A stretch of 64,000 nucleotides of DNA, taken from assembly GCA_903970445.1 (NCBI GenBank), contig CAJCIP010000108.1, forward strand, positions 1-64,000, in the 5' to 3' direction. Of this stretch, positions 1 to 64,000 are shown piece by piece (position 1 is the first letter of the stretch; every line of letters begins with the position of its first letter). The notes under the pieces were generated by a model. The model was given only the letters and a program-made list of their open reading frames with translations. It was not told the DNA's origin and did no database searches. Both the position numbers and the translations under genes were made by a program. The stretch comes from Verrucomicrobia bacterium Tous-C9LFEB. GTDB taxonomy: Bacteria > Acidobacteriota > Terriglobia > Terriglobales > Acidobacteriaceae.

Positions 1-159
1 TGCGTTGGTTGCAATCTGTGTTCACTGGTTTGCCCTGTCGAGAACTGCATCACGATGGACAAGGTGGAGAACGATTTGCCGCAGTACACCTGGGAACAGC
101 GCACCGCCGATGGGCTTACACCATCAAGCGCCGAGTGCGAAGTTGCTGTGAGCGGATAG
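1..159 (+). CDS. preA: Dihydropyrimidine dehydrogenase subunit PreA, C-terminal end (partial)
   Basis: The reading frame is open from the first base and stops at 159, giving the last 52 residues of a longer protein. It begins with a ferredoxin-type cysteine run, CVGCNLCSLVCPVENC, which binds a 4Fe-4S cluster and is very close to the C-terminal cluster of bacterial PreA. PreA with PreT reduces uracil or thymine with NAD(P)H. The dihydropyrimidinase gene starts 12 bases downstream and catalyses the next step, which supports the assignment. The catalytic FMN domain lies outside the window. Confidence 0.8.
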   Translation, partial: CVGCNLCSLVCPVENCITMDKVENDLPQYTWEQRTADGLTPSSAECEVAVSG

Positions 160-171
160 CTGGAGAAGTAC

Positions 172-1566
172 ATGGGCACTCTGATACAAAACGGGATCGT
201 TGTAACCGCTGCCGGACAACAGCGGGCAGATGTGTTGATCGAAGACGAATTGATTGTTCAGGTCGGTGCGGGGATCCCGGCAGTTGAACATCAGATCGTG
301 GAGGCAACCGATCTGCTCGTCATGCCGGGTGGCATCGATGTGCATACACACCTCGATATGCCCTTCGGCGGCACAGTTTCTGCGGACGACTATCGCACCG
401 GCACAATCGCAGCGGCTGTCGGTGGGACAACGAGTGTCATCGACTTCGCGCTGCAATCACGCGGACACACGCTTCGCGAGGCTTTGGATACGTGGCTGGC
501 AAAGTCGAAGGATAAGGCCTGCCTCGACTACTCGCTGCACATGGCTGTGACTGATCTCGGTACTGACGGTAAATCACTCAGCGAGATGGAAGAGATGGTC
601 GCCGAGGGCATCAGCAGTTTCAAGCTGTTCATGGCCTATCCTAACGTGTTGATGATTGACGACGGCCTGATGTTTCAGGTGATGCAGAAGGCAGCTTCGA
701 TCAATGCGCTGTGCTGCATCCACGCGGAGAATGGCTCGGCCATCGACGTTGTTGTGGCTCAGTACATTGCTGAAGGCAGGACTGCACCGCACTTTCATGC
801 GCACTCGCGCTCTGCAAAGGCCGAAGCTGAAGCAACGCATCGTGCGATAGCGCTGGCTGAAATGACCGGATGCGCCGTGTACATCGTGCATCTTTCCAAT
901 GAAGAAGCGTTGCGTGAACTGCGCCATGCGCAGGCACATTACAGCCGCGCCCTTGCGGAAACCTGCACGCAGTACCTTGTCCTCTCTATCGAAGACCAGA
1001 TGCCCGGCAAGAGCTGGGAAGAAGCGAAATTTGTGTTTACTCCGCCATTGCGTGAGAAAAGGAATCAGGAGCCGCTGTGGGAAGCGCTCACCGATGGTTC
1101 GCTTTCGGTCGTGAGCACAGACCATTGCCCATTCCGCTTTGCAGATCAGAAGTCCCTCGGCAAAGACGACTTCACCAGGATTCCGAACGGCGGTCCGGGC
1201 ATTGAAAACCGGCTGCAAATTCTTTGGCACTTCGGCGTGAACAGTGGCCGGCTTACACCGGAAAAGTTTGTCGAACTGTGTTGCACGAATCCTGCAAAGA
1301 TCTTTGGGATGACGCAAAAGGGTGAACTCAAGCCCGGCAAAGATGCCGATGTTCTGCTTTGGGACCCAAACGCCGAGTACACGATCCAGGCTGCCACACA
1401 GTGCATGGCTACGGACTACAACATGTTCGAAGGTTGGACCGTGCGCGGCAACGCGAGCAAAGTGTTTTCGCGTGGTGAGCTTGTTGTCGACAAAGGCAAA
1501 TGGATTGGACAGACTGGACGCGGACGTTTCATCAAGCGTGTCGCGAACGGTGGAGGCACTGTTTGA
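172..1566 (+). CDS. hydA: Dihydropyrimidinase / D-hydantoinase
   Basis: This cyclic amidohydrolase opens dihydrouracil or dihydrothymine to the N-carbamoyl-beta-amino acid, step two of reductive pyrimidine breakdown. Its 464 residues match the family length. The metal-binding HxH is at residues 58-60 (GGIDVHTHLD), and Lys152 in SSFKLFMAYP is the expected carboxylated lysine bridging the two metals. A conserved TDHCPF follows near residue 320. The ATG at 172 has a GGAG about 8 bases upstream. It sits between preA and the permease and overlaps the latter by 4 bases, so the genes are probably co-transcribed. Hydantoin specificity cannot be excluded from sequence. Confidence 0.93.
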   Translation: MGTLIQNGIVVTAAGQQRADVLIEDELIVQVGAGIPAVEHQIVEATDLLVMPGGIDVHTHLDMPFGGTVSADDYRTGTIAAAVGGTTSVIDFALQSRGHTLREALDTWLAKSKDKACLDYSLHMAVTDLGTDGKSLSEMEEMVAEGISSFKLFMAYPNVLMIDDGLMFQVMQKAASINALCCIHAENGSAIDVVVAQYIAEGRTAPHFHAHSRSAKAEAEATHRAIALAEMTGCAVYIVHLSNEEALRELRHAQAHYSRALAETCTQYLVLSIEDQMPGKSWEEAKFVFTPPLREKRNQEPLWEALTDGSLSVVSTDHCPFRFADQKSLGKDDFTRIPNGGPGIENRLQILWHFGVNSGRLTPEKFVELCCTNPAKIFGMTQKGELKPGKDADVLLWDPNAEYTIQAATQCMATDYNMFEGWTVRGNASKVFSRGELVVDKGKWIGQTGRGRFIKRVANGGGTV

Positions 1567-2993
1567 TTACGCCTGCTGCCACGCTGCCGGATAGCCATCT
1601 CTATAACGATGATCTTGCGCCCACGCAGCCTGCGCAGCGCACGTGGACGACCTACAACTTCATCGCGCTCTGGTTCAGTATGTCGATGGAGGTAACGACG
1701 TACATGCTGGCGTCCTCGCTGATTGCCGGCGGCATGGACTGGAAGCAGGCGATCTTCACCATCCTGCTTGGCAACGTGATCGTTTGTGTGCCGATGATTC
1801 TGAATGCCCACGCCGGTGCAAAGTACGGCATTCCTTTCCCTGTTTTTGTGCGTGCGAGCTTCGGCCTACGGGGCGCGAACCTGCCTGCAATGCTGCGAGC
1901 CATTGTTGCCTGCGGCTGGTTCGGCATTCAGTCGTGGATCGGCGGGCAGTCGATTCACGCGATGCTCGGTGTCATCGCGCCCGCGGTTGCTGCAAAGCCT
2001 GCGTCACTGTGGATCTGCTTTCTAGGCTTCTGGCTGATCAATATGGTCGTGGTCTGGCGTGGCGTGGAAAGCATCCGCTTTCTGCAAAGCTTCTCCGCGC
2101 CTTTTATGTTGGTCATGTCGCTCACCTTGCTTTTCTGGATGCTGCACAAGGCGGGCGGCTTCGGTCCCATGCTCGCTGCGCCAAGCCATTTCACCACCAG
2201 GCACGATTTCCTGCACTTCTTCTTCCCGTCGCTCACTGCGATGGTGGGCTACTGGGCGACGCTTTCGCTGAACATTCCTGACTTCACACGCTACTCGAAG
2301 AATCAGGAATCGCAGATCGTTGGGCAAGCGATCGGCCTGCCTCTGGCGATGGTGCTCTACTCCTTTATCGGCATCGCCGTTACGTCGGCCTCCACTGTGA
2401 TCTTCGGCGCGTCAGTTTGGAGCCCTATCGATCTGCTCGGACGGTTTCACCAGCCGGCCGTGGCGGCTATCGCGCTTGTCTGCATTCTGGTTGCGACGCT
2501 CAACGTGAACATCGGCGCAAATGTGGTCTCGCCTTCGAACGACTTCTCCAATCTTGCCCCTCGATACATCAGCTTCCGCATGGGTGGAATGATCACCGGT
2601 TTTCTCGGGCTCGCGATGATGCCGTGGAAGCTCATGTCCACTTTTGGCAATTACATTTTCGGTTGGCTCATTGGCTACTCCGGTCTACTCGGACCGGTGG
2701 CCGGCATCATGGTCGCGGACTACTTCATTGTGCGGCACACACAGCTTCAAGTCGGCGCACTTTACCATCGTGGTGGTCCCTATGAGTACAGTGGAGGCGT
2801 CAATCCTCGCGCGCTTGTCGCTCTGGTGTGCGGCGTGGCAGCAGCCTTGATCGGTTTGTTCGTACCCGTCCTGCATTTCCTTTACGATTACGCATGGTTT
2901 GTCGGCTTCTTCCTGAGTGCGGCCGTTTATGTCGCCATGATGAAGCTTTCACCGGTAATGCAGGAAAGCTTGCCGGCCCTCACTCAACCTTGA
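1563..2993 (+). CDS. NCS1-family nucleobase:cation symporter
   Basis: This is a 12-helix-type permease of the NCS1 (cytosine/allantoin/hydantoin) family, expected to import uracil, thymine or a related ring. The N-terminal NDDLAPT and TYNFIALWFSMSM and the later SFGLRGANLPA segment are typical. I place the start at the TTG at 1563: it overlaps the hydA stop by four bases and has GGAGG at 1552-1556 with a 6-base spacer, giving 476 residues. An upstream ATG at 1500 would add 21 unrelated residues inside hydA. Translational coupling with hydA is likely. The substrate is inferred from the neighbouring genes. Confidence 0.9.
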   Translation: MITPAATLPDSHLYNDDLAPTQPAQRTWTTYNFIALWFSMSMEVTTYMLASSLIAGGMDWKQAIFTILLGNVIVCVPMILNAHAGAKYGIPFPVFVRASFGLRGANLPAMLRAIVACGWFGIQSWIGGQSIHAMLGVIAPAVAAKPASLWICFLGFWLINMVVVWRGVESIRFLQSFSAPFMLVMSLTLLFWMLHKAGGFGPMLAAPSHFTTRHDFLHFFFPSLTAMVGYWATLSLNIPDFTRYSKNQESQIVGQAIGLPLAMVLYSFIGIAVTSASTVIFGASVWSPIDLLGRFHQPAVAAIALVCILVATLNVNIGANVVSPSNDFSNLAPRYISFRMGGMITGFLGLAMMPWKLMSTFGNYIFGWLIGYSGLLGPVAGIMVADYFIVRHTQLQVGALYHRGGPYEYSGGVNPRALVALVCGVAAALIGLFVPVLHFLYDYAWFVGFFLSAAVYVAMMKLSPVMQESLPALTQP

Positions 2994-3011
2994 AGAAACA
3001 GAGAGAAACAC

Positions 3012-4394
3012 ATGGAACAACTCACCTCACAGCAGATCGTAGACATCACGCGCACCACGAACTACGGCACATGGCGCTTCCAGAAGGGCTGGATGCCGAT
3101 GCACATCGCTGATGCAGAGGGCTGTTACCTTACCGATGGCGCGGGCAAGAAGTATCTCGACTTCTCGTCGCAACTGATGTGCTCCAATATCGGCCACAAG
3201 AACAAAGCGGTGATTGCTGCGATTGCGGAGCAGGCTGAAGAGTTGAGCTATGCGATGCCCGGCTACGCAACGAAAGCTCGTGCAGAGCTGTCGCAGCTGC
3301 TGCTTGAAGTGCTGCCGCAAGGGCTGAAGAAGTTCTTCTTCACAACGAGCGGGACGGAAGCGAACGAAGCGGCGTTCAAGATCGCTCGCATGTACACAGG
3401 CAAGAACAAGATCATCGCGCGCTATCGCAGCTATCACGGATCGACTTCAGGTTCAATTGCGGCAACCGGCGATCCGCGGCGCTGGGCGATGGAGCCCGGC
3501 GGCAAGTTGCCGGGCGTGATCTTTGCGCCGGAGGCGTTCTGCTATCGCTGCCCGCTTGGCCAAAATCATCCTTCGTGCGGCATTGCGTGCGCGAACTACA
3601 TCGAGCACATGATCAGGAACGAAAGCGATGTGGCGGCGGTGATCGTGGAGCCGATTGTCGGCACGAATGGCGTCATCGTTCCACCTGATGAGTACATGCC
3701 GCGCCTGCGCGAAATTTGCGACCGCAACAATGTGCTGCTGATTGCTGATGAAGTGATGACCGGCTGGGGACGCACCGGCAAGTGGTTCGCGATGGAGCAC
3801 TGGGGTGTGACGCCGGACATTCTTGTCACGGCGAAGGGCATCACCAGCGCGTATGTGCCGCTTGGCCTCTGTGCCACGAGCGAGAAGATCGCTGCATTTT
3901 TTGACGATCATTACTTCTCCCATGGGCACACCTACGAAGCGCATCCGTTGACGCTGAAGCCGGCGACGGCAACGATTCGCGAGATGCAACGGCTCGGCCT
4001 GGTGGAACGCGCTGCCGAGCTCGCACCGTATCTGGGTGAAAAGCTCCGCGAACTGAAGCGCAAGCACGTCTCTGTCGGCGAAGTACGCGGCAAGGGTCTG
4101 TTCTGGGCGATTGATCTGGTGAAGGACCGTAAAACGAAAGAGCCATTCGCGACGTACAGCGACAAGGTCAGCGGAAAGCCGCTGCTCGTGGATCAGATTG
4201 CAGCAAAGTGCGTGGCCGACGGCATGACGATTCAGGCCTGGGTTTCACACTTCGTCGTCGCGCCACCGCTGATCGTAACGAAGGAGCAGATCGACTTTGG
4301 CGTGAATCTACTCGACAAGCATCTCGTGATGGCCGATGAACACTGCACGGTGTCTCAGGAGCCGGAGACGGTAAGCATTACCTCGGACAGCTAA
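3012..4394 (+). CDS. Class III PLP-dependent aminotransferase, probably acting on beta-alanine or beta-aminoisobutyrate
   Basis: This 460-residue fold-type I aminotransferase has TTSGTEANE near 111-119, the cofactor-binding IADEV with Asp246, and the PLP lysine Lys275 in ILVTAKGITSAYVPLG. The region CYRCPLGQNHPSCGIAC near 177-193 is cysteine-rich and typical of omega-amino acid:pyruvate transaminases of this branch. It follows the permease by 18 bases with an AGAGAG-type ribosome site. In this pathway it would remove the amino group of the beta-amino acid made after the carbamoyl group is cut off. The beta-ureidopropionase for that step is not in the window. Confidence 0.88.
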   Translation: MEQLTSQQIVDITRTTNYGTWRFQKGWMPMHIADAEGCYLTDGAGKKYLDFSSQLMCSNIGHKNKAVIAAIAEQAEELSYAMPGYATKARAELSQLLLEVLPQGLKKFFFTTSGTEANEAAFKIARMYTGKNKIIARYRSYHGSTSGSIAATGDPRRWAMEPGGKLPGVIFAPEAFCYRCPLGQNHPSCGIACANYIEHMIRNESDVAAVIVEPIVGTNGVIVPPDEYMPRLREICDRNNVLLIADEVMTGWGRTGKWFAMEHWGVTPDILVTAKGITSAYVPLGLCATSEKIAAFFDDHYFSHGHTYEAHPLTLKPATATIREMQRLGLVERAAELAPYLGEKLRELKRKHVSVGEVRGKGLFWAIDLVKDRKTKEPFATYSDKVSGKPLLVDQIAAKCVADGMTIQAWVSHFVVAPPLIVTKEQIDFGVNLLDKHLVMADEHCTVSQEPETVSITSDS

Positions 4395-4934
4395 CTTCGC
4401 TTTCCAATTAGAACGAGTACGTTCAAGAGTTGTCATCCTTGTATCTCTTTTCGAGCTTCATTTGTTGTTAGAGGAGGGCTCATCCATCATGGGAACTAGG
4501 AGGATCTTTTTGACATGAAACGTCACGCTCTTGGCTGCAAAATCCTCCAGAGTCAAGCCGCAAGCCTCCCTAAATTCTTGTCAATACGTGCAAGCTGTGG
4601 AAAATTCGAAAACACCGCATCGTTCGTAGCTGAAAGCACCGAAGAAAATTGTCATAGTAATTCACCGGACTGACTACAATGGAATGAGAGCGTTTTTGCA
4701 GGCGATCTTTCCTTGTTGTCATCCCGAGCCGTCCGCTACGGACCTGCTTGTCGCCGCCACGACATCTGGCTAAGTGCATTCTTCTGCGGAATGCGTTACG
4801 CAGCGGCCATAAACACTCTCAAATGAAGACTTTGCGTCTAACCCATGCAGTCTCAAGACTTTGTGGACCGGTGCCGGGCTAAGCCGCGTAGATGGAACAC
4901 TTTATCGCCGAAGTACAGGGGGAGGGGGTACCTA
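4395..4934. other. 540-base intergenic gap between the aminotransferase and ftsK 3' ends
   Basis: No convincing gene is seen. A 52-codon frame at 4515-4673 (plus) follows an AGGAGG, but its product resembles no family I know and its composition is not coding-like. Near 4711-4750 there is a TGTCATCC-containing fragment resembling the TGACA-ended repeats found later. A G-rich box at about 4909-4930 (AAGTACAGGGGGAGGGGGTA) resembles one at the pgpA 5' end. Confidence 0.5.
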
Positions 4935-7658
4935 CTACTGCAGCGCGGCATCTACCTCGGAGAAGTACTCACGCCCCTTCAGTATTTCCCGCGGCTTGGA
5001 GCCATCCGCAGGTCCAACCAGCCCATCGCGCTCCATCATGTCGATCAGGTGCGCCGCGCGTCCATAGCCGATGCGTAGCCTCCGTTGCAGCAGCGAAGTG
5101 GATGCTTTACCGAACTCGTAGACCAGCCGCACCGCATCGTCGAACATAGGATCGTTATCCTCGCCATCGTTGGCGCTGGCTTCAGGATTACCCTTCTCAT
5201 CCTTCGGTCCTTCGAGGAAGCCTTCGGCATACTCCGCCGAGCCCTGCTGCCTCCAGAACTCGGTGACCGCCGAAATCTCCTTCTCGGTAACGTAAGGAGC
5301 ATGAACGCGCTGCAATCGCGAGGTTCCCGGCGGAAGGAACAGCATGTCGCCGCGGCCGAGCAGGCTTTCCGCGCCATTCGAATCGATGATGGTCCGCGAG
5401 TCCACCTTCGTCGCGAGCCGGAAGCTCATGCGCGTGGGCACATTGGCTTTGATGAGCCCGGTGATGACATCGACCGACGGCCGCTGCGTCGCCAACACCA
5501 GGTGGATGCCAACCGCACGCGCCATCTGCGCCAGCCGCGTGATCGCCTCTTCCACGTTGGCGCGATCAAGCATCATCAGGTCGGCGAGCTCGTCGATGAT
5601 GATCATGATGTAAGGCAGCGGTTCCTGGTTCACGTTCTCGAACAGGTACTCGCTTCCGTGATCAAACAACTTGTTGAACTGGTCGATGTTGCGCACATGG
5701 TTCGCTGCGAGCAGCTTCAGTCGCCGTTCCATCTCCTTCACTGCATTGCGCAGCGCGTTCGCCGCAAGCTTCGCCTCGGTGATGATCGGCGTGAAGAGAT
5801 GCGGAATGCCTTCGTACATTCCAAGCTCAACGCGCTTCGGATCGACGAGGATCATGCGCACTTGTTCCGGCGTGGACTTGTACAACACGCTCATGATCAT
5901 CGCGTTAATTGCCACGGATTTACCCGAGCCCGTTGATCCTGCGATGAGCACGTGAGGCATGGCCGCAAGGTCAGCCGTGACAATGCGGCCGTTGATGTCC
6001 TTACCAAGCGCAATCGCCAGCTTCGACTTGGATTGCGCAAAGCTTTCGCACTCCACCACATCGCGCAGCCAGATCGTTTCGCGATCATGGTTTGGCACCT
6101 GAATGCCGACGGTAGACTTACCCGCCATGCGCTCGATCAGGATCGACTCCGCAGCCATCGCAAGGCATAGATCGTCAGCGAGTCCTGTAACCCGCGAATA
6201 CTTCACACCCGCGCTCGGACGGAACTCGAACGTCGTGACGACCGGTCCTGGATTGATCTGCTCGACGATGCCATCGACGCCAAATTCCGCGCACTTCTCC
6301 ACCAGCACGCGAGCCTCTTCGCGCAGCGCGTCCTCACGCACCTCTGCTTGCTCATCGCTCTTGTAGAGCAGCGAACTCGGTGGCAGTTTGTAGCCGCGGA
6401 TCGACTTTGGTGTAATCGCTACAGCGCGAATATCCGCATCGGCGCGCTTGCCGAAAGCGATGTTCTGGTCGCGCAGGTCAGCCATTGGCGAAGGCATCGG
6501 CGGCGCTTCCGGCACAGCGATGGAGCGTTTCACCAACTGCGGACCAGCGGGAACGCCGGCAGGCAGCGCATCCGCCACAGGTAACTTGAAAGCCGCGTTG
6601 CGTTCCGGAGAGTCGAGCCAGTCATCGTCGGCAAGAACAGGCTCTTCGCTGAAGCCGAGCTGATGGTTTTCGCCTTGTAGAGGTTCGGCAGCCGCTGCCA
6701 GCTGAGCCGCATAGGGCGCAGCGGCAGCCGCCGCTGCATCGACACCAGATAACAAGGGCTCATCGACCATCACGCGTGGCATGTTGTCCCAGACTGAGGG
6801 CGCTTCCGGTGCAAACTCAGCACGCTTTGCTTCAACCTGTTCCGCCGCACCCTTCTTCACTCTGCGGTGACGCAACCAGCCAAACAGGCCGGAAAGGACG
6901 GAAGAGTTATTGGAAGGCACAGCATCCATCGCGAAGTCAGGCGCCGGTTCTGCCGCACGTAACGCCTTCTCGGCACGATTGCGGGCCCTCGCCACTGCTC
7001 GCTCGCGCTTGGTCTCATAGGCGCGAATCACTTCCTCAGCCTCGTGGTCGCGGCGGCGGTCCTTCCACGCCTGGTAGCGCGCTCGCGTGTTGCGGATGAA
7101 GGCGAAGTGCGAGGTGAACCATTCGCGAGCAGTCACGATGAGGAACGTCGTAGAAAGGTAAAGCGAGAGCATCACCATCAACGAACAAACGGCGATAGCG
7201 CCCGGCAGGTTCATCACCTGCACCAGGTTGTCAGCGATCAATCGGCCTTCCGCTCCACCAAACGGAATTGAGTGACGCCAAAGCAGATTCCAGGGCAGCA
7301 GGGAAATGGCAGCCGGTGCGAACAGGAGCCAAAGCACAAGGCCTGCCGTCTTTGCTACCGCAGAGCCTACCGGTCGTGATCGCATCCAGGAGATGCCTAG
7401 CCGCAAGGTGATCAGCGGAATAGCAATGATAGCCAAGCCGAAGCTTTGCAACAGGAGATCGGACAGATAAGCTCCGGCAATGCCGGTCCAATTGTGCGCA
7501 TGGTGAATGCTCGCAACGGTGTTCAACGATGGATCGGAAGGGGTGTAGCTGATGAGCGAGAGGAGCAGGAGGCCGGTACCGACCAGCACCACAAGCCCGA
7601 GCATCTCGTTCAGGCGCGGGCTGCGCGTCGGGGAATAGACAAATCTCTGGGGCTTCAT
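4935..7658 (-). CDS. ftsK: DNA translocase FtsK
   Basis: FtsK is a septum-anchored DNA pump that moves chromosome ends and activates XerCD recombination at dif. The N-terminal 200 residues hold about four membrane helices, followed by an alanine/proline/charged linker, then the motor with Walker A (AGSTGSGKS), Walker B (IIIDELADLMM) and the RecA-like TQRPSVDVITGLIKANVPTR. The C-terminal winged-helix gamma domain (STSLLQRRLRIGYGRAA) reads KOPS sequences. The ATG at 7658 gives 907 residues; a GTG at 7697 would add 13. No strong ribosome site marks either. It is convergent with the aminotransferase gene. Confidence 0.96.
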   Translation of the reverse strand: MKPQRFVYSPTRSPRLNEMLGLVVLVGTGLLLLSLISYTPSDPSLNTVASIHHAHNWTGIAGAYLSDLLLQSFGLAIIAIPLITLRLGISWMRSRPVGSAVAKTAGLVLWLLFAPAAISLLPWNLLWRHSIPFGGAEGRLIADNLVQVMNLPGAIAVCSLMVMLSLYLSTTFLIVTAREWFTSHFAFIRNTRARYQAWKDRRRDHEAEEVIRAYETKRERAVARARNRAEKALRAAEPAPDFAMDAVPSNNSSVLSGLFGWLRHRRVKKGAAEQVEAKRAEFAPEAPSVWDNMPRVMVDEPLLSGVDAAAAAAAPYAAQLAAAAEPLQGENHQLGFSEEPVLADDDWLDSPERNAAFKLPVADALPAGVPAGPQLVKRSIAVPEAPPMPSPMADLRDQNIAFGKRADADIRAVAITPKSIRGYKLPPSSLLYKSDEQAEVREDALREEARVLVEKCAEFGVDGIVEQINPGPVVTTFEFRPSAGVKYSRVTGLADDLCLAMAAESILIERMAGKSTVGIQVPNHDRETIWLRDVVECESFAQSKSKLAIALGKDINGRIVTADLAAMPHVLIAGSTGSGKSVAINAMIMSVLYKSTPEQVRMILVDPKRVELGMYEGIPHLFTPIITEAKLAANALRNAVKEMERRLKLLAANHVRNIDQFNKLFDHGSEYLFENVNQEPLPYIMIIIDELADLMMLDRANVEEAITRLAQMARAVGIHLVLATQRPSVDVITGLIKANVPTRMSFRLATKVDSRTIIDSNGAESLLGRGDMLFLPPGTSRLQRVHAPYVTEKEISAVTEFWRQQGSAEYAEGFLEGPKDEKGNPEASANDGEDNDPMFDDAVRLVYEFGKASTSLLQRRLRIGYGRAAHLIDMMERDGLVGPADGSKPREILKGREYFSEVDAALQ

Positions 7659-7697
7659 TGTGGGATGACGCGCATGGTTCAACGTTCGCCGCGACAC

Positions 7698-8052
7698 CTT
7701 CGCGCGGAAGACGGCACACCAATCATCACCAGAGCAACTTCATTGTTCCACAGGAGGCGGTGCGCAGCCATGTCTTCCTGGGTGGAACCACACTGATGAC
7801 TGCGCGCCCACGTTTTTGCCCGGCTCAACAGCGAGGATGCTTTCCGTCTGTCCGCGAAGCAAACAATTTCGCAGGGGAGCGCATCTGTCTTCTTGATGCA
7901 CGGACGTCGGCTTTGACCGCTGATGTATCCAGCACATACATGGAAGCAGGGGAGCGGGATTTTCGCGATTTCTCCCGCTTGTCATCGGCATAGGAGAATC
8001 GCACCAGCCGATGGACCCTGCTCCTACGTTTTCGAGGGAAAGGGTTGAAGCA
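7698..8052. other. 355-base divergent intergenic region, ftsK to four-helix protein
   Basis: This separates the 5' ends of two divergent genes, so promoters for both should lie here, but I could not pick a clear -35/-10 pair. There are short frames (for example from 7771) but none looks coding. Confidence 0.4.
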
Positions 8053-8529
8053 ATGGCTAACGACTTAGATGGATCGAGCAAGAATCAGGAAACCGAAAAG
8101 GTTCTCCTGAATGTGATCAAGGTTCTCAATGACGGCCAGAAGGGCTTCGCCGATATCGGCGAGCACCTTAAAGACGACACACTGAAGCGTTACTTCCTCG
8201 CAGAAAGCCTCAAGCGAGCGAACTTTCGTGCGGAGCTGGAAAACGAACTTCATCGCGCTGGAATGGCCGACGTCAAGGAGGGCGGAACCGTTTCGGGTGC
8301 TCTCCATCGGACATGGGGAGACCTAAAGGCAAAGCTGGGGGCAGACAGCGACCACTCGTTGTTGGCCACTGCGGAGCAGGGAGAAGATGTTGCCAAGAAG
8401 ACCTACAAGGAAGCGTTGGAAAAAGATCTTCCGCTGCCGATACGTCAACTGCTAGCCGAGCAGCAGGCACACGTCAATTCATCGCATGACTATGTACGTG
8501 ACCATCGCGACGCGCTGGCTGCTAAATAA
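8053..8529 (+). CDS. PA2169-family four-helix-bundle protein (DUF2383-like)
   Basis: The 158-residue product is mostly amphipathic helix (LLNVIKVLNDGQKGFADIGEHL, split by a glycine turn, then LKRYFLAESLKRANFRAELE) and ends with QQAHVNSSHDYVRDHRD. This matches the PA2169/DUF2383 family, ferritin-like bundles that are often stress-induced; their function is not established. I chose the ATG at 8053 because GAGGGAAAGGG lies just upstream and the protein family begins at about this point; an in-frame ATG at 8011 also exists. A strong hairpin terminator follows the stop by about 24 bases, so the gene is probably monocistronic. Confidence 0.85.
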   Translation: MANDLDGSSKNQETEKVLLNVIKVLNDGQKGFADIGEHLKDDTLKRYFLAESLKRANFRAELENELHRAGMADVKEGGTVSGALHRTWGDLKAKLGADSDHSLLATAEQGEDVAKKTYKEALEKDLPLPIRQLLAEQQAHVNSSHDYVRDHRDALAAK

Positions 8530-8552
8530 CAAGTGCTCACATCACCTACGTA

Positions 8553-8585
8553 AGCAAGGCAGCCCAAAGGGCTGCCTTGCTTGTT
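8553..8585 (+). terminator. Rho-independent terminator after the four-helix protein gene
   Basis: A perfect 13-base-pair stem (AGCAAGGCAGCCC with GGGCTGCCTTGCT) closes a three-base AAA loop and is followed by TGTTCT. It lies directly before the ribosome site of the DoxX-like gene, so that gene probably depends on read-through or a promoter within the hairpin region. Confidence 0.8.
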
Positions 8586-8601
8586 CTGGAAGGAAAGCCC
8601 A

Positions 8602-8970
8602 GTGCGCTTCGGACGCTTTGTGATGGGAACTTTGTACGTCGCTGCCGGTATAGGACACTTCATGTTCACCCGCTTTTACGCAAACATCATGCCGGCTTAC
8701 CTTCCTCTACACCGCGACCTTGTCCTCATAAGCGGTGCCGCCGAGATTGCGGGAGGAATCGGCGTGATGATCCGCCCTACACAGCAGTCCGCCGCGTGGG
8801 GCATTGTGCTTTTGCTGATCGCCGTCATGCCGGCGAACGTCTGGATGGTTCAGCATCCAGAGCGGTATCCGGGAGTTCCACTTTGGGCGCTGTGGATGCG
8901 ACTACCGCTGCAACTTCCGTTGCTCTGGTGGGCCTGGCGATATACGCGACCGGAGGTTCTAAGTAAATAG
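8602..8970 (+). CDS. DoxX-like small membrane protein
   Basis: A 122-residue membrane protein with about four helices: GRFVMGTLYVAAGIGHF, a second around LVLISGAAEIAGGIGVM, and two more near AWGIVLLLIAVMPANVWM and LWALWMRLPLQLPLLWW. The GIGHF...FY...P pattern and the AAEIAGGIGV segment are typical of the DoxX/MauE-like superfamily. The start is GTG at 8602, preceded by GGAAGGAAAG at a good distance; a TTG at 8581 lies inside the upstream terminator. The specific role is unknown. Confidence 0.82.
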   Translation: MRFGRFVMGTLYVAAGIGHFMFTRFYANIMPAYLPLHRDLVLISGAAEIAGGIGVMIRPTQQSAAWGIVLLLIAVMPANVWMVQHPERYPGVPLWALWMRLPLQLPLLWWAWRYTRPEVLSK

Positions 8971-8981
8971 GACGTAGACCT

Positions 8982-9063
8982 GGCTCGCGCTACGCGCTCA
9001 CCTCCGCAAATATGGGGATCTCCACTATGGCCCGTTCACTCGCGCTCTCCGCTCGAGATGACA
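8982..9063. repeat. Interspersed repeat of the GATGACA-ended family
   Basis: This intergenic stretch carries CAAATATGGGGATC, a middle part with CGCGCTCTCCGCTC and the ending GAGATGACA. The same order (aAATAcGGGGGTC, a GC-rich inverted part, GATGACA) recurs at about 42577-42619, 43094-43171, 44866-44987, 49929-50019, 50250-50305 and 51283-51339. Confidence 0.6.
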
Positions 9064-9109
9064 ATTAGCTTCGTTAGCCAGCCGCTTTCGTAAATAAGCA
9101 CCTCGATGC

Positions 9110-10054
9110 TCAGTAGCCGAGGTGGTGAAGAAAGAAGACTCCGCAGCTTGCCAGCAGGCAATAGATGCCAAATAAGTACCAGCGGCCTTCTTCCAGCCAA
9201 GAGCTTAGCCAGCGCAGCGCGGCTAGTCCCGCGAGAAAGGCAAACACCATGCCGATCAGCGACGCCACAAGGCTGCCGTGGAGGTAAACAGAGCTTGCGC
9301 AGCCGGCAGTTGCATCCTTCGCTGCGTGATGGAGACGAGCGAGTTCGCGCAGGATTGCTGGCGGCGTCAGAATGACCGCCAACGCAAAGGAGAAGCGCTC
9401 CGCTCGCTCCCGGTTGGCACCTGTAAGCAGACCCGTAGAGATGGTAGCGCCTGAGCGTGAGAAACCGCGAAATGGAAGACAGAAACCTTGCACGGCACCC
9501 ATCCAGCCAGCCTGCGCAAACGTGACATTGTCACCAGAGCGCGATGCGGCACGCTCATACGCTGTGACCGTGCGGGATTCGGCGTTTCTCTCACGCATTC
9601 CTGCCCAAAGTATGAGCAAACCGGCGGCGAACAAAGCAGATGCAACGATGTCGAGCCGCGAAAAGAGCTGTTCGATGTCGCCATGCGTGTACGAGCAGGG
9701 AATACTGCCGCTCGCCGGGATGACGAACTTATAGCGCTCCTGATGCTCAATGACTTTAATGATCGGGTAGCCAATGATTGCGGTGAGAGCGCTCGCCCAA
9801 ACGGCGCGGATGGCGAAGCGTTTGAACGCATCGCGGGTGGAGAAATACGCTCGCTTCCACTGGTTCCAGAAGTACACAATGACGGCAAACATCGTGCCGG
9901 TGTGCAGCATGACCAGCACCAGCGTCATCTCCGGGGATGACGGATCGAGACCCATCAGCTTTTCGGCGACGACTACATGCGCGGAGCTTGAAACGGGCAA
10001 CAGTTCGGCGAGCCCTTGCACGATCGCCAGAATCAAAATCTTCAGTAAAGGCAT
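9110..10054 (-). CDS. uppP: Undecaprenyl-diphosphatase UppP (BacA)
   Basis: This integral membrane phosphatase converts undecaprenyl-diphosphate to the monophosphate used as lipid carrier for peptidoglycan and other envelope polymers. The first signature appears as AELLPVSSSAHVVVAE and the second as FRGFSRSGATIST, with the expected glutamate, serines and arginine. At 314 residues it is some 40 longer than typical UppP. The extra length lies between the two motifs (around IPASGSIPCSYTHGDIEQLF and the ERNAESRTVTAYERAASRSG stretch). The ATG at 10054 begins directly with the first helix. Confidence 0.93.
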   Translation of the reverse strand: MPLLKILILAIVQGLAELLPVSSSAHVVVAEKLMGLDPSSPEMTLVLVMLHTGTMFAVIVYFWNQWKRAYFSTRDAFKRFAIRAVWASALTAIIGYPIIKVIEHQERYKFVIPASGSIPCSYTHGDIEQLFSRLDIVASALFAAGLLILWAGMRERNAESRTVTAYERAASRSGDNVTFAQAGWMGAVQGFCLPFRGFSRSGATISTGLLTGANRERAERFSFALAVILTPPAILRELARLHHAAKDATAGCASSVYLHGSLVASLIGMVFAFLAGLAALRWLSSWLEEGRWYLFGIYCLLASCGVFFLHHLGY

Positions 10055-10113
10055 TGATCGATTCTAAAGGTCCGCAGGCCATCTGATGAATCGTTCGGCG
10101 TGACGCAGGAGTC

Positions 10114-10119
10114 TACAAT
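10114..10119 (+). promoter_or_regulatory. Candidate -10 box upstream of the VWA gene
   Basis: TACAAT lies 17 bases before the start codon, with an AAGGGG ribosome site between. No good -35 is seen at 17 bases upstream, so this is a weak call. Confidence 0.3.
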
Positions 10120-10136
10120 GCAGAAGGGGCCTCCGC

Positions 10137-11363
10137 ATGAAACTGACACGCTACACGAAGTTCACCGGAGATCTTTCCACAAGTTTCGATCTTGAAGATT
10201 TGATGGAAGCGCTGTCGGATTTCTTCCTCGATTCCGGCTACCAGGATCCGTTTTCTCCCTTTCAGAATTCCGATGAGTCCATGGAAAGCCTTCGTGACGC
10301 AGTTCGGCAGGCGCTGGACTCCGGCGAACTACTGGACGAAGATGCGCAGGATAAGTACGACGAGCTTCCGGAAGAGGGCAAAGAAGAGCTGGTCGACAAA
10401 GTCATTCAGCGCATGAAGGATGAGGCGTTCCTAAACGCGGAAGAACCTGCCAAAGGCGAGGGCGAAGGTGAATCAGGTGAGCCGACGGACGCACGTTTCG
10501 AAGTCACTGACAAAGGGATGGACTTCCTCGGCTACAAGGCCCTGCGTGACCTTCTCGGGCCTCTGGGCAAGAGTTCGCTAGGGCGCCACGACACGCGGTA
10601 TGAGGCCGCCGGTGTCGAGACGAACGGCTCCTCTAAAGGCTATGAATTCGGTGACACGCTTAATCTGGATATTGGCGCGACGTTGAACTCTGTCTTTGCC
10701 CGCGAGGGTGCGCCGGACGGCTCAGGCAAGCTGAACCTTGAGTACAGCGATCTAGTTGTTCAGCAGGCGGACTATCAGAGCTCTTGTGCGACTGTGGTGC
10801 TGCTTGACTGCTCGCACTCGATGATCCTCTACGGTGAAGATCGGTTCACACCGGCCAAACGCGTTGCCATGGCCCTGAGTCACCTCATCCGCACACAATA
10901 CCCAGGCGACAGTCTTTCTTTGGTGCTGTTCCATGATTCCGCTGAGGAGATCCCGATCTCGCAGTTGCCACGCGTCAAGGTCGGACCTCACTACACGAAC
11001 ACGCGTGAGGGCTTACGGGTTGCGCAGCGAATTCTGCGCGGTTCCGGCAAAGACATGAAGCAGATCGTGATGATTACGGACGGTAAACCGTCAGCGCTTA
11101 CGATGGAAGACGGGCGCATCTACAAGAATGCATTTGGGCTCGACCCGATCGTCATTTCAGAGACGCTGGAAGAAGTGAGCCGCTGCAAACGCGCCGGTGT
11201 GATGATCAACACATTTATGCTCGCGGACGACTTTGCCCTGGTGCAATTCGTGCAGAAGGTGTCCGCCATGTGCCGTGGCAAGGCGTATTTCACCACGCCG
11301 CAAACTCTGGGCAACTATCTGCTCATGGATTTCATGAGCAGGCGCATGAAGCACGTTAACTAG
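10137..11363 (+). CDS. VWA-domain protein, probable partner of a ChlI/MoxR-type ATPase
   Basis: The 408-residue cytoplasmic protein has an acidic N-terminal half with a helical segment and, from about residue 215, a von Willebrand A domain. The MIDAS motif is present in a variant form ([14 protein letters not shown], DxSxS kept), and [10 protein letters not shown] contributes the later metal aspartate. VWA proteins of this kind usually pair with MoxR/ChlI-like AAA ATPases as substrate adaptors. Such an ATPase is encoded at 18358-19920 on the other strand rather than next door. The start ATG has AAGGGG upstream. Its target is unknown. Confidence 0.82.
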
Positions 11364-11373
11364 ACTGAAGCGT

Positions 11374-11574
11374 ATGAATTTGAATCCTCTCTATGTGATC
11401 GGCGGATTTGTGGGAATGGTCCTTGCCCCAGTAGCGGCCGCTGCTCTTATTGGGGTTCGCACCAAAAAGAAACGCGAGTCCGGGAGCCATAAGGCAGTTC
11501 ATGTGTCCGATCCCACGCCTCCAGGGGCAACTCTGCATCTGCGGCCGAAACCTCGCCGGCGCGGCATGCGCTAG
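11374..11574 (+). CDS. Small single-helix membrane protein, unknown function
   Basis: The 66-residue product has one membrane helix (about residues 6-27, GGFVGMVLAPVAAAALIGV) followed by a basic tail rich in lysine, arginine and proline. It lies 10 bases after the VWA gene and 33 before the VKOR-like gene on the same strand, so it is likely part of that transcript. I do not recognise a family. Support comes from spacing and hydrophobicity. Confidence 0.55.
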   Translation: MNLNPLYVIGGFVGMVLAPVAAAALIGVRTKKKRESGSHKAVHVSDPTPPGATLHLRPKPRRRGMR

Positions 11575-11590
11575 ACGTCTTCTCCTGCGT

Positions 11591-11596
11591 CCTACA
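11591..11596 (+). promoter_or_regulatory. Candidate -10 box before the VKOR-like gene
   Basis: TACAAT lies 11 bases upstream of the ATG at 11608, with AAGGA between. No matching -35 was found. The same hexamer occurs at a similar place before the VWA gene. Confidence 0.25.
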
Positions 11597-11607
11597 ATAA
11601 GGAAGAC

Positions 11608-12084
11608 ATGCGTTATCTGATTGCTCTGCTCGCCCTTGCCGGCGTGATTGATTCCTTTCTCGCTCTCCGTATTCACAACCAGGATCCTAGCGCCGCACCG
11701 CCTTGTTCTGTAAGTGAGAAATGGGACTGCGGCTCTGTCAACCATTCGCGCTTCGCCGTGTTCCCTCCATCCAGCTTCGATGAAGCACCAGGCTCGAAGC
11801 AGCCTCACATACCAGTCGCCGTTTTCGGTATTGCCGGGTACGCGTTGATCGCGGTGCTCGCGCTGGCGAATCGCTTGTGGCTTGTGCTGCAGGCTGCTGA
11901 GATCGGCTTCGCCTTTGCCTCGTTTCTCACCTTCATGGAAGCGTATGTCATCGAAAAATGGTGCATCTACTGCGTGTGGTCGCAGAGCATCGTGACTGCG
12001 ATTCTTCTCTGCACGATCGTCGGCCTCGTTCTTCAGCATCGTCGCAAGCGTCGCTTTCAACAATCGGCTGTTGTTGCGCAGTAA
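11608..12084 (+). CDS. Vitamin K epoxide reductase (VKOR) family protein
   Basis: This 158-residue, four-helix membrane protein has the paired cysteines of bacterial VKOR: a loop pair in PPCSVSEKWDCGSVN and the quinone-side CxxC in EKWCIYCVWSQ. Bacterial VKOR homologues re-oxidise a periplasmic thiol oxidase (DsbA-like) and pass electrons to quinone, replacing DsbB. No thioredoxin domain is fused and no DsbA partner is adjacent. The ATG has AAGGA 9 bases upstream, and the preceding gene is 33 bases away. Confidence 0.86.
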   Translation: MRYLIALLALAGVIDSFLALRIHNQDPSAAPPCSVSEKWDCGSVNHSRFAVFPPSSFDEAPGSKQPHIPVAVFGIAGYALIAVLALANRLWLVLQAAEIGFAFASFLTFMEAYVIEKWCIYCVWSQSIVTAILLCTIVGLVLQHRRKRRFQQSAVVAQ

Positions 12085-12098
12085 CATCGGAGAAGTTC

Positions 12099-12491
12099 AT
12101 GTGGCCTAAAGCGATTGCGCAACTGATTGAACTTGCGCCGCACGTGACACGGCTGGTCCCGCTCGCGGATCGCTTTTTTCAGAGCAAGTCCTCTTCGGAA
12201 GATGTAAGCCGCAAAGCCATGGAGGCGATGGCAGAGGGGCTGCGTGGCGACCTCGGGCAGGTATCGGCAGCCCATTCTGGTTTGTATCGCCAATTGCACG
12301 AACAAAGTGAAACGCTCGTTGCGCTGAGCAATGAGGTTCGGGCAGTCAAGATTGCATCCGAAGCGACGGCAATGCGGCTGGGGAAGCTACAGCGTCGTCT
12401 GACCACAATGACAACGTTGCTGATAGGCACTCTGCTGTTAAATATTGCGATGCTGGCGTTGCTGATTGCGCTCTTCGTCAACCATCGATAG
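12099..12491 (+). CDS. Tail-anchored coiled-coil membrane protein, unknown function
   Basis: The 130-residue product has an amphipathic N-terminus, a long helical coiled-coil-like middle (SGLYRQLHEQSETLVALSNE and the following AVKIASEATAMRLGKLQRRL) and a single C-terminal membrane helix (TLLIGTLLLNIAMLALLIAL). The start ATG at 12099 has GGAG 8 bases upstream; a longer frame from 11958 would overlap the VKOR gene and is rejected. It lies 14 bases after that gene. I do not recognise a family. Confidence 0.65.
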   Translation: MWPKAIAQLIELAPHVTRLVPLADRFFQSKSSSEDVSRKAMEAMAEGLRGDLGQVSAAHSGLYRQLHEQSETLVALSNEVRAVKIASEATAMRLGKLQRRLTTMTTLLIGTLLLNIAMLALLIALFVNHR

Positions 12492-12501
12492 CGGAACACG
12501 T

Positions 12502-13743
12502 ATGTCGTCTACGCACTCCTCACACGGCAGCATGGCCAGCTTCCAGAGTCGGGGCATCGCTGCTCTGGCGTCGCGACTACGTTTGCGCCGTGATGAACAG
12601 CCGCGTGCTCTCTGGCAGCGCATTGTTATAGCGCTGTTGTTGCTTGGAATCCTGTGCGTCATTGCCTGGCCCTTCACTCGCGCACATCTGCAAGCGATTG
12701 CCGTACTCGATCTCGTTTCCAACGAAGCCGTGCCGCCTGCGCTGCGAGCGTTGGTAGGAGACGCCATCGTTGTCCGCGAGGTCACACTGAGCACGGCTCA
12801 CGGGCCGGTGCGTGCACGCTTCTTTACACCGCAGAATCATCCGCATGCGCCGGCGCTCCTGCTGTTGCACGGTGTGCACCACCTCGGTATGAATGAGCCG
12901 CGGCTGGTGACGTTTGCGTCCGCGATGGCTGCCTGCGGAATCAGCGTTCTTACACCCGAGCTGCCGGACATCAGGGATTATCATGTTGGCGCAAACTCCA
13001 TCGCAACCATCGGTGACTCCGCAAGCTGGCTCGTCGCAGAGAACGGTGGCAAACCGGTTGGTGTGATGGGGCTGAGCTTTTCCGGCGGACTTTCGCTGCT
13101 GGCGGCAGCCGACCCGAAGTACCGGCCGAGCATCCGCTTTGTCGTTGCGATCGGATCGCAGGATGAAATGGCGCGTGTCGCGAAGTTTTATCGGACCGGC
13201 GAAGATGAGCGTCCGAACGGTACGGCGGAGATGCTGCCGCCTCACGAGTATGGCGCTCTTGTGATGGAGTACGAGCACCTTGAAGACTTCGTGCCGGCGT
13301 CCGATATCGAACCCCTGCGTGCGGTTCTGCGCGCGCATCTTTACGAGGACTTAGAAGGCGAAAAGGCGGCCCTTGCGACGCTAAACCTGAGGCAACAAAG
13401 CGAAGCGAAACAGTTGAAGGATGTGTCCTCGCCCGAGACGCGGGACGCGCTCGCAAGGGCTGAGGCAAAGCACGTAGCGGACATGGCAGGCGTGAGTCCG
13501 CACGGGCACATCGGCCAGCTGACCACGCCGGTGTATCTGCTGCACGGTGAAGGTGACAACATCATCCCCTCCGCGGAGACGCAGTGGATGGAAGACGAAC
13601 TACCGAGTCAAACACTGCAAGCTGCTCTGATTTCTCCGGTGTTGTCGCACCTCGATCTTGATGGCAAAGCGCCGGGCGTGTGGGACCGGCTGCGGCTCGT
13701 CCACTTCTTTGCGTTGATTCTGCATGCCGCAGAGAAACCCTAG
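12502..13743 (+). CDS. Membrane-anchored alpha/beta hydrolase
   Basis: The product has 413 residues. A basic N-terminus is followed by one membrane helix (RIVIALLLLGILCVIAWPF), after which the catalytic part faces outward. LLLLHGVHHLG supplies the oxyanion region, VMGLSFSGGLS the nucleophile elbow, LLHGEGDNIIPS the acid and SPVLSHLDLD the histidine, in the right order for a serine hydrolase. The substrate is unknown. It starts 10 bases after the coiled-coil gene, with only a weak ribosome site, so translational coupling is possible. Confidence 0.75.
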   Translation: MSSTHSSHGSMASFQSRGIAALASRLRLRRDEQPRALWQRIVIALLLLGILCVIAWPFTRAHLQAIAVLDLVSNEAVPPALRALVGDAIVVREVTLSTAHGPVRARFFTPQNHPHAPALLLLHGVHHLGMNEPRLVTFASAMAACGISVLTPELPDIRDYHVGANSIATIGDSASWLVAENGGKPVGVMGLSFSGGLSLLAAADPKYRPSIRFVVAIGSQDEMARVAKFYRTGEDERPNGTAEMLPPHEYGALVMEYEHLEDFVPASDIEPLRAVLRAHLYEDLEGEKAALATLNLRQQSEAKQLKDVSSPETRDALARAEAKHVADMAGVSPHGHIGQLTTPVYLLHGEGDNIIPSAETQWMEDELPSQTLQAALISPVLSHLDLDGKAPGVWDRLRLVHFFALILHAAEKP

Positions 13744-13767
13744 TGCTTGCTTCTATACTTTAGGGCG

Positions 13768-14796
13768 ATGGCGGATTTGATCAATCTGAACGCGATTCGT
13801 GAAGCGCAGGATCGCATCTGTGGGATAGCCGTCCGTACGCCTTTGGTGCGGCTAGAGCATGGCAAATTGCGCGAGCTTGGCTTCAGCCCGCACTCCGGAG
13901 TTGAGATTTACTTCAAAGATGAATCAGCTCAGCCGATCGGCAGTTTCAAGCTGCGAGGGGCGTTCAATAAGGTCGCACAGTTGAGCCCGGCCCAACTGAA
14001 ACGTGGAGTCATTACATATTCCTCCGGAAATCATGCGCAGGGTGCTGCTTTCGCGGCACGCGCACTCGGCTCGAAAGCTGTCATTGTGATGCCGGAGGGT
14101 GCGCCGAAGGTAAAGCGAGATGCGACCGCAGCGCTGGGCGCGGAGATCGTGATTGTCGGCAATGCCTCCACCGAACGCAAAGCGAAGGCTGAGGAACTCG
14201 CTGCGAAGTTTGGCTACGCCATGGTTCCTCCATATGACGACGAGGCGATCATCGCGGGCCAGGCTACATGCGGCATTGAGATCCTGGAGCAGTGTCCCGA
14301 CGCGGATCTAGTTCTGTCACCTGTTTCAGGTGGTGGTTTGCTATCGGGCGTCGCCACGGCGATCAAGCTGAAATGTGAGGCGGATGGCTGCAAGGCGCCT
14401 CATATCTGGGGATGTGAGCCTGAACTGGCTGCCGACGCGAAAGAGTCGTTCGACACCCGGACACTCGTGGAGTGGCCTGCCTCCAAGACGGTCCGCACGC
14501 TGGCGGATGGATTGCGCACGCAATCATTGGGTCGGCGGAATTTTGCGCATATCCTACACTTCGTCGACGGAGTCGTAACGGTCACGGAGGAGGAGATTCG
14601 ATCAGCACTGAAGGTCATCCTGGCGGCCACGGATTTGGTGGCTGAGCCTTCCGGCGCGGCTACGCTGGCGGCGGCACTCTTCCACGGCGATCAACTTCCT
14701 GCTGCAGAGAAGACTGTGGCGATCATGTCCGGCGGCAATCTGGAGCCAAGTCTGCGAGCCGAGCTTGAAGCCGAAGCTTCGCTTGCCCGCGTCTAA
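13768..14796 (+). CDS. Threonine/serine ammonia-lyase (catabolic type, no ACT domain)
   Basis: This PLP enzyme of the tryptophan-synthase-beta fold deaminates threonine or serine to 2-oxobutyrate or pyruvate. The cofactor lysine lies in IGSFKLRGAFNK, the substrate loop is SSGNHAQG and the glycine-rich phosphate loop is SGGGLLSG. With 342 residues it lacks the C-terminal ACT-like regulatory domain of biosynthetic IlvA, so it resembles TdcB or serine racemase. I start it at ATG 13768 with AGGG just upstream. A TATACT lies 14 bases before the ATG. It overlaps no neighbour; the next gene starts 9 bases later. Confidence 0.88.
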   Translation: MADLINLNAIREAQDRICGIAVRTPLVRLEHGKLRELGFSPHSGVEIYFKDESAQPIGSFKLRGAFNKVAQLSPAQLKRGVITYSSGNHAQGAAFAARALGSKAVIVMPEGAPKVKRDATAALGAEIVIVGNASTERKAKAEELAAKFGYAMVPPYDDEAIIAGQATCGIEILEQCPDADLVLSPVSGGGLLSGVATAIKLKCEADGCKAPHIWGCEPELAADAKESFDTRTLVEWPASKTVRTLADGLRTQSLGRRNFAHILHFVDGVVTVTEEEIRSALKVILAATDLVAEPSGAATLAAALFHGDQLPAAEKTVAIMSGGNLEPSLRAELEAEASLARV

Positions 14797-14805
14797 CAGA
14801 AGACC

Positions 14806-15816
14806 ATGTCTTCTCGTGCGCTCACTGCCTGCCTGCTTCTCACTCCGACTCTTTTGATCGCTCAAAAGAAGAGCAAAGATGCGCTGAGCGGATACGATCG
14901 CTCGGCGCGTGCGACCGTACTGCATACTGCGAATGTCTATGTGCAGGCCGACGGCAGCTCTCCGCCAATCGCGACCGTGACGCCTGGTCATGAGGTCGTT
15001 GTCACCGCGCACAACGGTCCTTGGGTAAGTGTCTTTGCAAACACTGACAGTAAGGACGATGCTGATCCAGACTCGAAACCTGAGATCGAAGACCCCGACG
15101 CCAATCCGGATCCGAGCTCAGGGTGGATTCGGGACAAAGGTATCGTCAGTGCGCAAACGCCCAATGGTGACGCGCTGATTTATGGTCTCGCGGCAGAACT
15201 AGAGGCGGAAGCTGCGGAGCCGCATCCACCGAAAGAAGCGGCCTCGGAAGCGCATCTATTGTATCGCAGGGTCTGGGAGTATTTCCCGAACTCACCGTTG
15301 GCCGCCGAGGCTGCGTTTCGTTCCGCGGACATCCGGTGGCAGCTCGACAAAGTAGACATCTCGACCCTGCCGAGCGCGCATGAGCAGGAAGCATATCTAC
15401 GTCCGCAGCTGTACGAAGGCGAATTCAAGCGGGTGATGAAGTACTACCCTGATTCGCCCTCTGCCGCACGCGCCGCCTTCGCACTGATTGACAACAAGCT
15501 CTGTGGCGACTGGCAGGGGCTGCCCAAGTGCCCGGAGATGGAGACGCAGATCTACCTGAAGTACGCGGACAAATATTCCGGCGGCCCCAAATCAGCGGAA
15601 GCGCTTTACGATGCTGCGTACCGGCAAGGTGCGCTGGTGACTATGTACACCGTGGATGAAAACAAGAAGCATGCTGACGATGCTGCGAAGAACTGCCAGG
15701 CGATCGCCGACCAGTTGCGGCAGAAGTACCCGCAATCTGACTACACAGCCCGCGCAGCGAGCATCGCTTTCCGCGTACGGCAGGGTATCCCGATCTTTGG
15801 CAGTGATCGCGACTGA
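14806..15816 (+). CDS. Exported SH3-like / TPR-like repeat protein
   Basis: The 336-residue protein has a cleavable signal peptide (about 1-20), then an SH3b-like region (ATVLHTANVYVQADGSSPPI, with GPWVSV later). An acidic linker follows, then helical repeats in which SPLAAEAAFRSADIRW and SPSAARAAFALID resemble tetratricopeptide units. Such architecture is common in periplasmic proteins that bind cell-wall or envelope assemblies, but no function can be assigned. It starts 9 bases after the dehydratase gene. Its 3' end faces the methyltransferase gene with a 19-base gap. Confidence 0.65.
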   Translation: MSSRALTACLLLTPTLLIAQKKSKDALSGYDRSARATVLHTANVYVQADGSSPPIATVTPGHEVVVTAHNGPWVSVFANTDSKDDADPDSKPEIEDPDANPDPSSGWIRDKGIVSAQTPNGDALIYGLAAELEAEAAEPHPPKEAASEAHLLYRRVWEYFPNSPLAAEAAFRSADIRWQLDKVDISTLPSAHEQEAYLRPQLYEGEFKRVMKYYPDSPSAARAAFALIDNKLCGDWQGLPKCPEMETQIYLKYADKYSGGPKSAEALYDAAYRQGALVTMYTVDENKKHADDAAKNCQAIADQLRQKYPQSDYTARAASIAFRVRQGIPIFGSDRD

Positions 15817-15835
15817 CGATTCGCGAACGGCTTCA

Positions 15836-16513
15836 TTACGAGCTTCGCGTCCCCACAAAAACAGCGAGACGGCCTTGTTGGAATATGCATCGGGCGTCAG
15901 CGAATCCTGCTACCCGCATCCATTCCAGCTGATCATCAACTGTCGCGCAGCGATCTTCTGTTTGGCGTAAAAGTGAATCGGAGATCTGCTCCTCCGTCGC
16001 GCCGAGTGCGCGCACTTCGGTCAGCCAATCCTCCTTTGCTTGAGCTTCTAGATCTACCGAAGGCTGAAGTATCTGTTCGGCGTTTACAAATACCCCTCCA
16101 CGCGTGAGAGCCGTAAAGGCACGCGCGAAAACTTCACGCTTTGCTGAGTCCGGGAGATGGTGAATGGAGAGCGCGGAAACTACGGCATCATAGCCCCGCG
16201 GTTTGATGGCAGTAGTGTAGTCGGCCAGTTCCAAGACAGTTTCTTGATCACCTTCGAAGCGAGCTCTTGCTTGTTCCAGCATTGGCGCGGAGCTGTCCAT
16301 CATGTGCAAGTAGGCGTCAGGAAAGCGCTGTCGAACGAAGGCTGAAAGCAGACCGGTACCGGCTCCAAGATCAAGCACATGTTCTGTGTGTTCCGGCAAA
16401 GCAGATACAGCCGCGCCATAAAAGGCTGCAAAGCATGGGATGAGCTTTGCTCGCGCAGGATCGTAAGTCGATGCAGTCGCGGAGAACACAGCTTCTGTGC
16501 GGTTTGTGCTCAT
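15836..16513 (-). CDS. Class I SAM-dependent methyltransferase
   Basis: The SAM-binding motif HVLDLGAGTGLLSAF appears around residue 40, followed by the acidic end of beta-2 (LHMMDSSAPML) and motif II/III around YDAVVSALSIHHL. This is the seven-strand Rossmann methyltransferase fold; substrate and product are unknown. The frame is open to 16540, but MSTNRTEAVFSATA at 16513 is the usual kind of start for this subfamily. 225 residues. Confidence 0.8.
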   Translation of the reverse strand: MSTNRTEAVFSATASTYDPARAKLIPCFAAFYGAAVSALPEHTEHVLDLGAGTGLLSAFVRQRFPDAYLHMMDSSAPMLEQARARFEGDQETVLELADYTTAIKPRGYDAVVSALSIHHLPDSAKREVFARAFTALTRGGVFVNAEQILQPSVDLEAQAKEDWLTEVRALGATEEQISDSLLRQTEDRCATVDDQLEWMRVAGFADARCIFQQGRLAVFVGTRSS

Positions 16514-16576
16514 GCAGCAAGCATTCAACAATGCGCACATGGAAGCAACGACTATGCAACGTTCTTATGCGCCGAT

Positions 16577-17170
16577 TCAGAAATGCAGAACGATGCCGGA
16601 GTTGATGGTGATAACAGATTCGTTCTGCGGCATACCGAAGCTTGAGCCAACCCCCACCTCAATCAGGCGAACGTCCAACACTTTTTTCAGCGGATAGTCC
16701 AAGCCGGCGAAACCTTGGTAGTAGTCGTAATGTGTGGTGAAGGAGTCGTCGGTATCAGTGAAGCCTGATGCCGGATCGGAGACGTTGCGAGCGCGGGTCT
16801 TCATGAATCCACCACCTCCGCCGATGTACGGTTTCACATGGAAGAGCTGCTTGGTCGCGCTCAGCTTGACGTCGAACAAAGCTTCATCGACATTGCCGAG
16901 CCCAGTGCGTGTCGCCCCACGCGTGTCTAAACCGACCGCTATCCCAGGCAGATGGAAGAGATAAAGAGTCGCTCCACCACCGAAGCCGGAGGAGTTCAGC
17001 GTCCCGTACTGATTTTGCAAACCGGTGGCCGTTTGCGTGATTCCGTCTTCGACATTGCCGGCACGGGTAAAGGAATACGTCGCATAGAATGCCACACGTT
17101 GCGCCGCACAAGAAGCAGCGGCTGCGGTGAGAAGCAGCGCGATCATTAGGGCTCGAAGTTTGTTTGCCAT
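16577..17170 (-). CDS. Small outer-membrane beta-barrel protein
   Basis: The product has a signal peptide (LRALMIALLLTAAAASCAAQ) followed by alternating strands rich in glycine, tyrosine and threonine (YATYSFTR, GFGGGATLYLFHL, KPYIGGGGGFMKTRAR) and ends with a C-terminal aromatic (LHF), as in an eight-strand barrel of the OmpA/opacity type. 197 residues from ATG 17170; an in-frame start at 17194 adds eight residues. Function not known. The following gene on this strand, the methyltransferase, is 63 bases away. Confidence 0.7.
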   Translation of the reverse strand: MANKLRALMIALLLTAAAASCAAQRVAFYATYSFTRAGNVEDGITQTATGLQNQYGTLNSSGFGGGATLYLFHLPGIAVGLDTRGATRTGLGNVDEALFDVKLSATKQLFHVKPYIGGGGGFMKTRARNVSDPASGFTDTDDSFTTHYDYYQGFAGLDYPLKKVLDVRLIEVGVGSSFGMPQNESVITINSGIVLHF

Positions 17171-17227
17171 GGGCGACTGCGTTCCACCAAGCATAGTGAT
17201 GATGCGCCGAAGCTACAAGGAGAGGAA

Positions 17228-18127
17228 CTACTTGCGCTTCAGTGCTTCCAGCTCGTCCAGTGTGCGCGGCCAGTCCGATCCAAGCAGGCGTGAAAGGCTT
17301 CGGTCGGCGAGCACTTTGCCGTCAGTCTGGCAGGTAGGGCAATAATTTGTTTCGTTGTCAGCAAAGCGAATTCGCTGGATCGGCGCGGCGCAACGTGGGC
17401 AAGGCCGATTGAAGCGACCATGAACTGCCATTTCAGGGCGGAATGCTGTCACTTTCTCGGGGAACGTCTGCTCGGCTTCGCAATTGAAGCGATCAATCCA
17501 GAGTTGTAGCGTTTCACGAGTGGACGCAAAGAGTCGTTGCCATTCGTCATCCGTCAACTTCCGCGTTTGCGTGATTGGAGAGAGTTGAGCTGCATGGAGA
17601 ATCTCATCGGAATACGCGTTACCGATTCCGGAGAGAATGCGCGGATCGGTCAGCGCACGCTTCAGCGTGCGGTTCTCCGCTGTAAGAGCTTTCTTGAACT
17701 CATCAAGTGAGATGGAGAAGACTTCGATACCGCCGGGGTCGAGATTAACAAGCGCTGACTCGCCTTGTACGAGATAAAGCGAAGCACGGCGCTTGGTTCC
17801 GGCTTCCGTAAGAACCAGCGATCCGTTTGGAAAGTCGAAAGCAGCCAGGTGATTGCGACCGCCGAGTTTCGCGCCCACGGCTCGCCAATGCAGCCGACCG
17901 GCGATCATCAGGTGCAGAACCAAGAAGAGTTCCTCGTCGAAGCAGAAGACGATGCGCTTGCCGATGCGCCGCAGCGATCGTACGACTTTGCCGTCAACCC
18001 TTTGTATCGATGGAACTGCTGTCCGTAGAAGAAGAGGGCTCGCGATGCGCACCGACTCGAGCGTTTGCTCGACGACGCGTGGCTGAAGGGCGGTAAGGTA
18101 GGCCGTGATGTCAGGAAGTTCAGGCAT
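17228..18127 (-). CDS. Formamidopyrimidine-DNA glycosylase (Fpg/Nei family)
   Basis: This base-excision repair enzyme removes oxidised bases and nicks the backbone. The product begins MPELPDI, giving the catalytic Pro2 and Glu3. The helix-two-turn-helix region includes LTDPRILSGIGNAYSDEIL, and a zinc finger lies near the end (CPRCAAPIQRIRF then CPTC), followed by a 30-residue extension. At 299 residues it is longer than E. coli Fpg. Whether it prefers 8-oxoguanine or oxidised pyrimidines is not clear. The gene lies 2 bases after the small membrane gene, so the three genes 19920-17228 look like one operon. Confidence 0.86.
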   Translation of the reverse strand: MPELPDITAYLTALQPRVVEQTLESVRIASPLLLRTAVPSIQRVDGKVVRSLRRIGKRIVFCFDEELFLVLHLMIAGRLHWRAVGAKLGGRNHLAAFDFPNGSLVLTEAGTKRRASLYLVQGESALVNLDPGGIEVFSISLDEFKKALTAENRTLKRALTDPRILSGIGNAYSDEILHAAQLSPITQTRKLTDDEWQRLFASTRETLQLWIDRFNCEAEQTFPEKVTAFRPEMAVHGRFNRPCPRCAAPIQRIRFADNETNYCPTCQTDGKVLADRSLSRLLGSDWPRTLDELEALKRK

Positions 18128-18129
18128 CG

Positions 18130-18351
18130 TTAGAAGCCATCGAGATTGATGTTGTTTCTACCGGTGACAGCATACCTCGCGCACCGCCAGCTCAGACGTA
18201 CGGAAGCGATGAAGAGAACGACTCCGGAAATGCCGTAGAGCAAACCGAAGTTCGAGATGACAAACCAGGCGTCGGCGACCGCAAAGAGAGCGAGCAAAAC
18301 GGCGCAAAAACCCTGAATCCACCGCGCTATGTAGTCGCGCTCGTCCCACAT
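18130..18351 (-). CDS. Small two-helix membrane protein, unknown function
   Basis: The 73-residue product has two hydrophobic helices (WIQGFCAVLLALFAVADAWF and YGISGVVLFIASVRLSW) and a short C-terminal tail. It lies 6 bases after the ATPase gene and 2 bases before the glycosylase gene on the same strand, so it is probably in the same operon. I do not recognise a family. Confidence 0.6.
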   Translation of the reverse strand: MWDERDYIARWIQGFCAVLLALFAVADAWFVISNFGLLYGISGVVLFIASVRLSWRCARYAVTGRNNINLDGF

Positions 18352-18357
18352 ACAGGG

Positions 18358-19920
18358 CTAGTTGAAGCCGCGGCGAGTGCGATTGAAGGCGTTCTCTTTT
18401 TCCTTTTCGCGCATGCGCTCCGCAAGCTGGGCAGCATCTTCGTTGCGGCGCTTCTTTTCGCCTGCACTGAATGTGCGCGCTTCCGAGCGCGAGATGCGTT
18501 TGTGTGCCGTCATGCCTTCCAGCAGGAACTCTGCCGCGGAGACGGCTTGGTCAACCGGTGTTCGCGAGTTAATTTTTAGAGGCGCGAGCTTGTCGAAGAG
18601 TCCTTGAATCTCCTTGAGGGAGGTGAAGACTGCTTGCGAGGGTTGCTTGTCATTGAGCTCAACTGCACCGCCCAGATTGAACCACTGCTCGATCTGCTGG
18701 GTGTTGGTGTCGGCGAAGTAGGTGTCGTAAATATTGGCGATCGCTACGCGGATCAGTTCGCGGATCACTGTTTCCGAGCCACGCATTTCGCCTTCGTACT
18801 CCAACTCCACCTTGCCCGAGATCCCAGGGAGCGCAGCAAAAATATCACCTACACGCGGCACGACAGACTTTTCTCCGTGCAGCAAGGCGCGACGCTCTGC
18901 GTTCGAAACAACAAGCTCCATTGTTGAGATTGGCAGCCGCTGCGAAACTCCGGAACGCTTGTCCACCTTCTTGTCGTCACGAGCGACGAACGCAATCTGC
19001 TCGACGATCTGCCGAATGTAATGCGGAATGAAGATGCGCTCGACGGCTGTGTCGTCAGCAACATAAGAACGGGCGGTCCAAGCCTCCTGCTCGGTAATGC
19101 TGATGGCTTCGTCAAGCGATTCAGGATAGTGGGTCCGAATTTCCGACCCGATGCGGTCCTTCAGCGGCGTCACGATTTTGCCACGCGCGGTGTAATCCTC
19201 AGGATTCGCACTGAAAACGATCGCGACATCCAGTTCCAGGCGAACGGGGTAGCCCTTAATCTGAACGTCGCCTTCCTGCATGATGTTGAAGAGCGCAACC
19301 TGGATCTTGCCAGCTAGATCGGGCACCTCATTGATAGCGAAGATGCCACGGTTAGCGCGCGGCAGCAAACCGTAATGCATCGTAAGTTCACTGCCGAGTT
19401 CATGGCCGGACCGAGCCGCTTTGATGGGGTCAACATCACCAATCAGGTCGGCGACTGTTACGTCCGGGGTAGCGAGCTTTTCTACGAAGCGCTGCTCCGG
19501 CGTCATCCAGTCGATTGGCGTGTCGTCTCCTAGTGAGGAGATCAGATCACGCGAGAAACTGGACAGCGGTGCATACGGATTATCCCGCAGCTCTGAGCCC
19601 GCAACGAACGGCGATTGCGAATCGAGCAGTGTTGTCAGCGAGCGCAAAATGCGCGACTTCGCCTGTCCTCGCAGACCGAGCAGAATGAAGTTATGCCGCG
19701 AGAGTAGAGCGTTTACTACCTGCGGAACGACAGTATCGTCATAGCCGACGATGCCAGGAAAAAGCGACTCGCCTTCGCGCCTGCCACCGGGAGCTATCTC
19801 GCGCAGCCGGAGGATCAAGTTGTCACGAAGCTCGTCCTTCACGCTGCGCGAAACGCGCTCAGGAGTGTATTCAGAGGAACGAAGCTGGCCCAGTGTGCGC
19901 GGAAGGGTTTTCGACGGCAT
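18358..19920 (-). CDS. ChlI-like / MoxR-type AAA+ ATPase
   Basis: The 520-residue protein resembles magnesium-chelatase subunit I. The nucleotide loop reads LLGLRGQAKSRIL, a Walker A in which the usual Gly before Lys is Ala. The Walker B region and the ChlI-type loop are seen at GIFAINEVPDLAGKIQVALF, and VAIVFSANPEDYTARGKIVT carries sensor 1. Bacteria like this make no chlorophyll, so the likely role is a MoxR-like chaperone acting with a VWA partner, for which the protein at 10137-11363 is the obvious candidate. The last 80 residues are charged and helical. The ATG at 19920 has no strong ribosome site. Confidence 0.82.
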   Translation of the reverse strand: MPSKTLPRTLGQLRSSEYTPERVSRSVKDELRDNLILRLREIAPGGRREGESLFPGIVGYDDTVVPQVVNALLSRHNFILLGLRGQAKSRILRSLTTLLDSQSPFVAGSELRDNPYAPLSSFSRDLISSLGDDTPIDWMTPEQRFVEKLATPDVTVADLIGDVDPIKAARSGHELGSELTMHYGLLPRANRGIFAINEVPDLAGKIQVALFNIMQEGDVQIKGYPVRLELDVAIVFSANPEDYTARGKIVTPLKDRIGSEIRTHYPESLDEAISITEQEAWTARSYVADDTAVERIFIPHYIRQIVEQIAFVARDDKKVDKRSGVSQRLPISTMELVVSNAERRALLHGEKSVVPRVGDIFAALPGISGKVELEYEGEMRGSETVIRELIRVAIANIYDTYFADTNTQQIEQWFNLGGAVELNDKQPSQAVFTSLKEIQGLFDKLAPLKINSRTPVDQAVSAAEFLLEGMTAHKRISRSEARTFSAGEKKRRNEDAAQLAERMREKEKENAFNRTRRGFN

Positions 19921-19969
19921 AAGTGAAGTATAGATGTGGCGAGCATCAGCGCGATTCGTTCTAAAGACA

Positions 19970-19999
19970 GTGACCTTGCCTGTGGGCGCACGCTATACG
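19970..19999 (+). promoter_or_regulatory. Candidate promoter giving a near-leaderless O-methyltransferase transcript
   Basis: GTGACC (19970-19975) and TATACG (19994-19999) are 18 bases apart. Transcription would begin about 6 bases before the ATG at 20012, which has no ribosome site, in line with a near-leaderless mRNA. Weak match to consensus. Confidence 0.3.
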
Positions 20000-20011
20000 T
20001 AGGCTTTATTC

Positions 20012-20686
20012 ATGAGCCAAAACATGTGGACTGCCGTCGACGACTACTTTGTCGAAACGTTACTCGGCGATGACGTTGTGCTAAGGGCAACTTTGCAGGC
20101 AAACATAGTGGCGGGACTGCCTCCAATTGACGTTGCGCCGAATCAGGGTAAGCTGCTCAACCTGCTTGCGAAATCGTGCGGCGCCAGGCGCATTCTGGAG
20201 ATCGGAACGCTTGGCGGGTATAGCACTGTTTGGCTGGCGCGAGCGCTTCCCGTTGGAGGGCAGCTTGTCACCCTTGAACTCGATCCGGTCCACGCGAATG
20301 TCGCTCGTAAGAACTTCGAACGCGCTAAGTTGACCGGTGTGGTGGAATTACGTGAAGGCCCTGCTCTGGAATCTCTAGCCCAACTGGCGAAGGAACGGAT
20401 CGAGGCATTCGACTTCATCTTCATTGATGCGGATAAACCCAACAATCCAGGGTATCTGGAAGGAATCATGCGCCTTTCGCGTGTCGGCACGGTGATCGTC
20501 GCCGACAATGTCGTGCGAGAGGGTGCCGTTGCCGACGCCTCCAGTTCCGATCCAAAGGTTCAAGGCTCTCGAAGAGTGCTTGAAATGATGGGTAGGGATC
20601 CCCGGCTTGAGGCTACGGCGCTTCAGACAGTCGGAAGCAAGGGCTATGACGGATTTGCGATTGCTCGAGTCAAAGAGTTGAATTAG
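20012..20686 (+). CDS. O-methyltransferase, CCoAMT-like
   Basis: This SAM-dependent methyltransferase of the caffeoyl-CoA/catechol O-methyltransferase group has 224 residues. Motif I is RRILEIGTLGGYSTVWLA, the metal/SAM acidic strand is FDFIFIDADKPNNPGYL, and IVADNVVREG provides the second metal site. The physiological substrate is unknown. The gene lacks a ribosome site upstream and ends by overlapping the convergent TPR gene by 4 bases. Confidence 0.85.
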   Translation: MSQNMWTAVDDYFVETLLGDDVVLRATLQANIVAGLPPIDVAPNQGKLLNLLAKSCGARRILEIGTLGGYSTVWLARALPVGGQLVTLELDPVHANVARKNFERAKLTGVVELREGPALESLAQLAKERIEAFDFIFIDADKPNNPGYLEGIMRLSRVGTVIVADNVVREGAVADASSSDPKVQGSRRVLEMMGRDPRLEATALQTVGSKGYDGFAIARVKELN

Positions 20687-20991
20687 CTGAGATCGTCCAG
20701 CATTGCCTGCATCTCGCTAACAGCGTGCGAATTGCCGGTGCGATCGCAGGCGCCGAGGCCAGCTACGAGACGCGCATGCGCTTCTTCCGTGCGTCCTGCT
20801 TTCAGCAACTGCTGCGCGGACATCTGATACGCGGGCACGTACTCCGGGTCTTTCTGGATGATGGCGCCGAACTCCGTAAGCGCCTCATCGGAACGACCTT
20901 CCGCGGCGTATGCCATCGCGAGTCCATAACGCGCGAAGCTGTCTGCCGGGTTCTGCGTGAGAATTTCGGTGAGCATGGCGATCTTGTCCAT
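20683..20991 (-). CDS. Small TPR protein
   Basis: The 102-residue product contains two tetratricopeptide repeats: NPADSFARYGLAMAYAAEGR with SDEALTEFGAII, and a second with YVPAYQMSAQQLLKAGRTEEAHARL. It has no signal peptide or other domain, so it is probably a cytosolic scaffold. Its stop overlaps the stop of the convergent O-methyltransferase gene. Confidence 0.75.
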   Translation of the reverse strand: MDKIAMLTEILTQNPADSFARYGLAMAYAAEGRSDEALTEFGAIIQKDPEYVPAYQMSAQQLLKAGRTEEAHARLVAGLGACDRTGNSHAVSEMQAMLDDLS

Positions 20992-21073
20992 AAACCTATT
21001 TTAGGCCGCCTCTATGCGGCGCTTCCACCAACGCTGTAAGGGTGCCACTTGCCACATTATTTAGAATGAAGAG

Positions 21074-21598
21074 ATGGCAGAAGCAGTTTCGAGCAAACCT
21101 GTTGCCGATTCGCAGGCGGAACGCAGTGAGATCATTTTCCCCAACGACGCGAATGCGTTGGGTAACTTGTTCGGTGGACGCCTGATGCAGTTCATCGATT
21201 TAGTCGGCGCGATTGCAGCTTGCCGTCATGCGAAGGCGATCACTGTGACGGCAAGTATGGACCATCTCGACTTTGTGGCGCCCGTGCATGTGGGTGAATT
21301 GTTGATTCTGAGAGCAAGCGTCAATCGAGCCTTCAAGACGTCCATGGAAGTGGGTGTGAAGGCGATGGTGGAAGACATGATCGGAACCGGTGGCACACGG
21401 CATGTGGCATCGGCTTACCTGACCTACGTGGCGATGGACATGATGGGAAAAAAGATCGACGTTCCGCAGGTAGTGCCCGAGACCGATCATCAGAAACGCC
21501 GATTTGATGACGCGGCGAAGCGCCGCGAAATGCGCACCGGTGAAGTGCTCCGCAAGAAGGAGCTTCGCGCAGCGATGGGAAATATCTGGAACGTGTAG
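21074..21598 (+). CDS. Acyl-CoA thioesterase (hotdog fold)
   Basis: The 174-residue protein has the YciA/BACH-type hotdog signature: NALGNLFGGRLMQFIDLVGA with the catalytic-region aspartate, then HLDFVAPVHVGELLIL. It would hydrolyse acyl-CoA to free acid. Chain-length preference is not visible. A GAAGAG lies just before the ATG. The Mrp gene begins 17 bases later on the same strand. Confidence 0.88.
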   Translation: MAEAVSSKPVADSQAERSEIIFPNDANALGNLFGGRLMQFIDLVGAIAACRHAKAITVTASMDHLDFVAPVHVGELLILRASVNRAFKTSMEVGVKAMVEDMIGTGGTRHVASAYLTYVAMDMMGKKIDVPQVVPETDHQKRRFDDAAKRREMRTGEVLRKKELRAAMGNIWNV

Positions 21599-21615
21599 CA
21601 GAGGACTAGAAGTAC

Positions 21616-22449
21616 ATGGCACATAGTGAACAGGGAATGCCTCAGGGACCACAACCGCTGCCGGGAGTCGCCCACGTTGTTGCGATCGGCTCCGGCAAAG
21701 GCGGCGTTGGAAAAACGACAGTCAGTGTGAATCTGTCCGTCAGTCTGGCGAAGCTCGGATACAAGGTCGGCTTGATCGACGCAGACATTTACGGGCCGAA
21801 CGTCCCGACGATGTTGGGAATCACGCGGCAACCGAACATTATCGGCGAGAACCGTATCGAGCCCATCGTGGCGCACGGCGTGAAGTTCATGTCCATTGGA
21901 TTACTTTCACCCGGCGACAAGCCGATGGTAATGCGTGGGCCGATGCTGCACGGAATCATTCGTCAGTTCCTGCAGCAGGTGGAGTGGGGCGATCTGGATT
22001 TCCTGCTCATCGATCTTCCTCCAGGCACAGGCGATGTCGTCATTTCGCTCGTCCAAACGGTACCTCTCACAGGCGCCGTGATTGTCTCGACGGGTTCGAG
22101 TGTTGCCCTGCAGGATGCGCGTAAAGCGCTTGAGATGTTTCATCAAGTCAACGTCGAGGTTCTTGGATTGATTGAGAACATGAGCCAGATGACATTACCC
22201 AGCGGCGAAGTCATCGACGTATTTGGCGCGGGCGCCACGGAGCAAACAGCGCGCCAGTACGGGTTACCGTTCTTGGGATCAATCGATCTTGACCCGCGCG
22301 TACGAGAAGGCGGCGATCGCGGGCTGCCGGCAGCCTTAGGAAGTGGAGAGTCGCTTCGTGCGAACGAGTTCAGATCGATTGCGAAGCAAGTCGCGGAGCG
22401 TGCGCAGGCGGCCGCGGCGCAGAATGAAGATGTTTTAGAGATTTCCTAG
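21616..22449 (+). CDS. Mrp/NBP35-family P-loop ATPase, iron-sulfur carrier
   Basis: The deviant Walker A is complete (IGSGKGGVGKTTVSVNLS), followed by LIDADIYGPNVPTML and LLIDLPPGTGDVVIS. These proteins carry and hand over 4Fe-4S clusters. At 277 residues it lacks the N-terminal DUF59 (MIP18-like) domain of E. coli Mrp and also the CxxC usually seen near the C-terminus of cluster-binding members, so cluster binding here is uncertain. It is 14 bases before the hrcA region. Confidence 0.85.
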   Translation: MAHSEQGMPQGPQPLPGVAHVVAIGSGKGGVGKTTVSVNLSVSLAKLGYKVGLIDADIYGPNVPTMLGITRQPNIIGENRIEPIVAHGVKFMSIGLLSPGDKPMVMRGPMLHGIIRQFLQQVEWGDLDFLLIDLPPGTGDVVISLVQTVPLTGAVIVSTGSSVALQDARKALEMFHQVNVEVLGLIENMSQMTLPSGEVIDVFGAGATEQTARQYGLPFLGSIDLDPRVREGGDRGLPAALGSGESLRANEFRSIAKQVAERAQAAAAQNEDVLEIS

Positions 22450-22481
22450 AACAATTCGGACAGGTGCTAGAGGGATCTCGC

Positions 22482-23570
22482 ATGACTCGGCAGATCACAA
22501 CACGACAGCGGCAGATACTCACGACGATTGTGGAGAGCTATATCGCGACGGGTGAGCCCGTAAGCTCGGGTTCGATTGCGCGGTTGCATGCGTTGGAGAA
22601 CGCCTCGGTAAGTCCCGCAACCGTGCGGAGTGAGATGGCAGAACTAGCCGATGCCGGCCTCTTGGAGCAACCGCACACATCTGCCGGCAGAGTGCCTTCG
22701 GCGCAGGCCTTTCGAATCTATGTAGAGGCGCTGCACGGATCTAACGGGCAACTCGCCCAACTTCCGAGTCCTTCGCGCGCTGAAGTTCAGGGCCATATTG
22801 ATAATAGCTTTGCTGGAGTTGCGGGTTCGCAAGCGCTGCTGGCGCGCACATCGCACGTGCTCGCTACGCTATCGAGCGGAGTTGGTGTAGCGATTGGCGG
22901 GGCAACTACCGACGACTTGCTGGAGCATGTGCATTTCAGCCGGCTCGCGGCGCAGCGTGTCCTTGCGGTGCTGGTAACGCGAGGAGGCACGGTTCGCGAC
23001 CGTGTACTCGCGGTGGAGCGGGATCTTTCATCGCTGGAGCTGGAAACGGCAGCCCGTTTTCTCAACGATCACTACCGTGGCTGGAATTTAGAACTGGTTC
23101 GCGCGGAGCTGGCTCGACGTCTGGAGCACGAGCGCACGGAATTTCAGCGGCTAGTCGAATCTGCACAAAGCCTTTGGGCTGGCACCGTTCCCCCAGGAGG
23201 TCAGCAGCAGCAGACGATTTACATCGAGGGCGTTGCGAATCTGGTGGCTCTTCCCGAGGACCGCGCGCGATTGAAGGATATGCTCGTGGCTCTGGAAGCG
23301 AAGGAGCGCCTTGTCGAACTGCTTAGCGCCTACATTGGAGCGCGGCAGGAATCCATTCGCGTTGTGTTTGACCTGGATGAGCAGGCACCGGAGATGGCTG
23401 GCTTGGTGCTGATTGCGGCGCCGGCGCGTATCGGCGCCGAAGGTCGCGGCGCGGTGGCGGTTCTAGGACCGCAGCGCATGAACTACGAGAAAGCGATGAA
23501 CGCCGTGAGCTATGTCGCGCAGGTATTTGAACGCATCAACGGGTCGGTTACAGAGCCGCCGTCGATCTGA
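22482..23570 (+). CDS. hrcA: Heat-inducible transcription repressor HrcA
   Basis: HrcA represses chaperone genes through CIRCE operators. The N-terminal winged helix reads TRQITTRQRQILTTIVESY with GEPVSSGSIARL, and SPATVRSEMAELADAGLLEQ forms the recognition segment. The regulatory GAF-like domain follows with IYIEGVANLV. The ATG at 22482 has GAGGG 6 bases upstream; a GTG at 22464 would add six residues. 362 residues. It heads an operon with grpE and dnaJ. I found no TTAGCACTC/GAGTGCTAA pair in the window, so the operator is either divergent or elsewhere. Confidence 0.93.
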   Translation: MTRQITTRQRQILTTIVESYIATGEPVSSGSIARLHALENASVSPATVRSEMAELADAGLLEQPHTSAGRVPSAQAFRIYVEALHGSNGQLAQLPSPSRAEVQGHIDNSFAGVAGSQALLARTSHVLATLSSGVGVAIGGATTDDLLEHVHFSRLAAQRVLAVLVTRGGTVRDRVLAVERDLSSLELETAARFLNDHYRGWNLELVRAELARRLEHERTEFQRLVESAQSLWAGTVPPGGQQQQTIYIEGVANLVALPEDRARLKDMLVALEAKERLVELLSAYIGARQESIRVVFDLDEQAPEMAGLVLIAAPARIGAEGRGAVAVLGPQRMNYEKAMNAVSYVAQVFERINGSVTEPPSI

Positions 23571-23657
23571 CCAACGATGAAATGAGCATGCATGAATAGC
23601 GTTCGGGATGCTTTCGCGCGCTGGACGCGAATGGGAAACAATGAGAATGAGGCAGGA

Positions 23658-24203
23658 ATGAGCGAACAGGAAATGATACAAAACGGAAGCATGTCAAATG
23701 ACGGCGTGCAGGTTGATTTGGAAGCGGGCACTGAAGGCGGGTCACAGGCGCTTGAGCAGTTGGTGCAGGAACGCGATGCGCTTAAGGACAGGCTGGCCCG
23801 GCTACAGGCGGAATTCGACAACTCGCGTAAGCGTGAGATCAAAGAACGCCAGGATGCGCGCGATTACGCCACCCAAAACGCCGTTGAGCCCTTTTTGAAC
23901 GTCATGGACAACTTTGCGCTTGCGCTCAGGGCGGAGGGCTCGGTGGAGCAACTTCGTTCGGGAGTCGAATTGATTGTGAAGCAAATGGACGAAGCCTTGC
24001 GGAGTCTCCAGGTGCAACCGGTGGAGACGATCGGGGCTCAGTTCGATCCGCGAGTCCACGAGGCGCTCGGAAGCATCGAAACCAAGGACCACCCTGACAA
24101 TCAGGTGCTGGAAGAAATCCGTCGCGGCTACAAACTCCGGGACAAATTGTTGCGGCCCGCACTTGTTCGGATCGCGGAAAACCGTTCTCAAGTTAGCGAA
24201 TAG
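23658..24203 (+). CDS. grpE: Nucleotide exchange factor GrpE
   Basis: GrpE releases ADP from DnaK. The long N-terminal coiled coil is seen in LEQLVQERDALKDRLARLQA and FDNSRKREIKERQDARDYA, and the beta-wing domain holds FDPRVHEALGSIE and the terminal LRDKLLRPALVRIA. The ATG at 23658 (GAGGCAGGA upstream) gives 181 residues; in-frame starts at 23592 and 23631 would add an uncharacteristic tail. It sits between hrcA and dnaJ; dnaK is not in the window. Confidence 0.92.
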   Translation: MSEQEMIQNGSMSNDGVQVDLEAGTEGGSQALEQLVQERDALKDRLARLQAEFDNSRKREIKERQDARDYATQNAVEPFLNVMDNFALALRAEGSVEQLRSGVELIVKQMDEALRSLQVQPVETIGAQFDPRVHEALGSIETKDHPDNQVLEEIRRGYKLRDKLLRPALVRIAENRSQVSE

Positions 24204-24269
24204 GAAGAAGCGCGGCAAAAGCGCAGATCGGCGAATCGCGCCGGAGCATTGCACCAGGAAATCTGAACG

Positions 24270-25406
24270 ATGGCGACTGCAACGATGAAGATGGATTACT
24301 ACGAGGTACTGGGCGTTACGCGAACGGCGAGTGATGGCGAGATCAAGACCGCTTATCGCAAGCTGGCAATGCAATATCACCCGGACCGTAACCCCAACAA
24401 TCCTGAAGCTGAAAACAAGTTCAAGGAATGCAGCGAAGCCTACACCGTGCTGAGCGACGCGGAGAAGCGAGCTGCGTACGATCGATATGGCCACGCCGCC
24501 GTGAGCGGTGCAGGCGGAAGCGGCAACCCGTTCGCGGGAGGCGGATTCGCGCAAGGCGACATTGGCGACATCTTCGGCGATCTGTTCGGCGAGATGTTTA
24601 ACATGGGCGGCCAGCGGCGCGCGTCGAGCGCGCAGCGCGGTCGTGACATCAAGTTTGAGATGGGTCTCGAGTTTGAAGAGGCCGTGTTCGGTGTTGAGCG
24701 AGATATCCATATCCGTCGCGCTGAAGCGTGCAGCGATTGTTCAGGCACTGGTTCAGAGGGCGGGAAGCAGCCTGAAACGTGTCAGCAGTGCGGCGGTCGC
24801 GGACAGATTCGATCGCAACAGGGATTCTTTTCCGTTGCACGAACCTGTCCTGTATGCAGCGGCACTGGCGCCGTGATTCGCAACCCGTGCAAAACATGTC
24901 GCGGCGACGGCCGCGTGCAGCGTCAACACAAGCTACATGTAAAGGTGCCGGCCGGCGTGGAACAGGACACGCGCATTCGCTACGGCGGTGAAGGTGACGC
25001 CGGACGCTGGGGCGGCCCGTCCGGCGATCTCTACGTGATACTCGAAGTAAAAGCGCATAAGTTCTTCGAACGCGACGGCGATGATTTGCACTGTGTCGTC
25101 CCGGTCAGCTTTCCGCAGGCGGCGCTCGGAACAGAGTTGGAGATTGAAACACTCGAAGGCAAGGAAAAGCTAAAGATTCCAGAGGGAACGCAGAGCGGCA
25201 GAGAATTGCGCTTGCGTGGCAAAGGTGTGCCGCACCTCAATTCACATGGCAAGGGAGATCTGATCATCGAGGTGCGTGTGCAGACTCCTTCCAAGCTGAG
25301 TCGTCAGCAGAAAGATTTGTTGAAGCAGCTGGGTGAAACGCTTCCGATGGAGAACTCGCCAACATCACGCGGCCTTCTCGACAAGATGAAGGGCATCTTC
25401 AGCTAG
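24270..25406 (+). CDS. dnaJ: Chaperone protein DnaJ
   Basis: The J-domain carries the HPD motif at residues 37-39 ([10 protein letters not shown]), followed by a glycine/phenylalanine-rich linker. Four zinc-binding CxxCxGxG repeats are complete ([32 protein letters not shown]), then the substrate-binding beta domains. It stimulates the ATPase of DnaK and delivers unfolded proteins. An AGGA lies upstream of the ATG. At 378 residues it is full length. A terminator follows. Confidence 0.96.
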
Positions 25407-25427
25407 AGTGCATCTTAATAGCAGGTG

Positions 25428-25464
25428 GCAAGGATCAGACGTCGGCGTCTGGTCCTTTGCTTTT
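25428..25464 (+). terminator. Terminator between dnaJ and rsmE
   Basis: A stem of GGATCAGACG and CGTCTGGTCC (one G-U pair) around TCGG is extended by AAG/CTTT-type pairs and followed by GCTTTTG. It lies between two convergent genes and may end transcription from both sides. Confidence 0.65.
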
Positions 25465-25475
25465 GCCGAAGTGCG

Positions 25476-26204
25476 TCACCTGAGCAATGCGGAACAAATC
25501 GCAAGACCAGCGATAGCCGCTGTTTCCGCTCGCAAAATTCTCGGTCCTAGGGTAACGTGCTGCCACCCGTTCTCTGAGAAAAGCTGCATTTCTTCAGAGG
25601 TCCATCCGCCTTCGGGTCCAACGGCGAATGCAAGGCTGAAATCGTTATCCTCGTTGACGGCCTTCTGCCTGAGGGCATTCTCAATCGTATGCTCCTGCTC
25701 GGTTTCAGCAAGAAGTAAACGTCTCTTTGCGCTGACACCTGCCAAGGCTGCCGTCAGCGATAGCGGCTCATCAATCTCGGGAAGATCGCTTCTTCGGGAT
25801 TGCTGCGCAGCCTCGCGAGCGATCCGGCGCCATCGCTCGACACGCCTCGCAGCCGCTTGCGCAAGATGCTTTTCTGTTCTGCGCGCAATGACGGGTGTGA
25901 TCCGAGCGGCGCCGAGCTCTGTTACCTTCTCCAGTCCCCACTCGAAGTGATCGAACTTGATGACCGCAAGAAGCAAGTGCACAGGAAGCGATGCATCTGC
26001 TTCGAGTTCCTCATGCAGAAGCAAAATCACTTCAAATTCCGAAACGCTTTCAACCTCAGCGCGCCGCAAGAATCCATTTGCAACTACGTCGAACATCTGT
26101 CCGGGCTGTGCGCGCAACACACGAGCGAGGTGCAACGCCTGATCACCGACGAGCGCTGCGGAATCTTCTGTCCAGGTGTCGGCAATCCATCTGCGGCGTG
26201 TCAT
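25476..26204 (-). CDS. rsmE: 16S rRNA m3U1498 methyltransferase RsmE
   Basis: This SPOUT-class methyltransferase modifies U1498 of 16S rRNA. The knotted SAM site is visible in AVGPEGGWTSEE and VTLGPRILRAETAAIAGL, and an N-terminal PUA-like part precedes it. At 242 residues it matches the family. It is convergent with dnaJ. The 5' end faces a 550-base gap. Confidence 0.92.
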   Translation of the reverse strand: MTRRRWIADTWTEDSAALVGDQALHLARVLRAQPGQMFDVVANGFLRRAEVESVSEFEVILLLHEELEADASLPVHLLLAVIKFDHFEWGLEKVTELGAARITPVIARRTEKHLAQAAARRVERWRRIAREAAQQSRRSDLPEIDEPLSLTAALAGVSAKRRLLLAETEQEHTIENALRQKAVNEDNDFSLAFAVGPEGGWTSEEMQLFSENGWQHVTLGPRILRAETAAIAGLAICSALLR

Positions 26205-26753
26205 GCATTCAGAATACGTCTGCTTCTTAGATCAGTCTGCAAACCTGCATGAACACTGGAGTTAAACACCTCAGGGAACGCTCCGTATTTGCGTTCCCTG
26301 AGTGTGTTGCCTTTGCTTTGCTGCTTTGCCTGGTTGCGTTTGCCTGCGCTCCCAATTCGATGAATCTCATCGAAGCCAACTTCACACAGTGAAGCGACTA
26401 CCGAAGATATAGTTTTCTCGCGTGACAGAGTCAAGAGAAAAGTGAATCGCGCGATGCGAAAACTTAGACGTGCGACATTGGTTCTTCCCGCGACGTCACA
26501 CCTTAGTGGCAACACAACCGAAAACTCATCGATGCGAAGGCGTCATGCAACGACGAAGCACACCGAAATTTTACTGGGGCGTGCGGCTGTCTGAACCATT
26601 GCGCTCATGCGCCTTCGAAAAACTCATCTTCATGCTTTCTTGAAGAAGCTAAGAGTTCTTTCGGGCGTGTTTGTTCAGCGTGATTTCGAGCTATCGATTC
26701 ATGACTTCACTTACGCAGGGCTACTATGACCATCGCAAAAAGGATGATGTCCT
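26205..26753. other. 550-base intergenic region with one strong hairpin
   Basis: Apart from the hairpin at 26270-26302 (listed separately) I see no gene. The frame 26201-26515 (minus) has no coding character. Stretches rich in T and G follow the hairpin. The rsmE promoter should lie at the left end. Confidence 0.4.
26270..26302. other. Perfect 12-bp inverted repeat, possible terminator or RNA element
   Basis: CTCAGGGAACGC and GCGTTCCCTGAG pair perfectly around a 9-base loop. The right side is followed by GTGTTGCCTTTGC and several more T-rich CTTTG runs, so it could end a plus-strand transcript. No plus-strand gene is immediately upstream. Confidence 0.45.
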
Positions 26754-28241
26754 TCAGCACTCAATGATGTTCAACGCCAATCCAGCAAGACTCGTTTCCT
26801 TATACCGCGACTGCATATCCATGCCCGTGCGGTACATCGTATCGATCACCTGATCGAGCGACACCTTGTGTATGCCCGGATCGTTGATCGCAAGCCGCGC
26901 GGCATTTACGGCCTTCACTGCACCCATTCCGTTACGCTCGATGCAGGGGATCTGCACGAGACCGCCGATTGGATCGCACGTCATGCCGAGGTTGTGTTCC
27001 ATTGCTATTTCAGCGGCGTGCTCGACAGCACTGTTATCACCACCGAGAGCTGCAACTAGGCCTCCAGCGGCCATCGAGCACGCCACGCCCACTTCGCCCT
27101 GGCAGCCGACCTCTGCGCCTGAGATGCTTGCGTTCTCCTTGTAGAGAATGCCTATCGCTGCTGCGGTGAGGAAGTAATTCAGCAGTCCCTGCTCTCGTTG
27201 TTCTGACGTTGCGTCCGAAGAAGCGTGATGAAGGTAGTAGTACGCGATTGCAGGAACCACACCGGCGGCTCCGTTGGTCGGTGCGGTAACAACACGGCCA
27301 CCGGCAGCGTTTTCTTCGTTCACCGCCATGGCGACGAGCGTCACAGAATCGAGCGGCGCCAGCGGATCGCGGGTCTTGCCTTCACCATCCAAACGTTCCA
27401 GCCGGCGCGCCAGCCCCGGTGCTCGACGGCGCACGTTCAATCCTCCCGGCAGCGTTCCTTCCGTGCGTATACCCCGCTCGATGCAGTCAGACATTACTCT
27501 CCAGATCGCTAGAATTGCCGCGCGTATTTGATCTTCTGGTTTCGATTGCTTGAGCGCTGTTGCATTTCCAGGACGCAATGGCGACAGGATTCGGTCTACG
27601 CGTCGCGCAACAGCGGGATCACCAAGCAGCGCGATCTCGTTCGCGAACACGATCTGCGCGATGCTGAGCTGGTGGTCGTCACCCAGCTGCAGCAATTCGG
27701 CCGCATTGCAAAAAGCATAGGGCACATCGCGCTTCTCACCGCTGCCCGCACCGGCGAATTCTGCTGCTGTGAGAACGAAGCCGCCGCCAACGGAGTAGTA
27801 GACCTGAGCGAACAAGTTGTTGCCATCATCATCCAGCAGAGCAAAACGCATCCCGTTTGGGTGCGTCGCGTGATCTGGATCGGGATACATCTGGTTTCGG
27901 TGAAAACGAAGATCATTCGCTGGATCGAAAACAACCGTGTGCGTGCCGAAAAGATTGAGGGTATGTTCCTCGCGCAGTATGTTCAATTTGTCGTCGATAG
28001 CATTTAGGTCGACAGTATCCGGCGACTCCTGCAGCAGGCCCATAAGGATTGCTCGATCGGTGCCGTGCCCGATCCCGGTCAGGGCCAACGACCCGTAAAG
28101 ATCGACCGTAATGCGCGAGCCGAATACATTCCTTCGTTCGAGCTCTCGGACGAAACTTAGCGCAGCACGCATGGGCCCGACGGTATGCGAGCTCGATGGG
28201 CCTATACCTATTTTGAACAATTCAAAGAAGCTGGTGTTCAC
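26754..28241 (-). CDS. sdaA: L-serine ammonia-lyase (iron-sulfur type)
   Basis: This 4Fe-4S enzyme converts serine to pyruvate and ammonia. The single chain of 495 residues carries the N-terminal SSSHTVGPM motif and the cluster cysteines in GCQGEVGVACSMA and NLGMTCDPIGGLVQIPCIERN, in the usual order for the one-chain bacterial form. It provides a PLP-independent serine drain, in addition to the PLP enzyme at 13768-14796. It is divergent from yifB with a 130-base gap. Confidence 0.93.
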   Translation of the reverse strand: MNTSFFELFKIGIGPSSSHTVGPMRAALSFVRELERRNVFGSRITVDLYGSLALTGIGHGTDRAILMGLLQESPDTVDLNAIDDKLNILREEHTLNLFGTHTVVFDPANDLRFHRNQMYPDPDHATHPNGMRFALLDDDGNNLFAQVYYSVGGGFVLTAAEFAGAGSGEKRDVPYAFCNAAELLQLGDDHQLSIAQIVFANEIALLGDPAVARRVDRILSPLRPGNATALKQSKPEDQIRAAILAIWRVMSDCIERGIRTEGTLPGGLNVRRRAPGLARRLERLDGEGKTRDPLAPLDSVTLVAMAVNEENAAGGRVVTAPTNGAAGVVPAIAYYYLHHASSDATSEQREQGLLNYFLTAAAIGILYKENASISGAEVGCQGEVGVACSMAAGGLVAALGGDNSAVEHAAEIAMEHNLGMTCDPIGGLVQIPCIERNGMGAVKAVNAARLAINDPGIHKVSLDQVIDTMYRTGMDMQSRYKETSLAGLALNIIEC

Positions 28242-28371
28242 GTTTCTCTTTCTTGGTTCCGTTGCTCATTGTAGGCGTGCAGGTCAGCCGGACGCCCTCA
28301 CCACACATTCGTAATGCCGGTGCTAGACTAGGCCGAATTTCCAACTCATCTATACGGGCTTTCGAAGGCAC

Positions 28372-29964
28372 ATGCTTTTCAAGACACGCAGCGCAGCCGT
28401 GTACGGCATTGACGCAAATATCATCGATGTAGAAGTCGACTTCTCAGGAGTGAAGACCAACGAGGAGCAGTTCGCCACTGTCGGTCTGCCTGATGCAGCC
28501 GTTCGCGAAAGTCGTGACCGCGTGCGTTCCGCAATCAAGAATTCCGGCTTCGATCTTCCGCCGACCCGGATCACCATCAACCTTGCTCCAGCCGATCTGA
28601 AGAAGGAAGGTTCGGGCTTTGATCTTCCGATCGCTATCGGCATCCTCGGCGCTTACGGGGGGCTCAGCATCCGCGATGTCAGCGACTTTGTTCTTGTTGG
28701 AGAACTCGGGCTCGATGGTTCACTGCGCGCGGTGCAGGGAATGCTTCCTATCGCCATCGCCGCGCGTACGGCGGGAATCCGCAATCTCGTGATCCCGGAA
28801 GCAAACGCACGCGAAGCCGCCGTGGTGGACGGAGTCAACGTATACCCGGTTCGCAGCCTGCTGGAAGTTCGTGAACTCTTGAACTCGGCTGATCCAGGAC
28901 CAATCATCGCAAATCCACTGGTCGTTGACTCGCGCACCCTGCTTGGCGAGACGCTGGACCTTGGACCGGACTTCAGCGATGTGCGCGGACAACACGTTGC
29001 GAAGCGCGCCCTCGAAGTAGCCGCAGCCGGTGGACACAACATCCTGATGATCGGACCGCCCGGCAGTGGCAAGACCATGCTCGCAAAGCGGCTGCCGTCA
29101 ATCCTTGCACCCTTGCGTTTCGAAGAAGCACTCGAGACAACAAAGATCCATTCTGTAGCGGGTGTCCTGAACACGGAAGAAGGGCTTGTGACACATCGCC
29201 CTTTCCGTTCGCCGCACCACACCATTTCAGACGCAGGCTTGATCGGCGGAGGCATGGTCCCGCGGCCCGGCGAGGTATCGCTGGCGAATAACGGCGTCCT
29301 TTTCCTGGACGAGCTGCCTGAGTTTCCGCGAAACGTGTTGGAAGTGTTGCGGCAACCGCTTGAAGATGGAATCGTTACGATTTCGCGTGCTGCGATGAGC
29401 CTGACCTTTCCGGCCCGCTTCATGCTGGCAGCCGCGATGAATCCCTGCCCATGCGGATACTTCAATGACAAGAGCCGGGACTGCATGTGCACTCCACCGA
29501 TGATCCAGCGGTACGTCAGTAAAGTCAGTGGGCCTCTGCTTGACCGCATCGACATCCACATTGAGGTGCCTGCGGTGCAGTACAAAGAGCTACGCGGAGG
29601 CAGCGCTGCCGAGGGCTCCGCGGAGATTCGTACGCGGGTCTTGGCTGCTCGCGAGCGGCAGCACGCACGCTTCCTGGAGGCAGGCGCACGAACGAAGGGC
29701 AGTAGCCGTGCTACGAGCCGGGCAGTCTATGCTAACGCGCAGATGACCACCCAGCAGATACGTATCCATTGCGAACTGGCGAGCGATGCCGAACGCTTGC
29801 TGGAGCGCGCCATGCAGCAGCAGGGTTTGAGCGCGAGAGCACACGATCGAATCCTAAAAGTAGCCCGCACTATCGCTGATCTGGAGAATGCGGACAGCAT
29901 TGCGGTGAAACATATTGCCGAGGCAATTCAATACCGCACCCTGGATCGCAGTTACTGGGCGTAG
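28372..29964 (+). CDS. YifB/ComM-type Mg-chelatase-like AAA ATPase
   Basis: The N-terminal ChlI-like beta domain ([20 protein letters not shown]) precedes an AAA+ module with Walker [21 protein letters not shown] and Walker [13 protein letters not shown] cysteine-bearing insert ([14 protein letters not shown]) and the C-terminal [12 protein letters not shown] helices follow. Homologues such as ComM act in branch migration during natural transformation. dprA is also present in this window. 530 residues, full length. Confidence 0.9.
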
Positions 29965-30365
29965 GCCGGATCGTCTTTCAATGCCGACTTCGTTCGATAT
30001 CATCTTGCGCACGTGTACATGTAATTTGCATTGACCTGACTCTCTATCCGCGATAAGGTGCTTGAGGTAGTTCGGCGTTCTGTCTGCGGGTTTCGACCTG
30101 CAGCGCCACTGAAATCTGTTATTCCTAGCCCTTAGGCCAGCAAGCATGTCCACGCATTCGGCGTAGGGCTATGTTGTCTCCTGCTGTGCGTCCGCAGGAA
30201 CGGCGCGGCTCTAGAATTTCGAACATCTATGCGACCAGCGGCGGCTGAGTTGCGTCTAAACAAGTATTACCCGGCGACTTTGAGAACTGTATCCAGCGAG
30301 TGCCGGCCGCTTCTCAGGGCACAGCAAATCCGAGATGCCCAACAGAAAACCAAGGAGAAACGACT
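29965..30365 (+). other. 400-base leader region before rpoZ
   Basis: No gene is apparent. It holds the candidate promoter at 30031-30059 and a small inverted repeat near 30183-30197 (CTGCTGTGCGTCCGCAG). The AAGGAG ribosome site of rpoZ is at its end. Confidence 0.4.
30031..30059 (+). promoter_or_regulatory. Candidate sigma-70 promoter upstream of rpoZ-rho
   Basis: TTGACC (30031-30036) and TAAGGT (30054-30059) are 17 bases apart, the preferred spacing. If used, the leader to rpoZ would be about 300 bases. The -10 is a weak match. Confidence 0.35.
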
Positions 30366-30584
30366 ATGCGCTCAGATTTGATTTTTGGAGCACTCACGCA
30401 CGTGAATAACCGATATCAGCTTTGTCAACTCGCCTCGAAGGCGACTCGCAAGCTGCACAAGCCGAACACACGGCTGCAAGACACAACGAATGAAGTTCTC
30501 GACCGCTTCAAGGATACGGTTCCCATGGAAAATGGTGCTGAAACTGAAGTGGAGAGTACCGGCGTTGAGCGCCGCGCCGCCTAG
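30366..30584 (+). CDS. rpoZ: RNA polymerase omega subunit
   Basis: The 72-residue protein has the omega-family core NNRYQLCQLASKATRKLHKP, matching the NRFxLVxxAxxRARQL pattern, in the first 35 residues and then a short acidic tail. Omega helps assemble RNA polymerase and forms part of a ppGpp site in other phyla. The ATG at 30366 is preceded by AAGGAG with good spacing, which decides the start over an in-frame ATG at 30300. rho follows by 223 bases on the same strand. Confidence 0.8.
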   Translation: MRSDLIFGALTHVNNRYQLCQLASKATRKLHKPNTRLQDTTNEVLDRFKDTVPMENGAETEVESTGVERRAA

Positions 30585-30624
30585 GCATTGTCCGTGACAA
30601 CCTAAAACTGAACCCTCCTCCCAA

Positions 30625-30663
30625 AAGGCTGGAAATTTTCAGCATCGAAGATTCTCCAGCCTT
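30625..30663 (+). promoter_or_regulatory. Hairpin in the rho leader
   Basis: AAGGCTGGA and TCCAGCCTT form a 9-base stem around a 21-base loop, 145 bases before the rho ATG. It could attenuate transcription or stabilise the leader. Rho leaders are often autoregulated, but nothing here proves it. Confidence 0.3.
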
Positions 30664-30807
30664 CGGTCTGATAAACTTGCCGTAACAACTCTGCAGCACC
30701 CCCTAAACTCCTTGTGCTACCTGCTCCCTGCCGGTTTCTCTCCGTAGCGCGGAGTCTCCAGTACCCCTCCTGCACCATTCCCGACAATCAAGAGTTAAGA
30801 CACTTAC

Positions 30808-32058
<1,251 letters not shown>

Positions 32059-32156
32059 GTTGGTTTAACGACAGCCGCCTAGGCAATAGGACGCATCGCG
32101 AGGACTGCGCCCTGCCTTTTCAGGCTCATAGCGGAAGCTGGGCCGAGTGAGCGCTT

Positions 32157-32765
32157 ATGGACTTCAGTGGTGCGTCAATCACATCATTTCTCATCGCCGT
32201 TAGCTTCTCGGCGGGACTTAACGTTTATGCCACGATAGCAACACTTGGCCTGCTGAGTCGTTTTGACTTTGTAACCCTGCCGCCCGGCTTACATCTGCAA
32301 GCAACGTGGGTCATCGTAGTTGCTGTGCTGCTTTTTGGCGTGGAGTTTGTTGCTGACAAGGTTCCGGTTTTGGACGTTGTATGGAGCGCGGCGCATACCT
32401 TCATCCGAATACCGCTTGCTGCGCTCTTGGCCTTCAACAGCGCACAGCAGTTCCCGATGCAGACTCGCCTGCTGATCACCTTGGCGGGAGCCGCTGTTGC
32501 TGGAGTAGCGCACGGATCAAAAACAGCCGCGAGGACAGCGGTAACAGCGTCTCCCGAGCCGGTATCGAATGCGGCTTTTAGTACAGTCGAGGACGCCGGT
32601 GCGGTGGCGCTTACGTGGTTAGCGACGAAGCATCCGTATGCAGCCGGGATGATTGCGACGATTGCTCTGGTCGGATGCCTTCTCTTGATTCGCTACATCG
32701 TGCGTTGGTTGCGCGCCACGATCAAGCGACTAGAACAGCGGATCAAGCCCTCTCTCAAGAACTGA
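32157..32765 (+). CDS. DUF4126 membrane protein
   Basis: A 202-residue membrane protein with four or five helices (SFLIAVSFSAGLNVYATIAT, a VIVVAVLLFGVEFVADKVPV helix, TLAGAAVAGVAHGSKTAA). The SAGLNVYATIATLGLLSRF start and the VPVLDVVWSAAHTFIR segment are typical of DUF4126. Function not known. It follows rho by 98 bases and may be read through from it. Confidence 0.82.
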   Translation: MDFSGASITSFLIAVSFSAGLNVYATIATLGLLSRFDFVTLPPGLHLQATWVIVVAVLLFGVEFVADKVPVLDVVWSAAHTFIRIPLAALLAFNSAQQFPMQTRLLITLAGAAVAGVAHGSKTAARTAVTASPEPVSNAAFSTVEDAGAVALTWLATKHPYAAGMIATIALVGCLLLIRYIVRWLRATIKRLEQRIKPSLKN

Positions 32766-32797
32766 GAAGATCATAGATTGTCTCTTTCGGACCGCGG

Positions 32798-33511
32798 TTA
32801 GTACCCGTTTGCCACCAGGTATTCATTGGTAAGCCACTCGCCGCGCAGGGCGGGCGTTGTTTCAGCGTGCGGCACCGCTTGCGAGAGGATCGGCGGTGCG
32901 CTCTTCCTTGCATACTTCGACAGAGCATCCGTTTCGATGTTTACCTTCGAACCAGCGAGCAAGCTTCGAAGGTTCGTCGAGTTATAGGTATGCGGGATGA
33001 CTGCAACCTCCACGTGCTGCCCTTCTAGCTTTGCGACAGTCAGGCTGATGCCATCGATTGTGATGGAGCCCTGCGGGATGACGGCATTCTCCAGTTCAGC
33101 GGGTATCTCAACGACGAGCCGCCAGTCCGTGTAATCGATTGCCGTGGGATGTAATGGCGTCAGTGACACGAGTGTTCCAGTTCCATCTACATGCCCTTGC
33201 ACAATATGGCCGCCGAGCGGCGCACCCGCTGGTGTCGGCAGCTCCAGGTTGACTAACGATCCAGGCAAAAGCTGTGAGAGCGTCGTTCGCTGAATCGTCT
33301 CTTCAGCCAAATCCGCAGCAAATCGATCAGGGTGTGGCTGGTCCTCTGCTTCCATCGTGACTGCCGTAAGGCAAACCCCGTTGACTGCAATGCTGTCGCC
33401 GATAGTCCAACGTCCTGCAAACTGTGGAGCGGACACGATCATGCGTGTTCCACCTGACGTTGGCCGTAAGGCAAGCACCGTTCCCGTGGTTTGAATGAGG
33501 CCGGTAAACAT
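32798..33511 (-). CDS. ribE: Riboflavin synthase alpha chain
   Basis: This enzyme joins two lumazine molecules into riboflavin. It starts MFTGLIQTTGTV and contains two similar beta-barrel halves (GDSIAVNGVCLTAV and GSITIDGISLTVAKL), each with the substrate loop. 237 residues, slightly longer than average from a C-terminal tail after DALSKYARK. It lies 4 bases downstream of ribD in the same operon. No FMN riboswitch was found upstream. Confidence 0.94.
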   Translation of the reverse strand: MFTGLIQTTGTVLALRPTSGGTRMIVSAPQFAGRWTIGDSIAVNGVCLTAVTMEAEDQPHPDRFAADLAEETIQRTTLSQLLPGSLVNLELPTPAGAPLGGHIVQGHVDGTGTLVSLTPLHPTAIDYTDWRLVVEIPAELENAVIPQGSITIDGISLTVAKLEGQHVEVAVIPHTYNSTNLRSLLAGSKVNIETDALSKYARKSAPPILSQAVPHAETTPALRGEWLTNEYLVANGY

Positions 33512-33515
33512 GCAT

Positions 33516-34718
33516 CTAGGCTATCAGTGGCGCCCTCAGTTCTGTGTGAGGCCAATCCCAGGGATCATGGAGATACCCCGACACTTTCACGTCCTCGCGT
33601 GTTGATCCTTCGGCATGGGGAAATGTTTCACGCGTAACGTGGGTCAATGATTGCTGCAACGCGTAGGGCGAAGCGATAGCGCCGGCGAAGGGCACTGACC
33701 CGTGTCCGAGCTCTACGTCGCTGTAGTAGAGCGCTACCTTGTCTACAAGCCCGGATGCAAGAAAGCTTTCGTTAACGGTAGAACCGGCTTCTACCAAGAC
33801 GTTGCGCACCCCTCGATCTTGCAAGGCCTTCAGAACGGACGGTAAGTCCGCTCTACCGCCCGAATTCGCGACGCGAAGTACTTCCACCCCGGCGGATTCG
33901 AGTGCCTCCGTCACAGCCTCAGGAGCAAAGCGGGACGCAATGATCAGCACGTCGCGCTCCGCGCCCTTCACCAAAGCTGAAGCTGGAGGAGTGCGAAGCC
34001 GTGAATCCAGAATGACTCGAAGTAGCGGCTTCCGGCGAGGCAGTTCGGTTCTATCTGTGAGACAAGGATCATCCGCGAGAATCGTCCCCACGCCCGTGAG
34101 AATGGCATCGGAAGCATGGCGAAGCTTCTGAACATCTGCACGGGCTGCTTCGCCCGTTAGCCAATGAGGATGAGTCACGCTTCGGCTCAACGGCGGTGGT
34201 GCTAGGTACCCGTCAAGGGAAACTGCAGCTTTCAGCGTGACGAATGGACGACCGTGCTGGATGGAAAACGCGAAAGCATCATTGAGTCGGCGCGCTGCTA
34301 ATGCGAGGGGTGAAGCAGCGTCGACCACATCGACAGTCACGCCACCATCTCGCAGGCTGCCGATTCCTTTTCCGCTTACCAAGGGATTGGGATCGACGGT
34401 AGCAACGACGCAGCGCTCCACTCCTGCTGCAACCAGCGCTGCCGCACATGGACCCGTGCGGCCATAATGCGCACAGGGTTCTAACGTGACGTAGGCAGTT
34501 GCATTCGCGGCGGAAAGCCCCTCCGAGGCCGTCTGCTTGAGTGCAGCTATTTCAGCGTGGTCGCTTTCGTCATAGAAGTGTGCACCCTCACCTAAAACAG
34601 CTCCGTCCCGCACGAGCACACAACCGACCGTAGGGTTCGGCGACGCGAACGCTGTCGCGTTCCGTGCAAGCTCTAGCGCACGCTGTAGGTAACGTTCATC
34701 ACTCGACAGGATCCGCAT
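33516..34718 (-). CDS. ribD: Bifunctional riboflavin deaminase/reductase RibD
   Basis: Catalyses the second and third steps from GTP to riboflavin. The N-terminal zinc deaminase has HAE at 54-56 and TLEPCAHYGRTGPC with Cys81 and Cys90. The C-terminal reductase domain shows VTLKAAVSLDGYLA and the substrate residues near GSTVNESFL. 400 residues. It is transcribed with ribE; ribA/B and ribH are not in the window. Confidence 0.95.
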   Translation of the reverse strand: MRILSSDERYLQRALELARNATAFASPNPTVGCVLVRDGAVLGEGAHFYDESDHAEIAALKQTASEGLSAANATAYVTLEPCAHYGRTGPCAAALVAAGVERCVVATVDPNPLVSGKGIGSLRDGGVTVDVVDAASPLALAARRLNDAFAFSIQHGRPFVTLKAAVSLDGYLAPPPLSRSVTHPHWLTGEAARADVQKLRHASDAILTGVGTILADDPCLTDRTELPRRKPLLRVILDSRLRTPPASALVKGAERDVLIIASRFAPEAVTEALESAGVEVLRVANSGGRADLPSVLKALQDRGVRNVLVEAGSTVNESFLASGLVDKVALYYSDVELGHGSVPFAGAIASPYALQQSLTHVTRETFPHAEGSTREDVKVSGYLHDPWDWPHTELRAPLIA

Positions 34719-34894
34719 CCACCATCAGCATAGACGGCTTCGGTCTTCTGCAAACCTACAGTGGCAGACACTGGGGTGGTGAACACCGGCTGATCGTTTG
34801 CGATCGCTTCCGGCTGATTGATGGCATGTTGTTTGGTAGACGCGTGGCAGAAGGAGAAGATTGCGGTAAAGAGTGCGGCAAGGATCGCGTGCAT
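34673..34894 (-). CDS. Possible small exported protein overlapping ribD
   Basis: This 73-codon frame begins with a plausible signal peptide (MHAILAALFTAIFSFCHAST) and contains CGSC. It overlaps the ribD 5' end by 46 bases in another frame and has no clear ribosome site, so it could be spurious. No family recognised. Confidence 0.3.
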   Translation of the reverse strand: MHAILAALFTAIFSFCHASTKQHAINQPEAIANDQPVFTTPVSATVGLQKTEAVYADGGCGSCRVMNVTYSVR

Positions 34895-35063
34895 GGCAGT
34901 TTCTCGATCGCTGGATTGTGGACCTTGCCCTTAGTGGGACAAGAACAGGGTCGCTGCTTCCACGAGAGATTTGAATGCGCGTTTCCGGGCATCCGGCTAG
35001 ACGAGCAGGGAGGTGGAGCTCCCATTTCGTGTGATTACCGGTTACGAAGGTAAGTTGCCTTGC
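34895..35063. other. Gap between the ribD region and ftsY
   Basis: Between 34719 and 35063 the only frame with any coding sign is the small one at 34673-34894. I looked here for the conserved core of an FMN riboswitch on the minus strand and did not see it. Confidence 0.4.
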
Positions 35064-36074
35064 TTAGCCGAGAAGTGACTCGACGAAAGATTCGGGATCA
35101 AACGGGACGAGGTCCGTCATCTTCTCACCGGTGCCGGCGTAGAGAACCGGCAAGCCAAGTTCGCGAGCGATTGCCACGACAACGCCGCCCTTCGCTGTTC
35201 CGTCCAGTTTCGTCAGAATGATCCCTGTGACTCGTGCGGCTTCTGTAAAGAGTCTTGCTTGCTGAAGTCCGTTCTGACCAGTCGTGGCGTCCATCACAAG
35301 CAGAGTCTGGTGCGGTGCGCCTGGAACCAGTCGGTCTGCGGTCCGCCACATCTTATCGAGTTCCTTCATCAGATCGCTCTTCGTGTGCAGGCGGCCAGCG
35401 GTGTCCACGATGAGAATGTCGGTGGCGCGCGCTTTTGCCGCAGTCAGAGCGTCGAAAAGTGCTGCCGATGGATCTCCACCCTGCTTGGTCTTGATGAGAC
35501 CCACGCCGGATCGTTGTGACCAAACCTCCAGCTGCTCGATCGCAGCCGCACGAAAGGTATCTGCGGCGCACAGCAGGACGCTTGTACCCTGCTCCCTGTA
35601 CATCGCTGCCAGCTTGCCGGTGGTGGTGGTCTTGCCGGTGCCGTTCACGCCGACCATCATGATGACTTCAGGCGGCGCGGACGGATGGCTCACAGGTTTG
35701 GAAACAGAATCCAAGATGCGCCGGATTTCCAGCTTCAGCAGGCGTTTTAGTTCGGCGCCATCACTGATGCCCCCACGCAGAGCACGCTCGCGCAGGCTCG
35801 TAATGATTTCGTTCGTTGTGACTGCGCCGATGTCGCACGCGAGCAGCGCGAACTCAAGATCATCCAGCGAACTCTCGTCGATTTCGCGGGTGAGCGCGAC
35901 AACACCCGCGATGGAGTCGGAAAGGCTCTCGCGCGTGCGAGTTACAGCCTGCTTCATGCGCTCGAACAAGCCGCGCTTAGAAGGTTGTGATTCTTGACCT
36001 AGCGCACTTACGGAGGAATCGTCGGCAGGCTGCGCGTTTTCTTTGTCGCGCTTGCCGAAAATAGAGAAAGCCAT
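35064..36074 (-). CDS. ftsY: Signal recognition particle receptor FtsY
   Basis: The GTPase that docks SRP-ribosome complexes at the membrane. An acidic N-terminal stretch is followed by the NG domain: G1 [31 protein letters not shown], and [12 protein letters not shown] with the guanine-specific TKLD. I start at 36074 ([13 protein letters not shown]); an in-frame ATG at 36098 would add eight residues. 336 residues. Its partner RNA, the SRP RNA, is at 50070-50167. gpsA ends 27 bases upstream. Confidence 0.95.
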
Positions 36075-36101
36075 CGGTTTCCAGTTTACTGGAGACAATC
36101 G

Positions 36102-37094
36102 CTACTCGGTGCGTCCAGGCCGGGACATCAACTCGCGGATTGCATCCCGTGGACTCCTGTCTTCATGCAGAATGGCCGCCATCTGTTCGGTAATTGGCAT
36201 TTCGACGCCGTGCCGCCCCGCCAGGCCGAGCGCCGCTGTCGTGCTGCGCACACCCTCAGCCACTTTGCCGTTCAATCCAGCGAGAATTTCAGCGAGCTTT
36301 CGGCCTTTACCAAGTTCGACGCCGACGGCACGATTGCGCGAAAGACCACCAGTGCAGGTTAAAACCAGATCGCCGATTCCGGAGAGACCGGAGAGCGTCT
36401 CCTTGCGCCCGCCGCAGGCGATGGCGAGACGCGTCATCTCCGCGATACCTCGTGTAATCAAGGCGGCTGCCGCGTTGTTGCCAAGCTCTAAACCTGCGAC
36501 CACGCCGGCCGCGAGAGCGATGACATTCTTCAATGCGCCGCCGAGCTCTGTTCCGACAACATCTTCATTGCGATACACCCGCAAGGACGGCGAGGTGAAC
36601 TCGTCTTGCAAGAACTTTCCAATCTGGGGATCAGCGATCGCGATCGTGATCGCCGTAGGCATCGCCGCAGCGACTTCCTGCGCGAACGATGGCCCTCCTA
36701 GCGTGCCGATAGGGTTATCGCACAGTGCTTCCATCACCTGTGACATGCGAAGAAACGTTTTCTCTTCGATACCCTTGCTGGCGGAAAGCAGAACCTGATC
36801 GGGCTTCAGTCCGGGCGCGATCTCCTTCACCACTTCGCGTAGGTTCTGTGATGGCGTCACGCACAGAACGATCTTCGCTCCGTCGATCGCGCTCGACAGT
36901 TTCGAGGTGACCTGAACGTTTTCCGGCAGCGGGAAGCCGGGCAGGTAACGCAGGTTTTCACCAACGTCTGCCAATTCTTCCGCATGTGAAGGCGAGTGTG
37001 CCCATATGCAGACATCATGGCCGCCGCGTCGTGCGAGCGAAAGCGCGAGCGCGGTTCCCCAGGATCCAGCACCGATCACTCCAATGCGGCTCAT
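36102..37094 (-). CDS. gpsA: NAD(P)-dependent glycerol-3-phosphate dehydrogenase
   Basis: Makes sn-glycerol-3-phosphate from dihydroxyacetone phosphate for phospholipid synthesis. The Rossmann start is IGVIGAGSWGTALALSLARRG; the catalytic lysine region is GGALKNVIALAAG, and the signature GLSGIGDLVLTCTGGLSRN follows. 330 residues, full length. The gene overlaps plsY by 4 bases (ATGA), so the first two steps of phospholipid synthesis are translationally coupled. Confidence 0.96.
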   Translation of the reverse strand: MSRIGVIGAGSWGTALALSLARRGGHDVCIWAHSPSHAEELADVGENLRYLPGFPLPENVQVTSKLSSAIDGAKIVLCVTPSQNLREVVKEIAPGLKPDQVLLSASKGIEEKTFLRMSQVMEALCDNPIGTLGGPSFAQEVAAAMPTAITIAIADPQIGKFLQDEFTSPSLRVYRNEDVVGTELGGALKNVIALAAGVVAGLELGNNAAAALITRGIAEMTRLAIACGGRKETLSGLSGIGDLVLTCTGGLSRNRAVGVELGKGRKLAEILAGLNGKVAEGVRSTTAALGLAGRHGVEMPITEQMAAILHEDRSPRDAIRELMSRPGRTE

Positions 37095-37702
37095 GTGGCT
37101 ACCTTCTCTTTCTTTCCGCCAAATTTGCTTTCAGTTCCCATGAGCAAACGAGCGATGTTGCTGTGATGTTTGACGATGACCACGAACGAGATAAAGCCAA
37201 AGCTAAGCACGATGTTCCATGCGTGAGAAAAATGCCATGCAAAGAACGGAACGGACGCCGCGCCAAGAACGGAAGCGAGTGAGATGTAGCGGGTTGTGAA
37301 GGCAATTACAAGAAAGACGAAAAGCGCACAGGCTGCTGTTGGCGGTGAAAGCGCTAGAAAGACACCAAGTGCGGATGCAACGCCCTTGCCGCCTTTGAAG
37401 CGAAGCCACACGGGGAAAATGTGTCCCATCACCGCAACGACTCCGGCAGCAGCAGCAAGATCTGAGTTGCCTGGTGCTATTTGCTTCGCAATGATGACAG
37501 CTATGAGAGCCTTGAGAAGATCCAACACTAATGTTGCAACTCCGAGACCTTTAGCGCCGGAACGCGCAACATTCGTGGCGCCGATGTTGCCGCTGCCGGT
37601 TGTACGGATGTCTTCCTTACGAAAGAAGCGAACGAGCAGATATCCGAACGGAACTGATCCGAGCAGGTAAGCAATACAGAGAACAAGGATCCAAAGCTTC
37701 AT
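37091..37702 (-). CDS. plsY: Acyl-phosphate:glycerol-3-phosphate acyltransferase PlsY
   Basis: A membrane acyltransferase that makes lysophosphatidic acid from acyl-phosphate. The product starts with a membrane helix leading to LLGSVPFGYLL, then TTGSGNIGATNVARSG, and later FKGGKGVASALG, the three PlsY motifs. 203 residues. It precedes gpsA on the minus strand with a 4-base overlap. Confidence 0.95.
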   Translation of the reverse strand: MKLWILVLCIAYLLGSVPFGYLLVRFFRKEDIRTTGSGNIGATNVARSGAKGLGVATLVLDLLKALIAVIIAKQIAPGNSDLAAAAGVVAVMGHIFPVWLRFKGGKGVASALGVFLALSPPTAACALFVFLVIAFTTRYISLASVLGAASVPFFAWHFSHAWNIVLSFGFISFVVIVKHHSNIARLLMGTESKFGGKKEKVAT

Positions 37703-37738
37703 GTCGTCCCGGTTGAGTGTAGCAAGGCGTGGCGCTGC

Positions 37739-38992
37739 TTACAGAAGCATGCGTCGGACCATCTCCAATGCGTGCTGCGACGCCCACAGCCGCACGCGAT
37801 CACGATCACCGCTGATGTGAAATTCCTTCACCTGTGTGTCCGTTCCGTCGGCCAGCCCTATGTACACCAGACCGACCGCCTTGCCGGCATCGGGGCCCTC
37901 TGTAACAGCGGGGCCAGCAATGCCTGTGATGCTCAGACCGAGCGAGCATCCGGTCCTCTCGCGAATGCCTTCTGCAAGCACGCGTGCGACCTCTTCGCTC
38001 ACAGCTCCCTTTTGCTGAATTAGATCCCAAGGAACACCGCACAGGTTTTCCTTTTGCTCGCTGGCGTACACGATCGCTCCGCCATGGAAGCTGCGGGAGG
38101 CGTTCGGTATCGCAGAGAGTCGTTGTGAGAGCAAGCCGCCGGTGCAACTCTCGGCGACAGAAAGCTTAAGATCGCGCATACCAAGCATCAGCAACACAAT
38201 TTCTTCGAGCGATTCACCGTGTGCCGAGAAGACGTCGTCGCCCATCTCCCGCTCGATGCGTTCAGCCACTTCATCCACCCGTGCTTGAGCATCTTCCAGC
38301 GTTGGCTTCACGCAGGTGAAGTGCAACTGAATCTCGCCAGAACCGGCGAGGATTGTTGTCTCTACATCGGAGTACTGCTGATAAATCGGTGCCGTGCGCG
38401 CGTCGACTTGGCTTTCAGGAATCAACGCCATGCGCAGCAAACGCTTTGCCATAGCGTTCGGCGGAAGATTCTTTACCAGCAGTGGTACGCATTGTTCATT
38501 AAACAGCGCCTTCAGCTCTCGTGGCGGTCCGGGGAGGAGAATTATCGTCCTCGCATAGCCGCCGGAGTCAGTTTGCAGGTACTGCGCTGGCGCGCTGCCG
38601 CTGCGGTTCTGTAGCAACGTTGCTCCATGCAGAAGGTCAGCCTGTTTGGCGTTGTTTGGCGACATTGCTATGCCGCGCTCCGCGAAGCGCTTCTTTAGTA
38701 GCTCCATTGCGGATTCGTCGCGGGTCAGACCAGTCCCAAGCGCTTCCGCGACGCACTCGCGCGTCAAGTCATCTTCCGTGGGACCAAGGCCTCCGGAGAG
38801 AATGATGATGTCGGCGCGGCGCAGTGCGATGCGAATGGCATCGGTCAGGTGTTCGCGATTGTCTCCGATGATTGTCTTGAACGCGACGGCAACGCCCAGT
38901 TCGTTCAAGCCGCTTGTGATGTGCAGCGAATTTGTGTCTTGCCGGAAAGGCGTCAGCATTTCAGAGCCGACAGCAATAATTTCAGCGATCAT
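37739..38992 (-). CDS. cinA: CinA: competence/damage-inducible protein, nicotinamide-nucleotide amidase
   Basis: The N-terminal MoCF-like domain (AEIIAVGSEMLTPFRQDTNS, with ILSGGLGPTEDDLTRE) handles ADP-ribose or related nucleotides. The C-terminal domain, with LKLSVAESCTGGLLSQRLS and GLSITGIAGP, is the NMN deamidase. 417 residues, full length. In some bacteria cinA is linked to transformation; here dprA and yifB are elsewhere in the window. Confidence 0.93.
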   Translation of the reverse strand: MIAEIIAVGSEMLTPFRQDTNSLHITSGLNELGVAVAFKTIIGDNREHLTDAIRIALRRADIIILSGGLGPTEDDLTRECVAEALGTGLTRDESAMELLKKRFAERGIAMSPNNAKQADLLHGATLLQNRSGSAPAQYLQTDSGGYARTIILLPGPPRELKALFNEQCVPLLVKNLPPNAMAKRLLRMALIPESQVDARTAPIYQQYSDVETTILAGSGEIQLHFTCVKPTLEDAQARVDEVAERIEREMGDDVFSAHGESLEEIVLLMLGMRDLKLSVAESCTGGLLSQRLSAIPNASRSFHGGAIVYASEQKENLCGVPWDLIQQKGAVSEEVARVLAEGIRERTGCSLGLSITGIAGPAVTEGPDAGKAVGLVYIGLADGTDTQVKEFHISGDRDRVRLWASQHALEMVRRMLL

Positions 38993-39030
38993 GTCTTCTC
39001 TGATGCTCTGTGCACGTCAAGTTCGCGGAG

Positions 39031-40083
39031 CTAAACGAGCGGACGACCTTCAATGCCAAGGTCAATGTGGAACAGGGTGTTGTTGGTCGCTAACGCAGCA
39101 CAGCCATCATCGAGGAAGCAGAGCCCAACCAGATCGTTGCCGGAGATGAACGGCTCAGCGTCGTGGCCGTCGGGTGCAATGCGAACGATGCCGCGCTCGC
39201 CCCTGTACGACGCTGCGATATATACGTTTCCTTCGATGTCTAGCGCGAGACCCTGTGGACGGCCCAGACCATGAAAGAACTCACGCGTTGAGCCGTCTGG
39301 GTCAATCGCGTAGATGGGGTGCGATGACAACGTAGTTGGTGCGCTGACGAGCAGAACGCCGTCATCGCGAAACGCGAGGTGATAGGCAGCAACAGACGGT
39401 TCGAGCGTAGCGTACACAAATATCTGGCGCTCTGAGTTGATCTTGAAGATGGTTCCTGAGCGGTCACCTACGAACAAGTTGCCTTCGCCGTCGAAGGCCA
39501 ATCCGGTGGCGACACCCATGCCCTCGGTGAAGGTCGTAATTGCGCCCTCGGGCGAGATGCGGTATACCGTGCCCTCCGAGCGTGAGCTTGAGTAGAGATA
39601 CCCATCAGGGCCAAAGGCTAGAGCGGAAACGTTGAGCAGATCGCGCACGAATGAGCGCACCTGCATGTCGCGGTCGATGCGAAAGATGGATACCGGCACG
39701 CGCTCACCGCGGGGGCCGGACACCATCGCGTAGACGTTGCCTGTGCTGTCCACTGCAGGGTTCGAGATGAGATGAAGTTCCTCAGCCATCGGTACGCCGA
39801 CGTTGGCGTGCAGTACGTTGCTGAGTGAGTCTCCGTAACCGAGCGTGAGGTCAGACGAAATAGCGCCTTGCGGCACTCGTACGATGGCGCGTGTGTCACG
39901 GATCAGATCCAGTGACGCTGCGGTTTCGCCGAAGCTCGCGTTCGGCATCACGTACTCCGGCGTAGAGCGCAGGAGGCGCTCGCCACGAAGCTCGAACGTA
40001 CCTCCGGGGATCGCCGCGCGCGGCGTGAGTGTCTGCAGCAGGGGAGCGTTAACCGCGCGTGTCGAATGCAGCAGATTCATCAC
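39031..40083 (-). CDS. NHL/SMP-30-type beta-propeller protein with N-terminal IPT/TIG-like domain
   Basis: The 350-residue product has an IPT/TIG-like domain at about 15-95 (LTPRAAIPGGTFELRGERL with RAIVRVPQGA), then repeated propeller blades such as ISNPAVDSTGNVYAMVSG, LAFGPDGYLYSSS, LAFDGEGNLFVGD and LALDIEGNVYIAAS. No signal peptide is visible. This suggests a sugar-lactone hydrolase-like or binding propeller; no catalytic residues can be assigned. It is followed on this strand by cinA after 38 bases. Confidence 0.75.
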   Translation of the reverse strand: MMNLLHSTRAVNAPLLQTLTPRAAIPGGTFELRGERLLRSTPEYVMPNASFGETAASLDLIRDTRAIVRVPQGAISSDLTLGYGDSLSNVLHANVGVPMAEELHLISNPAVDSTGNVYAMVSGPRGERVPVSIFRIDRDMQVRSFVRDLLNVSALAFGPDGYLYSSSRSEGTVYRISPEGAITTFTEGMGVATGLAFDGEGNLFVGDRSGTIFKINSERQIFVYATLEPSVAAYHLAFRDDGVLLVSAPTTLSSHPIYAIDPDGSTREFFHGLGRPQGLALDIEGNVYIAASYRGERGIVRIAPDGHDAEPFISGNDLVGLCFLDDGCAALATNNTLFHIDLGIEGRPLV

Positions 40084-40123
40084 GCTCTAGCGTAGACGTT
40101 GATTCTGGTGATAGCAAACAGGC

Positions 40124-40609
40124 TCAAATGAAATGACTGATGATGAGCCCGCACATGAGTGCGAGGAATCCTGCAGCTACGTCGTCGAGCATGATGCCGG
40201 TGCCTTCGGGCAGAGCTTCGAGGCGGCGGATTGGCCACGGCTTGAGGATGTCGAAGAGGCGAAACAGCAGTAATGCGATGACGGCATGCTCCCAGTCCGG
40301 CCGCGTGCCGATGAGGGCGATCAGTTGGCCGGCGACTTCGTCGATGACGACGAAGCCGGGGTCTTCGCGGCCTGATTCTCGGGCGGTGATAGTCGCGGCG
40401 GGTATACCGACCAGCGTGATGATTGCCGCGGCGATCGCTGTGCCTACCCTCAGCGCCACGGTGCTCGGTTGCGCGATGTGGGCGGTCGCGTACCAGAGGA
40501 GCGCGGCGGCTACGGAGCCATAGGTGCCCGGTCCGGGCTTGCCGAAGCCTGCACCGAAGAACGTGGAAACGGTCCATGCCCATGCCGTTCTGTGTGGCTT
40601 TGGTGTCGT
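40124..40609 (-). CDS. pgpA: Phosphatidylglycerophosphatase A, no canonical start codon
   Basis: Dephosphorylates phosphatidylglycerophosphate in phosphatidylglycerol synthesis. The conserved DExxG is in VVIDEVAGQLIALIG and the C-terminal half is LFDILKPWPIRRLEAL to MLDDVAAGFLAL. The conserved N-terminus (AWAWTVSTFFGAGFGKPG then PGTYGSVAAALL) reads on in the same frame upstream of the first available start, GTG at 40459. Between there and the upstream stop near 40643 there is no ATG, GTG or TTG. An ACG at 40609 lies 5 bases after GGAGG, the only well-placed candidate, and gives 161 residues, a normal length. See findings. Confidence 0.72.
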   Translation of the reverse strand, partial: TTPKPHRTAWAWTVSTFFGAGFGKPGPGTYGSVAAALLWYATAHIAQPSTVALRVGTAIAAAIITLVGIPAATITARESGREDPGFVVIDEVAGQLIALIGTRPDWEHAVIALLLFRLFDILKPWPIRRLEALPEGTGIMLDDVAAGFLALMCGLIISHFI

Positions 40610-40700
40610 ATACCCCTCCCCCGTACTTTGGTCCGAAAGTCTTCAGAAGATTGAACTTAGATTCGAGCTAAGTCCGAAATTGGTCTGTGAGAAAGACGAA

Positions 40701-40735
40701 TGCCCGGCGGGTGCCGGGCAGCCTTTGTTCTTAGT
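40701..40735 (-). terminator. Hairpin terminator between the yacG side and pgpA
   Basis: TGCCCGGC and GCCGGGCA form a perfect 8-base stem around GGGT. T-rich sequence lies on both sides, so it may work in both directions. On the minus strand it separates pgpA from the upstream genes. Confidence 0.6.
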
Positions 40736-40785
40736 TCTATTGTAAACGGCGCGTCAAGGGTTTCGGCGCCGAGAGATGTGGCTCG

Positions 40786-40944
40786 GGGCGGATGAGCCGC
40801 ACCTTCGGCGCTTTGTTCCGGGTTGCGATTTACCCAGCCCTGCGGGCTGGGCTGAAATGAGCCGCGCCCTTGGCGCTCTGTTCCGGGGTTACGATTACCC
40901 ACCTCTACGGGCTGGGCTGTAATGAGTCGCCCTTGGCGCTGTTA
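40786..40944. repeat. Tandem 65-base palindromic repeat, 2.3 copies (family A)
   Basis: Two 65-base units (40792-40856 and 40857-40921) and part of a third are in tandem. Each has ATGAGCCGC...GGCGCT, a spacer, an inverted repeat (CCAGCCCTGCGGGCTGG in the first) and CTGAA. The same design recurs at 43805-43902, 48668-48755, 51098-51231 and 60891-60980. Confidence 0.8.
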
Positions 40945-41035
40945 GGTGTCGTTTCAGGGCGGACTGAGGTATGTATAGATGTTCTGATCGCGGTGTAACG
41001 GTGTGATGTCGAGCTAGCGATTCAGGTGGGGTGAC

Positions 41036-41251
41036 TCAGTTTTCGCGGTTGCGTTGTTCGGCTTTCCATTGAGCGTCGTCGAGTTCTTCGAGCACGTCGG
41101 GGTCGAGGACTGGCGAGCCGATTTTATAGTCGCCGGAGGCCCAGGCACCGAGGTCAAGGACGCGGCAGCGATCAGAGCAGAAGGGAACGTCTGGGGTGTC
41201 GAGGGCTACGGGCTTTTTGCAAATGGGGCAGCGGAGTTCTTTGTTACTCAT
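41036..41251 (-). CDS. yacG: DNA gyrase inhibitor / zinc protein YacG
   Basis: The 71-residue protein has the four zinc cysteines as CPICKKPV and CSDRCRVLDLGAWASG, the YacG pattern. E. coli YacG binds gyrase subunit B. The start is ATG 41251; a further in-frame ATG at 41263 exists. The upstream neighbour on this strand is the disrupted pentapeptide gene, ending 18 bases away. Confidence 0.9.
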   Translation of the reverse strand: MSNKELRCPICKKPVALDTPDVPFCSDRCRVLDLGAWASGDYKIGSPVLDPDVLEELDDAQWKAEQRNREN

Positions 41252-41269
41252 CGATTCTCTCAACTCGAA

Positions 41270-41538
41270 TCATGCCTGCGGCATCGGACTGAAGTTTTCC
41301 CGGAACAGAGTGCAGCTATTGTATGTGGCACCGGCAAAATTCACACCAACAGATTCGGCGCCGGAAAGAGTTGCTCCCAGGAAAGTGGCTCTGTAGAAGT
41401 TGATTCCTTCAAAACTCGCGGTGCCGTTAAGATTGTCTCTGCGACCCTGCCGTCGGTGACGAGCTTCGGAACGGCGGAGCAGCCGCAGAACGCAAGAAAG
41501 ATGCCGAGAGAGAGCGCGGCGGTTTTGAGAAGTTGCAT
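41270..41538 (-). pseudogene. Frameshifted exported pentapeptide-repeat protein
   Basis: The frame from ATG 41538 encodes a lipoprotein-type signal (LLKTAALSLGIFLAFCGCSA) but then becomes unremarkable and stops at 41341. In a different minus frame the same DNA encodes about nine pentapeptide repeats (ASFEG, INFYR, ATFLG, ATLSG, AESVG, VNFAG, ATYNS, CTLFR, ENF), ending at the stop at 41270-41272. The two halves look like one gene split by a shift of reading frame near 41420-41470. Sequencing error or a true mutation are both possible. Confidence 0.6.
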
Positions 41539-41581
41539 CGATGGGTTGGGGATGGACTGAGATATCAGCAAAGAAAGCATA

Positions 41582-41640
41582 CCTCAGGGGCTAAAGCCCT
41601 TTACGTTATGCATGCTTGGTGTCAGGGCTGAAGCCCTGAC
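41582..41640. repeat. Double-hairpin repeat, intergenic copy (family C)
   Basis: CCTCAGGGGCTAAAGCCCT is followed 20 bases later by GTCAGGGCTGAAGCCCTGAC, a perfect 8-base stem with a TGAA loop. The same pair of hairpins, with different but still complementary stems, lies in two places inside rimO. Confidence 0.75.
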
Positions 41641-41741
41641 CTATCCCAAGAGCAAGAGCAACCGCAAAGGCGAAGCAGATTTCTCCGCTGCGCTCCGGAA
41701 GGACACCAGAAAAGCGAGTGGCGCAATGAACAGTAGTCGTG

Positions 41742-43754
41742 CTACTCGATGATTTCGGCGACGACGTCGTAGTCGTGGGACTCGGTGATGCGGGCGCGGT
41801 AGAAGGTGCCGGGGACGAGGGTGTCGTGGGGGCCGAAGTCGTTGATGAGGACTTTGCCGTCGATCTCAGGGGCCTGGTCGAGGGTGCGGCCCTGCCAGAG
41901 GAGTTCGGTTTCTTCTGACTCGCCTTCGACGAGGACATCGACTTCGCGCCCGACCCATCCGGCTTTGGCTTTGCGGCTGATCTTGTTCTGGATGCGCATC
42001 AGCTTGCGGCGGCGGGCTTCGATGGTGCGCCTGGGGACTTTCTCGCCGTAGTCGAAGGCCTTTGCGCCTTCTTCGTCGGAATAAGAAAAGACGCCGAGCC
42101 AATCAAGCTGTGCTCGCTTCACGAACTCTACGAGTTCGTTGAAGTCCTCATCACTCTCGCCGGGGAAGCCGACGATGAAGCTTGTGCGGAGCACGAGGCC
42201 GGGGACGGTTTTGCGGGCTTTGTCGATGATTTGCATGAAGCGGTCGGCGGTGCCGCCGCGCTTCATGCGGCGGAGTACGCTTGCGCTGGCATGTTGCAGT
42301 GGGACGTCGAGGTAGTTGGCGATGTTGTCGTGCTTGGCAATGGTCTCAAGCAGGCGCGTGGTGACTTTGTTGGGGTAGGCGTAGAGGAAGCGCAGCCACT
42401 TGAGGCCGGGAAGTGGGGCGAGGGCGTTGAGGAGGTCGGCGAGTTCGGGGCGGCGGAGGTGTTGGCCCTCAGGGGCTGAAGCCCCTTTTCCTTCCTCAGA
42501 CTCTATGGCTGGGCTGAAGCCCAGCCCCTTCAAAGCTTGGCTTTCGTTTGGGTCCGTTGACGGGGAGGCATCGCGAAATACGGGGGTCTGTCCACGCGCT
42601 TCGCTTGGTCGAGATGACAACGGTTTGGGTGTGAAAAGAATGTTCGGTTCGAGGTCTTCGCCGTAGCAGGTGGTGTCCTGGCCGATGAGGGTAATTTCGC
42701 GGATGCCCTGGGCGATGAGCGATTTGGCCTCGGCGACGATGCTGCTGATGGGTCGCGAGCGGAACTTGCCGCGCAGCTGCGGGATGATGCAGAACGCACA
42801 GGGGTGGTCGCAGCCTTCGGCGATTTTGATGTAGGCGGATGCGCGCGGGGTGGTGAGGATGCGTGGTGTGTCGTCGGAGTAGAGGTAGCTGGGGAGGGTG
42901 GCATGTGCGCCATCCCAGGTCTCGCGGGAGAAGCGGCCAGCGGCTTCGCGGGCGTCGCCTTCTGGACGGGACGACTGTGCGGTGCCCTCAGGGGCTAAAG
43001 CCCCTTTACTGTTAGCAGCGTTGATGGACGGGCTAAAGCCCGTCCCCTTCAAAGCGTGGTTGTCCTTGGAGCCTGTTGGCTGGGAGGGATCGCCAAATAC
43101 GGGGGTCCTTCGACTGCGCGGCTCCGCCGCTTCGCTCAGGATGACGGCTGAAATATCAGGTCGAGATGACAGGTTCTCTTGTGTGGCGTGTTCGTGATGG
43201 AGCTGTGCGCCTCTGGAGTCGGGACGTGAGTGTTGGTTGACGGAGCTTGGAGCGCGGCGGATTTGCTCGCCTGATTCGATGGATGCGACCTGTGTGGCGG
43301 TGAGGACGTTGAAGGGTGACTCGGGCAGCGCGGCGGGAGCGGGGCGGGTCAGGCCGGCGGCTTCGAGTATGGCTTCGAGTTCGCCGGTGCCGACGACGGC
43401 GTCGACTTCCGGGATGTTCTTGCGGATTTCGTCGCGGTAGCGTTCTACGAGGCAGCCCGCGACGATGAGGCGCCGGGCGCGGCCTCCGTTGCCGATTTTG
43501 TGCTGCACCATTTCAAGAATGGTGTCGACGGATTCCTGTTTGGCCGAGTCGATGAAAGAGCAGGTGTTGACGACGAGAACGTCGGCGTCTTCCGCCCTTG
43601 GTGTGAGTTCCGCGCCTCCGCGATGCAGCAGGCCCATCATGACCTCGGAGTCAACGAGGTTTTTGGGGCAGCCAAGCGAGACGAATCCGACTTTGGGCCG
43701 GGTGCGTTCTTCTGCTGGTGGGGCTGGCATTTCGAGGGTAGCGGAGGACGTCAC
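41742..43754 (-). CDS. rimO: Ribosomal protein S12 methylthiotransferase RimO, enlarged by in-frame repeats
   Basis: This radical-SAM enzyme adds a methylthio group to Asp of ribosomal protein S12. The N-terminal domain has Cys29 (FVSLGCPKNLVDSE), Cys65 and Cys101. The radical-SAM cysteines are Cys315, 319 and 322 (IAEGCDHPCAFC), and the TRAM domain is at the end. It is 670 residues against about 430-480 for the family. The excess lies between the N-domain and the SAM domain (about 160-270) and within the SAM domain (about 369-433). The core of each excess, residues 195-257 and 379-430, is the translation of a copy of one repeat that is found between genes elsewhere. All catalytic cysteines are kept, so the enzyme may still work. 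Confidence 0.9.
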   Translation of the reverse strand: MTSSATLEMPAPPAEERTRPKVGFVSLGCPKNLVDSEVMMGLLHRGGAELTPRAEDADVLVVNTCSFIDSAKQESVDTILEMVQHKIGNGGRARRLIVAGCLVERYRDEIRKNIPEVDAVVGTGELEAILEAAGLTRPAPAALPESPFNVLTATQVASIESGEQIRRAPSSVNQHSRPDSRGAQLHHEHATQENLSSRPDISAVILSEAAEPRSRRTPVFGDPSQPTGSKDNHALKGTGFSPSINAANSKGALAPEGTAQSSRPEGDAREAAGRFSRETWDGAHATLPSYLYSDDTPRILTTPRASAYIKIAEGCDHPCAFCIIPQLRGKFRSRPISSIVAEAKSLIAQGIREITLIGQDTTCYGEDLEPNILFTPKPLSSRPSEARGQTPVFRDASPSTDPNESQALKGLGFSPAIESEEGKGASAPEGQHLRRPELADLLNALAPLPGLKWLRFLYAYPNKVTTRLLETIAKHDNIANYLDVPLQHASASVLRRMKRGGTADRFMQIIDKARKTVPGLVLRTSFIVGFPGESDEDFNELVEFVKRAQLDWLGVFSYSDEEGAKAFDYGEKVPRRTIEARRRKLMRIQNKISRKAKAGWVGREVDVLVEGESEETELLWQGRTLDQAPEIDGKVLINDFGPHDTLVPGTFYRARITESHDYDVVAEIIE
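42466..42619. repeat. Composite double-hairpin repeat inside rimO, copy 2 (family C)
   Basis: 154 bases with hairpins GGGGCTGAAGCCCC and GGCTGGGCTGAAGCCCAGCC, then AAATACGGGGGTC and an end GAGATGACA. It is read in frame, minus strand, as RimO residues about 379-430. Confidence 0.85.
42985..43171. repeat. Composite double-hairpin repeat inside rimO, copy 1 (family C)
   Basis: 187 bases with hairpins GGGGCTAAAGCCCC and GGACGGGCTAAAGCCCGTCC, then AAATACGGGGGTCC, a GC-rich palindrome and the ending GAGATGACA. It is read in frame, minus strand, as RimO residues about 195-257. Confidence 0.85.
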
Positions 43755-43804
43755 AACAGACCATTTTAGCAGGCGGAAAGGGGGCAGGACGCTGGCTACC
43801 GCCT

Positions 43805-43902
43805 ATGAGGCGCGCTTTCAGCGCTAAGCAATTTGGGCCACGCCTTACCCAGGCCTGCCGGCCTGGGCTGAAATGAATCGCGCCCTTGGCGCTAAGTGCT
43901 TT
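43805..43902. repeat. Palindromic repeat, family A copy
   Basis: ATGAGGCGCGC...GCGCT, a spacer, CCCAGGCCTGCCGGCCTGGG, CTGAA, then a second ATGAATCGCGCC...GGCGCT. Same layout as at 40786. Confidence 0.75.
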
Positions 43903-43932
43903 GTAGGAAATACGTCCCTTAGTGCAAACGGC

Positions 43933-44055
43933 TTAGTGGAAACCGCGCCAATGAATGTCCATGCCCAAGCTACCGAGGATGATGGCACCGATGAAGTACA
44001 TTAGCGCGAGCACAACGAGTACGGTCACAACGATTCGCCAATTCACAACGGTCAT
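43933..44055 (-). CDS. Small single-helix membrane protein
   Basis: The 40-residue product is one membrane helix (IVVTVLVVLALMYFIGAII) with a short histidine-bearing tail. The ATG at 44055 has GAGAAG a few bases upstream. A longer frame to 44205 overlaps the cytochrome gene's 5' end and is unlikely. It is divergent from the cytochrome b gene by 81 bases. No family recognised. Confidence 0.5.
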   Translation of the reverse strand: MTVVNWRIVVTVLVVLALMYFIGAIILGSLGMDIHWRGFH

Positions 44056-44136
44056 CTTCTCAGCTTCGATATGTGAGTAAAAGAAAGTGTGGCGTGTCGT
44101 CGCCTGGAGGAGGCAGAATCGGCGGTGAGGAATTCG

Positions 44137-44859
44137 ATGAACGTCGAAGAATCTGGACAGCTGAAACTTGTCGAAAAACATCCGCGCGCGATTCGATGGA
44201 TGCACTGGGTGAATTTTCCGGTGCTGTTCATCATGATCTGGAGCGGGTTGCTGATTTATTGGGGCGACTCAATTCCGCCGTATCAGCACCCGCATGAGGT
44301 GTATCGCGTTGGGATTGGGAGCTGGACGTGGTTTCGGTTGTTTCCTGATTGGTTCTGGAAGCTGCTGAATGCGCCGTACCAGATCACGACGGGGCTGGGC
44401 TGGCATTTTCTGGTGATGTGGATTTTTGGCATCAACGGGATTGCGTATGTGGCCTATCTGTTGATCTCGGGTGAGTGGCGTGTGCTGTGGCCGCAGAAGA
44501 GCAGCGTTCGCGATGCGGTTTGGGTGACCCTGTATGACATGCATTTGCCGTTTGCGCGGCGAAAGGGTCTGCCTCCACAGGGGAAGTACAACGGTGCGCA
44601 GCGCATTGCGTATTCGGCGGTGGTGCTGATGGGTGGCGCTTCGCTGGTGACCGGGCTGGCGATTTACAAGCCCACGCAGGCGCATTGGTTCACCACGCTG
44701 CTGGGTGGCTATGAGATGGCTCGGTGGGAGCATTTTTGGCTGACGATGGGTTTCTGCGGTTTCTTTCTGGTGCACGTGGGGCAGGTGGCGCTTGCGGGGT
44801 GGAATAACTTTCGCTCGATGGTGAGCGGGTATGAAGTGAAGAAAGTGGCTAGTGACTAG
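44137..44859 (+). CDS. Membrane cytochrome b subunit for the adjacent molybdoenzyme
   Basis: The 240-residue membrane protein of the cytochrome b561/formate-dehydrogenase-gamma type has about four helices. Histidines for haem are near HPRAIRWMHWVNF, WHFLVMWIFG and FGFFLVHVG-type positions (HFWLTMGFCGFFLVHVGQ). I start at ATG 44137 with GAGGA before it. It is followed, after a repeat, by the molybdopterin protein, which it would connect to the quinone pool. Confidence 0.82.
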   Translation: MNVEESGQLKLVEKHPRAIRWMHWVNFPVLFIMIWSGLLIYWGDSIPPYQHPHEVYRVGIGSWTWFRLFPDWFWKLLNAPYQITTGLGWHFLVMWIFGINGIAYVAYLLISGEWRVLWPQKSSVRDAVWVTLYDMHLPFARRKGLPPQGKYNGAQRIAYSAVVLMGGASLVTGLAIYKPTQAHWFTTLLGGYEMARWEHFWLTMGFCGFFLVHVGQVALAGWNNFRSMVSGYEVKKVASD

Positions 44860-44865
44860 TGGCGA

Positions 44866-44987
44866 GTGGTTAGTTGACTTGCTCGTGCCTTCGGCACTCG
44901 CTTTGCAAATACGGGGGTCCTTCGACTACGCGGCTGAAGCCGCTTCGCTCAGGATGACAGCTTCAATTCGTTCGGTCGAGATGACAG
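44866..44987. repeat. Interspersed repeat, GATGACA-ended family (family B)
   Basis: AGTGGCGAGTGGTTAGT, then CAAATACGGGGGTCC, an inverted GC-rich part (CGGCTGAAGCCG) and CAGGATGACA followed by GAGATGACA. The first half is shared with 49929-50019. It lies between the cytochrome and molybdoenzyme genes. Confidence 0.7.
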
Positions 44988-45010
44988 ATCCCTACTGAGA
45001 ACGGTGACGG

Positions 45011-46231
45011 ATGGATGAGCACGAGAAGGTGATTACGAGCGGCGATGCTGAGGCGGTGAAGCGCGAGAGTGTTCGGCGCACACGGCGGAGTTTTGTTGTG
45101 GGTGGTGTTGCAGCGGCGGCTGGCTACGGCATGTGGCGGATGGTGGAAGCAGGGCCGCTGATTGGGCGGCAGTCGCGCGTTTTGCGGCGGACGTTTCAGG
45201 CGGATGCTGCGATTGCGCGTGGGGTGTTTGGTGAGCGCGGGCTTGCGCCGGAATATCCGTTGAGCAAGGCGAAAGAGCTGCGGCTGAATGGCACGGTCGG
45301 CATGGACCAGACGCTGAAGCTGGATAGCTGGCGACTGCAGCTGGTGGGGAGCGAAGGTGATGCTGCTTCGCCGCGGTACGTGAAGGATGTGACCGCGTGG
45401 AATTACGAATACGCGGGCGACATGGAGGCTGATTCGCAGGCGGCGGATGTGAAGAGCGCTCCTGGAAACACGCTGGGCCGCAGTGACGACAACGCAAGTA
45501 GCAAGACGGGCGCGAAGGCCGGCGCGCCGAAGGAGCAGAGAAGCTCGCCCGGAGGAAAGGCTGGGCAGGCTGACAGCGGAAGCACGACGAAGCAGGAGCC
45601 GGGAGTTGGAGCTGGATCGGGTCAGCCTGCTGAGGATGGTGTGAGCGCTGGTGGAAATACTTCAGTGGCCGCGCAACATGGCGGGGTGGCGAAGTTGACG
45701 ATCGAGCAGCGCTTCCTGCTGATGGCTCGAGCCCAATCGAAGAAGAAGAACCAAGGCGATGGCGAGGCGGGACCGTCGGCGAGTTCGCTGGATATGGGGA
45801 CGCCGGGGCTGCTGCTCACGATGGATGACCTGATGAAGCTGCCGCAGGTGGAGCATGTGTTCGAGTTTCATTGCATTGAGGGGTGGAGCGTGATTACGCA
45901 GTGGGGTGGCGTGCGGCTGCGTGATTTGATCGAGGCGTATCCGCCGGCGAAGGTGAATGGGCGCGAGCCGCGATATGTCTACATGGAAACGCCGGACGGG
46001 GATTACTACGGTGGCTATGACATGAGTGCGGCGCGGCACCCGCAAAGCATGTTGGTGACGCACATGAGCGGCAAACCGCTGACGCAGGAGCATGGCGCTC
46101 CGCTGCGGCTGTTTATGCCAGTGAAGTACGGGTACAAGAACCTGAAGCGGATCGGGTTGATTGCTTACACGGACACGAAGCCCGATGATTACTGGACCAA
46201 GCTTGGGTATGACTGGTACGCCGGGCTTTGA
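45011..46231 (+). CDS. Tat-exported sulfite-oxidase-like molybdoenzyme with a low-complexity insert
   Basis: The product has 406 residues. A twin-arginine signal (VRRTRRSFVVGGVAAAAGYG) leads to a SUOX-fold molybdopterin domain. The molybdenum cysteine is Cys288 in FEFHCIEGWSV, and RHPQSMLVTHMSG and KYGYKNLKRIGLI follow. Between residues about 137 and 228, within the fold, is a serine/glycine/lysine/glutamine-rich stretch of low complexity, not usual for this family. With the cytochrome b gene upstream it looks like a YedYZ/MsrPQ-like periplasmic reductase or oxidase. The substrate is not known. Confidence 0.82.
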   Translation: MDEHEKVITSGDAEAVKRESVRRTRRSFVVGGVAAAAGYGMWRMVEAGPLIGRQSRVLRRTFQADAAIARGVFGERGLAPEYPLSKAKELRLNGTVGMDQTLKLDSWRLQLVGSEGDAASPRYVKDVTAWNYEYAGDMEADSQAADVKSAPGNTLGRSDDNASSKTGAKAGAPKEQRSSPGGKAGQADSGSTTKQEPGVGAGSGQPAEDGVSAGGNTSVAAQHGGVAKLTIEQRFLLMARAQSKKKNQGDGEAGPSASSLDMGTPGLLLTMDDLMKLPQVEHVFEFHCIEGWSVITQWGGVRLRDLIEAYPPAKVNGREPRYVYMETPDGDYYGGYDMSAARHPQSMLVTHMSGKPLTQEHGAPLRLFMPVKYGYKNLKRIGLIAYTDTKPDDYWTKLGYDWYAGL

Positions 46232-46296
46232 AGCTGCGGAAACGTGTAGCGAGTGGGTAAGTGTGGCGGGGAGCTGCCAGCTATGCTGAATCTGAC

Positions 46297-48105
46297 GTGA
46301 GCGAAGCCGAGCGGCACTACGAAGCAAGGAAGTCGGCGGCAGACGCCGAGTACGCCAGAGCGGCCGCGTGGGCCAGGCGCTACACGATGATTGCGCTGGC
46401 GCCTGTGATTGTGCTCGTCGCGACGTTCGTGCGGTTGGCTCAAACGAACAGATTGTGGCCTCTCCTGTTCGAGATGGCTGCGCTTGTTGCTTGCGCGGTG
46501 TTGTTGCTGCGCGAAAAGCGACGGAGCAATGTGGCTGCGCGTGTGTCGGCGCTGTATGAACGTGCGCTGGACCGTGTAACCGGGCGCAAGGTGCAGAGCG
46601 GACACAAGGGTGAAGAGTTTGTGGATGCGTCGCAGCATCTGTATGCGCGTGATCTGGATGTGGTTGGGGCGAACTCGTTGTTCGGCATGCTGGCGACGTC
46701 GCGAACCGCGCTCGGTCGAGGAAATCTGGCGCAATGGTTGCTGAACGCGCCGAGTAAAGAGGACGTCGAAGAACGGCAAGGTGCGGTTCGTGAGCTTGCC
46801 GGCTCATTTGATCTGCGGGAAAGGGCGTGGTTGCTGGGACGGTCGCAGTTTGAGGAGCTGCCTGCGGGTAGCTTTGAGCGATGGCTTGGCGCGGATGAGG
46901 CGAGGCTGCCCGCGTGGCTGCCGGCGGTGTTGTTGGTGCTCACGGTTGCGTGGGTTGCGGTGCTGGTGGCTGGTTTGCTGCTGCATGTTGGCGAAGGTGA
47001 TTTGTTTCGCAACGTGTTCGCGCTGCTCGCAGTGCAGGGTGCTGTTTGCCTGCGCTTTCGTGCGACGGTGCGGCGTGAGCTGGAGCTGACGGAGAAGCTG
47101 GCGGCACATGTGAGCATCTTGCGCGAGGGTCTACAGATGCTGCGCGAGCAGCCGAAGTTTGACGGCGCGTTTTTGTGTGCCTTGCAGGGGGCGGCAGCGA
47201 GCGATGGGATTTTGAAGCGGTTGGAGCGCTGGTTGGAGTTGGTGGAGCAGCGGTCCAAGGAATGGTTTTATCTCCCATCGTTGTTGCTGGGCATTGGAAC
47301 GCATGCCACTGGCGCGTTGCAGCGATGGAAGCGGAAGCATGCGGCGGAGATGCGGAGCGTGATCGCTGCGTGGAGCGCATTCGATGCGGTGCTCGCGGTG
47401 AGCGCGTATGCGGCGGAGCATCCGGAGAATGTGTTTCCTGTTGTGGAAGCGAGTGATGGGCAGGCAGCGATGTTCTTGGCGGAGGCGATGAGCCATCCTT
47501 TGCTGCTGCGTAGTGATGCTGTGGCGAACGATGTGGCGCTTGGGGATGGAACACAGTTCTTGCTCATTTCAGGGTCGAACATGGCGGGCAAATCGACGCT
47601 GCTGCGTGCGATCGGAGCGAGTGCGGTGTTGGCGTTCACGGGTGCTCCGGTGCCTGCACGCTCCTTGCGGATGAATACGCTGCATGTTGGCGCGTCGCTT
47701 GCCTTGAGTGATTCGCTGGCGGAGGGAAGATCGAAGTTTCTTGCCGAGGTGGAGAGGCTGCGCGGGATTGTGAGGCTTGCGGAGACGGGGCGCGGTGGAA
47801 CGCTGTTCCTGATTGATGAAATCTTGAGCGGAACGAATTCGTTGGACCGAAAGGCTGCTGCGGAGGCTGTTGTGCGTTCGCTCGTGGCCGCAGGCGCCGT
47901 GGGTGCGGTGTCTACGCATGACCTTACGCTGACGGCGCTTGCGGATGATGCGCGCATGCGCGGGCGCAATGTGCACATGGCAAGCCCGGATGCGGATGAC
48001 CCGTTGAGGTTTGATTACAAGCTGAAGGATGGTGTGAACCGGACGACGAATGCGTTGGCGATTGTGAGGATGTTGGGGCTGGCGGGAAATGCGATCGCAT
48101 CCTAA
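46297..48105 (+). CDS. Membrane-anchored MutS-like ATPase
   Basis: The 602-residue protein has two hydrophobic pairs (MIALAPVIVLVATFVRLA with PLLFEMAALVACAVLLL, and PAVLLVLTVAWVAVLVAGLL with LFRNVFALLAVQGAV), a helical lever region, and a MutS C-terminal ATPase. The ATPase has Walker A ISGSNMAGKSTLLRAIG, the Q-loop-like PVPARSLRMNTLHVGA, Walker B TLFLIDEILSGTNS and the STHDLTLT switch. It lacks the mismatch-recognition domain. I prefer the GTG at 46297; an in-frame GTG at 46261 adds twelve residues. Its function is unknown. Confidence 0.78.
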   Translation: MSEAERHYEARKSAADAEYARAAAWARRYTMIALAPVIVLVATFVRLAQTNRLWPLLFEMAALVACAVLLLREKRRSNVAARVSALYERALDRVTGRKVQSGHKGEEFVDASQHLYARDLDVVGANSLFGMLATSRTALGRGNLAQWLLNAPSKEDVEERQGAVRELAGSFDLRERAWLLGRSQFEELPAGSFERWLGADEARLPAWLPAVLLVLTVAWVAVLVAGLLLHVGEGDLFRNVFALLAVQGAVCLRFRATVRRELELTEKLAAHVSILREGLQMLREQPKFDGAFLCALQGAAASDGILKRLERWLELVEQRSKEWFYLPSLLLGIGTHATGALQRWKRKHAAEMRSVIAAWSAFDAVLAVSAYAAEHPENVFPVVEASDGQAAMFLAEAMSHPLLLRSDAVANDVALGDGTQFLLISGSNMAGKSTLLRAIGASAVLAFTGAPVPARSLRMNTLHVGASLALSDSLAEGRSKFLAEVERLRGIVRLAETGRGGTLFLIDEILSGTNSLDRKAAAEAVVRSLVAAGAVGAVSTHDLTLTALADDARMRGRNVHMASPDADDPLRFDYKLKDGVNRTTNALAIVRMLGLAGNAIAS

Positions 48106-48125
48106 GCGTCGCGAGGAGGGACGAT

Positions 48126-48569
48126 CTATTCCTCGTGAGCCGTTTGCCAGAACGAAAGCTGATATTGGCTAAAATCTTCCGGATCCTCGGGTATGAAGAA
48201 CTCCACAGTGCACGCACGTTCAGGAAAGTTCCATTTGAGCTTCGCTTCGTAGATTTCCTTGAGAACGTTCCCTAGCAAGACGAGTTTGTCGGCTGAAATA
48301 TCGGGGCACCCGCGATATGAAATTCCATCGAGATGCAGATAGTTCATCACCCATTCGACAGACCTTCGGCTGGCTCCGTTTTGTTCCTCGAATGTTCGAA
48401 GCGAGTCCTCTGAAAATCCTTCGCGCAGAATGTATTCCTCGAAGAGAACGAATTCAGGCCAAAAGACCGTGATATAGCCGACAGCGAGAAAGAACCTTCC
48501 TTCGCAGCCGACCCATGACTCCAGGTCGATTCCTTCACCCCTGTTCCACGCGCCAAGTTCGGCCTTCAG
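48126..48569 (-). CDS. Conserved hypothetical protein, coding frame extends past any standard start
   Basis: On the minus strand one frame without stops runs from 48589 to 48126. Its lower part starts with a GTG at 48350 (MNYLHLDGISYRGCPDISAD...). The upstream part reads, in the same frame, as credible protein (ESWVGCEGRFFLAVGYITVF, PEFVLFEEYILREGFSEDSL). The only plausible start is CTG 48569-48567 (LKAELGAWNRGEGIDLESWV), giving 147 residues. From memory, a family of hypothetical proteins has a similar start with Met there, but I cannot check. It follows the MutS-like gene, convergent by 20 bases. Confidence 0.55.
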   Translation of the reverse strand: MKAELGAWNRGEGIDLESWVGCEGRFFLAVGYITVFWPEFVLFEEYILREGFSEDSLRTFEEQNGASRRSVEWVMNYLHLDGISYRGCPDISADKLVLLGNVLKEIYEAKLKWNFPERACTVEFFIPEDPEDFSQYQLSFWQTAHEE

Positions 48570-48667
48570 GAATATTCGTCGTAGCCTGCCTTATCTTCAT
48601 GGCATTCCTTCTAGTGAAAGTAGCAATTCAGAAAACGAACGTCATTCCTGTACATGATACCGTCGCG

Positions 48668-48755
48668 ATGAGTCGCGCCTTCAGCGCTCTGCTCCTCCTG
48701 CGACGCGCACCCAGGCCTTCGGCCTGGGCTGAAATGAAGCGCGCCTATGGCGCTA
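48668..48755. repeat. Palindromic repeat, family A copy
   Basis: ATGAGTCGCGCC...AGCGCT, a spacer, CCCAGGCCTTCGGCCTGGG, CTGAA, then ATGAAGCGCGCC...GGCGCT. It lies between the 48126-48569 gene 5' side and the fabH 3' end. Confidence 0.75.
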
Positions 48756-48848
48756 GCGAGTTCGCTCATCCGAGGAGAGGGTACCGCCAGCGAAATGAGA
48801 ACAGGAGGGCGAATGCTGTCGAGGCGCAGGGAGAGTCGCGCGAAGTGC

Positions 48849-49865
48849 TTAGATTTCCCAGCGGAGAAGAGTTGCACCAACGGTGAAGCCTGCGCCTACG
48901 CTGGCGAGCAGGACGAGGTCGCCTTTTTTCAGGCGGCCGTCTTCGACAGCGGTGTTCATCGCCAGGGGGATGGTACCGGCGGTAGTGTTGCCGTAGCGGT
49001 CGATGTTGATGATGACTCGGTCTTCGGGCATTTTCAGGCGCTCGGCAGTGGACATGATGATGCGCTTGTTGGCCTGGTGCGGAATGAAGCAGTCGAGGTC
49101 TGTGCCCTTGATGCCGTTGCGTTCCAGAAGGGCTTCGGTGGCTTCGGCCATTTTGCGCACGGCGAACTTGTACACGGCCTGACCGTCCTGATGGACGTAA
49201 TGCTGGCGCTTGTCGACGGTTTCGTGGCTCGCGGGAAGAGCGCTGCCGCCCGCTGGCATGTACAGGCTTGCGGCTCCGGATCCATCGATCTCGTGCCAGA
49301 AATCGACGAGGCCTATCTCGCCCTCTTCGCATGGCTCGATCAGCACGGCGCCGGCACCGTCGCCGAAGAGGATGCAGGTGGAGCGGTCGGTGTAGTCGAT
49401 GATGGCGCTCATCACGTCGGCACCGATGACGAGAACCTTTTTGTGCGCGCCACTTTCCACGAGCTTTGCGCCGATTTGCAGTGAGTATGGGAAGGCCGAG
49501 CAGGCGGCGGATACATCGAAACCCCACGCGCCGGTCGCGCCGATCTTGTTTTGCACCAGGCAGGCCGTGGAAGGGAAGCTCATATCCGGTGTAACGGTGC
49601 CGACGATGATGGCTTCTACTTCGCTGGCTTCAATGCCGCGTTTGGCGAGGCAGATCTTTGCAGCTTCGGTCGCGATATCGCTGGTGGCCACGCCTTTCTC
49701 GACAATGTGGCGCTCACGGATGCCGGTGCGCTCTGTGATCCATTGGTCGTTGGTGTCGACCATTTTCTCGAGATCTGCATTGCTCAGCACGCGCGGCGGA
49801 ACATAGGTTCCGAGTGAAGAAATCTTGGCGCGAACGCTTTGCCTCGGCTTCAGGGTAAGGCTCAA
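48849..49865 (-). CDS. fabH: Beta-ketoacyl-ACP synthase III FabH
   Basis: Starts fatty-acid synthesis by condensing acetyl-CoA with malonyl-ACP. The active cysteine is Cys122 ([15 protein letters not shown]), and the histidine and asparagine of the triad lie in [11 protein letters not shown] and [14 protein letters not shown]. The ACP-binding arginine region follows the DVSAACS helix. 338 residues, full length. A repeat lies upstream of its promoter region. Confidence 0.95.
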
Positions 49866-49928
49866 TGCAGGGTCCTCCGGAGATGTGCAACAGGAAGAAT
49901 CTTATAAGAGTGGCGAGCGCATGAGCGA

Positions 49929-50019
49929 CGAGTGGTTAGTAGAGGGCTCGCGCTTGCGATCGCGCTCGCGAATACAGGGGTCTCTCCACTTCGCGCTGCG
50001 CGCTTCGGTCGAGATGACA
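49929..50019. repeat. Interspersed repeat, GATGACA-ended family (family B)
   Basis: AGTGGTTAGTAGAGGGCTCGCG..., then CGAATACAGGGGTC, CGCGCTGCGCGC and GAGATGACA. The order is the same as at 44866-44987. It lies between fabH and the SRP RNA. Confidence 0.65.
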
Positions 50020-50069
50020 TCTTAAGTGGATGTTGCGATTGGACTTGTTCCTGATTTAGGGCAAGTAAT

Positions 50070-50167
50070 GTACCGGGTTACCCTACTGCGCCCGTGTCGG
50101 CCCGTTGCCGTTGCTTCCTTCCGGACCTGGCGGGGTTGGCGGGAACACGTCGCGTAGGACCCGGCAC
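50070..50167 (-). ncRNA. ffs: Small (4.5S-like) signal recognition particle RNA
   Basis: On the minus strand the RNA contains CCAGGTCCGGAAGGAAGCAA, which includes the GGAAGGAAGC apical loop and the internal loop bound by Ffh. The outer ends pair: GTGCCGGGT at the 5' end and ACCCGGTAC at the 3' end. Length about 98 bases, the short bacterial form without an Alu domain. The partner receptor ftsY is in this window; ffh is not seen. Confidence 0.93.
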
Positions 50168-50249
50168 ATGAGCAAGTTTAGCATCCGTTCGCCGCAGGCC
50201 GAAGGCGGGATGGTGACGTCACAGGTGGAAAGCTCTGGAGGGAGTCTGA

Positions 50250-50305
50250 GACGAGAATCCTCGCGGTCCTTAGACTGCGCGCTTCGCGCTCCGCTCAGGA
50301 TGACA
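50250..50305. repeat. Interspersed repeat, GATGACA-ended family (family B)
   Basis: TCGCGGTCCTTAGACTGCGC, an inverted part GCGCTTCGCGC, then CTCAGGATGACA. A partial copy between the SRP RNA and the DedA-like gene. Confidence 0.55.
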
Positions 50306-50323
50306 GCATCGGAGTCATGGAGC

Positions 50324-51025
50324 TTAGGAGGTTGGTGCTTCGGCGAGCTGTTTGTTGCCTACGAGCTTGCTCGCGATGTTCATCTGCTTCGAGACACGAT
50401 AAAGCTGCCATATTCCGATGGCCGTGAATATGACAATAACGCTCCACACAACGGTGAGAATGGTTGCGCCCCAGCGCTGTGAAAAGTGGCGCCAGATATG
50501 AATCACTTGTCTGCCGTAATGCACACCTAACCAGACGGCGATAGTGTGGCGCGCGCAGCGGCTGATAGTGAACGCCGTCATGAATTTGCGACGCGACATA
50601 TGGACCGCACCCGCTACGAGCACGAACGGCGACAGCGGCATGGGCGGCGGAAGAATGGCCGGAAGAGCGACGGCAAGAAGTGCATGTTCTTCCACCCATT
50701 TTGTGGCGCGGCTGAGCAATGCCGGTTTGATGTGCCTCTGCAGAAATGCCATGCCACCGGCCTGGCCGACGGCGTGCGAAAACAGGCCTCCTAACGCTGA
50801 GCCGAGAGTGGCGATGATGACGAGGAGGAAGACATTGGCGTGGCTGGCGGCGTAGACCACGAGCATGATGTCCGTGACGCCGGGTATCGGCAGGGGAACA
50901 AACGAGCTGTCAACGATGGAGACGAGGAACAGTCCGAGCAGGCCGAGATGAAAGAAGAATGCCATGAGCTTGTGCGCCGATGCAGCGGCGAGAAGGGCTC
51001 CGAGGGTGGAGTTCTGGAGGCTCAT
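50324..51025 (-). CDS. DedA-like VTT-domain membrane protein
   Basis: The 233-residue membrane protein has several helices, with LGLFLVSIVDSSFVPLPIPG, a glycine-rich IATLGSALGGLFSHAVG and ILPPPMPLSPFVLVAGA-type segments typical of the DedA/VTT (SNARE-associated) group. This group includes undecaprenyl-phosphate and phospholipid scramblases or flippases. Possible starts are 51025 (used) and 51082. A much longer frame to 51301 reads through a family A repeat and is rejected. Confidence 0.78.
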   Translation of the reverse strand: MSLQNSTLGALLAAASAHKLMAFFFHLGLLGLFLVSIVDSSFVPLPIPGVTDIMLVVYAASHANVFLLVIIATLGSALGGLFSHAVGQAGGMAFLQRHIKPALLSRATKWVEEHALLAVALPAILPPPMPLSPFVLVAGAVHMSRRKFMTAFTISRCARHTIAVWLGVHYGRQVIHIWRHFSQRWGATILTVVWSVIVIFTAIGIWQLYRVSKQMNIASKLVGNKQLAEAPTS

Positions 51026-51097
51026 GTTGCTTCGTAAGACGCGCGTGAAAGCCGATTTGATGCGAAGTGTTGGCGTTTTCATTTGGGCGCGGGGCGG

Positions 51098-51231
51098 ATG
51101 AGCCGCGCTTTCAGCGGTATCAGCGGTATCTTGCTTTGCACCCAGCGGCCTCCGTCCCAGCGGACAAGTGCGTCCGCCGGGGAAATCCAATCCGGCCTGG
51201 ACTGAAGTGAGTCGCGCTTTTGCGCTGCGAG
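51098..51231. repeat. Palindromic repeat, family A degenerate copy
   Basis: ATGAGCCGCGC...CAGCGG at the left and GTGAGTCGCGC...TGCGCT at the right, with a degenerate GC-rich centre. It lies upstream of the DedA-like gene. Confidence 0.55.
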
Positions 51232-51282
51232 TCAGTGATGTTCGCATGTTGCTCGAACGGGCGACGATGTTGGCTCGGAGGC

Positions 51283-51339
51283 GAATGCGAAAGTCTTTCA
51301 ACTGCGCTGAGCTGCGCTCACCTTCGGTCGCGATGACAG
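51283..51339. repeat. Interspersed repeat, GATGACA-ended family (family B)
   Basis: AAAGTCTTTCAACTGCGCTG, then GCGCTCACCTTCGGTCGCGATGACA. A partial copy. A shorter piece at 51370-51412 also ends GGATGACA. Nothing else is seen in the 51083-51480 gap. Confidence 0.5.
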
Positions 51340-51480
51340 CGCGTTGAGGGAAGTGGTGTGGCTTGGGTCAAGCGAGAGAAGCAGATCCTCCCGCTTCGCG
51401 GAAGGATGACAAGCAAGGAGAAGGTTGACCAAGAACGGGAGGTGGCGCGACCGCGAACGAGTACCTCGCTGACTTGCGAT

Positions 51481-52350
51481 TCAAGCTAGAAAGTTCAATT
51501 GAGGAAGTCGAGGAAGGGCGCCGATGTCGGCGGCGAGCTCGCGGAAACGGAGGATGGCTGCGATGCAATCTGCGTCGAGCGTGTAGTAGATGTTGCGCGT
51601 GAGGTAGGCGCGGATTGTGGAGGGTGGTACCTCCAGACGAAGCGTCCATTCGGTCACGAGATCGGCGATGTGAGCGAGGCCGTGGTCGCGGCTGGCGGTG
51701 AGATCGGTGATGAGGCGGTTGGCTGTTACATCGGAATCGATAAGAGATTGTGGACGCACAGCCCAGACCGCAGCGACCCACGGGAGCCCAGTGTGCTCGC
51801 GCCAGAGTGTCGCGAGATCGAGCCAAAGTAAGGGCTCGGCGACGAGTGCGTCAATTTGTTCGCGATGTTCGCGCGCGAGCAATGCCGGGTCACCGATGAG
51901 CAGCGCGGCGTCGGCTTGCGCAAGCATGGCGATGGGGTCGGCGGGGTGCTCGGTGAAGTGCGGATCTGTGCCATGAAAGTGCTGGAAGAGGATGTGAGCG
52001 TAGGCGACGGAGCTGCGTGATGCGGTATCGGCTGCAATGGTGCGGACGTGCTTGAGAGCGTCGTGGACGCTGCTCTGTGATGGATTCTTGACCAGCACAA
52101 GAATGCTGCGGACTTCTTGCAGTGACGCGATGACGCAGCCAGGAACGATGGCGAGATCGGGTGTGAGGGAAGCCACGGGGATGAGGCCGAGATCGGATGC
52201 GCCAGAGAGAAGCTCGGTGGCGCACTGCGATGGCTGCATGTAGCGAAGCGAGTAGCGAGTCGCGAGTTCGGCGCAGCGTGGCTCGTGTTCGAAGTCCCAC
52301 ATGAGCGGCGCGGGGTTGAGAAAGCGGATGGCGGCGACGGCGAGTGGCAC
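51481..52350 (-). CDS. mqnA: Chorismate dehydratase MqnA, futalosine menaquinone pathway
   Basis: Makes 3-enolpyruvyl-benzoate from chorismate, the first step of the futalosine route to menaquinone. The product begins AVAAIRFLNPAPLMWDFEH and has the periplasmic-binding-protein-like fold with SGASDLGLIPVASL and IGDPALLAREH. 289 residues, typical. The other mqn genes are not here. The gene is divergent from dprA. Confidence 0.88.
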   Translation of the reverse strand: MPLAVAAIRFLNPAPLMWDFEHEPRCAELATRYSLRYMQPSQCATELLSGASDLGLIPVASLTPDLAIVPGCVIASLQEVRSILVLVKNPSQSSVHDALKHVRTIAADTASRSSVAYAHILFQHFHGTDPHFTEHPADPIAMLAQADAALLIGDPALLAREHREQIDALVAEPLLWLDLATLWREHTGLPWVAAVWAVRPQSLIDSDVTANRLITDLTASRDHGLAHIADLVTEWTLRLEVPPSTIRAYLTRNIYYTLDADCIAAILRFRELAADIGALPRLPQLNFLA

Positions 52351-52445
52351 GGCTTAAGGGTACAGGGACGAGCGAGTGAACAGTGAATAGTGAACAAGGC
52401 TGTCCGCAGTGTGCGGTAAGATTCGGAGCGTTGAGGTGAGGGCGG

Positions 52446-53627
52446 TTGGTGGAAGAAGAACAGAAGCAAGAGGCGCGGCTCGGATGGTTGGCACTGGCGT
52501 TGACGCCGCGCATGGGGCCGACGCGTTGTGCGCGGGCGGTGATGAGGCTGGGCGGGGCGGAGCGGGTGTTTTCTGCTTCGCTGACGGAGTTGGAAGGCGT
52601 GGGCATGCCGGCAGAGGCTGCGCAGTTCTGCTTTGATGGCCGCGCGCGGAAGGCTGCTGTCGAAGAAGCTGAACGGGCTGCGAGCAGCGGAGCGATTTTT
52701 CTGACTCCGGAAGATGGGCAGTACCCGCAGCGGCTCTTGCAGATTTACGATCCTCCGCCTGTGCTTTGGGTGCGTGGTGATGCGGGCTTGTTGAACCGGC
52801 CTGCGCTTGCGGTAGTGGGAACGCGGCATCCGACACCGTATGGGACGGGCATGGCAGAGATGCTGAGCCGCGATCTGGCGCGACGAGGGTTGGTGATTGC
52901 GAGCGGCATGGCGCGTGGTGTGGATACATATGCGCATCGCGGAGCGCTCGAAGTTGGTGGCAAGACCGTTGCGGTCTGGGGCACCGGCATCGACGTGATC
53001 TATCCGAAGGAGAACAAGAAGCTGGCGGAACAGATTGTCGCGCAGGGTGGGGCGATCGTCAGCGAATTTCCGCTCGGAACGTTTCCCGCGCCGCAGAACT
53101 TTCCGATTCGCAATCGCACGCTGAGCGGCATGAGCATCGGCGTGCTGGTGGTGGAAGCGGCGGAGTATTCGGGCACGCGCATCACGGCGCGGTGTGCGAT
53201 CGAGCAGTCGCGTGATGTGTATGCCGTGCCAGGAAATGCGACAAATAAGAATTCTTGGGGGCCGAACACGCTGATCAAGCAGGGCGCGAAGCTGACCGCG
53301 ACTTGGGAAGACGTTTGGGAAGATTTGCCCTCGCAGGTGAAGCTCGAATTGGAGCAGGCAGCGGAAGGGCAGATCAGCGGGCGTGAATCCTCTGGCGGAA
53401 GCAGCGCATCTCTATTCACCGAGTCGAGTTCGCTGCCGCCGATGGGTGAGAACGAACGGCAGGTGTTGATTTTTCTCCGGCAGGATGAGGCCACGCAGCT
53501 CGACGAGTTAATTGAGCGGCTGGATGGCAAGATGGTTTCCGGTGAAATCTTTACGGCGCTGTTCGAGCTCGAGCTTGCGGGCCGTGTGAAGCAGATGCCC
53601 GGCAAGAATTACGTCCGATGTTTCTAA
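52446..53627 (+). CDS. dprA: DNA processing protein DprA
   Basis: Loads RecA on incoming single strands in natural transformation. The Rossmann domain includes LAVVGTRHPTPYGTGMAEML, GLVIASGMARGVDTYAHRGA and the phosphate loop VWGTGIDVIYP. It is followed by FPIRNRTLSGMSIGVLVVEA and a C-terminal winged-helix-like domain. I keep the start TTG at 52446 (GTG at 52449 is an alternative), with GAGGTGAGGG upstream. 393 residues. Confidence 0.93.
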   Translation: MVEEEQKQEARLGWLALALTPRMGPTRCARAVMRLGGAERVFSASLTELEGVGMPAEAAQFCFDGRARKAAVEEAERAASSGAIFLTPEDGQYPQRLLQIYDPPPVLWVRGDAGLLNRPALAVVGTRHPTPYGTGMAEMLSRDLARRGLVIASGMARGVDTYAHRGALEVGGKTVAVWGTGIDVIYPKENKKLAEQIVAQGGAIVSEFPLGTFPAPQNFPIRNRTLSGMSIGVLVVEAAEYSGTRITARCAIEQSRDVYAVPGNATNKNSWGPNTLIKQGAKLTATWEDVWEDLPSQVKLELEQAAEGQISGRESSGGSSASLFTESSSLPPMGENERQVLIFLRQDEATQLDELIERLDGKMVSGEIFTALFELELAGRVKQMPGKNYVRCF

Positions 53628-53893
53628 GGAACGCAGTCCGTCACTGGAAGCTCTTACGTTCATTGAGGCGCGAAGAAGGTTTTGACTTCCGCTATGGACA
53701 CAGGACCGTCACGTATCGGGGCAAAGAAGGCTGCTTCAGTTTCGGCTTCGAAGATGGTTATCTCTTCACGAAATCTGCATTCCCTCGGAACGAGTGGGAG
53801 CAGCTGAATGAAAGCGATAAAGAGAGCATCCTCGGTAGACTTTTTGAAGCGCTGCATCGTGACGGTCATTCAGCTCGAGAGTTTCTCCCGTAA
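53618..53893 (+). CDS. Hypothetical protein overlapping the dprA end
   Basis: The 91-residue product (RREEGFDFRYGHRTVTYRGK, then SFGFEDGYLFTKSAFPRNEW) is soluble and of normal amino-acid composition. It overlaps the dprA stop by 10 bases, which suggests translational coupling. No family recognised. Function unknown. Confidence 0.6.
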   Translation: MFLRNAVRHWKLLRSLRREEGFDFRYGHRTVTYRGKEGCFSFGFEDGYLFTKSAFPRNEWEQLNESDKESILGRLFEALHRDGHSAREFLP

Positions 53894-54077
53894 TCGGTGT
53901 TGTATGTGCAACTTAGCATCGGTCACTCAACAGATTCATCGTGCTTCCGTCTACCTCATAGACGGCAGTACCTGCGAGATATCAGTTTGACGAGGCCTTG
54001 GCAAAGCATGTTAGGGTGCAATGGAATTGGGATGTGCGGCGGCCTTTTCGCCGCCTGTCTCTGATTGGAAGTGCAGT

Positions 54078-57014
54078 ATGGCAAAAAATCTTGTGATCGT
54101 GGAGTCGCCGGCGAAGGCGAAAACGATCAATAAATATCTCGGCAGCGACTACATTGTGGAGGCCTCGATTGGCCACATCATGGACCTGCCCAAGAACGAT
54201 ATTGGCGTGGAGTTGAAGCGCCGCACCTTCGAGCCGACGCTGATTGTGTCGCCTGGAAAAGAAAAGGTTGTCGACCGCCTGAAGAAGCTGGCGGCGAAGA
54301 GTGATGCTGTTTTCCTGGCGCCCGATCCTGATCGCGAAGGCGAGGCGATTGCCGCGCATTTGAAGTTCCAGCTTCTGCCTTCTATGAAGGACAAGACAAA
54401 GATTCAGCGCGTCACCTTTAATGAGATCACCAAGAAGGCTGTGAAGGCGGCGTTTGAACATACGCGGGATGTGGACGAAAACCTGGTCGATGCACAGCAG
54501 ACGCGGCGTGTGCTGGACCGGCTGGTGGGATACCAGATTTCACCGCTGCTTTGGGACAAGGTGAAGCGCGGGCTGAGTGCGGGGCGTGTGCAGACCGTGG
54601 CGCTGCGGCTGATTGTGGAGCGCGAGCGCGAGATTAATGCGTTCAACCCGGTGGAGTACTGGAATATCGATGCGGTGCTGACACCGGCTAAGGACGCGCA
54701 GGAATTTACCGCTCGCATGGTTGGGGTGCAGGGTACTCCGCTACGCGTTTCAAATGGCGTGGACGTTGACGGCAAGGAGCAGTTTCTCGCGAATGCTCTC
54801 CCGGACAAAGCGGCTGTCGATGAGGTACTGACGCAGCTTGAGAAGGCCACGTGGCGGGTGCGCTCGGTGGAGAAGCGGGAACGCCGGCAGAACCCGAAAG
54901 CTCCGTTTACGACGAGCCAGTTGCAGCAGCAGGCTGCGGGGCGGTTGGGCTTCAACGTGCGGCGCACGATGGGTGTGGCGCAGCGTTTGTATGAAGGCAT
55001 TGAGATAGGCAACGAGGGTACGGTCGGTCTCATCACCTACATGCGTACTGACTCAACACGCATCAGTCCGGATGCGGTGAAGGACATACGTGACTATGTG
55101 AGCTCGAAGCTGGGCGCGAAGTATTTGCCGGAGAAAGAGAACTCGTACAAGAGCAAGAAAGATGCGCAGGACGCGCATGAAGCGATTCGCCCGACGAATG
55201 TGAACTTTATGCCGAGCGAGGTGCGGCGCTATCTGAGCGATGAGCAGTTCCGGCTGTACAAGCTGATCTGGGAGCGTGCTGTTTCGAGTCAGATGGTGCC
55301 TGCGGTGTTCGATCAGACGACGGTGGACATCGAGGCGAAGGCGGACTACAGCTATGACTTCCGTACGACGGGAAGCGTGCTGAAGTTCGACGGCTTTCTG
55401 CGTTTTGAAGAGGACAACAAGAAGGCGCGTGCGAAGCAGGCCATTGCGACTGCGGCGGAAGATAAGAAGCTCGCGGACTCAAGCGCGGAGGGCGACTCGG
55501 AAGCAGAGGCAGCGAAGGACGCGGCAAGCGAGGATGGTTCTGCTGACCGCCGTTTGCCCGCGTTGAGTGATGGGCAGTCGCTGAACAAGAAGAGCATCGA
55601 TTCACAGCAGAAGTTCACCCAGCCGCCGCCGCGCTTCAATGAGGCGAGCCTCGTCAAAACCATGGAAGAGAACGGCATCGGCCGGCCTTCGACGTATGCG
55701 TCGATCATCAACACAATTCAGGAGCGGGACTATGTGAAGAAGCTCGCGCAGAAGCTAGTGCCGACCGAAATCGGCATGGTGGTGACGGACCTGTTGGTGG
55801 AGAATTTTCCTTACATCTTCAAGGTGGATTACACGGCGGGGCTGGAGAACGAGCTCGACGATGTGGCGGACGGCAAAGAGAAGTGGACGGACCTGCTGAA
55901 TGGCTTCTACACCCATCTTGAAGGTGAGCTGAAGGTGGCTGCCGATCAGATGGAGGACATTAAAGCCTGGGAGAAAGAGACGACGGAGATCTGCGAGAAG
56001 TGTGGAGCTCCGCTGTATCTGAAGTGGGGTAAGTTCGGCAGCTTCTATTCGTGCTCGAACTTCACCAAAGAGAAGCCGATGGTGGTGAGCGCGGCGGCCT
56101 GGAAGAAAGATCCCAAGGCTGTGCTGGCGAAGGTGGTGGACAAGTTCGGCCACGCGACAGTGGATGTTCGTGGCGTAGATGAGAACGGCGAAGAGCAGAT
56201 CATCAAGGTGACGGAACACGAACGCGCAAAGCTGAAGGACGTGTTGAAGACCGCGATGGGTGAGTGGAAGCGCGTAACAGTCGACCCTGAAAGTTGCGAT
56301 TTCACGAAAGAAAACTTCGCGGCCAAGCCTGATCTGAGCAGCCCTGGAGCGCAGGATGCGGAGCAGGAAGAAGAGTTTTGCGATAACTGCGGCCGCACGA
56401 TGGTGCTGCGGAATGGGCCGTGGGGGCCGTTCATGGCGTGCCCGGGGTATAACGAGGACCCGCCTTGCAAGACGATTCGCAAGCTGAACCAGAAGGTGCA
56501 GTCGAAGCCGCCGGTGCAGTTGGAGGAGCCGTGTCCGAAGTGCGGCAAGCCACTGCTGCAACGCGAAGGTCAGTATGGGGAGTTCATCGCCTGCTCGGGC
56601 TACCCGAAGTGCAAGTATGTGAAGCAGGATTTGCTTGAGGTGCCATGCCCGAAGTGCGGGGCGGAAGTGGCTGCGCGCAAGAACCGGCGAGGCGATACGT
56701 TCTACGGATGTACACGGTATCCGAAGTGCGATTTCACGAGCAACCAGAAGCTGGTGGCTGGGCCATGCCCGAAGTGCAAATCGGCGTACATGGTTGAGGT
56801 CGCGAACGGTGAAGGCACGTACCTTGTGTGTCCGAACAACAAAGAGATGATGCCGAAGAAGCGCGCCAAGAAGGGTGCTGCTGAAGAGGAGCAGACCGGG
56901 ATTGATTGCACTTACTCGAAGAAGATCGGTCCACCAAAGCCGAAGGAAGAGCCGAAGGAACTGGCGCTACCCGATCCGGCAAAAACACGGGCCGTAGTCG
57001 AGGCTGTCGCGTAA
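54078..57014 (+). CDS. topA: DNA topoisomerase I
   Basis: Relaxes negative supercoils. The Toprim start is NLVIVESPAKAKTINKYLG and the metal site PDPDREGEAIAAHL. The active tyrosine lies in VGLITYMRTDSTRIS. Five zinc-ribbon modules follow (CEKCGAPLYLKWGKFGSFYS, CDNCGRTMVLR, CPKCGKPLLQREGQYGEF, CPKCGAEVAARKN and CPKCKSAYMV). A charged insert (EDNKKARAKQAIATAAEDKK then SSAEGDSEAEAAKDAASEDG) sits in the core. The ATG at 54078 has GGAAG upstream. 978 residues. Confidence 0.95.
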   Translation: MAKNLVIVESPAKAKTINKYLGSDYIVEASIGHIMDLPKNDIGVELKRRTFEPTLIVSPGKEKVVDRLKKLAAKSDAVFLAPDPDREGEAIAAHLKFQLLPSMKDKTKIQRVTFNEITKKAVKAAFEHTRDVDENLVDAQQTRRVLDRLVGYQISPLLWDKVKRGLSAGRVQTVALRLIVEREREINAFNPVEYWNIDAVLTPAKDAQEFTARMVGVQGTPLRVSNGVDVDGKEQFLANALPDKAAVDEVLTQLEKATWRVRSVEKRERRQNPKAPFTTSQLQQQAAGRLGFNVRRTMGVAQRLYEGIEIGNEGTVGLITYMRTDSTRISPDAVKDIRDYVSSKLGAKYLPEKENSYKSKKDAQDAHEAIRPTNVNFMPSEVRRYLSDEQFRLYKLIWERAVSSQMVPAVFDQTTVDIEAKADYSYDFRTTGSVLKFDGFLRFEEDNKKARAKQAIATAAEDKKLADSSAEGDSEAEAAKDAASEDGSADRRLPALSDGQSLNKKSIDSQQKFTQPPPRFNEASLVKTMEENGIGRPSTYASIINTIQERDYVKKLAQKLVPTEIGMVVTDLLVENFPYIFKVDYTAGLENELDDVADGKEKWTDLLNGFYTHLEGELKVAADQMEDIKAWEKETTEICEKCGAPLYLKWGKFGSFYSCSNFTKEKPMVVSAAAWKKDPKAVLAKVVDKFGHATVDVRGVDENGEEQIIKVTEHERAKLKDVLKTAMGEWKRVTVDPESCDFTKENFAAKPDLSSPGAQDAEQEEEFCDNCGRTMVLRNGPWGPFMACPGYNEDPPCKTIRKLNQKVQSKPPVQLEEPCPKCGKPLLQREGQYGEFIACSGYPKCKYVKQDLLEVPCPKCGAEVAARKNRRGDTFYGCTRYPKCDFTSNQKLVAGPCPKCKSAYMVEVANGEGTYLVCPNNKEMMPKKRAKKGAAEEEQTGIDCTYSKKIGPPKPKEEPKELALPDPAKTRAVVEAVA

Positions 57015-57056
57015 ATTTCACTGTGCATTTTGTTCGGGCAGCATAGACTGACTGTC

Positions 57057-57659
57057 ATGCGATACTCGCGACGCAACCTTGTGAAGCAGAGTCTTCTTGG
57101 CGCACCCGTTTTTCTCGCGGGGCTGTCCGCACCATCAAGCGCGCTTGCTGAAACTGCCATTCAGAAGGCCGATCAGCGCCAGTGGTACTGGTTTCCCGGG
57201 CACACCTTCTGCATGAAGTCGACTGGAGCCGATACTGGGCACACAACAGCCTGGCTTATGGCCGAGGCTGCTCCAAAAGACGGCGTGCCCTTTCATAAAC
57301 ACACGAACGAAGATGAGTCGTTCTACGTAGTGGACGGCACTTTCGAGATTTCCGTGGGCGATGAGACAGTTTCGGGCGGCCCGGGAACGTACGCGTTTGG
57401 TCCGAGAGGCGTGCCGCATCGCTGGACAAACGTGGGCACCGAGCGCGGACGCATTCTGAATGTCTACACGCCGTCGGGGTTTGAGGCGATGTTCTACGAA
57501 CTCGGTGTGCCCGTAGCGACATCCTCTTCCCCATTCCCTGGTGATCCTCGGGCAATCATTGCGAGGATGACGGAAGTGGCCGCCAAGTACGGGAATGTTC
57601 GAACGGGGGACTTCAAGTATCCGAAGAGACCGGGGCCAGCTCCAAAGCCGATGGGATGA
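57057..57659 (+). CDS. Exported cupin-domain protein
   Basis: A Tat-like signal (MRYSRRNLVKQSLLGAPVFL then AGLSAPSSALA) is followed by one cupin fold. The two motifs are PFHKHTNEDESFYVVDG and PHRWTNVGTERGRILNV, with the histidines and glutamate for a metal. 200 residues. The enzyme role, if any, is not clear. Confidence 0.8.
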   Translation: MRYSRRNLVKQSLLGAPVFLAGLSAPSSALAETAIQKADQRQWYWFPGHTFCMKSTGADTGHTTAWLMAEAAPKDGVPFHKHTNEDESFYVVDGTFEISVGDETVSGGPGTYAFGPRGVPHRWTNVGTERGRILNVYTPSGFEAMFYELGVPVATSSSPFPGDPRAIIARMTEVAAKYGNVRTGDFKYPKRPGPAPKPMG

Positions 57660-57833
57660 GAAGGGTGCTATGCGCTTTGGTAGGAACCGCTTTCCGAACT
57701 TCCCATAAACCGTAGAAGTGTGATACAAACGTTGTAGGCGCGGCGTGAACACGCTGACACGGGCCAGCACTATCTGGTGGGGTGAGCCTTGGCTTACCCT
57801 CCGTATCTCATTGAGACGATTGGACGGTTGTTT

Positions 57834-58118
57834 ATGGCGAAAGCAGTTTGGAACGGACAGACCCTTGCGGAAAGCGAAAAAATCGAGACCATCGAGGGCA
57901 ACATCTATTTCCCCGAAGACTCCGTAAACAGGACATATTTACGGCCGAGTTCGACCAGTTCGACGTGCCCGACGAAGGGTTCCGCTCGTTACTACACCGT
58001 TCTGGTGGACGGGCAAGAGAATCCCGATGCGGCCTGGTACTACCCGAACCCAAAGCCTGCTGCGCGCACAGTTAAGCATCATGTGGCGTTCTGGCGTGGA
58101 GTGGAAGTCACCGCGTAA
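57834..58118 (+). CDS. DUF427 protein
   Basis: The 94-residue protein has the family pattern MAKAVWNGQTLAESEKIETI, EGNIYFPEDSVNRTY, CPTKGSARYYTV and WYYPNPKPAA. DUF427 is a conserved small-domain family of unknown function. An in-frame ATG at 57789 would add 15 residues, but MAKAVWNG is the usual start. A strong terminator follows. Confidence 0.88.
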   Translation: MAKAVWNGQTLAESEKIETIEGNIYFPEDSVNRTYLRPSSTSSTCPTKGSARYYTVLVDGQENPDAAWYYPNPKPAARTVKHHVAFWRGVEVTA

Positions 58119-58139
58119 CTCGGGTCAGCTTGAGATTTG

Positions 58140-58171
58140 AAGGGGCCGCTTTCGAGCGGCCTTTTTCTTTA
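58140..58171 (+). terminator. Rho-independent terminator after the DUF427 gene
   Basis: GGCCGCT and AGCGGCC pair around a TTCG tetraloop, followed by TTTTTCTTT. This is a textbook terminator. Confidence 0.88.
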
Positions 58172-58290
58172 TTGAAAGTGGAGCGACGGCAGGGCGTGTG
58201 GCCGAAACCGGAAAGCATGTCCTTCGCCTATGGCTCAGGATGACAGGATGATTGCGTCAGCTGCAGATGCATTGGTTTAGACTGGCCTCC

Positions 58291-58731
58291 CTACCGTGAG
58301 ACGTGTTTCATCTCATGCTGCCGCATCGGCATGGCATCAATGGTGTCATTGAGTTTCGTAATCGATAGTGGTTTGGTGGAACGAAGCTTTTCGCAACCAT
58401 CCTTGCCGAGAAGGATGACTGTGAACTGACTTGGCGCGATCCTAAAGCGTCGGCGTGCGGCTTCTGCTTCCGTTGTTGTGAATGTCGCGTCCGTAGGCGA
58501 AGGGTTGTTGTAGACAACGGCAACAGGGACGATCTGCCTGTCCTGTGCTTCGGCTGCATGTTCACGCAGCGTGCGCAGCTGGATTTCGAGCTGTGGATCA
58601 TCCGGTTTTAGAGCGAAGATCAGCAGCGGTCGGGCGTGATCTCGAAGGTCAGCGAGTGTGATGATGCCCGTTTGAGTATGAGCCATTGGAACCATGAGAG
58701 CTGCCAGAAGAAGTGAGGCTGCAATCTTCAT
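58291..58731 (-). CDS. Exported DUF4174 protein
   Basis: A signal peptide (MKIAASLLLAALMVPMAHTQ) precedes a thioredoxin-like fold of about 125 residues. Its ending pattern, VILLGKDGCEKLRSTKPLS with DAMPMRQHEMK, is typical of DUF4174. Function unknown. 146 residues. It is divergent from the hexosaminidase gene by 60 bases. Confidence 0.8.
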   Translation of the reverse strand: MKIAASLLLAALMVPMAHTQTGIITLADLRDHARPLLIFALKPDDPQLEIQLRTLREHAAEAQDRQIVPVAVVYNNPSPTDATFTTTEAEAARRRFRIAPSQFTVILLGKDGCEKLRSTKPLSITKLNDTIDAMPMRQHEMKHVSR

Positions 58732-58791
58732 GACTATTCAGATGCGATGGCGATTGCCGGGGAGACACATCTGCGATACATCTGAAAGTCG

Positions 58792-60846
58792 ATGCGATCA
58801 CGCCCATGTCTCCTTCTTCTAATTTGTTCGACAGCCTTGCTTACTGGATCGATCAACCTTCCAGCGATGAGTCAAATCGAACATGCGTTCCGATATAACG
58901 TGATGCCTCTGCCTACATCGATGCAGCCGGAGCGTGGTTCGTTCGTCATCACGCCGGGGCTTGCGGTCAGCCTTCAGGAGACAGCGTCGCCGAGGCTTGC
59001 CGCCGGTGTACTACGTGCGATGAAGCGGATGGAGGACAAAACCGGGCTTCCACTCGCGCGGTCGATTCTTTTGCCGGACGCAACCGCAGCCATCAGGGTG
59101 TATGTCACCTCAAACGGAGGCGCCGTTCAGGGTTTGGACGAGGATGAATCTTACAGGCTAGAGGTGAGCTCTTCCGCCGTTGAAGTGCATGCCGCGACGA
59201 CAGTGGGTGCGCTGCATGCGTTCGAGACGCTGCTTCAGTTGACCCAACCGGCGGGCGATCACTACGCGATTCCCGCCGTAAAGATTCAAGACTCGCCGCG
59301 CTTTTCTTGGCGCGGTCTGATGATCGACTGCGGACGGCACTTCGAGCCGCTACCCGTGCTGAAGCGGAACATCGACGCGATGGCGGCGGTGAAGCTGAAT
59401 GTCTTTCACTGGCACCTCACCGAAGACCAGGGCTTCAGGATCGAGAGCAAGACATATCCGAAGCTGACGGAGCTTGGCTCTGACGGGTTGTTTTACACGC
59501 AGGATGATGCTCGCGAACTGGTGCGCTATGCGCGTGAGCGCGGCGTTCGGGTGGTGCCTGAATTCGAAATGCCGGGACACTCCATGGCGTGGCTTGTGGC
59601 GTATCCGGAGCTCGCGAGTGGGAGCACGCCAAACGGCATTTGGCGTGATTTCGGTGTATCGAACTACGCGATCGATCCCACGCGCGAAGAGACGTACACG
59701 TTCCTCGAAGCGTTCCTGCGCGAGATGACAACAATCTTCCCTGATAAGTATGTGCACATCGGAGGAGATGAAGCGCCGGCGCCTGACTGGAAGACGAATC
59801 CGCGCATTGTGGCTTTTATGAAGGCACATCATCTCGCGGACAACGATGCGCTGCAGGCCTATTTCAATCAGCGCGTGCTGGCAATTCTCGAGAAGCTCGA
59901 CAGGCGGATGGTTGGTTGGGATGAGATCTTCAATCCTGCGCTACCGAAGGATGTTGTGGTGCAGTCATGGCGAGGCGACGCGTCGCTGGCCAAGGGGGCG
60001 CAGGCGGGATATCAGGGAATCTTGTCAGCGCCGTACTACCTGGACGCGATGAAGCCGGCCGGTGTGATGTATCTGGCTGATCCGGTGCCGGCGAATACAT
60101 CGTTGACAACAGCTCAGCAAAAGCTGATTCTCGGCGGCGAAATCACGATGTGGGCGGAACACATCGATCAACACACCATTGACTCGCGTATCTGGCCGCG
60201 AGCGGCGGCGATTGCGGAACGGTTCTGGTCTGCGCAGGGTGTCGTGGATGTGGATGACATGTACCGGCGGCTCCTGCCAGTTTCGAATGAGCTTGAAACG
60301 CTTGGCCTGCAGCACATTAGCGTTGAGGATGCTGGCTTGCGGGATCTAGCTGGTACAGAAGACATCGATGCGCTTCGAACGTTTGACAGTGCCTTCGAGC
60401 CTGTAAGTTTTTCGGATCGCTACAAGCAGCAGCACACGTCGCAACTGACGCCGCTCACCAGCTTTGTGGATGCGGTGCGTCCTGACCGGCCAATAAGATA
60501 CCAGCTCGCCTCTGCGGTGAAAGAGTTGATCGCTCTTCCGAGCGATGCTGCTGCCCGGGCGACCTTGCAGGAGTTTTTTGAGAAGACGGCTGCTTCCATT
60601 CCAGCGGTGATGAAGCAAATCAATGCCGCGCCGCGTCTACAGCCACTGCAGGAACGAGCGGAACAGTTGCAGGGGCTATGTGCCACGGGACGGGAGGCAG
60701 TGAACTACGTTGGTTCACAGACGGCCGCGCCCACCGGATGGAAGGCTGCGAAGCTGAAGCAGATTGAGGAAGCGACAAAACCATCTGCGATTGTGCGCTT
60801 CACGTTCCTTGAACCGCTGAGAGACCTGGTCAACGCGACGAACTAA
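58792..60846 (+). CDS. Exported beta-N-acetylhexosaminidase (GH20)
   Basis: Removes terminal N-acetylglucosamine or galactosamine from glycans such as chitin or peptidoglycan pieces. A signal peptide (about 1-25) precedes the GH20b domain; the catalytic barrel starts near RFSWRGLMIDCGRHF. The Asp-Glu pair is D326-E327 in HIGGDEAPAP, and the substrate site includes HWHLTEDQGF and WAEHIDQ-type segments. 684 residues with a C-terminal extension. The substrate is inferred from the family. Confidence 0.92.
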   Translation: MRSRPCLLLLICSTALLTGSINLPAMSQIEHAFRYNVMPLPTSMQPERGSFVITPGLAVSLQETASPRLAAGVLRAMKRMEDKTGLPLARSILLPDATAAIRVYVTSNGGAVQGLDEDESYRLEVSSSAVEVHAATTVGALHAFETLLQLTQPAGDHYAIPAVKIQDSPRFSWRGLMIDCGRHFEPLPVLKRNIDAMAAVKLNVFHWHLTEDQGFRIESKTYPKLTELGSDGLFYTQDDARELVRYARERGVRVVPEFEMPGHSMAWLVAYPELASGSTPNGIWRDFGVSNYAIDPTREETYTFLEAFLREMTTIFPDKYVHIGGDEAPAPDWKTNPRIVAFMKAHHLADNDALQAYFNQRVLAILEKLDRRMVGWDEIFNPALPKDVVVQSWRGDASLAKGAQAGYQGILSAPYYLDAMKPAGVMYLADPVPANTSLTTAQQKLILGGEITMWAEHIDQHTIDSRIWPRAAAIAERFWSAQGVVDVDDMYRRLLPVSNELETLGLQHISVEDAGLRDLAGTEDIDALRTFDSAFEPVSFSDRYKQQHTSQLTPLTSFVDAVRPDRPIRYQLASAVKELIALPSDAAARATLQEFFEKTAASIPAVMKQINAAPRLQPLQERAEQLQGLCATGREAVNYVGSQTAAPTGWKAAKLKQIEEATKPSAIVRFTFLEPLRDLVNATN

Positions 60847-60890
60847 TCCTTCAGTTCGAAGCATCTTCCTTCGACACATGTTTCGTCGTT

Positions 60891-60980
60891 ATGTGTCGCG
60901 CCCTACAGCGCTCTAGATTTTTCTTTTCGCGTATCCTAGGCCTTCGGCCTAGGCTGTTATGTGACGAGCCCTTGGCCCTC
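60891..60980. repeat. Palindromic repeat, family A copy
   Basis: ATGTGTCGCGCC...AGCGCT, a T-rich spacer, CCTAGGCCTTCGGCCTAGG and then ATGTGACGAGCCC...GGCCCT. The stem has changed in step on both sides compared with the other copies. It lies in the 202-base gap between two convergent genes, and could act as a terminator. Confidence 0.7.
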
Positions 60981-61048
60981 AAGAGCGAAACGCTACCCGA
61001 AGCAAGAGTTTGCGCTAGTCTGACGCCCTGAGGGAGCAGCGAGACGTG

Positions 61049-61987
61049 CTAAGGCATTGCGGCTTCAGCACCGTGGATGGTTGTGGTTACGTGGGTTTGC
61101 TCGAAGGATCGGTTCTCAACGGCGATGACGATCTGCCGGCTAAAGAAGAAGAGCAACTTTATCTTGAACTCTGTGCCGAAGCTGACAGGGAACCAGACGT
61201 TGCCCTGTTGCGGAGCGTAGATCACAGTGAAGCCGAGGCCAGGAACGTTGGTACCAAGCAGCGCGCGAACACCGAATGGAATGCTGCGGCTTAGCGCAGT
61301 GCGGACGACGACGGGCTGGAACTCTTTAGCATCGATCCATGCCTCGCCTTTCCAGCCGAAGTCGCTTTTGTCTTTGGGACGGAAGAGGATGCGGAACGTG
61401 TCATGTCCATTCTTATTTTCGCGTCCCTTGAACTCGAAGAGCATGTCCTTCTGTTCTTTGGTCGTGAGCGGAAACAGACCGGCGTTCACTCCGTCTTTGC
61501 TCTTACTGTCGTCCGTGAAGTTACGGCGCATGTGCTCCACGAGATCGACGTCAGTGTCCTTCACTTTGACGGGAGCGTTGTTGTGATCTGCATCAAGAAC
61601 AGTTACGTTGTCGCCGCCGCCTATGTTCACATCTATATCGTCACCGGGCCCAGGCTCTTTCGGAAGCTGCGCATAGTGCACCATTCCAGCGCTTGCACGC
61701 ACCTGCCCCGCCAGCGTTAGGAGCACCTTCGCCTGGCCGCCGGCTTTTGGTGTGATGCGAAAGTCAGTGACCTCCTCGCACATGATGGTCTTGCCTTTGC
61801 GAGAAGTCACCTTGGCATGCTGCACGTAGACGAAGCGGGCGCGTGCTGCTTCGGCACGATCCTGGTTCTCTGCCACCTTAGACATGATGGCATTCGCAGT
61901 GAGCGGTGCGTCTGCCACTGCCGCAATCTGGGAATGAAGGCACGGCGCTGCGAGCGGAAGAAATAGAAGGGCTACACGGGTGAGCAT
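61049..61987 (-). CDS. Exported protein of unknown function, LolA-like fold suspected
   Basis: A signal peptide (LTRVALLFLPLAAPCLHSQI) precedes 290 residues of mostly beta-type sequence with GKTIMCEEVTDFRITPKAGG, a glycine-rich DDIDVNIGGGDNVTV and WKGEAWIDAKEFQPVVV. The last resembles outer-membrane lipoprotein-sorting domains. No catalytic motif is visible, so no role is assigned. The gene is alone, 44 bases from the next on this strand. Confidence 0.55.
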   Translation of the reverse strand: MLTRVALLFLPLAAPCLHSQIAAVADAPLTANAIMSKVAENQDRAEAARARFVYVQHAKVTSRKGKTIMCEEVTDFRITPKAGGQAKVLLTLAGQVRASAGMVHYAQLPKEPGPGDDIDVNIGGGDNVTVLDADHNNAPVKVKDTDVDLVEHMRRNFTDDSKSKDGVNAGLFPLTTKEQKDMLFEFKGRENKNGHDTFRILFRPKDKSDFGWKGEAWIDAKEFQPVVVRTALSRSIPFGVRALLGTNVPGLGFTVIYAPQQGNVWFPVSFGTEFKIKLLFFFSRQIVIAVENRSFEQTHVTTTIHGAEAAMP

Positions 61988-62031
61988 ACGTGCAAGTACG
62001 CGTAGAGCGGTGGTGCGGTTCCGCAGCAGAG

Positions 62032-63048
62032 TTATTGCTGCAATGAAAGAACGATCTTGCCGAAGTGGCTGCCGCTCTGCAAGTGCTCGAAAGCAGCGCG
62101 TGCTTCCGCGAAGGGAAAGACGCGGTCGATCACCGGATGGATCTTGTTTGCGGCGATTGCGGCGTTCATGCGCTCGAACATCGCGCGGCTACCGACGTAG
62201 ACGCCGTCGAGGTAAATGGACTTTGCGAGAACAGGTGTTGGGTCAACGCCTGCTCCCTTTCCGGTGAGCACGCCAATGAGGTAGACGTGACCGCCGGTCT
62301 TCACGGCTCGCAACGAGAGCGGGAGCGTTCCTGCACCGCCAACTTCAACCACGTGATCGACCCCCTCTTTTGCGGTAAGCTCGAAAACTTCCTTGTCCCA
62401 CTCCGGTTTGCTTCTGTAATTGATGGTCAAGTCGGCACCGAGCTCTTTGCCGCGGGCGAGCTTCTCGTCGGAAGAACTTGTCAGGATCACGCGTGCGCCA
62501 TGCGCTTTCGCGAACTGCAGGGCAAACATGGAGACGCCTCCCGTGCCGAGCAGGAGAACGGTTTGCCCGGCACACAGCTTTCCTTTCTCAACCAAGGCGT
62601 TCCACGCGGTGAGTGCCGCGCAGGGAAGCGTGGCCGCTTCTTCGAACGTCAGCCCATCGGGAATGTGGAGGAGACCGCCTTCTGGGAGGACGCGCTCGGT
62701 TGCGAAGACACCGTCGATGGGGCCGCCGAGTGCTGACTTGCCGGTGGTGTTGCGGATTTCGCCGTCGTGCCAGCTCTGAAAGAAAAGGCTTGCAACGCGG
62801 TCGCCGGGCTTGAACAGTGTGACAGCATCGCCGACCGCGAGCACCTCGCCAGCTGCGTCTGAACCTGGGATGCGGGGCAGTTCCATCTTCGGGTTGTACT
62901 GTCCTGTGACGACCATCAGATCGCGGTAATTCAACGCCGCGGCATAGAAGCGGACATGCACATCCAGCGGGCCGACCGCGGGCAGCGATTGTTTGTCGAA
63001 TGCGAGATGATCCAGGCCGAAAGAGTGGAAGCGAAGAACTGTGCTCAT
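62032..63048 (-). CDS. Zinc-free MDR oxidoreductase (quinone oxidoreductase-like)
   Basis: A medium-chain dehydrogenase of 338 residues with the nucleotide motif VLLLGTGGVSMFALQFAK and the entry motif RIPGSDAAGEVLAVGD. The structural-zinc cysteines are absent, as in quinone and 2-alkenal reductases. It probably reduces small aldehydes or quinones with NADPH. The specific substrate is unknown. Confidence 0.87.
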   Translation of the reverse strand: MSTVLRFHSFGLDHLAFDKQSLPAVGPLDVHVRFYAAALNYRDLMVVTGQYNPKMELPRIPGSDAAGEVLAVGDAVTLFKPGDRVASLFFQSWHDGEIRNTTGKSALGGPIDGVFATERVLPEGGLLHIPDGLTFEEAATLPCAALTAWNALVEKGKLCAGQTVLLLGTGGVSMFALQFAKAHGARVILTSSSDEKLARGKELGADLTINYRSKPEWDKEVFELTAKEGVDHVVEVGGAGTLPLSLRAVKTGGHVYLIGVLTGKGAGVDPTPVLAKSIYLDGVYVGSRAMFERMNAAIAANKIHPVIDRVFPFAEARAAFEHLQSGSHFGKIVLSLQQ

Positions 63049-63110
63049 GCAGGGGTAGATGCGTTCAAGCCGTATGCGGTCGCGAAGCAGCAGCGCTTCA
63101 GAAGTGGACG

Positions 63111-64000
63111 CTAGTGCTGCTGCGATTCGGTGGTGACTGAATTGATGACGCCTCTCCGCGACTTTGGCGTGAACTTGCGCACGATAAATTCCTGGAAGAC
63201 GTTGCCGACAGCATCGCCTCCGATCCCGATGAGTCCATTCTCAAGCGTCACGCCGGTGCCGCTGCGATCGGTGGAAGGATAGTAGGCGTTTGAGATCGCT
63301 CCGGCGGAGAAGTCACCGAGGATGCCGGCGATCGCGAACTGCCGCTTGCCATTATCGCCGCGGCAGATGATCGCCGTAGAAAGCGCGTAGAACAATCGGG
63401 AGTGGACGCTGCCGGTTCCCTTGTAGAAGTAGCGGGGATCCTGATGGAAGAGAACTGGAAAAACGCCGCCGCCCAGGACGGTTCCTACGACAAGATTCCC
63501 GTAGTTTGCGCCGAAGCGTTTGCCGTAGCCCTGGGCACCTTGACCGTAGCCTGCGAAATCATTTTGCCACTGCTGCACACCTGCTGAACCTGCAGCGATG
63601 ATGATGTTGATAGGATCGCGGAACGTGGTGGCCACGAGCGAGAATTTCTGCTTTGGCGTAAGCGGAACGGCTTTCCAGTCGTAGGCGACGAAGAAGTTTG
63701 GAAGCAGGCCGAGCACGCGCTGTTGTTCTTCGGCATGTACCTGGAGCTGTGCAAGCTGCTTCTGCGTGAGCGCGTTTACAGAGATATCGACTTCGCCCAT
63801 TTTCATACTCAGCGGCGGTGCGGCGTACATCTCTCCTGCATTTACGGAGCCGGTGAGTGATGCGTTTGAGAAGCCTTGCAGCGACACATCGATTTGAAAC
63901 GCTCCCGCGGGAACGCTGGTGAAGGTAAAGGAGCCGTCTGAGCTTGAAGTCGTAGCTCTGCTGAGACTGCCTTCTTTCAGAGTTACAGAGGCACCTGCGA
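63111..64000 (-). CDS. Carboxypeptidase-regulatory-like domain protein, C-terminal part (partial)
   Basis: The frame runs off the right edge, so the 5' end is outside. The visible N-terminal part (VTLKEGSLSRATTSSSDGSF, SVPAGAFQIDVSLQGF) is a carboxypeptidase-regulatory-like beta sandwich. The rest (SAGVQQWQNDFAGYGQGAQG, VVGTVLGGGVFPVLFHQDPR) is a glycine-rich region found in acidobacterial envelope proteins of unknown function. The stop is at 63111; its promoter and export signal are not seen. Confidence 0.68.
   Translation of the reverse strand, partial: AGASVTLKEGSLSRATTSSSDGSFTFTSVPAGAFQIDVSLQGFSNASLTGSVNAGEMYAAPPLSMKMGEVDISVNALTQKQLAQLQVHAEEQQRVLGLLPNFFVAYDWKAVPLTPKQKFSLVATTFRDPINIIIAAGSAGVQQWQNDFAGYGQGAQGYGKRFGANYGNLVVGTVLGGGVFPVLFHQDPRYFYKGTGSVHSRLFYALSTAIICRGDNGKRQFAIAGILGDFSAGAISNAYYPSTDRSGTGVTLENGLIGIGGDAVGNVFQEFIVRKFTPKSRRGVINSVTTESQQH

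Follow-up and report, generated by a model that had tools for sequence, protein, structure and literature searches.

The window, a 64,000-nucleotide stretch of DNA from a soil bacterium, an acidobacterium near Granulicella, carries a 670-aa open frame at 41742-43754 on the minus strand. It was identified as RimO, the S12 methylthiotransferase, by the NCBIfam model TIGR01125 (score 491.8 bits, cut-off 356.95), and the length of 670 residues read from the letters in an earlier note was borne out. The catalytic cysteines C29, C65, C101, C315, C319, and C322, described there as kept, are invariant among 32 RimO sequences. These six residues make up two cluster sites. Two linkers of the protein are enlarged: linker 1 comprises 90 aa compared to 19 in the short genus forms, and linker 2 comprises 70 aa compared to 12 (6 in two genomes). 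The two in-frame blocks reported within the gene, hereafter inserts A and B, were present at the positions originally assigned to them (43171-42985 and 42619-42466, minus strand). They account for approximately 113 of the extra residues, and much of linker 1 outside the insert is common to the genus. An AlphaFold2 model of RimO based on 32 sequences was weak overall (mean pLDDT 60). The pLDDT values fell below 50 at residues 141-303, apart from a few interruptions, and at 360-433, the two insert-bearing linkers, and also at residues 1-16 and 314-330, the latter around the radical-SAM cysteines, and thus low confidence is not peculiar to the inserts; the rest of the model mostly scored 65-90.

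A gap-free alignment of inserts A and B covers 130 nt with 76% identity. Each block had been taken for one repeat; a common block is indeed present twice, but it is a composite of members of two repeat families, termed E1 and E2. The identities by part are 17/20 for the E1 tail, 26/37 for a 37-nt spacer, and 56/73 for E2, and each of these values was reached by 0 of 5000 shuffles. A whole-genome search, suggested in the earlier note and run here with insert A, retrieved further dispersed copies that cover either the E1 part or the E2 part, and a single 154- or 187-base repeat was therefore rejected. Across the spacer, the only match to insert A in its own genome was insert B.

Insert A, located in linker 1, consists of an E1 palindrome at 43104-43145 (70 bits, E 4.9e-15), a spacer at 43057-43103 that is mostly similar to that of insert B, and an E2 double hairpin at 42983-43056 with the in-frame reading HALKGTGFSPSINAANSKGALAPEGT (88 bits, E 5.5e-20). 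Insert B, located in linker 2, contains at 42585-42618 a short form of the GTCATCTCGACC subtype of E1 (37.6 bits, E 3.9e-07) and at 42464-42537 an E2 double hairpin with the in-frame reading QALKGLGFSPAIESEEGKGASAPEGQ (85.9 bits, E 1.8e-19). All of these features lie on the minus strand, and the scores refer to the covariance models R1 (for E2) and R2 (for E1), which were themselves built from sequences that include the four rimO copies. The metG and lysS genes also carry E1 followed by E2, with a spacing that differs from that of the rimO inserts. A third repeat, E3, was also seen.

E2 is a sharply bounded double hairpin of ~72-75 bases, whose two hairpins have conserved loops in 12 own-genome copies, including both copies from rimO. 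The R1 model yielded 58 matches in the genome containing the window (E≤0.1) and detected E2 in 24 of 28 genus genomes (E≤0.01), as well as in 94 of 120 family genomes representing 68 of 79 genera (E≤1e-6). The ends of the element, GCTTTGAAGGGG and TGAGGGAA, are fixed over 76 copies, namely 61 of the 63 sampled matches from relatives and 15 from the genome of the window (its 17 best without the two that adjoin the transposase), and only a mild C bias was observed outside them; this is the picture of a fixed-end unit. The stems quoted in the earlier note were correct and their pairing is conserved, with 94.6% of E2 cells paired. The covariation score of 0.225 exceeded the shuffled mean of 0.112 (0/500 as high) and the values for slid versions of the structure (≤0.077), and three pairs showed changes on both sides. 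Two of the five pairing measures did not separate E2 from the shuffles, namely the number of double-change pairs (76/500) and further pair types (171/500). The GTAG/CGTC tag at the hairpin foot is absent from E2, consistent with its consensus ends, and the GGGGWSAS motif is only partly matched, with GGGGAC followed by G in most copies. The intergenic repeat that had been counted as another copy (41579-41652, minus strand; R1 match of 50.5 bits) is a related double hairpin but belongs to a different subfamily, with a 5' end of the GATAGGTC type, as found beside the C73 transposase; its assignment to the same family as the rimO E2 was rejected to that extent.

E1 is an imperfect palindrome of ~42 bases that occurs as two subtypes, GTCATCCTGAGC...GTCGAAGGACC and GTCATCTCGACC...GTGGAGAGACC, differing by compensatory changes. 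In an alignment of 15 of 19 pattern matches, 99.3% of cells were paired and five pairs were double-changed, with the structure drawn from these same sequences. The covariation score and the paired cells exceeded 500 of 500 shuffles; the double-change pairs and the pair types did not beat them (46/500 and 61/500, respectively). The R2 model gave 119 own-genome matches (E≤0.01) and, in the window outside rimO, three strong minus-strand copies at 44916-44958 (64.8 bits), 49979-50018 (53.9 bits), and 50265-50304 (49.0 bits). E1 starts with GTCATC preceded by a variable base and lacks the GTAG/CGTC tag.

Ten of the 17 best own-genome E2 copies are located inside recognisable genes, a share that may be inflated since R1 was built from 12 sequences, nine of which are in-gene copies. 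Eight of these copies are in the sense orientation (two each in rimO and metG, and one each in proA, glmS, lysS, and an ABC transporter gene), and two are antisense, one in ispE and the other at the start of a xerC-like gene, where it may be upstream of the true start. Two others flank a transposase gene, and for the remaining five no conserved gene was identified (two of them lie in unscanned frames of 162 and 100 aa). In four relatives (G005, G011, G012, and G013), 63 matches at 60 loci, taken from among the best-scoring of the matches listed, were sampled, and 36 frames of at least 170 aa were scanned: NCBIfam (1e-20) was used for ten of them and Pfam (1e-5) for the others. In 12 of the 63, a share that may likewise be high given the make-up of R1, the element is spanned or bracketed by domain matches. 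The genes concerned are alaS, mnmG, moeA, metG, and ligD in G005; hemC, murD, and an asparaginase gene in G011; and lysS and genes for a beta-lactamase-fold protein, a GH57 protein, and a polyA-polymerase-like protein in G012. For mnmG and the polyA-polymerase-like gene, a second domain stretch was counted without a given position. The commonest reading of E2 is ALKGxGFSP...GALAPEG; a second sense frame, GLQPV..., is used in the ABC transporter and asparaginase genes, and the antisense strand is read in ispE, mnmG, murD, and others. The same E2 DNA thus encodes unrelated peptides in three frames, indicating that it is the DNA, not the peptide, that spreads.

The distribution of the elements among genus relatives was assessed by comparing linkers between fixed anchors, with E1 and E2 called on DNA by the covariance models (E≤0.01). 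The genome that contains the window is positive at every site. For rimO, scored in 25 of 28 genomes (G007 was split over contigs, and G020 and G021 had no full gene), E1 or E2 was found in 3/25 genomes at linker 1 and in 3/25 at linker 2. The corresponding values are 4/23 for glmS (23 of 25 genomes scored; partial in G008 and G027), 1/25 for proA, represented by the own genome alone (25 of 26 matched genomes scored; partial in G018), and 9/24 for the metG segment after KMSKS (25 loci; anchors not found in G027). The lysS linker, scored at 13 of 26 loci (elsewhere the anchors were not in one frame within the locus), came nearest to half, with 6/13. The insert-free forms are short and alike, such as the metG segment of 27 aa (nine genomes) and the rimO linker 2 of 12 aa (eleven genomes). 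The blocks are thus absent at the same site in most relatives scored, and the universal presence by which an old domain was to be recognised was not observed. E1 in one species and E2 in another occupy the same linker in rimO (linker 2), glmS, metG, and lysS, and every E1 or E2 match in the scored linkers is in the sense orientation. In glmS of the RimO-tree sisters G003 and G004, one genome has a full E2; in the other, the two ends of the element are retained on either side of a 48-base in-frame gap (counted by hand). Among the RimO loci of more distant named relatives, for which linkers of 55 of 80 were printed or tried, peptides read by eye included LKGTGFSP...GALAPE in linker 1 of an Acidobacteriaceae protein (L306) and the E1-like VILSEAKDP in a Terriglobus protein (L290). 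Six genomes (G014-G019) have a long rimO linker 2 of 34-43 aa with no detectable E1 or E2; linker growth therefore does not need these repeats.

In the RimO core tree, the lineage of the window (G000) is deep, whereas G013, which also has E2 in linker 2, belongs to another group with G009 (support 94/92, under the starred level). G009 has a short linker 2, and the G013 element, though located at the site of insert B, is nearest to insert A among the copies compared. Shared ancestry of the two linker-2 elements was therefore not favoured, and separate gains in G000 and G013 appear the better reading of the sequences; a single origin is possible but less likely, with two changes required on the tree and one change sufficing in 14% of the bootstrap trees. 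The RimO segments of relatives are 70-85% identical to that of the window, too distant to fix the exact insertion junctions.

Eight matches to PF01797, the Y1 transposase family, were found in the own genome. One of these genes, C29, encodes a 157-aa protein and sits between an inverted pair of E2 elements of the rimO type. Its five next-best homologues share 54-60% identity with it: those in G002, G005, G012, and G013 are located between an inverted E2 pair of the same type, some with end base changes, and the fifth, in G008, has a degenerate flank only. A partial C29-like gene in G004 likewise lies between inverted E2 elements of the rimO type. More distant transposases have other flank types, such as the GATAGGTC type of C73. 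A C29 homologue is present in 16 of 21 genus genomes with at least 10 E2 matches compared to 0 of 7 with 0-2 matches (Fisher p 0.0007), a test that is weaker than its p-value since all but one of the seven E2-poor genomes belong to a single clade and are not independent; the five E2-rich genomes without a homologue at E≤1e-15 include two that are less than 75% complete. By these sequence features, E2 is the predicted terminal inverted repeat (TIR) of a small HUH/tyrosine transposase of the RAYT/TIRYT kind (PF01797). A partner enzyme was also sought for E1; among 38 transposase loci, none is flanked by an E1 pair, and E1 occurs only once, on one side of the C58 transposase at a distance of ~350 bases.

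Based on these results, we conclude, with a probability of about 0.85, that the RimO blocks represent copies of non-autonomous palindromes linked to a transposase and persisting in tolerant linkers where the frame is kept. The transposase would recognise the folded single-stranded E2 and copy or move it, probably as single-stranded DNA, a step suggested by the flanking E2 pairs together with the known biology of TnpA-REP/RAYT. E2 is free of stops in two sense frames and on the antisense strand, and a copy that keeps the frame would add ~25 residues. Most landings in genes would be lost, and in-frame copies in tolerant linkers would stay, decay, and sometimes be trimmed, as follows from the comparison of relatives. 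Selection would retain copies in the two linkers of RimO, in GlmS and ProA, in MetG after KMSKS, and in LysS at the linker joining the OB fold and the catalytic domain, and for this reason the same linkers would collect elements repeatedly in different species. The retained copies are presumably neutral and the long proteins presumably made and functional. As a more tentative generalisation, which we regard as possible but somewhat doubtful, transposase-linked palindromes of Acidobacteriaceae may be dwellers of coding DNA, with ends and frames that allow survival, re-entering the same linkers of essential enzymes and providing a standing source of lineage-specific linker peptides.

Alternatively, recombination, template switching, or gene conversion between repeats, rather than a transposase, may have brought the palindromes into the linkers, where any in-frame DNA would be tolerated. 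The spacer common to inserts A and B and unmatched elsewhere in the genome is in keeping with intragenic copying, no enzyme partner was found for E1, and other sequence also occupies linkers, as in G014-G019. However, the E2 ends are fixed over copies with differing flanks, and the E2 type matches the transposase type, suggesting a dedicated enzyme for most E2 copies; we consider this explanation unlikely. Quite improbable is a regulatory role of the hairpins in host mRNA or DNA (pausing, mRNA stability, or gyrase sites) selected in these particular genes. The stems are kept by compensatory changes and the matches in scored linkers are all sense, as such a role would have it, but the pairing is equally explained by transposase recognition, antisense copies are found in ispE, mnmG, murD, and other genes, and most scored genomes lack E1 and E2 at each site, even at lysS, where they are most frequent. 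Highly improbable, too, is an ancient protein module with a function in RimO and other enzymes; this reading was rejected because one stretch of DNA gives unrelated peptides in different frames, although the ALKGxGFSP...GALAPEG reading recurs in several proteins and some metG elements (GLQP...ALAPG) look common to several lineages; in addition, the host proteins are unrelated, separate gains in G000 and G013 are the favoured reading of the core tree and of the short linkers in relatives, and the AlphaFold2 pLDDT is below 50 at the blocks. An assembly artefact, a possibility raised in the earlier note, or pseudogenes would fit the draft state of the genome (133 contigs, with metG, lysS, and glmS running off contig ends) but are scarcely credible given the long open frames, the presence of all RimO cysteines, and the in-gene copies in the one-contig genome G011 (hemC, murD, and asparaginase).

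Transposase-linked palindromes retained in linkers can be compared with several known systems. REP elements are usually described as intergenic. E1 and E2 are likewise short palindromes in many copies (119 and 58, respectively), but the best own E2 copies are mostly genic rather than located between genes. REPINs are inverted REP doublets of extragenic space linked to RAYT genes (Bertels and Rainey, 2011; PMC3116915, as available in part). E2 resembles these in being a short non-autonomous hairpin unit tied to RAYT genes, and the REPIN deletion events described in the same part of that paper are similar to the in-frame loss of a hairpin from the G004 glmS gene; E2 differs in being a pair of different hairpins that is often genic.

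A further comparable arrangement is that of the TIRtrons and TIRYTs, tyrosine transposase genes with inverted-repeat flanks, some of whose TIRs also form dispersed families (PMC3733652, available portions). C29 and E2 share it, as an HUH/tyrosine transposase with inverted-repeat flanks whose TIR is also a dispersed family. The acidobacterial TIRYT group in that text includes gma794 of G. mallensis and ORF1552 of Koribacter, and the GGGGWSAS motif, only partly matched by E2, is present in some of the published TIRs and not in all. TIRYTs have been linked to subclass 2.1 (PMC6006769, in the sections available), of which a C-terminal helix-turn-helix is a feature, and the RepRanger table, in the accessible part of PMC12306157, includes Granulicella aggregans. 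Repeats of the TIR type inside genes are not described in the available text of PMC3733652 and PMC6006769, whereas E2 is often genic. No description of palindromes inside Acidobacteriota genes was found in the literature searched, which mostly excluded subscription journals and was in part available only as portions of text. As far as these searches show, the new features are the host group, the TIR type, the high genic share, and the absence of the tag, and the point of note is that the same linkers are used repeatedly by two repeat families. Two old questions, how REPs move and how proteins gain inserted segments, become testable with such elements, and unusual linkers in enzymes of acidobacteria may turn out to be mobile DNA rather than domains.

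Rickettsia palindromic elements (RPE) are in-frame palindromic insertions in unrelated core genes. The RPE-like spread of palindromes inside coding genes put forward in the earlier note is supported for these repeats, which are dispersed, in frame in the genes of unrelated housekeeping proteins, and absent from the same sites in most relatives scored; the likeness is one of arrangement. Unlike the case of RPE, a candidate mobilising enzyme here bears the same repeat at its ends. The analogy to RPE holds, but the precedent given was too narrow, since in-gene REPs had already been described well beyond Rickettsia (PMC3733652, in part). According to the available text of Di Nocera et al. (2013; PMC3733652), several species have GTAG/CGTC REPs within genes, with the largest numbers in Opitutus terrae and Rickettsia conorii; such REPs and REP dimers are found in genes encoding tRNA synthetases, repair proteins, and other core proteins, with flexible linkers or loops mentioned as sites, and in two Xanthomonas species recB contains different REPs at roughly the same position. 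E2 shares with these elements the location in core genes and linkers, and differs in lacking the tag, in being the predicted TIR of a transposase, and in its occurrence in Acidobacteriota. It also differs in that 10 of the 17 best own copies are genic and that several linkers have been reused by two repeat families across the genus.

In all five linkers matched by the models of both elements (R2 for the palindrome E1 and R1 for the double hairpin E2), E1 is upstream of E2, and both elements have the same orientation; these are the two rimO inserts of locus L031 and the linkers of L187, L217, and L242. This order may reflect a preference of E2 for landing behind E1 or movement of the composite as a unit. 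A second-frame E2 variant (GLQP or GLQA ... ALAPG) is common to five genomes after the KMSKS motif of metG (L192, L194, L197, L209, and L210); either an old insertion persisting through speciation or several gains may account for it. In hemC of one genome, E2 separates the two porphobilinogen deaminase domains, and a second genome carries it at approximately the same place (L364 and L400).

A third repeat-like type, comprising GAPSSPTASSSAKVG and related peptides, recurs in linkers also used by E1 and E2, namely those of glmS (L159, L160, L164, and L170), rimO (L036 and L039), and lysS (L233). Its DNA in glmS of two genomes is GGTGCCCCATCTTC...GGCTAAGGTGGG, and the peptide looks like the product of a further in-frame repeat family.

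Several E1/E2 copies in the genome under study are a few hundred bases or less from the ends of contigs C115, C132, C88, C29, and C61, and thus these repeats may have caused assembly breaks. Neighboring weak model matches to E2 (plus strand) and E1 (minus strand) at 58133-58244 of the window are possibly decayed copies. The GATAGGTC-type elements adjoining the C73 transposase are set among low-complexity GGACAAGGGCAAG-like repeats (L064:1-360).

Comparison of the glmS linkers of two sister genomes (L165 versus L158) revealed that one of them has lost the E2 hairpins through an in-frame deletion of 48 bases that left both ends in place; this loss resembles REPIN excision.
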